This document shows, piece after piece, positions 1-36,435 of a stretch of 36,435 nt of DNA; the stretch's first letter is position 1; every line of letters begins with the position of its first letter. The position numbers and the translations under genes were made by a program. The notes beneath the pieces were generated by a model. The model did no database searches. It was not told the DNA's origin and was given only the letters and a program-made list of their open reading frames with translations. The stretch comes from a virus: IMG/VR virus record IMGVR_UViG_3300003543_000037, positions 1-36,435 of that record; one strand, written 5' to 3'.

Positions 1-341
1 AAATTGCTTTCTACCCACTTACCATTAGCGTTTTTTTCTTTGCCATGCTCAATGTTATGGCGTTGCTGGCAATGAGGGCAGTCAATACTTTCCCCTAAAT
101 CGTCGTTGTTTTCAAGTTCATTGCTTCCTATTGCAAGCATTGGAGGCAGGCTCGCTTCGCATTCGGTCATCATCCCTTGTATAGTTTCAATCTCTGCTCT
201 TGCTTTATGCAGGGCATCACTATTGTTTCCTTCGAGAATAATGCTCTTAGCGGCGATTCTGTCCTGTAATGCGAAGCCAAGTAAGCTATAAATAAAATCT
301 TCTTTTGATTGATAGTGGTCTGGATATGTTTTCATTTTCAT
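1..341 (-). CDS. Hypothetical protein with CxxC zinc-knuckle-like motif (3' end cut by window edge)
   Basis: The frame is open from an ATG at 341 to the left edge, giving 113 codons with no stop, so the C-terminus is missing. The start is preceded by AGGAA five bases upstream of ATG. The first 60 residues look helical and acidic. Around residues 93-98 there is a DCPHCQQRH segment, a single CxxC followed by histidines, as in small zinc-binding phage proteins; a second CxxC could lie beyond the edge. It is the last visible gene of the leftward accessory operon. The family is not recognised and no function is assigned. The frame has a proper Shine-Dalgarno site and no competing gene opposite. 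Confidence 0.7.
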   Translation of the reverse strand, partial: MKMKTYPDHYQSKEDFIYSLLGFALQDRIAAKSIILEGNNSDALHKARAEIETIQGMMTECEASLPPMLAIGSNELENNDDLGESIDCPHCQQRHNIEHGKEKNANGKWVESN

Positions 342-451
342 TTTATGTTCCTGTGTTGCGGTTATGGCCGCCTGCTGTCTGTTTTGGTATGTGTGTCGCT
401 CTATATACGCAAAAACGGCAGGAAGCGGCTAAAAAACGGGTATTCAGCCGG

Positions 452-1597
452 TTACAGCACTTCACCAAGGCGTATTGCCGCCTGCCTTGCTATTTCACGG
501 AAGCACCAATCTTGAATCTCAGGCGTGTAGTCGTTTAGTCCGTGCTTAATGTGCGTGTATTCTTCAAGCAGGCAAGATACAGTTTCCATCAGGCCTTTAT
601 TTAGCACTTCACGCGCCAGCCATATTTCCTTTGATTCTGGAAATGCAAGTCCAAGCAGATTGTCGCCAAGATTTTCTGATACGCTTATTTTATATTCGAT
701 GTCGTATCCGGCATCCCGAAGAAAATTCACCGCTTTGTTCAGCGTTAATTTTTGGTTTTCTTCGAGCGATGCTTCTACCATTTTCTTTTTGATGCGGTTC
801 GTTTTATATACATCGTTCAGCACAAAGCGATTCGTCCATTTTCCGCTAATTGAATTTTCTATGCAGGCATCAATTAGTTCTTTTGAATATTCGTTTTTGC
901 ACATATCAAATTGAATGTGTTCCTCGAAGTATCCTTTGCACTGGCGCACAATAAAATTCACCATACTTGTCGATGTTGCCTTCGCCCATGCAGATGATAT
1001 TGCTTGGTACATTTCAAAATTGTATTTGATGGTTCTATCTTCGGTCAGGTCTGAAATTTTAATGTTGTACGTGTATCGAGATTCTTGCTGGCAGTCCATC
1101 GCTCGGATTCCTCGGAAGTAAACATACTTGCTCGGGGCATCATATATATCGCAATATTTATCGGATACGAGAAGCGGTGCGTTTGGCAGAAATACATCAT
1201 TGTGATTAATGTCGTTTAAATCCGCATATACTCGAGTGTTGCCTTTGAAGTCTTTGCCGCCGCCTTCATCAATCGCATTAGAGCAAAGTTCGCGATACGC
1301 TTGCCATAATTCCCATCCATTTCCAAGTTCGGTCGTGAATGGCAATGCTTCGCCATTGCAAAATACCTGTTGAAATTCCTTCCCTCTAAAGCTGGTCGCT
1401 TCAGTTGAAAAGATGTATTTATCGCTTCCTGATTTTATTTTTACCGTTCGATCATTTCGCAGGCATACGGCTATCGCATATTTGAGTCCAGTACCGAATC
1501 TTCCGATTGGGTCGGTTGTTGTTTTTGCGTGAATACCAAATGTTTTAAAAGATAGAGGGTCGAGTTCTCCGTCATTTCCGAAAAGTGTCATGTTCAT
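452..1597 (-). CDS. GHKL/Hsp90-MORC-like ATP-binding protein with apparently permuted motif order
   Basis: 381 residues. The start at 1597 follows AGGAACAAAAC. Residues 9-38 run D-G...FG...K...PIGRFGTGLKYA, which matches the G1-lid-G2 region of Hsp90 and MORC ATPases (compare GQFGVGF and GQYGNGLKSG). Residues 101-110, YRELCSNAID, match the N box with the exact spacing E103, N107, D110. In ordinary GHKL proteins the N box precedes the G motifs; here it follows them, so the fold looks circularly permuted. Near the C-terminus, LLEEYTHIKHG (E345-H349) resembles a zinc-peptidase HExxH helix but lacks the first His. Similar uncharacterised ATP-binding proteins are, to my recollection, found in other phages. 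The cellular role is unknown. The call as an ATP-binding fold is inferred from motifs only. Confidence 0.75.
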   Translation of the reverse strand: MNMTLFGNDGELDPLSFKTFGIHAKTTTDPIGRFGTGLKYAIAVCLRNDRTVKIKSGSDKYIFSTEATSFRGKEFQQVFCNGEALPFTTELGNGWELWQAYRELCSNAIDEGGGKDFKGNTRVYADLNDINHNDVFLPNAPLLVSDKYCDIYDAPSKYVYFRGIRAMDCQQESRYTYNIKISDLTEDRTIKYNFEMYQAISSAWAKATSTSMVNFIVRQCKGYFEEHIQFDMCKNEYSKELIDACIENSISGKWTNRFVLNDVYKTNRIKKKMVEASLEENQKLTLNKAVNFLRDAGYDIEYKISVSENLGDNLLGLAFPESKEIWLAREVLNKGLMETVSCLLEEYTHIKHGLNDYTPEIQDWCFREIARQAAIRLGEVL

Positions 1598-1614
1598 GTT
1601 TTGTTCCTATGGTT

Positions 1615-1644
1615 GCGCCGCCCGAAGGCGGCATTGGTTGGTTA
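1615..1644 (-). promoter_or_regulatory. Intercistronic (TA)ACCAACC-hairpin leader element, copy 1
   Basis: Read leftward, the stop codon of the upstream gene is followed by CCAACCAAT and then a perfect hairpin GCCGCC-TTCG-GGCGGC (1617-1632), followed by the AGGAA ribosome site of the ATPase-like gene. The UUCG tetraloop closed by C-G is an ultrastable RNA loop. It is the same hairpin as at 11387-11402 on the other arm. Confidence 0.7.
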
Positions 1645-1971
1645 TCCGTAGTGTCCGGCATCTGCCGCCGCATTTTCAGCATATATTCTATTGCTCATGT
1701 CCTCGGCTGTAAGGTCGGAGTGTTCGTTGTGCTTCGCCGCGTATTGATGGCGCTTTACAATTTCGCAGGCTTGCCAGCCGCATTCCCCTTCGGTCACAAT
1801 GTATTGCGAGCCGTATTGATGCTTTACTGTGATTGCTTCAGGGTAGTATCGCTCTCCGTCAATGTCGCCGTCCTGATATCCTTCGTGTATCTCTATTACT
1901 TCGCCTGAAAAATATCGGCTGGCGTCATAGTCGTAATATTTTACTGTGTCGCCTAATTTGTAGTTGCTCAT
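1642..1971 (-). CDS. Hypothetical small phage protein
   Basis: 109 residues from the ATG at 1971, chosen over an upstream in-frame start because GCAGGA lies eight bases before it and the hairpin leader lies further upstream. The N-terminal half (SNYKLGDTVKYYDYDASRYFSGEVIEIHEGY) is rich in beta-strand and aromatic residues, like a small SH3-type barrel beginning 'LGDTVKYYD'. The C-terminal third (EHSDLTAEDMSNRIYAENAAADAG) is polar and helical. The family is not recognised. It sits between two other small genes in the leftward accessory operon and probably belongs to the early host-takeover set, by position only. Confidence 0.6.
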   Translation of the reverse strand: MSNYKLGDTVKYYDYDASRYFSGEVIEIHEGYQDGDIDGERYYPEAITVKHQYGSQYIVTEGECGWQACEIVKRHQYAAKHNEHSDLTAEDMSNRIYAENAAADAGHYG

Positions 1972-1983
1972 TTTAAAAGTCCT

Positions 1984-2020
1984 GCCGCCATTGCTGGCGG
2001 CTGTTGTGGTGGTTGGTTTA
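1984..2020 (-). promoter_or_regulatory. Intercistronic ACCAACC-hairpin leader element, copy 2
   Basis: Read leftward: stop codon, AACCAACCACC, then hairpin GCCGCC-AGCAAT-GGCGGC (1984-2001), then AGGAC and the ATG at 1971. The stem is the same as in copy 1 but the loop is different. Confidence 0.65.
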
Positions 2021-2236
2021 GTTGATGCATGCAAAGTGAAAATGTATTCCCATTTGCATGGCGTAGTTCCCGATGAAGATCGGGCGGAAGCGTCCATCTT
2101 CAGTTGCTTGGATGATGTAGCGCAGGCTTTCATCTTCCGCGTAATGTTTTATTTCGCCAAGTTTGCGATTTACTGCTCGCTCTGCATTTGCGTATGTGGC
2201 GTAAGATGCCGCGTTTGGTATTTTTACGTTTTTCAT
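2018..2236 (-). CDS. Hypothetical small phage protein
   Basis: 72 residues from the ATG at 2236 (MKNVKIPNAASYATYANAER). It is the first gene after the conserved promoter at 2276-2304 and its leader carries the CCAACCAACC motif. Residues 9-50 are predicted helical (YATYANAERAVNRKLGEIKHYAEDESLRYII) and the tail is hydrophobic. No known domain is recognised. GGACTC upstream is a modest ribosome site. The protein's length, the promoter and the leader support a real gene; function is unknown. Confidence 0.6.
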   Translation of the reverse strand: MKNVKIPNAASYATYANAERAVNRKLGEIKHYAEDESLRYIIQATEDGRFRPIFIGNYAMQMGIHFHFACIN

Positions 2237-2275
2237 GGTCGAGTCCGGTTGGTTGGTTGGCTTCAATGTGCAGTA

Positions 2276-2304
2276 ACTTTAAGGCATAGTGCTTTGCCTT
2301 GCAA
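2276..2304 (-). promoter_or_regulatory. Promoter of the conserved TTGCAA-N17-TAAAGT family
   Basis: The -35 box TTGCAA is at 2299-2304 and the -10 box TAAAGT at 2276-2281, separated by exactly 17 bp. The downstream leader runs to CCAACCAACC 14 nt after the -10 box. It drives the leftward gene starting at 2236. Confidence 0.75.
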
Positions 2305-2326
2305 GCTGTTTCTATAACTATTATGC
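2298..2326. repeat. 29-bp perfect repeat, copy A
   Basis: These 29 bp are identical to 3961-3989. They contain the TTGCAA -35 box and, upstream of it, the imperfect palindrome ATAATAGTTAT (ATAA-N3-TTAT) and TAGAAACAGC. A closely related version lies at about 10597-10619. The position directly upstream of -35 suits an activator site, repressor operator or UP element. Confidence 0.8.
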
Positions 2327-2362
2327 AAAAAAATGCCTCCGCTGTATTTCTACAGGGGAGGC
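2327..2362 (-). terminator. Intrinsic terminator, leftward
   Basis: Read leftward: outer stem GCCTCC/GGAGGC, one C-C mismatch, inner stem CTGTA/TACAG closed by a GAAA tetraloop (2335-2362), followed by seven T. It ends transcription from the operon above and separates it from the promoter at 2276-2304. Confidence 0.85.
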
Positions 2363-2456
2363 GGGAGGCTCAAGTAACCAGCTCTTTGCCGAGAGGGTCT
2401 TTCACCCTCCAACCATCACCGGCGGAACATACCATGAAGGAAGGAAACCGGCGATT
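2327..2456 (-). ncRNA. Candidate small RNA or structured 3' trailer
   Basis: No convincing gene occupies 2363-2469. Read leftward there is a TATAAT box at 2463-2468 with no clear -35 box, then about 130 nt with a hairpin GAGGGT-GAAAG-ACCCTC (about 2395-2412), ending in the terminator at 2327-2362. It may be a short independent RNA or simply the 3' end of the upstream operon. No known RNA family was recognised. Confidence 0.25.
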
Positions 2457-2469
2457 TCGCGATTATACA

Positions 2470-2799
2470 CTAATGAAGATGATGTGCAGGCCGAAATAAC
2501 CATTCATCGAGATTGCTCCAATCTTTTTCTGTTGCGTGTACCTTCTTTTTTGGAGGCGGCGGAAGTTTCCTGTTTATTCGGTACTTCTTGCCGGTATAGA
2601 AATATCCGGTTTTTTCTTTACTGCCAGCAAGCGGCTCTATTTGTTTTATTTCAATGAGTCCGCTTAGTTTTAATGAGTATATTCGCCCATATAAACAGGT
2701 CTGTTCTATTTTGAATATTGTTCGTAGTTCTGAAGGTCGGTTGTTACCAGCCCGAACAGCGGTTAATAATTCATCCATCATTGCTGATATGCTTTCCAT
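2470..2799 (-). CDS. Small winged-helix-like regulator (putative)
   Basis: 109 residues from the ATG at 2799, which follows an excellent AAGGAG site six bases upstream. Residues 1-50 (MMDELLTAVRAGNNRPSELR..., then YGRIYSLKLSGLIEIKQ) look like a winged helix: helix, turn, recognition helix, then 'LSGLIEI' leading into a wing. The middle has GYFYTGKKYRI and a PPPPKKK linker, followed by an acidic and aromatic tail. The fold suggests DNA binding; target unknown. It lies ten bases after the 49-residue gene upstream in the same operon and is the last gene before the terminator at 2327-2362. Confidence 0.65.
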   Translation of the reverse strand: MESISAMMDELLTAVRAGNNRPSELRTIFKIEQTCLYGRIYSLKLSGLIEIKQIEPLAGSKEKTGYFYTGKKYRINRKLPPPPKKKVHATEKDWSNLDEWLFRPAHHLH

Positions 2800-2809
2800 T
2801 TTATGCTCC

Positions 2810-2959
2810 TTAGCTGTCCAGCCATTCTTCAAATGTTTTAAGCGGGAGGCCGGTTCGAGTGATATCTCCGCCATGTCCATCATCGGCAAATGTGAGATAT
2901 ATTTCATATTCATCGCGCAGGATTCGTTTGTAATCATATTCGTTTTCGGTGCGTTCCAT
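2810..2959 (-). CDS. Small hypothetical protein, 49 aa
   Basis: The frame runs from an ATG at 2959 to TAA at 2810-2812 and encodes MERTENEYDYKRILRDEY..., ending KTFEEWLDS. It is strongly acidic. Its ATG overlaps the stop codon of the upstream gene (TAATG), typical of translational coupling, with GAGGA a few bases before. The next gene begins ten bases later behind its own AAGGAG. The short length explains why gene callers may miss it. Function is unknown; the context, coupling and lack of a competing frame make it likely real. Confidence 0.65.
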   Translation of the reverse strand: MERTENEYDYKRILRDEYEIYLTFADDGHGGDITRTGLPLKTFEEWLDS

Positions 2960-3300
2960 TAATCCATCCTCGTAATAAATGTTTCGCCAGTATCAGGCCT
3001 CGTCACTGCAACGATAGCATGATCATATTGAAACATTACCTCGCCTCCGCGATGAAGCCGAATAAGCGGATATAGCGGCGGGTCTTCTGGATACAGGTAT
3101 GTTCCATTGTTTAATATTGTAGCGCCGGTCATTTCATGTATCCCAAAACTATATTTCTCTCGGAAAATGTCCATTATTTTTTTATCATGGTCACCGTTCA
3201 CAATCCAATAAGGGATTATTCCGCAAGCCTCGATGATGCTCTTTTCAGATGTTTGAGAAAACTTCCCAAGAGGGTCGATAGTGATTGTAGAGTGTGTCAT
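2959..3300 (-). CDS. Hypothetical phage protein
   Basis: 113 residues starting at 3300 behind AGGAAGCACTA. The sequence has no signal peptide or membrane segment. The middle contains YWIVNGDHDKKIMDIFREKY and the C-terminus FQYDHAIVAVTRPDTGETFI, which suggests a small alpha/beta protein. No family is recognised. It is preceded by a hairpin leader element (3318-3345) and translationally coupled to the 49-residue gene downstream. Confidence 0.6.
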   Translation of the reverse strand: MTHSTITIDPLGKFSQTSEKSIIEACGIIPYWIVNGDHDKKIMDIFREKYSFGIHEMTGATILNNGTYLYPEDPPLYPLIRLHRGGEVMFQYDHAIVAVTRPDTGETFITRMD

Positions 3301-3317
3301 TAGTGCTTCCTGATTAT

Positions 3318-3345
3318 GCCGCCATTGCTGGCGGCGGTTGGTTTA
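3318..3345 (-). promoter_or_regulatory. Intercistronic ACCAACC-hairpin leader element, copy 3
   Basis: Read leftward: TAA stop, ACCAACC, hairpin GCCGCC-AGCAAT-GGCGGC (3318-3335), then AGGAAG and the ATG at 3300. The hairpin is identical to copy 2. Confidence 0.7.
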
Positions 3346-3615
3346 GAGTTGTTCGAGTTCCGATTGATATTCTTCGATAAGCGCTTTTGCTTTAGCAATG
3401 GATGCTTCGTATGCTTCGCGCTCGCTTTTGTAAGCATATCTTGAAAATCCGTCTATTTTGTTCGTCCGTCCGAGGTAGTTATATTCCCCGAAAAATATCT
3501 CAGTACCGGCTGGCGTAAGCTTCGTTCTGGTTACTGTCACCTTTGTAGGTGTAGTAAGCCGAAAATAAAGGTCTTTCTTGAAGTAGATTACATCGCCTTT
3601 TTTTAAGTTTTCCAT
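3343..3615 (-). CDS. Hypothetical small phage protein
   Basis: 90 residues from the ATG at 3615, chosen because GGAG lies just upstream and after the hairpin element. The N-terminus (MENLKKGDVIYFKKDLYFRLTT) is a beta-rich 'KKGDVIYF' module as in small SH3-like proteins, and the C-terminus is a charged amphipathic helix with possible coiled-coil character (EREAYEASIAKAKALIEEY). No known family is recognised. It belongs to the leftward accessory operon. Confidence 0.6.
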   Translation of the reverse strand: MENLKKGDVIYFKKDLYFRLTTPTKVTVTRTKLTPAGTEIFFGEYNYLGRTNKIDGFSRYAYKSEREAYEASIAKAKALIEEYQSELEQL

Positions 3616-3627
3616 TGTGTTGCTCCA

Positions 3628-3656
3628 GCCCCTTTCGGGGCAATGATGGTTGGTTA
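3628..3656 (-). promoter_or_regulatory. Intercistronic ACCAACC-hairpin leader element, copy 4
   Basis: Read leftward: TAACCAACCATCATT then hairpin GCCCC-GAAA-GGGGC (3628-3641), then GGAGC and the ATG at 3615. The stem differs from the other copies while pairing is kept, and the loop is a GNRA tetraloop. Confidence 0.65.
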
Positions 3657-3902
3657 TTCGTCTTCCAGTTCTTCTTCGCGCAGGCAATTAATGGTTTCGG
3701 ATATGGTACACATGGAGCCTCCAAGGTATCCATGCTGATCATCAAGAGCCATTTCGATATGCGCTATCCAGTAAGCTTCGGCGCGTGATTGTTCGCTTGT
3801 TCCTTCTACAATGCTTCGCGCTTCGCTCATAAGGTATGTCATCTGCTCAAGTACGTTTTCAAGGTCTTGTGCTTTTTCGCGGTTGCTGATTGGCTTGCTC
3901 AT
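3654..3902 (-). CDS. Hypothetical small phage protein
   Basis: 82 residues from the ATG at 3902 behind CGGAGCAATACC. The sequence is largely helical and acidic (SNREKAQDLENVLEQMTYLM, then SRAEAYWIAHIEMALDDQH), ending in EEELEDE. It is the first gene downstream of the promoter at 3939-3967. No family is recognised and no enzyme motif is seen. Confidence 0.6.
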   Translation of the reverse strand: MSKPISNREKAQDLENVLEQMTYLMSEARSIVEGTSEQSRAEAYWIAHIEMALDDQHGYLGGSMCTISETINCLREEELEDE

Positions 3903-3938
3903 GGTATTGCTCCGTTTGGTTAGTTTCAATGTTCGCTA

Positions 3939-3967
3939 ACTTTACTGCTCAAACATTCATCTTGCAA
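3939..3967 (-). promoter_or_regulatory. Promoter of the conserved TTGCAA-N17-TAAAGT family
   Basis: TTGCAA at 3962-3967, 17 bp, TAAAGT at 3939-3944. Fourteen bases later the leader has ACTAACC. It lies immediately after the stop of the P-like gene, so it can express the accessory genes without the replication operon. Confidence 0.75.
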
Positions 3968-3989
3968 GCTGTTTCTATAACTATTATGC
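3961..3989. repeat. 29-bp perfect repeat, copy B
   Basis: Identical to 2298-2326. It covers the -35 box and the upstream ATAATAGTTAT palindrome of the promoter at 3939-3967. Confidence 0.8.
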
Positions 3990-3991
3990 GA

Positions 3992-4462
3992 TTAATCGTT
4001 GTTTATGTGTTTTCGGCATTTTTCAATCCATGCGGCGGTGTCTTCTTTTGATGTCGCCAGCAAAGCGAGCCGCTTTATTTCATCAGGCGATGAGTCTTTA
4101 AATTCTTTATGGTACGGCGCGGACGCTTTGCACCACGATGCGAATTCTCCAACAGAAGGCAACCAAGGCGTTGTTTGTTTTCTGGCTGTTTCCAGCCCCT
4201 TTTTTATCTGTTCCGGCGTGGTGATGTTTCGTTCTACCAATGCCTTGTAAAGATTGCGCCTGTATCCGGAATCTGCCTGCTCCGGCGACATTCCTTTTTG
4301 AGCATTTCCCCATGCTGGAAATATCGCCTTGAGTTCGTTTAGCGTCCATCCGACTATTTTCTTTGAAAAATCATCCTTGGCAGAGTTTGTCGATTGGGCT
4401 GTCGAATTCCCAATCTGTCCGGTTTGGGTCGCTGATTGTAGATGCTTGCTGATATGTTTCAT
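3992..4462 (-). CDS. Lambda P-like replication protein (helicase loader)
   Basis: 156 residues. In the lambda P family this protein recruits the host DnaB helicase to the origin bound by the O-like initiator. The recognisable core is FPAWGNAQ (about residues 48-55), NLYKALVERNITTPEQIKKG, then WLPSVGEFASWC (about 99-110), the family's hallmark segment. The first 30 residues are S/T/Q-rich and encoded within the 3' end of the O-like gene, an overlap of 92 bases. The ribosome site is weak (AGAG), so translation may depend on coupling. It directly follows the initiator gene, as in lambdoid phages. Confidence 0.8.
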   Translation of the reverse strand: MKHISKHLQSATQTGQIGNSTAQSTNSAKDDFSKKIVGWTLNELKAIFPAWGNAQKGMSPEQADSGYRRNLYKALVERNITTPEQIKKGLETARKQTTPWLPSVGEFASWCKASAPYHKEFKDSSPDEIKRLALLATSKEDTAAWIEKCRKHINND

Positions 4463-5051
4463 TTTTATATTTCTCTGGAAATATGCCTTGGTACATTAGG
4501 TCAATAGAATGTTCCACGCATTTAATTTGTTGGTTGGTTGGTATTTCTGATAATTTTTTTGCTATCCCGTCTGTTGCGTATTTAGGTAAGCGGCGAACTT
4601 TACGGTACTGCATCCATTTTTCCCATGCCGCGATGTTTAAGTTTGCTGGCGGGATGCCGGATGCAAATAATGGATTGTTCGCCTCTATCTGATGGTTAAA
4701 AGAAACTGATGGTTCTATAGCCCGTTTTTGGGCTTGTTTAACAGACCCGTTTTTGGGTGTCTTTAATTGTACCGCTTTCGGGGCTCTTTTCAAAACTATA
4801 TGGTAGACGGGTATTTGATTCGTTTTTCCTACCTTTCGTCCTGTTAGTTCAAGAAGCCCTATTTCAACCATTGCGGTTAAGTGTGCCTGCACCGTTTTCC
4901 TGTTTAGGCTTGTCTTTCGGCAAAGCGTTTCAATGGATGGGTACGCTTCGCCTTCTTCGTTGCAATAGTCACACATGGCAACTAATACAAATTTTCGAGC
5001 AGATGGTCTTATTTCAGATTTGAACGCCATATTCAGATATTCAATGCTCAT
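4371..5051 (-). CDS. Lambda O-like replication initiator with N-terminal helix-turn-helix
   Basis: 226 residues. The N-terminal 90 residues form a winged helix of the phage initiator/replisome organiser type: ARKFVLVAMCDYCNEEGEAY, then PSIETLCRKTSLNRKTVQAH and GLLELTG. Such domains bind iterons at the phage origin. The middle is basic and low in complexity and contains the three DNA iterons. The C-terminal 125-195 region (AAWEKWMQYRKVRRLPKYA, then IDLMYQGIFPEKYK) resembles the partner-binding half of O-like proteins. Its ATG overlaps the TGA of the regulator upstream (ATGA), and its end overlaps the P-like gene. Confidence 0.8.
   Translation of the reverse strand: MSIEYLNMAFKSEIRPSARKFVLVAMCDYCNEEGEAYPSIETLCRKTSLNRKTVQAHLTAMVEIGLLELTGRKVGKTNQIPVYHIVLKRAPKAVQLKTPKNGSVKQAQKRAIEPSVSFNHQIEANNPLFASGIPPANLNIAAWEKWMQYRKVRRLPKYATDGIAKKLSEIPTNQQIKCVEHSIDLMYQGIFPEKYKNETYQQASTISDPNRTDWEFDSPIDKLCQG
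4721..4795. repeat. Three 25-bp iterons, candidate replication origin
   Basis: Units start at 4721, 4746 and 4771. Units 1 and 2 begin with the same 12 bases, CCCGTTTTTGGG, then diverge but share CTTTA/GTTTA further on; unit 3 is degenerate, ACCGCTTTCGGGG. The period of 25 is not a multiple of three, so the repeat is selected at DNA level and not as protein. CCC...GGG gives each unit a dyad. Iterons inside the initiator gene are how lambdoid phages build their origin. Confidence 0.65.
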
Positions 5052-5353
5052 GATATACGCCTCTGCACTTTTTCAAAAAGCACACGATCAACGTTTGCGA
5101 TGTGCTGGCGCATTGCGTTCATTCTTGATTGGAGGCTTTTAGTGTGATGTAAAAGTTCATCGGGCGATGCTTTTACGGTTAGCCGGTATCCGTTTTTAAC
5201 GCATCCGATTATTTTTCCTGTTTGCGATGATATCGCTCTTATGGTTACTCCGTGTATCCCTGTCATCTTTGTTATTTGCTTTGCTTTTCTCCATCGTCCG
5301 TCTGCCAGCAAATCAAGAACCAAGCGTTCTTGTGATTCTGTATATCCGCTCAT
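5048..5353 (-). CDS. Small helix-turn-helix regulator heading the replication operon
   Basis: 101 residues from the ATG at 5353, selected because GAGGT lies five bases upstream; a longer frame would run back through the terminator hairpin. The N-terminal part (ERLVLDLLADGRWRKAKQIT, then GIHGVTIRAISSQTGKIIGC) reads as a winged helix with a recognition helix near residues 33-45. The C-terminal 35 residues are helical (SPDELLHHTKSLQSRMNAMR), possibly for dimerisation. Its stop overlaps the O-like ATG. By position it may control the replication operon, but the target is unknown. Confidence 0.65.
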   Translation of the reverse strand: MSGYTESQERLVLDLLADGRWRKAKQITKMTGIHGVTIRAISSQTGKIIGCVKNGYRLTVKASPDELLHHTKSLQSRMNAMRQHIANVDRVLFEKVQRRIS

Positions 5354-5363
5354 GTCATACCTC

Positions 5364-5436
5364 AAAAAAAAGATATGCGATGTTCCCTTAATTGGTAGCA
5401 CCCAAGCAATCAGGGCTGGGAAACATCGCATATCTT
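5364..5436 (-). terminator. Leader terminator/attenuator of the leftward replication operon
   Basis: Read leftward, AAGATATGCGATGTT (5422-5436) pairs perfectly over 15 bp with AACATCGCATATCTT (5370-5384); three more G-C pairs follow after a one-base bulge, enclosing a 30-nt loop. A run of eight T (5364-5371) follows, then the ribosome site of the HTH gene. A 7-nt element TTGGTAG upstream (5451-5457) is complementary to CTACCAA in the loop (5393-5399), which could form a pseudoknot. The structure would stop most leader transcripts unless antitermination occurs. Confidence 0.75.
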
Positions 5437-5471
5437 ACTGCTTAATTGACCTACCAAAGTCATGGGCGGTG

Positions 5472-5500
5472 ACGATAGCATTATGTAGAGCCTAAAGCAA
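5472..5500 (-). promoter_or_regulatory. Leftward promoter candidate for the replication operon
   Basis: TTGCTT at 5495-5500, 17 bp, then TATCGT at 5472-5477 preceded by TGC, an extended -10 arrangement. ATAGTTAT lies directly upstream, as in the TTGCAA promoters. The transcript would begin near 5465 and reach the leader terminator. Confidence 0.45.
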
Positions 5501-5534
5501 TAACTATGTTGCACCGGCGGCGCTCTATATGAAG

Positions 5535-5569
5535 TAGTTATATAAAAACGCTGTTGCATGGTGTATAAT
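5535..5569 (+). promoter_or_regulatory. Rightward promoter candidate for ssb operon
   Basis: A consensus TATAAT at 5564-5569 is preceded by AGTTATA (5536-5542) and TTGCAT (5553-5558), the same upstream words as in the conserved promoter family but with a different spacing to the -10 box. No good -35 box is present at 17 bp, so an activator may be needed. Confidence 0.45.
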
Positions 5570-5671
5570 TGGAAAACCAACAAACCACCATAGGAACGAA
5601 ACTATATCAAAAATGTTTGCCGTTTGGCAAGCCGCTTTACTAAAACACATTAACTATTTAGAGGGGAAATC

Positions 5672-6124
5672 ATGTCTGGAGTAAACAAAGTAATCATTAT
5701 CGGAAACCTCGGGAACGACCCTGAAATGAGGGCGACAAATACTGGTTCACAAGTTGCAACGATTTCAGTTGCAACGAGCGAAACATGGAAAGACAAGCAA
5801 ACAGGTCAGAAGCAGGAGCAAACGGAATGGCATAGAATAGTCGCATTCAATCGGCTGGCGGAAATTATCGGTCAGTATCTAAGCAAAGGGTCTAAGGTTT
5901 ACATTGAAGGAAGATTACAGACGCGGAAATGGATTGACGATAATAAAGTTGAGCGATACACGACCGAGATAATTGCGAACAATATGCAGATGCTCGATAG
6001 TGCTTCAGGTGGAAACCAAAACAACCAGCGGCAGGCTCAACCGGCAAGGCAACAACAGCAAAATCAAGCAACTCAAAAGCCAGCGGATGAATTTGAGAAT
6101 TTTGACGATGACATCCCATTCTAA
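5672..6124 (+). CDS. ssb: Single-stranded DNA-binding protein
   Basis: 150 residues, a standard bacterial/phage SSB. The OB fold is recognisable from [20 protein letters not shown] through [20 protein letters not shown] and [19 protein letters not shown]-rich linker (about residues 113-137) leads to the acidic tip DDDIPF, which in SSBs recruits repair and replication proteins. The start is preceded by GAGGGG. It heads the rightward early operon and protects single strands made during replication and ERF-dependent recombination. Confidence 0.95.
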
Positions 6125-6509
6125 AGCGCCAGTTTGCCCGTATTGTAAAACCACTTCCGTTCTCACTTCGAGCGCGGAAGTTTACGGCGGAATCAGTTAT
6201 GGCATGATATGGATATGCAGGCCGTGTAATGCGTATGTTGGAGTTCACAAAAATAATCAGGAATATATTCCGCTTGGTCGGCTGGCGAATGCAGAACTGC
6301 GAAGCTGGAAGGAAAAAGCACACTCGGCGTTTGACCCTATGTGGAAAGCAAAAATCAGGCGCGATGGATGCAGTAAATCAAAAGCACGAAAAGCAGGATA
6401 TAAATGGCTTGCTGACCAGCTTGGTATAAAGGCATCAGATTGTCATATAGGTGAATTCGATATTGATTCATGCAAAAAGGTAATAAAGGCCTGCATTATT
6501 AAGAAGTGA
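6108..6509 (+). CDS. DUF3268-type zinc-finger protein
   Basis: 133 residues from the ATG at 6108, which overlaps the end of ssb by 17 bases; an alternative ATG at 6087 is in frame but lacks a ribosome site. Residues 9-13 (VCPYC) and [12 protein letters not shown] form a zinc ribbon of the CxxC...CxxC kind, and [20 protein letters not shown] followed by FDPMWK is the hallmark of the DUF3268 family. The C-terminus ([11 protein letters not shown], then CHIGEFD) also fits the family. Its biochemical role is unknown. Co-translation with ssb suggests a replication or repair task. Confidence 0.75.
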
Positions 6510-6537
6510 CACATTACATGATTATTATATAAACAGC

Positions 6538-6566
6538 TTGCAAGCTAAAGTGTTATGCAGTAAATT
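6538..6566 (+). promoter_or_regulatory. Promoter of the conserved TTGCAA-N17-TAAATT family
   Basis: TTGCAA at 6538-6543, 17 bp, TAAATT at 6561-6566, then 14 nt to ACCAACCAACC. AAACAGC immediately upstream of TTGCAA matches the 29-bp repeat. It drives the operon from 6619 through rusA. Confidence 0.75.
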
Positions 6567-6580
6567 TGCGTCACATTACA

Positions 6581-6612
6581 ACCAACCAACCGCCGCATTT
6601 TTGCGGCAGGAG
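6581..6612 (+). promoter_or_regulatory. ACCAACC-hairpin leader element, copy 5
   Basis: ACCAACCAAC then hairpin GCCGCA-TTTT-TGCGGC (6592-6607), directly followed by AGGAGC and the ATG at 6619. The C-G to A-T pair change inside the stem preserves pairing relative to the other copies. Confidence 0.7.
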
Positions 6613-6618
6613 CATAAA

Positions 6619-6882
6619 ATGAGTTTCAATCACATCGTTGAACTTACCGTAGATGCGGAAAACGATATAACAGAATTCTTTGACGTGGAATTTGATTATA
6701 TCCCGCCAGTAGCAGGCGAGTATCTTGCCGCCCCTGAAAACTGCTATCCATCGGAACCGGACGAAATCGAAATAACCAAGATAACAATAGAAGGCCTGCC
6801 GGACGTTGAATGCACCGACGATCTTAATCTTGACGAAGTGGAGGAATTATTATGGCAAGGCAAAAACAAATGGCTCGTTTGA
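6619..6882 (+). CDS. Small acidic hypothetical protein
   Basis: 87 residues from the ATG at 6619 behind GGCAGGAGCATAAA. The sequence is highly acidic and beta-rich at the start (NHIVELTVDAENDITEFFDV), then continues through EPDEIEITKITIEGLPDVEC and ends near an acidic LDEVEELLWQG. Many small acidic early phage proteins act as inhibitors or DNA mimics, but nothing here proves this. It is the first gene after the promoter at 6538-6566 and overlaps the next gene by 31 bases. No family is recognised. Confidence 0.6.
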   Translation: MSFNHIVELTVDAENDITEFFDVEFDYIPPVAGEYLAAPENCYPSEPDEIEITKITIEGLPDVECTDDLNLDEVEELLWQGKNKWLV

Positions 6883-7037
6883 ATAGCCGAAAAATAAACG
6901 TGAAAATCTTCGGTTTTAATGTATCGAAATTTCACATAGAAGAAGCGCTGGCGGCATTGTGCTTCGGAGTTTTACTTATCAGCCTGCCTTTCATTATGGC
7001 GGCTCTTGAAATTCTAATTACTGGAGATTTAAAATGA
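6852..7037 (+). CDS. Small single-pass membrane protein
   Basis: 61 residues with start at 6852 behind a very strong GGAGGAATTATT. The basic N-terminus (MARQKQMARLNSRKINVKIF) precedes a hydrophobic helix, ALAALCFGVLLISLPFIMAA, at about residues 32-51, giving an inferred cytoplasmic N-terminus. The stop overlaps the ERF start (ATGA). Small inner-membrane proteins in early phage operons can serve in exclusion or host interference, but the role is unknown. Confidence 0.65.
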   Translation: MARQKQMARLNSRKINVKIFGFNVSKFHIEEALAALCFGVLLISLPFIMAALEILITGDLK

Positions 7038-7657
7038 ATGTAGTACAGGAAAAGCTTGCTGAAATCCAACAAATGCTTCATGCGCCAAAAGACCAATATA
7101 ACGATTTTGGAGGATATAGTTACCGCTCTGCGGAATCGATTATGAAGGCCGTGAAGCCGCTTTTGCTGGAAGGAGGCGTAATCCTTAAGGTGAGCGATGA
7201 TCTGGTAGAGCGTGGCGGCATGGTGTACGTTGAAGCGAATGCAACTCTTACAGATGGTGAGCATACAGAAACAGCAAAAGCCTATGCTCGGGAGGCAGTA
7301 ACTCAAAAAGGAATGTCAGCGCCGCAATGCACCGGAAGCGCATCAAGCTTCGCTCGCAAATATGCGCTAAACGGATTGTTTCTTATTGACGATAACAAGG
7401 ATGCAGATCATTTCGATAACAGAGTACCGGAGCCGCCAGTAATAGTTACTATTACTGCACACGATGAACTGATGATATCTGAATTGATTAAAGACGCAGG
7501 CGCAGACATTGCGAATATTTTGAAAGCCTGTTCAATATCAAAGCTTGCAGATATGCCGAAGACGGTATTGCCGAAAGTCCTTAAAAAGCTTGATAAGGCG
7601 ATTAAAGAAGCGACCGAAAATTCAACCAAAAAAAACGAGGTAAAAAATGAAAAATAA
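7034..7657 (+). CDS. erf: ERF-family single-strand annealing recombinase
   Basis: 207 residues. The ERF core is clear: YNDFGGYSYRSAESIMKAVKPLL (about residues 22-45), VYVEANATL, then GMSAPQCTGSASSFARKYAL followed by DDNKDAD (about 94-126). ERF proteins anneal homologous single strands and promote circularisation or recombination of phage DNA. The C-terminal third is variable and basic, as usual. The gene starts at an ATGA overlap with the membrane protein and follows ssb in the same early region, fitting a recombination module. Confidence 0.9.
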   Translation: MNVVQEKLAEIQQMLHAPKDQYNDFGGYSYRSAESIMKAVKPLLLEGGVILKVSDDLVERGGMVYVEANATLTDGEHTETAKAYAREAVTQKGMSAPQCTGSASSFARKYALNGLFLIDDNKDADHFDNRVPEPPVIVTITAHDELMISELIKDAGADIANILKACSISKLADMPKTVLPKVLKKLDKAIKEATENSTKKNEVKNEK

Positions 7658-8018
7658 AACAACTGCATTGCAGGAAATAAAGGCGGCAGGGCTTGGAGGC
7701 CTTGGCGCTCTTTCAAAGGTATCAGGGCAAAGCGATCAAACGCTTCGGAACTGGCATACGCATCGAAATTGGGTTTTCAATGCTGTAATCGAAAAAGCTA
7801 TCCGCGAAAAATTTGAATCTGAAGCAGACGCAAAGCTTTTTGATGCAGGCCTTGAGGGTTTGCATAAACTCGCATCTGTGGCAGGGATTGACCAAAAGGC
7901 AATAGTGAAACTTTGTATGTCTTGGCCTTGGCTTATGGATGCAATCGTGAATCAGGCGGTGGTCGATAAATCAGAAGCAGAAGAAATGATGCTCGAGGGT
8001 GAAAGCGCAGGCAAATAA
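7647..8018 (+). CDS. Hypothetical helix-turn-helix-like protein
   Basis: 123 residues starting at 7647 behind GAGGTAAAAA, overlapping ERF by 11 bases. Residues 14-40 (AGLGGLGALSKVSGQSDQTL followed by RNWHTHRNW) resemble a helix-turn-helix with 'LSKVSGQSDQTLRNW' as turn and recognition helix. The rest is helical with an acidic tail. The protein may bind DNA or regulate the recombination genes. No named family is recognised. Confidence 0.6.
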   Translation: MKNKTTALQEIKAAGLGGLGALSKVSGQSDQTLRNWHTHRNWVFNAVIEKAIREKFESEADAKLFDAGLEGLHKLASVAGIDQKAIVKLCMSWPWLMDAIVNQAVVDKSEAEEMMLEGESAGK

Positions 8019-8491
8019 TGGAAAAGATGAGCCAAACATTTTGCTTGTGGTCGCCGGAGGTAAAGACCCATTTGTTTAATTTTCTGCACCCAATACCAGT
8101 AGACGGAACATTTGAGGTAATAGTCAGAAACATATCCCAAGACAAGACTCTGAAACAGCTTGGAGCGCTGTTTGGTCTTTGGGTGAAATATGAGGCGGCA
8201 CGGCAGGGCGAAAGTGAGGACGAGATTCATCGATCTTGGAAAAACAAATTTTTGGCGAGAATTTATTGTATTGAGCCAGCGAACAACGATCAGGAATCAT
8301 GGGTGGAACTGCTGGCAGTATATCAAGGCGGCGAAAGTGAAAAGTTCAAAAAACACGCAGAACGAATATCGCTTTCATGGGCGACATTAGATCAAACGAA
8401 AGAATACATGAACCAGATTGAAAACCATTATCAGGCAATAGGTTTTCCGTTGCCAATACCGGATAAATATTACAAATTGAAATTGAGGTAG
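8018..8491 (+). CDS. NinB-like recombination protein (putative)
   Basis: 157 residues; the start overlaps the previous stop (TAATG). The central region KTLKQLGALFGLWVKYEAARQG, then DEIHRSWKNKFL, and the C-terminal segment SLSWATLDQTKEYMNQIENHY and GFPLPIPD follow the layout of NinB/Orf proteins of lambdoid phages, which bind single-stranded DNA and help load recombinases. Position between ERF and RusA supports a recombination role. Similarity is judged by eye and is moderate; an alternative is an unrelated phage protein with the same short motifs. Confidence 0.5.
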   Translation: MEKMSQTFCLWSPEVKTHLFNFLHPIPVDGTFEVIVRNISQDKTLKQLGALFGLWVKYEAARQGESEDEIHRSWKNKFLARIYCIEPANNDQESWVELLAVYQGGESEKFKKHAERISLSWATLDQTKEYMNQIENHYQAIGFPLPIPDKYYKLKLR

Positions 8492-8496
8492 ATTAA

Positions 8497-9249
8497 ATGA
8501 ATGTCATTAGCAGTAGTTACGGGAACGACAGCATTGCGCTTATTCAGTGGGCTTATGAAAAAGGCCTTAAAGACGTGGTGGTTGTTTATGTGGATACCGG
8601 ATGGGCGACAAAAAAATGGGAGGAACGTATTCTTGCAGGCGAGGCGCTGGCTGGCGGTTATGGGTTTCAGACTGTTCGGTGTGGAGGAGATATGAAGTTT
8701 GAGGAATTAATACAGCATAAAAAAGGATTTCCGAATCAGCGATTTCAATGGTGTTCTGGAATGCTTAAAGGAATACCATTTTTAAACTGGATTGATGAAA
8801 TAGACAAAGACAGAAAAGCGAAAGTTATGGTTGGAAAGCGCAGGGAGGAAAGCCGCGAAAGAGCAAAAACTCCTGAGTATGTTTATGATAGCGATTATCA
8901 CGGAGGCCGAACATTATGGCATCCGCTATATCTTCACAATGAAACAGACAGAAATTTGCTTCTTGAATATGCAGGGTTTGACGTTTTGCCTCATAGATCG
9001 CTTGAATGCTCTCCGTGCGTAAACGCCAATAGAAATGATTTTCAAATGCTCTGCCAGACAGACATAGAAAAAGTAAAAAACCTCGAAAATAAAGTTGGCA
9101 AGAATATGTTCAGACCGGCGAGGCATAATGGGGCGATTGGAATCGTGGAAGTTGTAAAATGGGCGAAATACGGCGCTGGTAAATATATACCAGACCAAGA
9201 GGATATGTTTGATCTTGGGTGTGGTTCACCATTCGGATGCGGATTATAA
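8497..9249 (+). CDS. PP-loop ATP pyrophosphatase, PAPS reductase/adenine nucleotide alpha-hydrolase superfamily
   Basis: 250 residues behind GAGGTAGATTAA. The PP-loop is near the N-terminus, SSYGNDSIALIQWA (S7-x-G-x-D-S12), a variant of SGGxDS, followed by VVVVYVDTGW as in PAPS reductase folds. Cysteines occur in QWCSG (about 87-91), LECSPCVNANRNDF and at the extreme C-terminus LGCGSPFGCGL, which could ligate an iron-sulphur cluster or zinc. The superfamily includes sulphate assimilation, tRNA thiolation and DndC-type DNA sulphur modification enzymes. Phages commonly carry members of unknown substrate. It may modify nucleic acid; this is inference. Confidence 0.75.
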   Translation: MNVISSSYGNDSIALIQWAYEKGLKDVVVVYVDTGWATKKWEERILAGEALAGGYGFQTVRCGGDMKFEELIQHKKGFPNQRFQWCSGMLKGIPFLNWIDEIDKDRKAKVMVGKRREESRERAKTPEYVYDSDYHGGRTLWHPLYLHNETDRNLLLEYAGFDVLPHRSLECSPCVNANRNDFQMLCQTDIEKVKNLENKVGKNMFRPARHNGAIGIVEVVKWAKYGAGKYIPDQEDMFDLGCGSPFGCGL

Positions 9250-9264
9250 TTTAGGAAATATAAA

Positions 9265-9489
9265 ATGACAAAGCAGGCAGACAACGTAAAGCAAAAGCAT
9301 GAAGATTTATCAATCAAAGTTCAAATACAGGTGAACGGCGGCGCGATGGTGACATTCAAATATAAAAACGGAGAAATGAATGGGAACTGTGTCGAGGAAT
9401 TGATACCAAAATATGCAAACGTATTCCGAGAATATGCACGAGTGCTGGACGCTCAGTCGCAACCAAAACGAAAAACATATAATCATTGA
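9265..9489 (+). CDS. Hypothetical small protein
   Basis: 74 residues behind TAGGAAATATAAA. The N-terminal third is polar and charged; the middle (LSIKVQIQVNGGAMVTFKYK) looks like two beta strands; the C-terminal part is a helix with basic tail (VFREYARVLDAQSQPKRKTY). No family is recognised. It lies between the PP-loop enzyme and the nuclease-like gene with short spacers, so it is probably cotranscribed with them. Confidence 0.55.
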   Translation: MTKQADNVKQKHEDLSIKVQIQVNGGAMVTFKYKNGEMNGNCVEELIPKYANVFREYARVLDAQSQPKRKTYNH

Positions 9490-9499
9490 GGATAGAAAC

Positions 9500-9856
9500 A
9501 TGATGTCAAAAGGTAACGCGCCAAGCGCGGCACAAAAACGCTGGAGGCAAAGCGTTGTTGAATATGGATGCGTTGTGACCGGCTCGCCGATTGTTCAAGT
9601 GCATCATTGCTTAGGTGCAACAGCAAAGCACAATAAGGTTCATATAGGGCATTGGTTTATCCTGCCGCTGTCGCCTGCATTGCATGACATATCATCTAAT
9701 GCTCCTGATAACATAACCACCAATAAAAAAGCCTTTGTCGAGGCGCATGGAACAGAAAAAAACCTGTTCTTAAATATGGCGTACAGAATGTTTGAGGACG
9801 GATATGTGGTTCCGAATGAAGAAGTATTAAATGCGATAGAGGGGTATCACAAATGA
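9500..9856 (+). CDS. Ref/DUF968-like HNH-type nuclease (putative)
   Basis: 118 residues from the ATG at 9500 behind TTGAGGATAGAAAC. The core runs YGCVVTGSPIVQVHHCLGAT, then K...IGHWFILPLSPALHD, the layout of Ref (recombination enhancement function) and DUF968-type HNH proteins, in which the HH pair and the later His bind metal. The usual zinc-knuckle CxxC is reduced here to a single Cys (GCVVTG). Such nucleases act in recombination or DNA processing. It is flanked by ERF, NinB-like and RusA genes, which fits. Catalytic activity is not proven by the motif alone. Confidence 0.6.
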   Translation: MMSKGNAPSAAQKRWRQSVVEYGCVVTGSPIVQVHHCLGATAKHNKVHIGHWFILPLSPALHDISSNAPDNITTNKKAFVEAHGTEKNLFLNMAYRMFEDGYVVPNEEVLNAIEGYHK

Positions 9857-10134
9857 GTACTGCAAGCGAATTCAATGAATGGGCTGAAAACAATCTTGTT
9901 GATGTTGCGTATAACAGTTCAGTCTGCTTAAAAGTATGGCTGGCGGCTCACGAAAAAGCCGGAAACAGGACTTCTGAGATTGCCATGTTAAAAGTACAGA
10001 TTTCAGATATTGAGGCAACATTTGCGACTGCCAGAAGCGCTTTTTGGAATCTACTCGAAAGCCTAAAAATAAGCATCGAAGATGATGATGCGGAACAGGC
10101 GTTAAACGAAATAATAGAGGCATTGGGAGAATGA
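9853..10134 (+). CDS. Hypothetical small helical protein
   Basis: 93 residues starting at the ATGA overlap with the nuclease-like gene and ending at an ATGA overlap with rusA. The sequence is mostly helical (SCAxxE-like patterns absent), with EIAMLKVQISDIEATFATAR followed by AFWNLLESLKI and an acidic tail, consistent with a short coiled coil. Tight coupling on both sides supports expression with the recombination genes. No family is recognised. Confidence 0.6.
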   Translation: MSTASEFNEWAENNLVDVAYNSSVCLKVWLAAHEKAGNRTSEIAMLKVQISDIEATFATARSAFWNLLESLKISIEDDDAEQALNEIIEALGE

Positions 10135-10487
10135 GGGTTATTATTCACGGACAGCTTGCCACTCTAAACGAGTTCATTAATGCCAACAATACCAGCCGGT
10201 ATTCTGCAAATAAAATAAAACAGCAAAACACGGATGCTTGTGCGTGGTGCTTTTCTGCTATTGCAAGGCCAAAAGGACGGTGTGATTTTGTGTTTCGATG
10301 GTACACGCCAAACAAGCGTTCTGACCCTGACAATATCGCATTTGCAAAAAAATTCATATTTGATGGAATGGTCAGGTCTGGCTTTATTGAAAATGATGGA
10401 TGGAAAAACGTCAGGAATATGCAAGACATTTTTATGGTTGACAGCTTGCATCCAAGAGTAGACGTTGAGATAATCGAAATCGACTAA
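10131..10487 (+). CDS. rusA: RusA-family Holliday junction resolvase
   Basis: 118 residues. RusA enzymes are dimeric endonucleases that resolve four-way junctions made during phage recombination. Residues 2-20 (RVIIHGQLATLNEFINANNT) and the central RWYTPNKRSDPDNIAFAKKF with FDGMVRSGFIENDGWKNV carry the family's acidic residues (DPDN and the following DG, NDGW). The length is typical. It ends the early recombination operon and is followed by an intrinsic terminator. Confidence 0.9.
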   Translation: MRVIIHGQLATLNEFINANNTSRYSANKIKQQNTDACAWCFSAIARPKGRCDFVFRWYTPNKRSDPDNIAFAKKFIFDGMVRSGFIENDGWKNVRNMQDIFMVDSLHPRVDVEIIEID

Positions 10488-10513
10488 CGTCCTCTTTCCT
10501 CAAAAGAGTTTCG

Positions 10514-10541
10514 CCCCTGCATTGTCAGGGGTGTTTTTTTT
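10514..10541 (+). terminator. Intrinsic terminator after rusA
   Basis: Stem CCCCTG/CAGGGG (10514-10519 with 10526-10531) with a six-base loop, followed by TG and eight T. A weaker hairpin CTCTTT/AAAGAG lies just before it. Confidence 0.9.
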
Positions 10542-10613
10542 GCCTGCACCGTTACATAAGCCACCTCTTGCACGTCTATAAACAGATATTTATATAATAG
10601 TTATAGAAACGTA

Positions 10614-10642
10614 TTGCAATGAATGCGAGCATCCCATAAAGT
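10614..10642 (+). promoter_or_regulatory. Promoter of the conserved TTGCAA-N17-TAAAGT family
   Basis: TTGCAA at 10614-10619, 17 bp, TAAAGT at 10637-10642, then 14 nt to ACCAACC. Upstream, ATAATAGTTATAGAAAC (10597-10612 region) repeats the operator-like part of the 29-bp repeat. It restarts transcription after the rusA terminator. Confidence 0.8.
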
Positions 10643-10678
10643 TAGGTCATATTGAAACCAACCAGCAGGAGCAATACC

Positions 10679-10954
10679 ATGATTGACGTGACCTACAGAA
10701 CCAAAACAGACACCATCACCGAGCGACATAATGATGATGCTGACTATACGCTACGAGCATCAGCTCTTGGGTGGACGGTATTAAACGTAAAACAAGCGAC
10801 AGTGATCACGCAGACCTTTATGAGCAAGATAAAATATAAAACTATTGCTGGCGCACATAAGGCAGGCGTGAAGGCTGGTAACTTCAAGGAAACGTACAAA
10901 CTTCCATCTGGACTGTATTGCTACATCATCGAAGTAGATATTAGCAAAACATAA
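10679..10954 (+). CDS. Hypothetical small phage protein
   Basis: 91 residues from the ATG at 10679 behind GCAGGAGCAATACC. The sequence begins MIDVTYRTKTDTITERHNDD and has a beta-rich layout with a basic patch (MSKIKYKTIAGAHKAGVKAG). It is alone between two promoters of the conserved family, so it is a one-gene unit. No family is recognised. Small, individually promoted genes of this kind are typical phage accessory genes. Confidence 0.6.
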   Translation: MIDVTYRTKTDTITERHNDDADYTLRASALGWTVLNVKQATVITQTFMSKIKYKTIAGAHKAGVKAGNFKETYKLPSGLYCYIIEVDISKT

Positions 10955-10972
10955 AGTATTTGCGCAAATCAC

Positions 10973-11001
10973 TTGCAAAGAGCATAAATACTATGTAAAT
11001 T
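10973..11001 (+). promoter_or_regulatory. Promoter of the conserved TTGCAA-N17-TAAATT family
   Basis: TTGCAA at 10973-10978, 17 bp, TAAATT at 10996-11001, then about 15 nt to ACCAACCAACC. The upstream operator-like part is not conserved here. Confidence 0.7.
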
Positions 11002-11055
11002 TAGTGCATAGTAAAAACCAACCAACCAATAACGCCATACGGCAGGAACATCAAA

Positions 11056-11376
11056 ATGAGTACAAGAGCAACATATAAAGTAGACGGATTAACCTACTAT
11101 ATCCACCACGATGGATATCCAGAATACGCGCATAATTACTTCCGCAAAATGCTTAAAGCAAGCAATCAGGAAACACCGAACGCCTTTGCTTTTGGCGACG
11201 GGAACAAAGAACAGGCAGAGCGCACGGCAGGGCATAACGCTCATGCTGACACGGAATACCGATATACGCTTGAAGGAAAAAACATCACGGTACTAAAGCT
11301 TATTGAATACGGTACAGATAATTGGGACGTGATTTGCAACTGCGACATTGAAGCATTTCTGAGCATCTACAACTAA
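11056..11376 (+). CDS. Hypothetical phage protein
   Basis: 106 residues from the ATG at 11056 behind GGCAGGAACATCAAA. The N-terminus STRATYKVDGLTYYIHHDGY and the later TLEGKNITVLKLIEYGTDNW suggest a compact alpha/beta protein with many aromatic residues. Similar 'STRATY...YIHHDGYPEYA' proteins are, as I recall, widespread in phages, with no assigned function. It follows a conserved promoter and precedes the hairpin element at 11377-11408. Confidence 0.65.
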   Translation: MSTRATYKVDGLTYYIHHDGYPEYAHNYFRKMLKASNQETPNAFAFGDGNKEQAERTAGHNAHADTEYRYTLEGKNITVLKLIEYGTDNWDVICNCDIEAFLSIYN

Positions 11377-11408
11377 ACCAACCAATGCCGCCTTCGGGCG
11401 GCAGGAGC
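11377..11408 (+). promoter_or_regulatory. Intercistronic ACCAACC-hairpin leader element, copy 6
   Basis: The TAA stop of the gene before is followed directly by ACCAACCAAT, hairpin GCCGCC-TTCG-GGCGGC (11387-11402) and AGGAGC, then the ATG at 11415. The hairpin is identical to copy 1 on the leftward arm. Confidence 0.75.
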
Positions 11409-11414
11409 AGTAAC

Positions 11415-11663
11415 ATGATTAAACGATACACTTTTCTTAACACCGAAAGCGAGGCAGGGATGCCAGTAGTACGCGACATTGACGAACAGTACATTGTGAG
11501 AGCAAATGTTTGGGTAAACTCAAACGGGAACCCTTCTTATGTTTTTCACATGAAGCAGGGCGATACTCATTTGCTTGTTGATGATTATGGAGCGATGAAC
11601 GGTGTGATCAATCGCGCACGGACAGTAAAAAGACGCAAAGATTTATTCAATCGCTTTGCATAA
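11415..11663 (+). CDS. Hypothetical small phage protein
   Basis: 82 residues from the ATG at 11415 behind GGCAGGAGCAGTAAC. The sequence is beta-rich (YIVRANVWVNSNGNPSYVFH) with a basic C-terminal helix (NRARTVKRRKDLFNRFA). No family is recognised. It lies between two copies of the hairpin leader element, so it is an insulated cassette in the accessory operon. Confidence 0.6.
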   Translation: MIKRYTFLNTESEAGMPVVRDIDEQYIVRANVWVNSNGNPSYVFHMKQGDTHLLVDDYGAMNGVINRARTVKRRKDLFNRFA

Positions 11664-11698
11664 ACCAACCGCCGCCTTTGGGTGGCACAAAACAGGAA
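11664..11698 (+). promoter_or_regulatory. Intercistronic ACCAACC-hairpin leader element, copy 7
   Basis: TAA stop, ACCAACC, hairpin GCCGCC-TTTG-GGTGGC (11671-11686) with one G-U pair replacing G-C, then CAGGAAAA and the ATG at 11705. The wobble pair keeps the RNA stem but not the DNA palindrome, which points to selection on RNA. Confidence 0.7.
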
Positions 11699-11704
11699 AA
11701 TACA

Positions 11705-12196
11705 ATGGCAAATCTATATGAAATTAACGAGCGATTTTCAAAAGCTATCGCATTATTTGAAGGAGATGAATTCGACGAGCAAACCGTAACCGATACGCTG
11801 GAGGCGATAGAGGGCGAGTTTCAGGAAAAAGGGAAAAACATTGCGGCATTCATCGGGAACATGAAAGCAGAGGAAGCGGCTATCGCGGAAGCAATCAAAA
11901 ACATGACGCATCGTAAAAAAGTGCTGGCAAACAAAGCCGCATCGATGAAAGCATACTTGCTTGAAAACATGCAGGCGGCAGGCATAAATAAAATCGAATG
12001 CGCGTATTTTGTGATTTCAATTAAAAAGAATCCTCCGGCGATGATTATCGAAAACGATGATGATGTACCTGAAAAGTATGTCAGCATCATAGAGATAAAA
12101 CAGATTGACAAGGCGCTGATGAAAAGCGACCTTAAGGGCGGCGTAGAAGTATCTGGCGCACACCTTGAAACGAAATACAGGGTGGACATAAAATGA
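11705..12196 (+). CDS. Gp157-like siphovirus protein
   Basis: 163 residues from the ATG at 11705 behind CAGGAAAATACA. The layout is that of the siphovirus Gp157 family: MANLYEINERFSKAIALFEG, then EEAAIAEAIKNMTHRKKVLA and KAYLLENMQAAGINKIECAY, ending VPEKYVSIIEIKQIDKALMK. The first half forms a long coiled coil. In Streptococcus phages Gp157 has been linked to phage resistance; the molecular role is not established. It is coupled to the next gene by an ATGA overlap. Confidence 0.85.
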   Translation: MANLYEINERFSKAIALFEGDEFDEQTVTDTLEAIEGEFQEKGKNIAAFIGNMKAEEAAIAEAIKNMTHRKKVLANKAASMKAYLLENMQAAGINKIECAYFVISIKKNPPAMIIENDDDVPEKYVSIIEIKQIDKALMKSDLKGGVEVSGAHLETKYRVDIK

Positions 12197-12636
12197 CCAT
12201 ATTAAAAACCGCAAAAGATATTATTGCTTCTGTGGATGCCGGTGTAAACGTGTTTTGCGGAACCAAGCATTACAAGGTGATTTACGGCTCGAATGGAAAA
12301 TATCTAATAAGGTATGAGCCAACAGGGTATTGCATTGGGCTGACCCATTCAGACGGAAAAACATTAAACGGTAACTATTTTTTCACAAACGAAATTGTTC
12401 GTATATGGCGTCTAACAGATGAACACGGCAGGCCGGAATCGTTTTTCACGTTTTACGAATATGAGGACGCATCTATAGCCGGAGAAATTGAAGCAGAAAA
12501 CCTATTCGATCTAAAATCAAAAGTAGGGAATAACGGAATAGTGCAAATTTCAAAAGACCAGTATCAGGCCGAACAGGACGAGTTTAAACGCAAATTACAA
12601 TCGCATTACAAATCAACCATGAGGGAAAAAAAATGA
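12193..12636 (+). CDS. Hypothetical phage protein
   Basis: 147 residues; start at the ATGA overlap with the Gp157-like gene. The N-terminal 60 residues are beta-rich (VNVFCGTKHYKVIYGSNGKY) and the C-terminal third is a charged helix (SKDQYQAEQDEFKRKLQSHY). No enzyme motif or membrane segment is seen. It overlaps the following gene by ATGA. Function unknown. Confidence 0.6.
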   Translation: MTILKTAKDIIASVDAGVNVFCGTKHYKVIYGSNGKYLIRYEPTGYCIGLTHSDGKTLNGNYFFTNEIVRIWRLTDEHGRPESFFTFYEYEDASIAGEIEAENLFDLKSKVGNNGIVQISKDQYQAEQDEFKRKLQSHYKSTMREKK

Positions 12637-12971
12637 CGTTTTTTACAGAATTCGACGAAATGAATGAAAAGCAATTTGCTCACATCAAGCCGAAAGTTAA
12701 TATTAAAGGGGATGAGCATACGACCAACAATGGAACGCATTATCAGATTCAAGGCCGTATGCTCGATAAATACAAGGGATGCGGAAACGGCTGTGTCGTA
12801 GTGAACGACAGCACCGGAATGATTATTGATATGTGGTATGGAACAATCGATAAAAAGCTGGATGATCAGAATATAGACATGACTGATCAGGCCGGAAAAG
12901 TAGTGGCAAAAGGAAAAGGGAAAACGACATATATTGCAAATTTCTCTTGCTGTGATGCTTGCTTATTTTAG
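12633..12971 (+). CDS. Hypothetical phage protein with C-terminal cysteines
   Basis: 112 residues behind GAGGGAAAAAA. The middle contains YKGCGNGCVVVNDSTGMIID and the C-terminus ends FSCCDACLF, giving two cysteine clusters that could bind metal. The first 30 residues are acidic and polar. It is the last gene of the accessory operon and is followed by a hairpin and T run. No family is recognised. Confidence 0.6.
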   Translation: MTFFTEFDEMNEKQFAHIKPKVNIKGDEHTTNNGTHYQIQGRMLDKYKGCGNGCVVVNDSTGMIIDMWYGTIDKKLDDQNIDMTDQAGKVVAKGKGKTTYIANFSCCDACLF

Positions 12972-12995
12972 TAGGCATTAAATTATGATAAAATG

Positions 12996-13025
12996 CGTCC
13001 TGACAAAATGTTTAGGACGTTTTTT
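12996..13025 (+). terminator. Terminator-like hairpin that also covers the ribosome site of the next gene
   Basis: CGTCCT (12996-13001) pairs with AGGACG (13014-13019), followed by six T and then the ATG at 13026. The right arm contains AGGA, the only plausible ribosome site of the ParB-methyltransferase. A TATGAT box at 12984-12989 with TTGCTT 19 bp upstream could start a transcript here. Confidence 0.65.
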
Positions 13026-13898
13026 ATGGTTAAGCCATTACAGATCAAATCGCGGAAAGTTGCAGATTTAATTCCGTATGCAAACAACGCAAAGATTCAC
13101 TCGAACAAGCAAATCTCTCTTATCGCCGCCAGCATCACGGAATACGGGTTTAACAATCCAGTTTTGCTTGATGGTGATAGCGGAATAATCGCCGGTCACG
13201 GAAGGGTAAAGGCGGCGCAAAAGTTAAAACTGGAATCAGTACCGACAATCGAATTGTCGCATTTAACGTCGGCACAAAAGAAAGCATATATTCTCGCGGA
13301 CAACCGTCTTAGCGAGGTTGATATGGAGTGGAATTATGACCTTGTATCGCTCGAACTTCAGGAAATATCAGATAGCGGTTCAGATATAAGTTTGACCGGC
13401 TTTGATGATTGTTTTATTTTGTCTGACGAAGAGCCGGAACAGGTCACGAAAACGGACGATGATTATGGTGGAGCAACATCATTGCAACGTGGTTCTGCTC
13501 CGATGCGCTACTGGAATGAGAAAAAATTACTGGAAGGGATGGTGCTGGACTATGGATGCGGGAATGAAGTCCATGAATTTGCAAAATACGACATGGTCAC
13601 ATATCCAGAAGTCGACGTATTAAAAGCGCAGTATGATGTTGTGATGTGCAACTACGTTTTAAACGTCCAGCCTTCTGATCATCTTATTGATCTGATTATT
13701 TCAAACCTTAGAGGCCTGACTATTGATGGCGGGAAAGTGTTAATTGCCGTAGTGACCGATAAGGCAATGTCTGGCAAGCCTGCTTGTGGGAAACGCGATG
13801 CAATACCGCCAGCGGAATGGAACACAATAATCTCAAGGTTCTTCGATAAAGTTGAAACTGTATCTGGAGGTTTTTGCGGATTTATCTGCACTAAATAA
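13026..13898 (+). CDS. ParB/Srx-like domain fused to a class I SAM-dependent methyltransferase domain
   Basis: 290 residues from the ATG at 13026; a longer frame from 12993 would put the hairpin inside the gene. Residues 5-100 are a ParB/sulfiredoxin-like DNA-associated domain (RKVADLIPYANNAKIHSNKQ, GIIAGHGRVKAAQKL, KKAYILADNRLSE). From about residue 175, MVLDYGCGNEVHEFAKYDMV is a SAM-binding motif I, followed by DVVMCNYVLNVQPSDHL and GGKVLIAVVTDKAMSG. This methyltransferase half resembles those near DNA phosphorothioation systems, by eye. It lacks a D/N/S-PP-Y base-methylation motif, so its substrate is open. The N-terminal domain is a near-duplicate of that in the next gene. Confidence 0.75.
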   Translation: MVKPLQIKSRKVADLIPYANNAKIHSNKQISLIAASITEYGFNNPVLLDGDSGIIAGHGRVKAAQKLKLESVPTIELSHLTSAQKKAYILADNRLSEVDMEWNYDLVSLELQEISDSGSDISLTGFDDCFILSDEEPEQVTKTDDDYGGATSLQRGSAPMRYWNEKKLLEGMVLDYGCGNEVHEFAKYDMVTYPEVDVLKAQYDVVMCNYVLNVQPSDHLIDLIISNLRGLTIDGGKVLIAVVTDKAMSGKPACGKRDAIPPAEWNTIISRFFDKVETVSGGFCGFICTK

Positions 13899-13900
13899 TC

Positions 13901-15199
13901 ATGGCATTAAAAATCGAAAGCAAACAAGTCGATGATCTTATTCCGTATGCAAACAATGCAAAAGTTCATGGTGAAAATCAGGTTCGTGCAATAGCGTCCA
14001 GCATTAAGGAGTTCGGATTCAACAACCCTGTACTGCTTGATGGTGACAATGGAATCATTGCCGGACACGGTCGCGTATTAGCCGCTAAACTGATAGGGCT
14101 GGACGATGTGCCAACGATCGAACTATCGCACCTTACACCGGCGCAGAAAAAGGCATATATCCTCGCAGATAACAGGCTGGCGGAATACGATACTGATTGG
14201 GATATAGAAATGGTCAAGATTGAAATGGAATCAATCGCGGAAATGGGATTGGACTTCGATCTGAATTTTGAAGATTTATTGCAGGCCGGAAACTATTCTC
14301 CGTTTGGCGCATACGAAGACGGAGAGCAAGGCTCGATGGTTAAAGAATACGGGTTTGCTCCGTTTAGTGTTTTGGACACAAGAACAGGCCGGTGGATGGA
14401 GCGAAAAAAATGGTGGAAAAGTCAAATAGGCGACAATGGAGAAAGCCGCGAAGGAACTCTATCGAAATCATCGTTGGTTGGAACATACAATAACGGCGTA
14501 TCGTTATTAGACCCTGTCATGGCTGAGATTGCGTTCAAATGGTTTGGGATGGATGAAGGCAAGGCATTCGACCCGTTCGCAGGCGACACGGTGTTTGGTT
14601 ATGTGTGTGGCTCTCTTGGCGGCATATTTACCGGCATAGAGTTAAGAAAAGAGCAGGCTGATCTAAATCAAGCGCGTTGTGATGAAGCAAGCCTTCCTTG
14701 CACATATCACAATGATACGTCAGAAAACATGGATAAATATATTGACGATGAAAGTCAGGATTTTATGTTTACCTGTCCTCCGTATGCAGACCTCGAGGTT
14801 TATAGCGATGACCCGAAAGACTTATCAACCATGTCGCATGACGAATTCTTTGATATCTATGCCAGCATTCTGAAAAACACTTATGCCAAATTAAAGCAAA
14901 ATAGATTCGCTGTCATTGTGGTCGGAGAGGTACGCGGTACTGATGGAAACTATATCAGCTTAATACCAAATACGATCAGGGCAATGGAGCAGGCCGGATA
15001 CCAGTATTACAATGAAATGATAATTGTGAATGCGATTGGAACGTTGCCTCTCAGAGCGGGAAAGGTAATGAAAAAGGCTCGAAAGATCGGCAAGCATCAT
15101 CAAAACTTTTTAGTATTCCTGAAAGGTGACGCAGTACAAGCAACCAAAGAAATAGGCGACATAATCATCCATGAAGAAGAACAATCAAGTGAAGACTGA
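13901..15199 (+). CDS. ParB-domain DNA methyltransferase (N4/N6 amino type)
   Basis: 432 residues. Residues 1-110 repeat the ParB/Srx domain of the previous gene (QVDDLIPYANNAKVHGENQV, GIIAGHGRVLAAKLI, KKAYILADNRLAEYD). The C-terminal 230 residues are an amino-methyltransferase: FDPFAGDTVFGYVCGSLGGI (SAM-binding motif I) and FTCPPYADLEVYSDDPKDLS, where the catalytic motif reads CPPY instead of the usual D/N/S-PPY. It would methylate exocyclic amines of A or C in DNA, protecting it from host restriction. The ribosome site is weak, so translation is probably coupled to the gene before. Confidence 0.8.
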   Translation: MALKIESKQVDDLIPYANNAKVHGENQVRAIASSIKEFGFNNPVLLDGDNGIIAGHGRVLAAKLIGLDDVPTIELSHLTPAQKKAYILADNRLAEYDTDWDIEMVKIEMESIAEMGLDFDLNFEDLLQAGNYSPFGAYEDGEQGSMVKEYGFAPFSVLDTRTGRWMERKKWWKSQIGDNGESREGTLSKSSLVGTYNNGVSLLDPVMAEIAFKWFGMDEGKAFDPFAGDTVFGYVCGSLGGIFTGIELRKEQADLNQARCDEASLPCTYHNDTSENMDKYIDDESQDFMFTCPPYADLEVYSDDPKDLSTMSHDEFFDIYASILKNTYAKLKQNRFAVIVVGEVRGTDGNYISLIPNTIRAMEQAGYQYYNEMIIVNAIGTLPLRAGKVMKKARKIGKHHQNFLVFLKGDAVQATKEIGDIIIHEEEQSSED

Positions 15200-15530
15200 A
15201 GGCAGTCACATAATCGCCGACATTTGGTTTGAGGAATACCCTCAAGATATTGAAGAACTGACATCAAGAATCAGCGATGCAATTACCGAAAACGGTATGA
15301 CGATAATCGACCAAATGACTCATGTGTTCGGAGGCCTCGCATTCACGGCAGTATGGTTATTGCAGGAAAGTCATTTCACGATACACACATATCCAGAACG
15401 AAATTATGTTTCGATGGATTGTTATACTTGTGGAGCGACTAATCCGCTGTCTGTGGTTGCCGATGTGCTGGCGGCATACGAGCCATTAAGCGTAGATATT
15501 AAGTATCTGACCCGAGGGGTTTTAAAATGA
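15171..15530 (+). CDS. speD: S-adenosylmethionine decarboxylase-like pyruvoyl proenzyme (SpeD/SpeH family)
   Basis: 119 residues. AdoMet decarboxylases self-cleave to a pyruvoyl enzyme that makes decarboxylated SAM, the aminopropyl donor for polyamines. The small bacterial type is clear: SHIIADIW (12-19), then WLLQESHFTIHTYPE (62-76) and MDCYTCG. S67, H72 and C87 have exactly the spacing of S63, H68 and C83 of the Thermotoga enzyme; T59 replaces its S55. Some family members have changed substrate to ornithine or arginine. The gene overlaps the methyltransferase by 29 bases and the small terminase by four. No spermidine synthase is visible nearby. Confidence 0.85.
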   Translation: MKKNNQVKTEGSHIIADIWFEEYPQDIEELTSRISDAITENGMTIIDQMTHVFGGLAFTAVWLLQESHFTIHTYPERNYVSMDCYTCGATNPLSVVADVLAAYEPLSVDIKYLTRGVLK

Positions 15531-15871
15531 ATAGTGAACTGAGAAAGCGGAAGCAAAATATATTTCTGGAAGCGTTTCAGAAGTCAGCCGGTAACGTATC
15601 CGCATCATGCAAGGCGGCGAATATCAATCGAAAGACTTATTACAGGTGGCGGGTCAAAAGCCCCAAATTCGCACAAAAAGCAGATGATGCGATTGAAAGC
15701 CTATATGACATGGTTGAAAGTAAAATTCACAAACAGATTCAGGAAGGCAATACCGTGATGATGATTTTCTTTGCGAAAACAAAAATGAAATCTCGCGGAT
15801 ACATTGAACGCAAGGAATTGGAGTTTGATGGTGTTGTTCCCGTGACCGAGGTCGAAATTGAGGTTGTATGA
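15527..15871 (+). CDS. terS: Terminase small subunit-like helix-turn-helix protein
   Basis: 114 residues; the start is an ATGA overlap with the speD-like gene behind GAGGGGTTTTAAA. RKRKQNIFLEAFQKSAGNVS followed by ASCKAANINRKTYYRWRVK (about 20-45) is a helix-turn-helix as in small terminases of the phBC6A51 type. The remainder is helical (DAIESLYDMVESKIHKQIQE) and suits oligomerisation. Small terminases recognise packaging sites and pass DNA to the large subunit, which follows directly (ATGA overlap). Confidence 0.8.
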   Translation: MNSELRKRKQNIFLEAFQKSAGNVSASCKAANINRKTYYRWRVKSPKFAQKADDAIESLYDMVESKIHKQIQEGNTVMMIFFAKTKMKSRGYIERKELEFDGVVPVTEVEIEVV

Positions 15872-17097
15872 TAAGTCGTTCCGTTATCCAGACACCCAAA
15901 TGGGCGACTGAAGTATTTGATAGCGACAGTCAGTACGACATACCGATTAGATACCGTGTTGCATACGGTGGTCGAGGTTCAACGAAATCATGGGAGTTTG
16001 CACGGCGAGCATTGCGGCTGGCGATGCGGAAGAAAATCAGGTTTTTATGTGGCCGTGAATTACAGGTATCAATAAAAGATTCAGTCCATAAACTGCTTGT
16101 AGATCAGATTGAACTTCTTGGGTTGCAAGGGAATTTTCGATGGACTGATAAAAAGATCATATCGATAACCGGCTCAGAGTTTATTTTCAAGGGAATACGC
16201 CACAACACCCAAGAAATAAAATCGACAGAAGGAATCGACATTTGCTGGATTGAGGAAGCGCACTCGGTAAGCAAGGAATCATGGGAGGTATTAGACCCGA
16301 CAGTCAGAAAGCCGAATAGTGAGGTTTGGTTGACGTTCAACCCCGATCTTGAAACCGACCCGATGTATAAAGAGTTTGTCGTCAACCCTCCTGCAAACGC
16401 AATCGTAAGAAAGGTCAATTCAGATGAAAACCCTTGGTTCCCTGATGTGTTGCGGGTGCAAAGAGAGCGATTAAAAGAAGTCGATTATATTGCGTATTTG
16501 CACGTCTGGAATGGTGAGCCAAGATCAAACTCAGACGCACAAATATTGTTTGGTAAGTGGCGCGTTGAATCGTTTGAGCCTGATGATGATTGGGGCGCTC
16601 CATATTTCGGCGCGGATTGGGGTTTTTCTCAAGACCCGACAACCCTAATCAAGCATTGGATTCACAATGAAATACTTTATATTGAATACGAGGCTTATGG
16701 TGTAAAGGTTGACATCGACAAGACGCCGAAAATGTTCGATAAAATACCGGACGCTCGGAAATATGTCATTTATGCTGATAATGCAAGGCCTGAAACGATC
16801 AGTTACATGAACCGCAATGGATACCCAAAAATAAAGGCGTGTGCGAAGTGGAAAGGTTGCGTTGAAGATGGGATTGCTCACGTTCGCCAGTACCGCGAGA
16901 TAGTCGTTCATCCTCGATGCACAAACTACATTGACGAATGCAGGCTGTACAGTTATAAAATTGATTCAAAAACTAATGATATACTTCCACAAATTGTCGA
17001 CAAGCATAACCATTGCATTGATGCGACTCGGTATGCGCTCGGGAAACTGATCAGAAAGCGGCAGAGCAAGCAATCACGAATCATAGGATTAACATGA
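15868..17097 (+). CDS. terL: Terminase large subunit, PBSX family
   Basis: 409 residues. It is the ATP-driven packaging motor and headful or site-specific nuclease. Walker A is GGRGSTKS (34-41), Walker B IDICWIEEAH (about 123-132), with the coupling motif WLTFNPD after it. The RNase H-type nuclease has GADWGFSQDP, YADNARPE and the late acidic motif DKHNHCIDATRYAL. The length is normal for the PBSX type. It overlaps both neighbours by four bases, as expected for the packaging operon. Confidence 0.95.
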   Translation: MISRSVIQTPKWATEVFDSDSQYDIPIRYRVAYGGRGSTKSWEFARRALRLAMRKKIRFLCGRELQVSIKDSVHKLLVDQIELLGLQGNFRWTDKKIISITGSEFIFKGIRHNTQEIKSTEGIDICWIEEAHSVSKESWEVLDPTVRKPNSEVWLTFNPDLETDPMYKEFVVNPPANAIVRKVNSDENPWFPDVLRVQRERLKEVDYIAYLHVWNGEPRSNSDAQILFGKWRVESFEPDDDWGAPYFGADWGFSQDPTTLIKHWIHNEILYIEYEAYGVKVDIDKTPKMFDKIPDARKYVIYADNARPETISYMNRNGYPKIKACAKWKGCVEDGIAHVRQYREIVVHPRCTNYIDECRLYSYKIDSKTNDILPQIVDKHNHCIDATRYALGKLIRKRQSKQSRIIGLT

Positions 17098-18440
17098 CCA
17101 CTATTAGCACGAAGCATCCGCAATACCTTGAAGTCGAGGCAGATTGGAAATTAATGGACGATTCGCTGTCAGAGCGACGAATCAAAAAAGAAACAACATT
17201 GTATTTGCCAAAAACAACAGGGCAATTAATACGGGAATTAGAAAACCCTTTGTTGGTTGCCGCTTATGTTGGATATCAAATGCGAGCAGGGTTTCCAGAA
17301 ATAACAGAGAAAGCAATTTCAAGCATGGTTGGTATTGCGCACCGGCAGGATGGTGTTGTCACGTCGAGCGATAGAATTGACACAGATCATATTACGGTAG
17401 ATGGTCATGGAATTAACGAGTTGGCTCGCCGGTGTACGCGGAAGGTTGTTAAAGATGGGCGTATCGGCCTGCTTGTAGACGTGGACACAGACGGTCAGCC
17501 TTATATCGCGATGTATGATGCAACGTCAATTATAAATTGGCAAAGCAAAGTGATTGATGGCGAGGAAGTTCTTACTCTGGTTGTTCTTGTGGAAAGCGCA
17601 AAAAATGACGATGATATTTATAGTCACGAAACAACCGTTCAATATCGGGTATTGTCATTAACAGGTGGAGCGTATGTTTCGGCGTTGTTTGACGAGAATG
17701 GTGATGCTTTGGCGGAGCCGGTGCAGGCGCAAACGGCCTCTCGCAAGACGCTGAATTATATTCCGTTCGTAACAGCAGGCAGTATCGACACAACGATTTC
17801 CGTTGATGCCTTGCCGCTGTTGCCAATGGCTCGATCTGCGATTAAAATCTATCAGCTTGACGCAGACTACAAACAAAGCCTGCACATGACTTCAGAACCG
17901 ACTCCCGTCTTGGTCGGCGACCCTTCAGAGGACATTGACACAATCGGGTCTTCTGTAATTTGGAAGCTGGCTGAAGGCGGGAAGGCATTTTTCCTTGAGG
18001 TGTCTGGAAACGGTCTTGATGCGCAACGCCTCGCAATATCAGATGAAATGTCTCAAGCAGAAAAGTTTGGAGCATCCCTCGGGAAATCGACAGGAACAGA
18101 ATCAGGCGAGGCATTGAGCATTAGAATGTTCAGTCAACACGCAACGCTTTATTCAAGCGTAAACGCTATTGGTCAGGCCTTGACTAAATGCCTGCAATGG
18201 GCGCATGAGATTATTGGCGTATCAACTGATGATGTGTCATACATTCCAAACAGCGACTTCACTCAGGTATCGGTTGACACCGCATTAATCAATGCAATGA
18301 ATGCCGCGATAAATGCTGGCAACGTTCCGCGTGAGATTCTATTTGAATTGCTTCGCGATGCAAACATGACTGATCGTGATGATGATGAACTTGCAAGCCT
18401 AATTGAGTCGGGCGGCTTCGCAGACACAGAAGGCGTCTAA
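17094..18440 (+). CDS. Portal protein, DUF4055 family
   Basis: 448 residues. The portal dodecamer is the gate for DNA packaging and the head-tail junction. The N-terminal region (LYLPKTTGQ, NPLLVAAYVGYQMRAGFPEI) followed by ARRCTRKVVKDGRIGLLVDV and SIINWQSKVIDGEEVLTLVV follows the DUF4055 pattern, in which members take the portal position. A central helix-rich segment (PMARSAIKIYQLDADYKQSL) leads to SGEALSIRM and an acidic end. Position between large terminase and minor head protein supports the role. Confidence 0.85.
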   Translation: MTTISTKHPQYLEVEADWKLMDDSLSERRIKKETTLYLPKTTGQLIRELENPLLVAAYVGYQMRAGFPEITEKAISSMVGIAHRQDGVVTSSDRIDTDHITVDGHGINELARRCTRKVVKDGRIGLLVDVDTDGQPYIAMYDATSIINWQSKVIDGEEVLTLVVLVESAKNDDDIYSHETTVQYRVLSLTGGAYVSALFDENGDALAEPVQAQTASRKTLNYIPFVTAGSIDTTISVDALPLLPMARSAIKIYQLDADYKQSLHMTSEPTPVLVGDPSEDIDTIGSSVIWKLAEGGKAFFLEVSGNGLDAQRLAISDEMSQAEKFGASLGKSTGTESGEALSIRMFSQHATLYSSVNAIGQALTKCLQWAHEIIGVSTDDVSYIPNSDFTQVSVDTALINAMNAAINAGNVPREILFELLRDANMTDRDDDELASLIESGGFADTEGV

Positions 18441-19537
18441 TGGATGATACGCTGACAGACCTGTACAGCCAACACCAAAGCCATTTGCATAGGTTTAGCA
18501 CAATGGCATACAACAACACTTTAAAGGCGATGTCGGCTGTTGAGCGCATACACGGTCGAGAATTGTACGATATTATATTCAGCCTTACCGAGCGCGACAA
18601 AGCGTTACTGCTTAAAGGGAAATTTACGACTAAGCGGTTAAAGAATTTGCGTATTACTGCGAGTGAGTTTTCAAAAGGATATGCCGAGTCAGCAAAAAAT
18701 GAGTTGCTTATTTCAGGGGCGGCAATAGCGGCGTATGAAATAAAGCACACAGAAAAAATGTTAAACGCTATCGCAACAGTTCCAGCGCCAAAGCCGACTA
18801 CTGAAGCGGCGGCAGTCAAGGCCGCAAAAGATTTGCCATTACTCGGAAACAGCATGACCAAATACGTTGACGATATTGCTCCGGCGACATTTTCAATGTT
18901 GATGTCTGAAATAACAGATGGAACAATGGCAACAGAATCCGAGGTTGAAATAGCACGTAGAATAAAAGGCACGGCGGCGCAAAAGTTTAAAGATGGTGGC
19001 ATAGGCAGAATCAAAAACAAGGTAGAGCGCACGGTGCGAACAACGATTAACCATATTGCTAATTCATCGCGTGATGAAACATATCGAAGCAACGGGGTCA
19101 AAAAAGTCATGTGGAGGTCGACTCTGGATGGGCGCACATCGAAAATTTGCGCGAGTCGTGACGGTAAAATATATCCTGCCGATAGTGGCGCACGTCCGCC
19201 AGCGCATCCAAACTGTCGATCTGTAATGTTGCCGTATCTCGGAACCAAACCACAAGGTCTTCGGCCTTATGTTGCGGACAAGCGAACAGTCGGGAATATT
19301 CCGGTAGATCAACGATCAGGGATAGTCGGAAATGTGCAGGCCTCGACTAATTATGAACAATGGTTTGCACGGCAATCATCAGGGTTTCAACGGGAATGGC
19401 TTGGTCGTTCCAGATATGAGCTTTACAAAAAAGGCAACTACAAAATTTCCTCATTTGTCGACAAGCGAGGAAAGCAGTATAATCTCGATCAGCTTAAGGC
19501 TAAAGATTCCGCGACTTTCGCAGAATTAGGACTATAA
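18440..19537 (+). CDS. Minor head protein, Mu F/SPP1 gp7-like head morphogenesis
   Basis: 365 residues; the start shares a base with the portal stop (TAATG). The first 220 residues are helical. The family domain is at about 195-265: RTTINHIANSSRDETYRSNG, KKVMWRSTLDGRTSKICASR, then GARPPAHPNCRSVMLPYL. These proteins bind the portal and are packaged in small numbers, sometimes assisting DNA ejection. A 100-residue C-terminal extension ends in KGNYKISSFVDKRGKQYNLD. Position before the scaffold is canonical. Confidence 0.85.
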   Translation: MDDTLTDLYSQHQSHLHRFSTMAYNNTLKAMSAVERIHGRELYDIIFSLTERDKALLLKGKFTTKRLKNLRITASEFSKGYAESAKNELLISGAAIAAYEIKHTEKMLNAIATVPAPKPTTEAAAVKAAKDLPLLGNSMTKYVDDIAPATFSMLMSEITDGTMATESEVEIARRIKGTAAQKFKDGGIGRIKNKVERTVRTTINHIANSSRDETYRSNGVKKVMWRSTLDGRTSKICASRDGKIYPADSGARPPAHPNCRSVMLPYLGTKPQGLRPYVADKRTVGNIPVDQRSGIVGNVQASTNYEQWFARQSSGFQREWLGRSRYELYKKGNYKISSFVDKRGKQYNLDQLKAKDSATFAELGL

Positions 19538-19562
19538 CTCAAACCACTTAAGGCGGTATAAA

Positions 19563-20312
19563 ATGAGCATTTTTGACGGTGTAGATTTAACAGACGAACA
19601 AAAAACAGCAATCAGAGCAAAGGTTGATGATGAAATTAAAGGGCTTCAGAATAAAAACTCTGACCTAATTGGAATCAACAAAGAATTGAAAAAGGTCACT
19701 ATTTCAGGCCTTGATGAATCAGTGATTCAGTCGCTAAAAGATTCGATGAAAAAGCTTACTGATGACAAAGAGGCGGACATGGTGAAGAACGGTCAGATTT
19801 CAGAACTGATTCAGATGAAGATTGATCAGGCAACGCAGGAGGCCAATGCCAGACTGACAAAAGCTGAAACAGAAAAAGAAGAAGCCGAAAGCAAATACAA
19901 AGACGCATCTTCCGTAAACCGAAAAATGCAAATTGAAAACGTGATTCGAAATGCGGCTGGCAGTATTGAAGACATCATGCCGACAGCGGTTACTGATATT
20001 GTTTCTCGCGCAATGAATATCTGGAAGGTTACGGATAACATTCTGACAGCGTTTGATGGTGAAAAACAAATATTCGACAAGGAATCAAAGCCGGTCACGC
20101 CGTCAGCATGGGTTGAATCATTACGCAAAGAATCGCCTCATTATTTCAGCAAAGCATCCGGTACGGGTGCAGGCGGAAGCGGCGATGGTGGCGGCGAGAG
20201 TGATTGGGAAAAGCATTTCAAGCCTGAAACTCGAAACCTCACCAAACAGAGCGAACTATACAAAACAGATATCGAGTTGTATAATTCATTAAATGCCAAA
20301 TATAACGGTTAA
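19563..20312 (+). CDS. Capsid scaffolding protein
   Basis: 249 residues behind AAGGCGGTATAAA. It is strongly charged and helical with a long coiled coil (residues about 60-125: DDKEADMVKNGQISELIQMK, TKAETEKEEAESKYKDA), then a small globular part and a glycine-rich linker (SGTGAGGSGDGGGE) before an acidic/basic tail. Scaffolds guide coat assembly and leave the head before DNA entry. Its place directly before the coat gene and the composition make this the best call; no protease domain is seen. Confidence 0.75.
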   Translation: MSIFDGVDLTDEQKTAIRAKVDDEIKGLQNKNSDLIGINKELKKVTISGLDESVIQSLKDSMKKLTDDKEADMVKNGQISELIQMKIDQATQEANARLTKAETEKEEAESKYKDASSVNRKMQIENVIRNAAGSIEDIMPTAVTDIVSRAMNIWKVTDNILTAFDGEKQIFDKESKPVTPSAWVESLRKESPHYFSKASGTGAGGSGDGGGESDWEKHFKPETRNLTKQSELYKTDIELYNSLNAKYNG

Positions 20313-20338
20313 GCCGTTTGGCAAAATCCCTAAGGGAT
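20304..20338 (+). promoter_or_regulatory. Hairpin and palindrome before the coat gene
   Basis: AACGG-TTAAG-CCGTT (20304-20318) overlaps the scaffold stop codon and is followed by the palindrome ATCCCT-A-AGGGAT (20326-20338). The same hairpin core CGG-TTAAG-CCG recurs at 24158-24168 before the tail chaperone gene. It may adjust mRNA stability around highly expressed genes. Confidence 0.4.
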
Positions 20339-20382
20339 AAACACGAACTTTTTTATATCATAATCCATTCGGAGGCTTAACA

Positions 20383-21396
20383 ATGGCAACAGTACAATTA
20401 TCGGACGTTTATGTTCCAGTACCTTTCAATCACGCGGTCGATCAGGCGGCTATCGAGTTAAACTTGTTCGCCGCATCTGGCGTAATGACGAACGACCCGA
20501 TCATCCAAGCGGCGGCGGCAGTCGGTGGTTGGGTTGGTGAAATCCCTCATTACAATCCGCTTTCAACATCAGCAGAGCCGAATTATGACTCTGATAACTC
20601 AGGAAGTAATTCAACCCCGAAAAACATCGGCTCAGGCGAGCAGGTTTTCCGCAAATACAAAATCAACGACAGTTGGTCGACTATGGATTTGACACGCGCT
20701 CTTGCGTTGGAAGACCCTTTGGATGCTATCGCTCGACAAGTTGCGAAGTTTTGGGCGACCCAAGAAGAACGTCGGCTGATTAAGACGCTTGTTGGTGTCT
20801 ATAATTCAAACGTTGCGAATGACGGTGGCGACATGGTTTTCGACATCTCAAACGATGTTGCAGGCGCTCCGGCGGCAGGCGAATTGATTTCTCGGGATGC
20901 GTTCATCGATACCAAGCAGACTATGGGCGACCATGCGGAAAATCTTGCGATTGTAGCAATGCACTCAGTAGTTTTTGCGCGTCTGCAAAAGAATGATACT
21001 GTCGAAGATCAACGCGATTCCGAAGGGGAGCTGATGTTTCAGACTTATCAAGGTCATCGTATTCTTGTAGATGATTCAATGCCTGTCATTTCAGGTGTTA
21101 ATCGACTGTCGTATATCACCATCTTTTTCGGCGCTGGCGCTGTTGATAGTGGAGCGGCTCCGGCAACCATTCCATCAGAACTTGAGCGCAAGCCAGATTC
21201 TGGCGATGGTGGCGGTCAGGATATTATCTATGCTCGACGCGGTGGCATTATCCATCCTCGCGGTTTTTCTCATGCGGCGGTTGTTCCTGCATCTGGTAAG
21301 TCGTTCATCTGGTCAGAACTGGAAGCGGCAGGCACTTGGACTCGAGTGTTTGATCGAAAGAATGTGCCGGTTGCATTTCTGCGAACAAACGGATAA
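20383..21396 (+). CDS. Major capsid (coat) protein
   Basis: 337 residues behind TCGGAGGCTTAACA. The sequence is low in cysteine and rich in alanine, glycine and acidic residues, as in HK97-fold coat proteins. Recognisable parts are VAAxGGWVGEIPHYNPLST-like N-terminal arm, WATQEERRLIKTLVGVYNSN, ENLAIVAMHSVVFARLQK, TYQGHRILVDDSMP and the C-terminal GFSHAAVVPASGKS. It follows the scaffold gene and is followed by a terminator, in line with its high expression. There is no propeptide-protease gene nearby, so the scaffold is separate. Confidence 0.9.
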   Translation: MATVQLSDVYVPVPFNHAVDQAAIELNLFAASGVMTNDPIIQAAAAVGGWVGEIPHYNPLSTSAEPNYDSDNSGSNSTPKNIGSGEQVFRKYKINDSWSTMDLTRALALEDPLDAIARQVAKFWATQEERRLIKTLVGVYNSNVANDGGDMVFDISNDVAGAPAAGELISRDAFIDTKQTMGDHAENLAIVAMHSVVFARLQKNDTVEDQRDSEGELMFQTYQGHRILVDDSMPVISGVNRLSYITIFFGAGAVDSGAAPATIPSELERKPDSGDGGGQDIIYARRGGIIHPRGFSHAAVVPASGKSFIWSELEAAGTWTRVFDRKNVPVAFLRTNG

Positions 21397-21411
21397 TTCT
21401 AAAATAGGCGG

Positions 21412-21437
21412 CAGGGGAGAAATCCCCTGTTTGTTTT
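21412..21437 (+). terminator. Intrinsic terminator after the coat gene
   Basis: CAGGGGA-GAAA-TCCCCTG (21412-21429), a seven-pair stem with a GNRA tetraloop, followed by TTTGTTTT. It probably lowers expression of the connector and tail genes relative to the coat. Confidence 0.85.
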
Positions 21438-21455
21438 CAATAGTGAGGATATATC

Positions 21456-21680
21456 ATGTCTAAAAAAACAGAAGAAGTCGAGGAAGTCGAGGAAGTTAAA
21501 ATTCCGACACTCGCAGAAATTAACGCTCAGTCAAGAAAGACTGACGAAGCGCATCGAGGCCGTGTTGCAAGGCTTGAAGGCGTGGCGGCAAAGGCTGTTG
21601 CAAAAGAAGTAAAAGTGATCGAAAAAGAAGAAGCATTAGCACGTAAGAAGGCAGACGCAAAAGCAAAAGCAGAAGCGTAA
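21456..21680 (+). CDS. Small charged protein after the coat gene
   Basis: 74 residues behind GTGAGGATATATC. Almost half the residues are charged: an acidic repeated start (SKKTEEVEEVEEVKIP), then a basic/acidic helix ending KKADAKAKAEA. The tandem 'GAAGTCGAG' DNA repeats at 21473-21496 encode EEVEEVEEV. Genes of this kind sit between coat and connectors in many siphoviruses, with no known role. It is likely a coiled coil. Confidence 0.6.
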   Translation: MSKKTEEVEEVEEVKIPTLAEINAQSRKTDEAHRGRVARLEGVAAKAVAKEVKVIEKEEALARKKADAKAKAEA

Positions 21681-21686
21681 CAGGCA

Positions 21687-22079
21687 ATGATTCAGGCATA
21701 CGTTACCGCGTTAGAATCCCAAGCGCATCTGTCAACAAAAGCTGATTGGCTTGCGCTGACAGAGCCTCAGCAGGATGATTTCTTGTCATGGGGAAGGGTG
21801 TATATCGACTCAGAGTTTTTATGTGCGTATGATGAAACAGATGCGACTGACGATATAAAGCTTGCAAACTCTTTGCTTGGGTATCTTGCAATGACTGACG
21901 TGCTGTTTAAAGACGCGCCGAAAGTCAAAAGTGTTGCTGTCAAGGCTGGTTCTGTAGAGTCAGACAAAACATATTCGGCAGGGTACACAGAAGAACACTC
22001 GCTCCATAAGCAGGCATCGCTCTTATTGATGTCTGACTGTTCAAAGACCTCTGGACAGACATATTTATTCAGGGCTTAA
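21687..22079 (+). CDS. Head-tail connector-like protein (DnaT-like annotation group)
   Basis: 130 residues. TKADWLALTEPQQDDFLSWG followed by RVYIDSEFLCAYDETDA and the terminal KTYLFRA-type end matches proteins often labelled 'DnaT-like ssDNA-binding' in phages, which occupy the first head-tail connector (adaptor) position. The label is probably misleading for function: by position it should join the portal ring to the tail. The ribosome site is weak. Confidence 0.6.
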   Translation: MIQAYVTALESQAHLSTKADWLALTEPQQDDFLSWGRVYIDSEFLCAYDETDATDDIKLANSLLGYLAMTDVLFKDAPKVKSVAVKAGSVESDKTYSAGYTEEHSLHKQASLLLMSDCSKTSGQTYLFRA

Positions 22080-22082
22080 ATT

Positions 22083-22445
22083 ATGGGATTACAAAGCGAA
22101 TTAAATGCCGCAATCTCAGAGGCGTTTGATACCGATCTCAATGACGCTGTTCAGGGCGTTGATTTGGTTGTCGTTACTCGCATTCACGATCCTGTCGAGG
22201 ATGCTTTTGTCGTTGGCGAGGCGCTGTATTCAACAAGGGCGGTTATCCAGCCTGTTCAAAACAGAATGGTCGATGGAGAAGCAATACGCGCTTCTGATTC
22301 GCTGTTTACAATTCTCCAATCAGAACTGAATTATGCGCCGTTGCTGGCAGACATAATTCGTGTTTCTGGAATAGATTATTCCATAAATTTTGTTAAGGCA
22401 GACCCCGCAAATGTAACGTGGGAATTGGTAGCGAGGCGCGTATGA
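22083..22445 (+). CDS. Putative head closure protein
   Basis: 120 residues behind AGGGCTTAAATT. QGVDLVVVTRIHDPVEDAFV and TRAVIQPVQNRMVDGEAIRA are beta-rich, as in stopper or head closure proteins. No specific family is recognised; position between adaptor and gp10-like protein is the main evidence. It overlaps the next gene by ATGA. Confidence 0.55.
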   Translation: MGLQSELNAAISEAFDTDLNDAVQGVDLVVVTRIHDPVEDAFVVGEALYSTRAVIQPVQNRMVDGEAIRASDSLFTILQSELNYAPLLADIIRVSGIDYSINFVKADPANVTWELVARRV

Positions 22446-22798
22446 GTTTTAAATCTCAAACCGGCGAGTTTATGATTAAACTTCAGCGCATGCACGATGA
22501 GAATATCGCAAAAGTTGAAGACGCTTTATACAATGAAATAGTTGATAATTCTCCGGTACAGTCTGGAGCATATCGAGCAAACCATAATCGCACGGCAGAC
22601 GTTCCTGATTATTTTTTTGATGAAACGCGCACGGCGGCAGAGTCACCTCCGCCAGAATTACCGGCATCCAAGGTTTTATATATCGCTAATGGCGCTCCGT
22701 ATGCAAAAAAAATAGAGGATGGATATCCGCATGGTCAAAAGCCGGACGGAGTTTATGGCGTGTCGTATAATAGCGTTAAAGCGAGGTTTGGTTTATGA
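22442..22798 (+). CDS. HK97 gp10-like neck protein
   Basis: 118 residues from the ATG at 22442 (ATGA overlap). It has VEDALYNEIVDNSPVQSGAYR, the 'SPVxTGxxR' motif of gp10/gpU-related connector proteins, then NHNRTADVPD and a terminal YAKKIEDGYPHGQKPDGVYG segment. Such proteins join head and tail. The frame overlaps the next start by four bases. Confidence 0.7.
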   Translation: MSFKSQTGEFMIKLQRMHDENIAKVEDALYNEIVDNSPVQSGAYRANHNRTADVPDYFFDETRTAAESPPPELPASKVLYIANGAPYAKKIEDGYPHGQKPDGVYGVSYNSVKARFGL

Positions 22799-23181
22799 GT
22801 TTTGATATCCCAAGAAAGTCTGCTTATGGCATACTTGATTTGTGGTCAGGTTTACCGATAGCTTATGATAATGTAAACTTCGACAGCAATAAGCACAAGG
22901 AATGGGTTCGTGTCACTTTAATTGACGGGGATTCTTTCGGAACTGCTATTGGTGCAAACTGTGTTAGGCACACCGGCATCATTGTTATTCAGATATTCAC
23001 TCAGCAATGGGTCGGAACAGGTGACGCGAGGCGTTATGCTGACGAAATATCAAACCTGTTTAAGGGCGTGATTGATATTGGCGTTGTATATAAGGCGGCA
23101 AAAATCAAGCGCGTTGGTCATAGTGGAGATTATAATCAAACCAATTTGAGCATTCCTTGGCAATTAGACACCACAAACTAA
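22795..23181 (+). CDS. Tail terminator-like protein (DUF4128 group)
   Basis: 128 residues. WVRVTLIDGDSFGTAIGANC, then GIIVIQIFTQQWVGTGDARR and YADEISNLFKGVID fit the tail terminator fold of the DUF4128 group, which caps the growing tail tube. Position before the tube protein agrees. The start is an ATGA overlap with the neck gene. Confidence 0.75.
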   Translation: MSFDIPRKSAYGILDLWSGLPIAYDNVNFDSNKHKEWVRVTLIDGDSFGTAIGANCVRHTGIIVIQIFTQQWVGTGDARRYADEISNLFKGVIDIGVVYKAAKIKRVGHSGDYNQTNLSIPWQLDTTN

Positions 23182-23194
23182 CGAGGTAAATATT

Positions 23195-24124
23195 ATGTCC
23201 AGCGGTAATTTAGTAGAACTCAGTATTGTACGCGAAACAGCGTATGACGTAACTCCGGTAAACTCCCCTGATTGGGAAACGCTCAGATACACTTCTGAAG
23301 ATTTTGACGCGCAGGCTCAGGTTCAGCAATCAGAAGAAATCCGGTCAGATCGAATGGTTGGAGATCAGTTTAAAGTATCTACAGAAACGTCTGGCGGCTT
23401 TGAATTTGAAATGTCCGCGAATACGTTTGACTCGCTTATCGATGGGGCGATGATGTCTACTCCGGCGGCAGGCGTTTGGAAGATCGGCGTGGAGGATATT
23501 TCCTATACAGTCACAAAGAATTTCACTGACCTTAGCGCAAACCATTTTCATCATTTTTCAGGTCAGCGCGTATCGGAAATGAGCCTGACGTTTTCTCATG
23601 GCGAGGCGCTGAAGGGGTCGTTTGCAATGGCTGGCGCGTCAGTCGTAACGAATAGCGCGTCATTGGTTGGAACTGGAACATTAGCACCGGCAACCACGAC
23701 TCGAGTAATGAACTCAGTGTCCGACCTGACAGGAATTGAGATCGGAGGCGTATCGTTTACTGGTTGCATTCAGGAAATCTCGCTAAACGTGAACAACAAC
23801 CTCCGGCCTGCAAACTGCATCGGAAAAGACACTCCAAGCGATCAAATCCTTGGTACTGCCAGCGTTACCGGAACGATTAAGGCATATCTGACGAACACAA
23901 CCGTCCAATGGTTTACCAATCAAATGCTTAACCAGACTGGTTTCGATCTTCGTTTTATTGCGACCGATGGAACGACCAGTTATGAGTTTGATATTCCAAA
24001 CTGCCGACTGAGCGGTTCTGCTCCAAATTCGGACGGAATTGATACTGATGTTATGATCGAGGCCGACTTCACGGCTCTATTTGATGCATCAACATCAACG
24101 AGCCTGCTGATCACTAAAGCATAA
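23195..24124 (+). CDS. Tail tube (major tail) protein
   Basis: 309 residues behind CGAGGTAAATATT. The N-terminal ELSIVRETAYDVTPVNSPDW and the following beta-rich segments (RYTSEDFDAQAQVQQSEEIR, GGFEFEMSANTFDSLIDGAM, VSEMSLTFSHGEALKGSFAM) are typical of the phage tail tube family. The second half (EISLNVNNNLRPANCIGKDT, GTIKAYLTNTTVQWFTNQML) repeats the strand pattern. It forms the tube through which DNA passes. Confidence 0.85.
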   Translation: MSSGNLVELSIVRETAYDVTPVNSPDWETLRYTSEDFDAQAQVQQSEEIRSDRMVGDQFKVSTETSGGFEFEMSANTFDSLIDGAMMSTPAAGVWKIGVEDISYTVTKNFTDLSANHFHHFSGQRVSEMSLTFSHGEALKGSFAMAGASVVTNSASLVGTGTLAPATTTRVMNSVSDLTGIEIGGVSFTGCIQEISLNVNNNLRPANCIGKDTPSDQILGTASVTGTIKAYLTNTTVQWFTNQMLNQTGFDLRFIATDGTTSYEFDIPNCRLSGSAPNSDGIDTDVMIEADFTALFDASTSTSLLITKA

Positions 24125-24130
24125 TTTATT

Positions 24131-24171
24131 GCCGCTTTCGGGCGGCGCATTTCATTCCGGTTAAGCCGGAA
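24131..24171 (+). promoter_or_regulatory. Double hairpin between tube and tail chaperone genes
   Basis: GCCGCT-TTCG-GGCGGC (24131-24146, one T-G wobble) resembles the leader hairpin of the accessory genes but lacks ACCAACC. It is followed by TTCCGG-TTAAG-CCGGAA (24155-24171), whose core equals that at 20306-20316. No T run follows, so it is not a standard terminator. Confidence 0.5.
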
Positions 24172-24190
24172 AACTCTAAGAGGAAAATGT

Positions 24191-24592
24191 ATGACTAAGG
24201 CACAAGAGATTTTATATGAACTCGGAAAAAAGGTCACTGATGAAGGGGTCTGGAGGACGTATAACGGAGGCGCACAATTTAAGATTGGTCGAGCCGGAAC
24301 AGCAGAATGGGCGAATGTGGTAAACCGTCTTGAGCGACCATACCAGCGCAAAATCAAGCGCGGTACAATGGATGCTCGGGATACACAGCGAATCAACTAC
24401 GAGGCTATTTCTCGCGTACTTTTGCTTGATTGGAAAGGTGTAGGAAAGGATGGTGTTGCGGTTGAATACACGCCGACAGAAGGGTTTGATCAGCTTATTA
24501 ATGATCCTGAGCTGGCTGAATTCATATTGAACGAAGCGTTGGATATTGATAGTTTTGCGGTTAAAAACGAGGACAATATCGCAAAAAAGTAA
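24191..24592 (+). CDS. Tail assembly chaperone, short (G-like) product
   Basis: 133 residues behind AAGAGGAAAATGT. TKAQEILYELGKKVTDEGVW and FKIGRAGTAEWANVVNRLER lead to a helical C-terminus. By position between tube and tape measure and by the frameshift at its end it is the G-type chaperone that coats the tape measure during tail assembly. It ends at TAA immediately after A AAA AAG. Confidence 0.8.
   Translation: MTKAQEILYELGKKVTDEGVWRTYNGGAQFKIGRAGTAEWANVVNRLERPYQRKIKRGTMDARDTQRINYEAISRVLLLDWKGVGKDGVAVEYTPTEGFDQLINDPELAEFILNEALDIDSFAVKNEDNIAKK
24583..24589 (+). promoter_or_regulatory. -1 programmed frameshift slippery site A AAA AAG
   Basis: Zero-frame codons are GCA AAA AAG TAA. The heptamer fits X XXY YYZ, the same as in E. 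coli dnaX, and lies directly before the stop. The -1 frame then stays open to 24912. Confidence 0.85.
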
Positions 24593-24912
24593 TTGCCTCT
24601 TATGAATGGGTAGACCGGCACGGTGACAGCATAGAGTTTCTCGAAAATCTTGAATCGCAAGGAAAAAATGTTGCGGCTCTTGATAACCGTCCTGAACTAA
24701 ACATTACAGAGCAACATTATTTCAGCGCATATTTATTTCTCAGTACGATGAGGGTGCGCGGAAGTGGTGTTGGCTCGATACCACTCAGCGAGATAAGCGA
24801 TTATTTCGCTGTTTTTTTTGCTCCGCATGACATACGAACTTTTTGCCGTATAATCAGATTGATTGACGGACACGTTTTGAGCAAAATAAACAAAGAGGCA
24901 AACAGGAAATGA
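24589..24912 (+). CDS. Tail assembly chaperone, frameshift extension (T-like part of G-T fusion)
   Basis: From GTA at 24589 the -1 frame encodes 107 residues (VIASYEWVDRHGDSIEFLEN, then NITEQHYFSAYLFLSTMRVR, ISDYFAVFFAPHDIRTFCRI) and ends at TGA 24910-24912, overlapping the tape measure ATG. There is no good start codon and no ribosome site, so it should be made only as a 240-residue fusion with the upstream product. In lambda the fusion binds both the tape measure and tube subunits. This arrangement is diagnostic of siphovirus and related tails. Confidence 0.85.
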   Translation, partial: VIASYEWVDRHGDSIEFLENLESQGKNVAALDNRPELNITEQHYFSAYLFLSTMRVRGSGVGSIPLSEISDYFAVFFAPHDIRTFCRIIRLIDGHVLSKINKEANRK

Positions 24913-27900
24913 GTGAAGCAGTCTTAGACGTTAAAGTTGATGGTTCCAAGGGTCAGCGCACTCTTGAAAACATTGAAAAGTCTCTCGAAAAAGTCAACCG
25001 AAAAGCAAATACATCAAGAGGCGTTTTCAGTAGATTAGGAAGCGGCCTTGCATCGTTTGGTCGTATCGCTAAAGTCGGAGCGATTGGCATTGTCGGTGTC
25101 ATGGTCGGCGCGGTTGCAAGCTATAAAAAATTCGGTACAGCAGTCGCAGAAGTAAACACATTGCTTGACGAAACATGGAACGAGGGTTCGATAGAAGCAT
25201 TAGCGGAAGGAGCGCGAGAACTGGCAACCACTTATGGCGGTTCTGCAACAGAGCAGGCAAAGGCGCTATATTCTGTAATATCGGCAGGGGCTTCTTCCAG
25301 CGCAGAGGCTATCGATACTCTGAATGTCGCAAACAAACTCGCAGTTGCAGGCGTGACAGACGTTGAAACTGCAATTAAAGCAATCGCACCGGCATTAAAT
25401 GTTTATGCGGATTCAAACCTGACAGCATCACAGGCGGCGGACGCGATGCAGATTGCTGTCAAAAAAGGAATAACAACCATACCTGAATTATCAGCAAGCC
25501 TCGGCAAGGTAACGCCTATCGCAAAAGCGGCAGGGTTATCATTTAATGAGGTTACGTCTGCGGTTTCGTCTATAACGTCAGGAGGCTTGTCTACGGCAGA
25601 AGCAGTAACAGGATTGAAAGCGGCGTTGCTTGGAATGACTGCATCAGGCAAAGAGGCACGTGACCTTGCTGATGAACTCGGAATCAGCATGTCTGAATCT
25701 GACATAAAAACAAAAGGGTTTGCGACCGTTCTAATGGAAATGCGGGATGCTACTGGCGGAAGCGTTGAGCAGTTAAAGAAATTGCTCGGTTCATCTGAAG
25801 CGGTTGGCGCTGTACTTGCATTAACCGATAACGGCATGAAGCAATTCAACAGCACATTAGAAGAAACAAAAAACGGTGCAGGGGCGGTTGACGCCGCATT
25901 CACTAAAATGGTTTCCGGTACTGCAAAGGTTGGTTTTCAATGGGGCGTATTAAAGGCTAAGGTGGCAGACGCTTTTTTGGAATTAGGTGAAAAAGCCGCT
26001 CCAGCTATCGGAGATTTACTTGAGGCAATAAACAAAATTGACTTTGCCGCAATCGCAACAAGCATTTCCAGCGCAATCACGGCAGTCATTGCTGGCGCAA
26101 AAGCGATTTATGACGGGGCAATGTTCTGGTTTAATAAATTTGAAACTGACCCTGAAGCGGCGGCAAAAGAAGCAAGCATTGGAATGGCAGAAATGCTTGG
26201 TCAAGCGGTTGGAAGTATTGCAAACGCAATGTCGAGCGCATATTCATCCGTTACGGAGTGGCTTGGAAAGATCGCAGATGCACCGGAAGGGTCATTGAAT
26301 GCAATGATCGATAGCATAGTCGGATTCATGGGTGATATGCTGTCTGCTTTTGCTGATGGGTTTAGTGAAGTCGCGCCTGAAGCGGTGAAGGCATTTAAGG
26401 AACTGCCAGCAACAATGAAAAAGATCGGTCAAGACATTATTGACGGATTAATTGAAGGAATTAAAAACGCACCGGCGGCGGCATACGATGCGATGAAAGA
26501 TGTTGCTACTGGAATTTATTCAACTGTGACGGATTTTTTCGACATAAATTCACCATCCGTATTAATGCAAACCGCTGGTTCCGACATAATCCTCGGTCTT
26601 GCGAACGGAATATCGGACACCAAACCAGTTGTGGTCGCCGCAACCAGCGATGTTGTATCTGAAATAAGCGCGTCATTTGGCGTGCTTCAATCGGATATGA
26701 ACGGATACAAGCAAAGCATACCGGACGCGATGGTGGTTATCGCTGACGGGTTTGATGATTCAGCATTTTCAGCAGAGGGGTTTGCTGACACTTTATCAAA
26801 TGATCTTGGCGGCGCATTCACTGACGTTATTTTTGACGGGAACGATCTTGGAGATAGCTTGTCAAGTCTTTGGAAAAGGATTGCTTCTGATTGGCTTAAT
26901 GCTGGTTTGTCAAAATTGTTTGGCTCGTTTTTCAGCGGGTCAGGTTTAAACTTTTCTGGGTTCGCGTCAAAGGCGCTCAGTGGCGGAAAAACGATAGGCT
27001 CGTCAATGGGCAACGGAATCGTGTCTGGAGTGTCAGGGAGCGTGTCCGGCGGCCTCGGAACGGCTCTTGGCGCTGTTGGCGGAGAGGCAGGCGCAAGTTT
27101 GGCGACAGCAATATCAGGAGGCGCAGATACTTGGATGGCGGCAAATGCCGCTTTTGAAACAGGAAGCATCGAGGCCGGTATCAACGGTCTGACTTGGGCG
27201 GCTGAAGGCTCAAGCGTTGCCATGAGCGAGGCGGCTGTTACTGCTGGCGAATTTTCCGTTTCAACATCAGGAGCATCTACCGCCATGTCAGGACTTGGGG
27301 CGGCAATGATCGGAGGTGGAATAATTGCGGTAGGGTTTGCCTTGAATGCCGCCGCCGCCGCCGCAAGGCAAAGAAAACTAAAAGAAACAACCGAAACGGT
27401 TACTCAGGCTTTCAACGACTCGACTGATGCGGTAATGACAGCAAGCCTTGCTTATACCAGCGCAGGCGCAGATCAAATGGCTGTACAGCTAAGTGATGCG
27501 GCATTAAATGCAGGGCATTTACAGGTTGCTCTTGGTCAGGTGTCCGGTGAACTTGAAAAAGGATACAACGGCACGTTGTTGTTGACCGGCGGTACTGAGC
27601 AAATGAAACAGGTGATGGATTCATATACGGCTGAAACGGCGGCTGGAATTGATTTGATAATTGCCAAAGAAAAAGAGCTGACTCCTGAATACGCAGAACG
27701 CGCTGAACAAGTAGGCACTATTGGAACGGCAATGAAAAAAGTTCGTACCGAATGGACTGCTGGCATTACTGCTATAAATTCAACCACGTTCCAGCCTGTT
27801 ATTGATGAAGTATCGCGCATGACCGGAATCACTAAAGAAGATTTTGCGAGCATCGGAGCGGACGGTATTTTCACGGCAGATGAAATTGCCGGTGCGTTTG

Positions 27901-28466
27901 GCGAAAGTTCTGCGAGCATAATTGCATCAATGGGTGATTCGACCAGTATTACGCTCGGTGGGCTTCTCGATATTCTTAACAAAGGAAAAGGAAGCGCCGG
28001 TGGAATATCAAAAGCATTTGCCGATGCAGGCATCGATATGTCTGGCGAAATGGTCAACGGTGTAAGCGTTATCCAGCAGGCAATAAACAGCTTGCAGGGT
28101 GTAGATATTCAAAGCACTCATACGGTAACGACATTCAACAATAGACGCGATGTAAATGACGAGCGAGCCATAGGAACGCCGGTTGGCGGGATTACAGTTC
28201 CGGCAGGATATCCAAACGACTCATTTACGGTAGGAATGAGTTCGGGTGAAAAATATTATGTTGATACGCCTGCACAACAGAGATCAAAAAACCAAAACGA
28301 AGGCGGTGGAACTGATATGCGAGAAACAAACAGCCTTCTTCGTGAGCAAATAAATCAAAGTGAAGATACTGGCGTGATATTAGAAAATCAAACGAAAAGG
28401 CTCGGCGACATCGCAAACCGGCTTGTGCTTGTTGAGTCTGCAATTCAGGTATCTAATAATGGCTGA
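24909..28466 (+). CDS. Tail tape measure protein
   Basis: 1,185 residues; the start overlaps the frameshift product by ATGA. The N-terminal 400 residues carry the classic phage tail tape measure domain (SLEKVNRKANTSRGVFSRLG, FGTAVAEVNTLLDETWNEGS, SIEALAEGARELATTYGGSA, then KVTPIAKAAGLSFNEVTSAV). One hydrophobic stretch, AIGIVGVMVGAVASY, lies at about 57-72 and another is near 805-825 (GAAMIGGGIIAVGFALNAAA). The C-terminal part is alanine/glycine-rich. Length sets tail length: 1,185 residues suggests roughly 170-180 nm, by the usual 0.15 nm per residue. Confidence 0.95.
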   Translation: MSEAVLDVKVDGSKGQRTLENIEKSLEKVNRKANTSRGVFSRLGSGLASFGRIAKVGAIGIVGVMVGAVASYKKFGTAVAEVNTLLDETWNEGSIEALAEGARELATTYGGSATEQAKALYSVISAGASSSAEAIDTLNVANKLAVAGVTDVETAIKAIAPALNVYADSNLTASQAADAMQIAVKKGITTIPELSASLGKVTPIAKAAGLSFNEVTSAVSSITSGGLSTAEAVTGLKAALLGMTASGKEARDLADELGISMSESDIKTKGFATVLMEMRDATGGSVEQLKKLLGSSEAVGAVLALTDNGMKQFNSTLEETKNGAGAVDAAFTKMVSGTAKVGFQWGVLKAKVADAFLELGEKAAPAIGDLLEAINKIDFAAIATSISSAITAVIAGAKAIYDGAMFWFNKFETDPEAAAKEASIGMAEMLGQAVGSIANAMSSAYSSVTEWLGKIADAPEGSLNAMIDSIVGFMGDMLSAFADGFSEVAPEAVKAFKELPATMKKIGQDIIDGLIEGIKNAPAAAYDAMKDVATGIYSTVTDFFDINSPSVLMQTAGSDIILGLANGISDTKPVVVAATSDVVSEISASFGVLQSDMNGYKQSIPDAMVVIADGFDDSAFSAEGFADTLSNDLGGAFTDVIFDGNDLGDSLSSLWKRIASDWLNAGLSKLFGSFFSGSGLNFSGFASKALSGGKTIGSSMGNGIVSGVSGSVSGGLGTALGAVGGEAGASLATAISGGADTWMAANAAFETGSIEAGINGLTWAAEGSSVAMSEAAVTAGEFSVSTSGASTAMSGLGAAMIGGGIIAVGFALNAAAAAARQRKLKETTETVTQAFNDSTDAVMTASLAYTSAGADQMAVQLSDAALNAGHLQVALGQVSGELEKGYNGTLLLTGGTEQMKQVMDSYTAETAAGIDLIIAKEKELTPEYAERAEQVGTIGTAMKKVRTEWTAGITAINSTTFQPVIDEVSRMTGITKEDFASIGADGIFTADEIAGAFGESSASIIASMGDSTSITLGGLLDILNKGKGSAGGISKAFADAGIDMSGEMVNGVSVIQQAINSLQGVDIQSTHTVTTFNNRRDVNDERAIGTPVGGITVPAGYPNDSFTVGMSSGEKYYVDTPAQQRSKNQNEGGGTDMRETNSLLREQINQSEDTGVILENQTKRLGDIANRLVLVESAIQVSNNG

Positions 28467-30213
28467 AATAACGAAACTTCAGTTGGTTGATTATTTAAGG
28501 TCTGGTATTTACTCAACCCCTATATACGCTATTGATATAACCCTTCCAGAGTCGACTGTTGAACTGCAAATAAGAGGTGGAATTTTCCGCGTTGCTACTG
28601 AATACATCAGCGCAGGAACAAATGAATACTACGGAATCCTTGACGAGCCTTTAGGCATGAGAAAAACCGTAAATAGTCGACTGATTGGTTCGCCAGCAGA
28701 CAGCAATGCGATTTTACGTGTTAGGCTGATTGGAACAGAATTGCCTGATTGGATTCAAGAACTTGTCGATGTTAATTTCAATAGCGCGAAAATGGTTATC
28801 AAGGTTGGGTGGAGAGGGCTTGACCCCGCAAACTATTATGTTATTGACACAGGGTATTCGGCAAACGCAACTATCAGCGATGATGGTTCTTTTTTAAGTA
28901 TGACGTTTTTGCGTTCAGATTCATATTTCAATAAAGATCATGGACATTTAAGCAACTCGTTTACAGCGCCGGACGGTGGTATAGGACAGAGCATGCCGTT
29001 CGGAAAAGTCGGTCGCGTACCTGTGTCGGTTGAGCCTGTTTTAAATGTTACGCTTAGTGGTGGCACTTCGTTTATAAAAAAAGGTAGATGGAAGTCTGGT
29101 CAGGCGTACTTGTTAAATGATGTGGTTGTTTCATCTAATACCGGACGGACATATAAATGCACGGCGGCAGGCACGGCGGCAGGCACGGATAAGAATTTAA
29201 CTAATGGGTCTGATACTGGAGCAAGTTGGAGTCTGTTTTTCGAGGGATGGGATTTTTATTTTACATGGGATTCAGCAGTCACTCCGATAGCGGTTGCGGA
29301 TTTTCATATTAATGACGATAAAGCATGGACACAAATGGGCGTTTCTGGAACTGATAAATGCTCGTTATATGCTCTTTTCCAAGGCGACCGATGGGGCGTG
29401 GCAACAACAGAAGAAGATCAAGACAATGTAGCGCACACAAAGCCAGATATGACTGTCGAAGTAGACGTTCAAAACAGTTATACAGGAGGCGATTTTAAGG
29501 CGGTCGCGGTATTAAAGGACGCTTTTCAATATGCTGATTCTGATCATTTGCCGTATGCAGGCCTTGTTGATGGTGTCGGAAATTTCCAAGCAAAAAACAC
29601 ATCAGAATATAATTCGGCGGTAAGCAATGTTTGCGGGTATCCATTTACGGCAACCGACACAGACGGTAAACCAACGCATTTTAGCTGGAAAAGAGCGATG
29701 GATTTTATTGTTGGTGGTACTGGCGGAGCATGGACGACAGACCGAAACGGATTGCTTGTTTTGGTGGCATTTAATAAGTCGTTTTTTTGGCAACTAATTG
29801 GAAACGCCGGTTGGTTAGAGCCAAGCGATTTCGTTGAGCATACGCGGAAGGATATTGCTGAATACGATACCGTCACAATAAACGGAATAAAACATAACCA
29901 AAAAGGTATAGGAGCATTTAGCGTATCAGCAAACCATGTCGATATAGCGGAACGATCAGGCCGGTCAAGCATAACAATAAACACAGGAATAACTTCTTCT
30001 GCGGAGGCTGGTACGCTTGCGAGCGAGATTGTTTCTGCAAAATGGGTAATTCATACGTTTACAGAGTGCAGAGTCGGAATGGCATTTGAAGCCGGTGATA
30101 AAATAATTTTTAATGTTAAGATTGACGAAATACCGGCCAACACTAAGGGGTATGTTATTTCTGCTCCGGTATCGTCAGGTGAGCCGCTTATACTGGCGAT
30201 AAAAAAGCCATAA
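28459..30213 (+). CDS. Tail tip/hub protein with a carbohydrate-binding-like insertion
   Basis: 584 residues from the ATG at 28459, which overlaps the end of the tape measure; AGGT lies just upstream. The N-terminal 150 residues (MAEITKLQLVDYLRSGIYST, PIYAIDITLPEST, then YYVIDTGYSANATISDDGSF) look like the distal tail or hub proteins that follow tape measures. At about residues 210-265, RWKSGQAYLLNDVVVSSNTG, RTYKCTAAGTAAG...W has the W-G-Y-DVV-Y-C-W pattern of chitin-binding CBM5/12-type modules. The gene contains a 12-bp tandem repeat at 29161-29184. Exact role is inferred from position. Confidence 0.6.
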   Translation: MAEITKLQLVDYLRSGIYSTPIYAIDITLPESTVELQIRGGIFRVATEYISAGTNEYYGILDEPLGMRKTVNSRLIGSPADSNAILRVRLIGTELPDWIQELVDVNFNSAKMVIKVGWRGLDPANYYVIDTGYSANATISDDGSFLSMTFLRSDSYFNKDHGHLSNSFTAPDGGIGQSMPFGKVGRVPVSVEPVLNVTLSGGTSFIKKGRWKSGQAYLLNDVVVSSNTGRTYKCTAAGTAAGTDKNLTNGSDTGASWSLFFEGWDFYFTWDSAVTPIAVADFHINDDKAWTQMGVSGTDKCSLYALFQGDRWGVATTEEDQDNVAHTKPDMTVEVDVQNSYTGGDFKAVAVLKDAFQYADSDHLPYAGLVDGVGNFQAKNTSEYNSAVSNVCGYPFTATDTDGKPTHFSWKRAMDFIVGGTGGAWTTDRNGLLVLVAFNKSFFWQLIGNAGWLEPSDFVEHTRKDIAEYDTVTINGIKHNQKGIGAFSVSANHVDIAERSGRSSITINTGITSSAEAGTLASEIVSAKWVIHTFTECRVGMAFEAGDKIIFNVKIDEIPANTKGYVISAPVSSGEPLILAIKKP

Positions 30214-30234
30214 CCGAAATGAAGATAAAATATT

Positions 30235-31791
30235 ATGAGTAATTGGAATCAAGGACCAGATATCACATCAGACGGGGTTTCGTCAGTTGTAACGGTTGCC
30301 GATGTTGGAACGCCTCATGTGGTTGGAGATAAAATAAAAATATTCGGCGTTAGCGGCGCAGAAACATTAAACAATTTCATTTTCACGTTTATCTCAATCG
30401 ATCAAATTGATCTTGCAGAACATGGTTTAGCGATACTGCCAGCCGCGACATATAACATCGGAGGCGCATACACATTAGACCCTGAATATAATGCTTGCGG
30501 TTCTGTATTGTCTGCAAACGCGCACGTCATATCAAGCATTGATGCGGCGCAGTCGGTCGGAGAATACTCCGCAAAAAACCTTGAGCATGATAATCGCGGA
30601 ACGGTTTACAAGCGCGACCCTGCTCCGCTCAATTATGAATCTGGAGATAGACTATTCATAATGAGCATGTATGAGCCAATAACAGGAGGCACGAACTCAT
30701 TGCCTTTATATGATGTTGGAAATGGGGTCGGGCTGAATATGTTGATTGATGGTAATACCTCAGCATGGCAATTATGGAATGCTGAGGTTGTATCTGGCGC
30801 AGGCTTTGGGTTTTTTCTGGACGAGCCTGCTGTAATCAAAACGATCAGATTCCAGATTGATTTTCAGGGCGGTTATCCAAGCCCTGTTGTTATTATGGAT
30901 AACATCAAAATCTACGGATACCGCAAAAATTCAACAGTTCGAGAATTGCTTAATGGTGGAGTCAATCAAACGCTAACGCCTATCGGTGGATTCGCGACAC
31001 TTAATGTCGGCTCTAATCAAGCATATATTCAGTTTGAAATAACAGGGGTCACAAAAGATTGGTCGGTGTCTGACCCTGCCGCCGGACTATTGGAATTGAG
31101 AGAATTCAGCCTGATAAATTACAACGATCGATTGTCGGTTGATTTTGGCTCTAATCAATCGGTTGATGTAATAGCAATTACAGACATTCTAACCAACAGC
31201 GATGCTCGATTTATTGTTTCAGGGCAAGGCAGGGATGGAGGCACTTATTATTTATATACGCCGATTGACTTGCTCCGTTTTGGGGATGGTACGGCGGCAG
31301 AGCTTCCTATGGAGGAATCAGTTACGGGTGAAGACAGGTCATTTAATCTGGTTCTGAATCTTCCGCCGTTATTCGACAACATAATTAATCTCGACTTCAT
31401 TGATGTTACTGGCGCATTTCAATGCTCTGGAATTCATTTTTATGAATCAATGGGGTTAGATTCTGCCGGTGTATTCCCATCCGCAAAAATAACATATAAA
31501 TCTCTTGATAGCCTTACCGTTGTGTCAAACAACGCATTACGCAAAGAGATATCCGGCGACATGAAAACGCTGTCATTTGAGTACGTTGAAAAAAACGATA
31601 CAGACCAATCTTTGATAAATAAAGCATTGCGTGACAAAAGGACGGTCGTGATAGATTTATTTCCAAATGCTGGCAAAGAAAAGCGCAACGATAACATCGT
31701 GGTCGGAGTGATTACAGACAACAAATCATCGGCGCACAACAACCTTAGAGGCAGTTTTAAGTTGTCGGTGATAGAAAGCAAAGGAAAATAA
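30235..31791 (+). CDS. Putative tail/virion protein
   Basis: 518 residues behind GATAAAATATT. The sequence is beta-rich throughout with no enzyme motif. It starts SNWNQGPDITSDGVSSVVTV and ends in a compact segment (ISGDMKTLSFEYVEKNDTDQ, RTVVIDLFPNAGKEKRNDNI, GSFKLSVIESKGK). Residues 200-240 (PAVIKTIRFQIDFQGGYPSP) resemble a jelly-roll strand set. It lies between the hub-like gene and the repeat-rich fibre-like gene and is most likely a tail-tip or fibre-base component. No family is recognised. Confidence 0.6.
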   Translation: MSNWNQGPDITSDGVSSVVTVADVGTPHVVGDKIKIFGVSGAETLNNFIFTFISIDQIDLAEHGLAILPAATYNIGGAYTLDPEYNACGSVLSANAHVISSIDAAQSVGEYSAKNLEHDNRGTVYKRDPAPLNYESGDRLFIMSMYEPITGGTNSLPLYDVGNGVGLNMLIDGNTSAWQLWNAEVVSGAGFGFFLDEPAVIKTIRFQIDFQGGYPSPVVIMDNIKIYGYRKNSTVRELLNGGVNQTLTPIGGFATLNVGSNQAYIQFEITGVTKDWSVSDPAAGLLELREFSLINYNDRLSVDFGSNQSVDVIAITDILTNSDARFIVSGQGRDGGTYYLYTPIDLLRFGDGTAAELPMEESVTGEDRSFNLVLNLPPLFDNIINLDFIDVTGAFQCSGIHFYESMGLDSAGVFPSAKITYKSLDSLTVVSNNALRKEISGDMKTLSFEYVEKNDTDQSLINKALRDKRTVVIDLFPNAGKEKRNDNIVVGVITDNKSSAHNNLRGSFKLSVIESKGK

Positions 31792-31792
31792 A

Positions 31793-34450
31793 ATGGCAAT
31801 TTCTGTAAAAGACAGATTTGTTCAAAAACAGGTCGCATCAAGAGCATCGACAAGCAATACAGTCGCCTCTGATATTGCTTATGACTCCGCTGTATTTTCA
31901 GAAGGAGGATATGTTTATTCTGCAAACGGTGTCACAGTAGACACAGCAGGAAAGTATTTGTGCATATTCGATATTGGTCAGATATCTATTGCATCTACCA
32001 GAGCGGTCGGAACACTCATTCCAACGGTAAACGGGGTTGATCAAACTCGGTTCAGGGCAACACATCGATATTTGCGTAATTCCGGAGGGGCGCTGGAAGG
32101 GGCAAGCATCGGGTCGGCTATCCTTGATCTTCAAGCTAATGACGAGGTTCGGATTCGCAATCCAGCCGTTCTTGCTCCTACTGATGCTCTCGGAAATTAT
32201 GCAACTATGGCAAATGCCGGTGGCGCATTTCAGCTTATAAGGTTGCCTGATGGTAATTACACACATATTGAGCGAACGGTGGATGCGCCGGAAGTTTCTT
32301 TGTCGAATATCAATGCTACTCGGCCTTGGCTCGATTCGTCAGGAACATGGTCGCAGATCACATTTGATTCTGAAATATCCGATACCGATTCTCTGTACTC
32401 TGGAACCGGCGGCGATGTAACTCTTAAAGCAGGCAAAAAATATCTGATAAATTGGGGTGTTACGGCATATTCTACAGCGGCAGTTCGTCATTGCTATGTT
32501 GCAAGGCTTCAGATAGCCGGTGTCAATGTGCAGACAGGCTCAGGATACCAAAGGAATACTGCAAGCCAAGCGCCGCCGATGATTGGAATGTATTTGCATG
32601 AGGTCGGTGGAACGGATGAAATATTAAAGATTCATGCAACTGCTGAATCGGACGGAGGTGACGCAGGAACGCCGCAAGTATCTGACGCATACGTTCAGGT
32701 CATGGAACTGCCAGCGTCCGCAGAATGGATACACGTTGACAATGGGGCGACCGACACTTTAACTGCCGCGTTTGCAGATGTAAATATATGGCACGACACC
32801 CCATTTTCTCAATCCAGCAGGGCTGACGCTAATGGTGATCTCGTTCTTGATTCTGTAAATGACGCAATCAAGAACGCGAGCGCAGGCACGATACCAATTT
32901 TGGCAATCGGCTGGCATCGGTGGGATAGGAATCTCGGAGATACAAGCAGAAAAGTACCTTGGTCGAGATGGTCGAATGACGGGGTGAATATTGGATACGG
33001 AGTAGCAGGCGCATATTCAAGAGGAAACCAAGGGAATGATGACACGTTTCAGGCTCATTATACTTCGGTTGCAACCCTTGATATTACTGCGTCATCACTT
33101 CTAAAGTTTCAAGTAAATGACCCGACTACGAGCGCGAATCATAGTATGGGAATTTTCGGCTCAACTAACCGGAATTTTTTAGGGGCGCAGGCGTTAAACC
33201 TGAATTCATTAATTCAATCAGGCGTGAGTAAGTCTGCATCGGATTCCGGTACTGGTATTGATGCGTTTGGTGGAGTTTCTGCTTCCGTTGTTTCTGATGA
33301 TTTAGGTAGTGGACTTGAGGCGTTATCATTGGCATCCGATTTATTGCTGTCTGAAGCAGGGGTGTCGTCAGACCAATCGACTCATTTAGCGGTTTTGTCA
33401 ATATTTGATAGCGCGGCATCATTGGACGTTGCGTTAAACACGGCATTGATATCTGCGTCTGATTCAGGAGCAGGAATAGACCCGATATTTGACTTTTCTA
33501 CGATTAGCGGAATATCGGAAACAGGAATAGGGGCTGACGCGTCAAGCAAGTCTGTAAAAGTTGTAATTTCTGACGCTGGTTTAGGCGTATCAATAATCAG
33601 CAAGGCTGTATCAGAAATAGTCAAATCTGTTGATGCTGGTTCCGGCCTGTCTGTTGCTTCTGTTGCTGTCGATGTTGCTGTCAACGATCAATCATCTGGT
33701 ATTGAATCGGCATCCATAACAGCGACATTTGTTTTATCGGAAACGGCTATTGGCTCTGATGCAATAAACGTAATAACAGAATTGTTTGCTGGCGCATCAG
33801 ACGCAGGCATAGGCGCAGACCAGATTTCCGTTTCTGTTGTAAATACTGTTTCCGATGTTGCTTCCAGCGCAGACGCCAGAAGCGGTCTTGTATCTGTTTT
33901 TTCATCAGATGATGGCTCAGGTGCAGATCAGGCAGGGGCGGTAACATCAAACAATAAAAACGTTGAATCTATTGGTAGCGCATTAGACTCGGTTTCTATG
34001 TTCGGTGAAATATCTATTTCAGATCATGCTGTCGGAGTTGAAACGCTGTATTTATCGTCCAAAGTGATAATTACAGATTATTCAATAGCGCAAGACGCGA
34101 TATTAGGCGTTTTAAAGATCGTTTCAGACAACGGCATAGCATTAGAGCAAATATCATTAAAAGCACGACACGCGCTAACAGAGGCAGGCTCGTCGGATGA
34201 TTCTGCAAGTATGGATGGAGTGATATTGGTTCGTGATACGGCGTTGGCGATAGATACTGTATCGCAATTTGTTTCAGGGGTTATAATAAGGTCGATTGAT
34301 ATGACCATTCGGGCGCTTACAGCGGATCATTTTGTCAGTTCTGCCAGCATGCAGGCGACTCACATCAGCGGACGCGCTACTGCTAAAATCAAAAGTGAGC
34401 AGGCGTTAGCATCGATGAAAACGTCAAAAATTAACGTAGATATAGGATAG
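31793..34450 (+). CDS. Fibre-like virion protein with N-terminal jelly rolls and C-terminal short tandem repeats
   Basis: 885 residues. Two related beta modules occupy about residues 15-165 and 180-305: GKYLCIFDIGQISIASTRAV and GKKYLINWGVTAYSTAAVRH are at equivalent places, like C1q/TNF-type jelly rolls. Residues 305-470 form a separate domain with HRWDRNLGDTSRKVPWSRW. From about 478 to 830 there are some 19 degenerate repeats of 17-20 residues with S-D-x-G-x-G-x-D (e.g. SDSGTGIDAF, SETGIGADAS, SDAGIGADQI), probably a beta solenoid or fibre shaft. The last 50 residues are basic and different. The role in adsorption is inferred. Confidence 0.7.
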   Translation: MAISVKDRFVQKQVASRASTSNTVASDIAYDSAVFSEGGYVYSANGVTVDTAGKYLCIFDIGQISIASTRAVGTLIPTVNGVDQTRFRATHRYLRNSGGALEGASIGSAILDLQANDEVRIRNPAVLAPTDALGNYATMANAGGAFQLIRLPDGNYTHIERTVDAPEVSLSNINATRPWLDSSGTWSQITFDSEISDTDSLYSGTGGDVTLKAGKKYLINWGVTAYSTAAVRHCYVARLQIAGVNVQTGSGYQRNTASQAPPMIGMYLHEVGGTDEILKIHATAESDGGDAGTPQVSDAYVQVMELPASAEWIHVDNGATDTLTAAFADVNIWHDTPFSQSSRADANGDLVLDSVNDAIKNASAGTIPILAIGWHRWDRNLGDTSRKVPWSRWSNDGVNIGYGVAGAYSRGNQGNDDTFQAHYTSVATLDITASSLLKFQVNDPTTSANHSMGIFGSTNRNFLGAQALNLNSLIQSGVSKSASDSGTGIDAFGGVSASVVSDDLGSGLEALSLASDLLLSEAGVSSDQSTHLAVLSIFDSAASLDVALNTALISASDSGAGIDPIFDFSTISGISETGIGADASSKSVKVVISDAGLGVSIISKAVSEIVKSVDAGSGLSVASVAVDVAVNDQSSGIESASITATFVLSETAIGSDAINVITELFAGASDAGIGADQISVSVVNTVSDVASSADARSGLVSVFSSDDGSGADQAGAVTSNNKNVESIGSALDSVSMFGEISISDHAVGVETLYLSSKVIITDYSIAQDAILGVLKIVSDNGIALEQISLKARHALTEAGSSDDSASMDGVILVRDTALAIDTVSQFVSGVIIRSIDMTIRALTADHFVSSASMQATHISGRATAKIKSEQALASMKTSKINVDIG
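33226..34290 (+). repeat. Degenerate protein-coding tandem repeats in the fibre-like gene
   Basis: About 19 units of 51-60 bp encode (S/A)(D/E)xGxG(I/A)(D/E)-x-(I/V/S)-x-V... Each unit ends with hydrophobic VVI/TVS-type residues. Units have diverged strongly at DNA level, so the array is old or selected at protein level. Confidence 0.75.
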
Positions 34451-34459
34451 GTGAAAAAC

Positions 34460-34939
34460 ATGAAAGAGAAAATGAACTGGAAAACTCGGTGGACTATTAA
34501 AAAATGGGCGACCGATGAAGATTTTAAAGCAGGCAAAGAGCCGTTTGCTGTCAATGTGGTGGACGGTAATATTTTGCTCAACGAGGGAATTGGCGAAATG
34601 CTTGACCTGTTGATCGGGGCGGCGGCGACTACTTTTTCCAATGCAAATGCAATGCTTGGTGTCGGAAATTCCTCTACTGCATCAGCCGCTACACAAACCG
34701 GCCTGATCGGAGCAAGCAAATTGTACAAGGCGATGGAAGCGACTTATCCTCAACGCTCAGGACAAATGGTTACGTTCCGCTCGGTGTTCGCTGATGCTGA
34801 GGCAAATTTCGCATGGAACGAATTTAGTGTTTCAAATGCGACTGATGATACCGGCATCAACCTCAACCGCAAAGTCCAGAATCTTGGAACAAAAGCATCT
34901 GGCACTTGGACGCTCGACCTCGAAGTTACAATCTCGTAG
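34460..34939 (+). CDS. Hypothetical virion protein
   Basis: 159 residues from the ATG at 34460, behind AGGTGAAAAAC; a GTG at 34451 is inside this ribosome site and is less likely. WKTRWTIKKWATDEDFKAGK, then NEGIGEMLDLLIGAAATTFS and FRSVFADAEANFAWNEFSVS form a beta-rich protein like the small proteins that accompany fibre genes. No enzyme motif. By position it is a tail-tip or fibre accessory. Confidence 0.65.
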   Translation: MKEKMNWKTRWTIKKWATDEDFKAGKEPFAVNVVDGNILLNEGIGEMLDLLIGAAATTFSNANAMLGVGNSSTASAATQTGLIGASKLYKAMEATYPQRSGQMVTFRSVFADAEANFAWNEFSVSNATDDTGINLNRKVQNLGTKASGTWTLDLEVTIS

Positions 34940-34941
34940 TC

Positions 34942-35268
34942 ATGGCTTTTAAACCGTCCGTTATCAATGAAGGAACTACGTCATATTTGACTGTTTCCTT
35001 CAAAGACAAAGATGGGGTTGCGCAAACTCCGTCAACCATAAAGTATCAGGTCGATTATAAGGCAGGCAATGTGAATATTTTGCCGGAAACTTCATTCACT
35101 CCGCCAGCCGAAACAATCGAAATCACGATAACAAATGACCTCAATCTCATTGTCGATGAAACCAACGATCTTGAGAACCATGAGGTTACGGTAACTGCCA
35201 CTTATGCCGGTGGCGAAGTAATGACCGAAGAATTTGTTTATATAGTGAAAAACCTGTTCGCAAAATAA
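34942..35268 (+). CDS. Small Ig-like virion protein
   Basis: 108 residues from the ATG at 34942; no clear ribosome site is seen, so coupling to the preceding gene two bases upstream is likely. TSYLTVSFKDKDGVAQTPST, IKYQVDYKAGN, then TIEITITNDLNLIVDETNDL and HEVTVTATYAGGEV form a single Ig-like beta sandwich, as in many virion decoration or tail proteins. Confidence 0.65.
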   Translation: MAFKPSVINEGTTSYLTVSFKDKDGVAQTPSTIKYQVDYKAGNVNILPETSFTPPAETIEITITNDLNLIVDETNDLENHEVTVTATYAGGEVMTEEFVYIVKNLFAK

Positions 35269-35277
35269 GGTGTATTT

Positions 35278-35625
35278 ATGACAATTCCAACGTTGACCAG
35301 AGGCGATGATTATATTTTAAAAATCATTCTGACTGAGGCAGACGGAACGCCTGTTCCATGTGCCGGAGACAAGATTTTCGTTACGATGAAAATCAATCAA
35401 AACGACCCTGATGCTATTGCTGTATTTCAGTATATCGCAGTCATGCCTGCTGGCGCAGATGCAACGGCAGGAATACATCGGGTTCAAATGCCGAATACGC
35501 TTAATGTCGGGAAGCTGTTTTACGATGTTCAATGGAAGCGCGATGTTTCTGGTGGCGGTGGTATATACACAATCGAGAACCTTAGCTTTTCCGTATCTCA
35601 AGACGTTACATTGGCGGTGACGTAA
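35278..35625 (+). CDS. Small beta-rich virion protein (BppU-N-like, tentative)
   Basis: 115 residues behind AAGGTGTTT. TRGDDYILKIILTEADGTPV and KIFVTMKINQNDPDAIAVFQ, then LFYDVQWKRDVSGGGGIYTI follow the strand order of BppU N-terminal-type domains that attach accessory proteins to baseplates. The stop codon shares a base with the start of the next gene (TAATG). Confidence 0.6.
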   Translation: MTIPTLTRGDDYILKIILTEADGTPVPCAGDKIFVTMKINQNDPDAIAVFQYIAVMPAGADATAGIHRVQMPNTLNVGKLFYDVQWKRDVSGGGGIYTIENLSFSVSQDVTLAVT

Positions 35626-36435
35626 TGGGGTGTCCTAAAGGCTCAACCTTGGTGTATCACGCCCTTGGAACAGACCCTGCTCTTGAGAACGATGATATTG
35701 GTTCTGTCGAGGTGGATTGCGGAGTCATAATGGCTGAGATTATCCAGTTCAATATGACGGTCGGATACTATACCGGCGAAGGAACGGTCATTGGGTTTAA
35801 TCGTGATTTCTGGGATGGGCAAGTTGGTGCAATAGCCCCAATCTTCATATCAGGAAAGTATGAGTTAGCTCAACTTGAAATATCTGCTTATTCAGGCCTT
35901 GAATTAACGGCAAGGTTCGATAATGCTAATTGGGAGATTTCACTTGGAGATATACGAGTCAGATTCCCAAACGCCCCTGCTCCAGATAACGGTTGGTTTA
36001 TACTGCCTCCATCTGACGGGAATTATGTTGGCGTAGGAACGGCTGGACTCAGGAGTTATTTGATCGCAAACGATGGGGTTTCAATTCCTGTTGAGATAAC
36101 ATACAGGCAAGCAGATGCTAATACTGCTGACCCTGACCATTGGCTTACTGTTGGCAACTTCGGTTCTGAGTATGGGTATGATACTCTGATTCCTATTGGT
36201 GGTTTATACCCATCAACATATCGTGGAGTTTCGATAAAACAGATATTTATTAATGCCGCGCTCCAGTTGCTGTTTGCGTTCTCTGACGAGTCACAATATG
36301 AGGCCGCAAATAAACTTCATATAACGATCGAATACGGTTATGGAGAAACATACAATACGGTTTTTTCTATTCTTTCATGGGATGGTTTCTCGTATATAGG
36401 TGAGGTTAATCAGGAAATGTATGATGCATTTATTG
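35625..36435 (+). CDS. Hypothetical virion protein, cut by right edge
   Basis: The frame opens with ATG at 35625 (TAATG overlap) and remains open for 270 codons to the window end. It begins MGCPKGSTLVYHALGTDPAL and continues through VEVDCGVIMAEIIQFNMTVG, then DGQVGAIAPIFISGKYELAQ and IKQIFINAALQLLFAFSDES. The composition is beta-rich and aromatic. It probably continues the tail-fibre group. No family is recognised; the C-terminus is missing. Confidence 0.7.
   Translation, partial: MGCPKGSTLVYHALGTDPALENDDIGSVEVDCGVIMAEIIQFNMTVGYYTGEGTVIGFNRDFWDGQVGAIAPIFISGKYELAQLEISAYSGLELTARFDNANWEISLGDIRVRFPNAPAPDNGWFILPPSDGNYVGVGTAGLRSYLIANDGVSIPVEITYRQADANTADPDHWLTVGNFGSEYGYDTLIPIGGLYPSTYRGVSIKQIFINAALQLLFAFSDESQYEAANKLHITIEYGYGETYNTVFSILSWDGFSYIGEVNQEMYDAFI

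Follow-up and report, generated by a model that had tools for sequence, protein, structure and literature searches.

We propose that a phage-encoded S-adenosylmethionine (SAM) decarboxylase, SpeD, and the ParB-methyltransferase fusion protein encoded directly upstream of it, MTase2, act together on DNA. SpeD would make decarboxylated SAM (dcSAM) and MTase2 would transfer its aminopropyl group to a DNA base, which is the best explanation of the evidence as a whole and one that we consider quite likely. Judged from the residues that accompany SpeD, it is highly probable that MTase2 uses dcSAM as co-substrate, and aminopropyl transfer to DNA by this enzyme is likely. We further consider it fairly probable that SpeD-coupled ParB-methyltransferases are DNA aminopropyltransferases, a new class of DNA hypermodification that is convergent on the cofactor loop of spermidine synthase. 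In the open-access literature, we found no previous description of DNA aminopropylation (subscription papers and bioRxiv lay outside the search).

A three-gene cluster directly before the small terminase gene

The window, that is, the whole 36,435-nucleotide stretch of viral DNA that was analyzed, is a 36.4-kb IMG/VR virus record whose genes for replication and recombination are of the lambda type (O-like and P-like proteins, SSB, Erf, NinB-like protein, and RusA). A search for near-identical phage DNA gave no match. The features of interest are the following:

12995..13020, + strand: terminator-like hairpin, then T run (9-pair stem plus T tail; folding z-score -3.95)
13026..13898, + strand: MTase1 (gene 1), ParB-like N-domain and small class I methyltransferase-like domain
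13901..15199, + strand: MTase2 (gene 2), ParB-like N-domain and phrog_498-type amino-methyltransferase; predicted dcSAM-dependent DNA aminopropyltransferase
14567..14602, + strand: MTase2 motif I, residues 223-234, FDPFAGDTVFGY
14585-14587 and 14594-14596, + strand: codons of MTase2 Asp229 and Phe232, the residues tracking SpeD
14771..14785, + strand: MTase2 motif IV, residues 291-295, TCPPY
15171..15530, + strand: SpeD (gene 3), assigned to S-adenosylmethionine decarboxylase class 1b; Glu66-Ser67 cleavage site, His72, Cys87
15527..15871, + strand: small terminase subunit (phrog_4044, E 1e-13)

According to the ORF coordinates, a gap of 2 nt separates gene 1 from gene 2, gene 2 and gene 3 overlap by 29 nt, and an ATGA at 15527-15530 provides translational coupling of the SpeD gene to the small terminase ORF. 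The longest ATG of gene 1 lies at 12993, and since the terminator-like hairpin occupies 12995-13020, we regard 13026 as the better start. With hairpin and T run directly before 13026, the cluster probably starts downstream of a terminator. The original prediction had described two ParB-methyltransferase fusions plus a SAM decarboxylase, encoded by three overlapping or nearly touching genes of which the last shares an ATGA with the small terminase gene; this description is correct, with domain matches in all three ORFs and coordinates that confirm the arrangement.

The third gene encodes a predicted SAM decarboxylase

SpeD matches Pfam AdoMet_dc PF02675 (E 1.7e-20; 73.8 bits, cut-off 25) and passes the AdoMetDC equivalog model NCBIfam TIGR03330 (82.4 bits, cut-off 75.65). 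In an alignment with the Thermotoga maritima enzyme, E66-S67, H72, and C87 are intact and in register, and the E-S-H...H...C core recurs in 172 of 179 SpeDs encoded beside an MTase2-type gene, the remaining seven being variant or damaged. Used alone as a single-sequence query against IMG/VR, the window SpeD found no relatives. On these sequence criteria, it is a class 1b SAM decarboxylase. Phage SpeD homologues may decarboxylate SAM, ornithine, or arginine, and activity on ornithine or arginine has been proven for some of them (PMC9992855). An E. coli mutant with a deleted speD regained spermidine when given the SpeD of Croceibacter phage P2559S, which makes this protein a true AdoMetDC (PMC9992855); within the module, proof of SAM decarboxylation comes from this homologue. 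Its gene overlaps an MTase2-type methyltransferase gene in the same operon arrangement as in the window, and the two SpeDs are ~33% identical. The published work on the P2559S SpeD mentions neither the methyltransferase nor ParB (PMC9992855).

MTase2 and SpeD, without MTase1, form the conserved module

When the methyltransferase alignment served as query, SpeD was found directly downstream of the MTase2 relative, mostly overlapping it, in 68 of the 80 best IMG/VR loci. Conversely, an MTase2-type gene lies immediately upstream of SpeD in 68/80 IMG/VR loci retrieved with a SpeD query, a figure that is no census of all phage SpeD, the query having been made from module members. The 12 loci of this second set that lack MTase2 are on contigs of at least 77 kb or on short or cut contigs. 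Pseudomonas phage ZRG1 and P2559S carry the pair too, as do 23 bacterial genomes from several phyla. Pairwise distances of MTase2 and SpeD are correlated over 65 loci (Spearman rho 0.46; as high in 0 of 300 permutations), and those of MTase2 and terminase are not (0.02); as far as these sequence distances tell, the pair is a unit that travels between phage backbones. A fused SpeD-MTase protein was sought among the loci and none was found, and the largest neighbor families contain, besides SpeD, no third constant gene specific to the SpeD clade.

MTase1 is not part of this unit. Its N-domain is phage ParB-like by PHROGs and similar to the corresponding part of MTase2, and its C-domain gives only a weak Methyltransf_23 match below the model cut-off. 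We found no relative of the C-domain beside any other MTase2-SpeD locus, nor did the domain retrieve relatives from IMG/VR as a single-sequence query; full-length MTase1 matched IMG/VR proteins in the ParB part only, and a tblastn search against phages reached at most 69% coverage among the matches listed. The conserved module is thus a pair of genes, and MTase1, absent from all other module loci, was rejected as the user of dcSAM. Of the readings offered in the original prediction, the one best supported is that dcSAM serves to place an aminopropyl group on DNA, with MTase2 as the partner in place of the first methyltransferase, and the expected co-occurrence is widely kept for MTase2 and SpeD but does not extend to MTase1.

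SpeD is also found without a methyltransferase in large phages, namely, cyanophages, Thermus phages, and a Microcystis phage with speH-speE-speB, which means that SpeD serves several purposes in phages. Frequent occurrence of this kind had been named beforehand as an argument against a functional link. It does exist, but the gene neighborhoods of these phages differ, and hence they do not refute the module.

Two residues in motif I of MTase2 track the presence of SpeD

The motif I loop of class I enzymes contacts the methionine part of SAM. Within this loop, MTase2 has Asp229 (FAGDTVFG) and Phe232. Among 304 unique methyltransferase domains, SpeD is present in 124 of the 127 cases with Asp229 plus F/M/L/I232 and in none of the 157 with Gly229 plus Arg232, counts that are not independent trials, the Asp/Gly split being, as read from the sequences, one ancient event that has long been maintained. 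A further 12 domains of this count are cut at contig edges, and five others with a GEQTKG or GDTQKG loop have no SpeD. The patterns of our first IMG/VR scan included the loop string FAGDTVF and thereby favored the Asp class; the count was therefore repeated on scans with patterns outside the loop, which were used for the main count and in which the ratio of domains with to domains without SpeD was 56 to 1 for the Asp class and 0 to 141 for the Gly/Arg class. In a comparison of 98 and 130 class representatives, the three columns that best tell the classes apart are positions 229, 176, and 232. All 130 representatives of the SpeD-less sister clade carry Gly and Arg at 229/232, where the window MTase2 has Asp and Phe. 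A tree calculated with the loop masked still separates the Asp and Gly classes, by a single change. Three Asp-class proteins (L075, L076, and L232) have no nearby SpeD, and two of them are on contigs without any SpeD.

These patterns bear on the idea, also raised in the original prediction, that SpeD drains SAM. Here, SpeD would deplete SAM against host defense (restriction-modification, BREX), and its adjacency to a methyltransferase would reflect chance or expression timing. SpeD does consume SAM, and some phages are known to disrupt BREX by means of SAM lyases (discussed in PMC12783734). However, depletion leaves three observations unexplained: the change of the MTase2 loop wherever SpeD is present, the coinheritance of MTase2 and SpeD against the phage backbone, and the coupling of a SAM consumer to a methyltransferase that would need SAM. 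Of the alternatives that we weighed, we give this one the least credence.

A possible counterpart of the SpeD-linked loop in spermidine synthase

Spermidine synthase has an invariant Asp in motif I (GGG-D-GG) that excludes the SAM carboxylate and enforces the use of dcSAM (PMC1282579), and this Asp forms a hydrogen bond to the amine of the aminopropyl group (PMC6514230). In the Datura enzyme, the exchange D103I abolished aminopropyl transfer and created SAM-dependent methyl transfer, which was boosted by V106T, three residues after the Asp (D+3); in a methyltransferase model, the Thr matching the V106T position holds the SAM carboxylate (PMC3725402). Asp229 and Phe232 of MTase2 correspond to the D103 and V106 positions by canonical motif I spacing (D-x-x-x-G-x) only, with the SpeE motif GGGDGG read directly from sequence for register. 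MTase2 matches neither spermidine synthase model (PF01564, PF17284), and profile-profile comparison (hhalign) of the MTase2 and SpeE families gave no meaningful alignment. Shared ancestry of the two loops was rejected on this basis, and we take their likeness as convergent because the profiles could not be aligned. The comparison suggests that the SpeD-linked clade bears a dcSAM pattern (Asp, hydrophobic) and the SpeD-less clade a SAM-compatible one (Gly, Arg). Some ordinary SAM methyltransferases, too, have an Asp at this place in the loop, which weakens the argument.

A loop change that goes with SpeD tells of dcSAM binding and not of the leaving group. Accordingly, one may ask whether MTase2 employs dcSAM, or SAM, merely as a methyl donor, with SpeD tuning the cofactor pool; the cofactor would then be unusable by host methyltransferases or SAM-sensing defenses. 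The fold of MTase2, that of an amino-methyltransferase with CPPY in motif IV, is in keeping with methyl transfer. Against it, the equivalent Asp of spermidine synthase positions dcSAM for aminopropyl transfer, and it is the loss of this residue that allows methyl transfer (PMC3725402). Moreover, dcSAM as a mere methyl donor would bring no obvious gain. We consider this alternative unlikely and continue to favor aminopropyl transfer.

A role in polyamine synthesis is disfavored

A third use of SpeD put forward in the original prediction was the production of polyamines that neutralize packaged DNA, either spermidine made via host SpeE or, in case of a neofunctionalized ornithine or arginine decarboxylase (ODC/ADC), putrescine or agmatine. 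Genuine phage polyamine operons exist, as in Microcystis phage MaAM05 (speH-speH-speE-speB, unlike the MTase2-SpeD module), and the proven phage SpeD homologues that act on ornithine or arginine (PMC9992855) lend this explanation further weight. The P2559S SpeD, though, sits in the same operon arrangement as the window SpeD and is a true AdoMetDC. A search of 44 viral records for SpeE (PF01564), the window record and the complete genomes of ZRG1 and P2559S among them, found none, with a search control that was positive in 11 of 14 genomes. A SpeE match is also absent from ten of the 23 lysogen genomes, several of which are incomplete metagenome assemblies where absence is weak evidence; SpeE is missing from some lysogens whose sole SpeD is prophage-borne, such as the isolate Dysgonomonas sp. 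PF1-14. Pyridoxal phosphate (PLP)-type ornithine/arginine decarboxylases were found in none of 12 records, the window record included. This agrees with the earlier remark that the window shows no aminopropyltransferase or ornithine decarboxylase, as far as SpeE and PLP-type ODC/ADC are concerned. As the change of the MTase2 loop would again go unexplained, we hold polyamine synthesis for packaging to be very unlikely.

An exocyclic base amine of DNA as the most probable acceptor

By PHROGs, the N-domain of MTase2 is phage ParB-like, and its C-domain matches the phrog_498 amino-methyltransferase family (E 5e-119). The protein also exceeds the curated cut-off for N6_N4_Mtase PF01555 (27.4 versus 26.7 bits), and its motif IV, TCPPY, departs from the PF01555-type (D/N/S)PP(Y/F/W); SCPPY or TCPPY is present at this site in nearly all MTase2 relatives, with and without SpeD. 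The AlphaFold2 model of MTase2 has a mean pLDDT of 87, with 96-97 in the motif I blocks. Its best fold matches are the tRNA m2G10 methyltransferases Trm11/TrmN/Trm14 (Z 17-19 over ~180 residues), and the best 50 structural matches contain no solved DNA N4/N6 methyltransferase. ParB-like domains are common fusion partners of predicted phage DNA methyltransferases (PMC12704722). Because the modeled fold resembles that of Trm11/TrmN/Trm14, which act on exocyclic amines, and is joined to a ParB-like domain, the most likely acceptor predicted for MTase2 is the exocyclic amine of a DNA base.

Since the nearest folds belong to tRNA-modifying enzymes, the MTase2-SpeD pair might instead aminopropylate RNA or protein. 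Unlike what is proposed for MTase2, Trm11/TrmN/Trm14 have an RNA substrate, a THUMP domain, and SAM as cofactor, and neither THUMP nor another RNA-binding domain was found in MTase2 by Pfam and PHROGs scans. The ParB-like N-domain, usually fused to predicted phage DNA methyltransferases (PMC12704722), and the adjacency to the terminase gene both fit DNA, and an RNA or protein acceptor appears highly improbable to us.

Proposed mechanism and comparison with known systems

In the mechanism that we infer, SpeD would cleave itself to the pyruvoyl enzyme and convert SAM to dcSAM, the actual co-substrate. MTase2 would accept dcSAM and not SAM, with Asp229 holding the free amine and shutting out the carboxylate; the replacement of the arginine of SAM-using relatives by Phe232 would also favor dcSAM. 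The 3-aminopropyl group, rather than a methyl group, would then be moved onto the exocyclic amine of a DNA base, while the ParB-like domain may load MTase2 on DNA or regulate it there. This would yield a cationic base, made shortly before packaging, whose role would be protective, shielding the phage DNA from nucleases.

A related division of labor is known from Synechococcus phage S-B43, where CmoA-CmoX-CmoY use carboxy-SAM to produce 5-carboxymethylcytosine (PMC12783734). As proposed for SpeD and MTase2, a phage enzyme (CmoA) makes a modified SAM that a DNA methyltransferase homologue (CmoX) uses; an altered pocket residue in CmoX suits the portion of the cofactor that has been modified, and ParB-domain genes are often nearby (PMC12783734). 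The two systems would differ in the cofactor (carboxy-SAM versus dcSAM) and the enzyme (a C5 enzyme with SPPC versus an amino-methyltransferase with CPPY), and, unlike CmoX, MTase2 would transfer the methionine side chain and not the methyl group. CmoA (TIGR00740) was found in 0 of the 12 records tested.

Movement of the methionine side chain of SAM, in place of its methyl group, is known from MccD of microcin C7. The MccD acceptor is a peptide-nucleotide phosphate, its cofactor is SAM, and decarboxylation takes place afterwards, which sets it apart from MTase2. Its structure (5fcd) shares the class I fold with the MTase2 model (Z 15.3). The SpeD-SpeE couple would likewise resemble the proposed module, with dcSAM supplied by SpeD to a class I Rossmann enzyme that has an Asp in the motif I loop; SpeE has no detectable sequence relation to MTase2, whose predicted acceptor is a DNA base. 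Finally, the phrog_498-type proteins of Listeria phage B054, Enterococcus phage phiFL3A, and Fusobacterium phage Funu2 are 36-39% identical to MTase2, homologous over the whole length, and share CPPY, but they have the Gly/Arg loop and no SpeD.

Implications

The MTase2-SpeD pair is present in two phage isolates, ZRG1 and P2559S, and the residue rule (Asp plus a hydrophobic residue in motif I, with SpeD adjoining) can be searched for in any genome. An enzyme that places a primary amine on DNA at chosen sequences would be a useful labeling tool. If our reading is true, a positively charged alkyl-amine would join the natural DNA modifications, at least some phage SAM decarboxylases without a spermidine synthase would have a function, and dcSAM would serve outside polyamine synthesis.

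Variants of the MTase2-SpeD module and its relatives

Among the loci collected as relatives of MTase2 or SpeD, some carry altered copies of these genes. At L173, where the module resembles that of Croceibacter phage P2559S, an internal deletion in SpeD has removed the catalytic core ESHFAIHTFPE. At L040, the motif I loop of the MTase2 homologue (positions 1376-2653 of the locus) is shortened to FAGGMFG, and SpeD is absent from the 5.7-kb contig; this homologue is perhaps a decaying or repurposed copy. Small groups of MTase2 relatives without SpeD (L077, L080, L082, L376, and L379, two of them from Bacteroidota genomes) show the loop GEQTKG or GDTQKG, which places Lys at the position held by Arg or Phe in others.

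SpeD matches also occur in other settings. On a 213-kb contig (L396, 1-2196), one lies directly 3′ of a methyltransferase of a different kind, with the motif TSPPY and the loop CAGYGG, which may represent a second SpeD-methyltransferase association. Microcystis phage MaAM05 (L411) carries a true polyamine operon in the order speH-speH-speE-speB.

Within the window, the C-domain of MTase1 (13494-13895) is a short, ParB-fused methyltransferase-like domain that is nearly an orphan; two IMG/VR scans returned no relatives. The product of 8497-9249 is PAPS-reductase-like and weakly resembles SspD and DndC. Erythrobacter phage ZS04 has a similar gene close to its methyltransferase.

A PLP-dependent enzyme in the SpeD-less sister clade

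Loci L153 (2326-4764), L158 (2547-5036), and L157 (1-2275), all of this clade, combine the methyltransferase with a PLP-dependent enzyme of the tryptophan synthase beta type (PALP). In phage ZS04 and Pseudanabaena phage Pam4, the PALP enzyme is embedded in the methyltransferase, in the stretch that separates motif I from CPPY (motif IV); in Mycobacterium phage AlanGrant it is encoded by a separate adjoining gene, the ends of the two genes overlapping. The PALP-methyltransferase combination in this clade possibly constitutes another base hypermodification.
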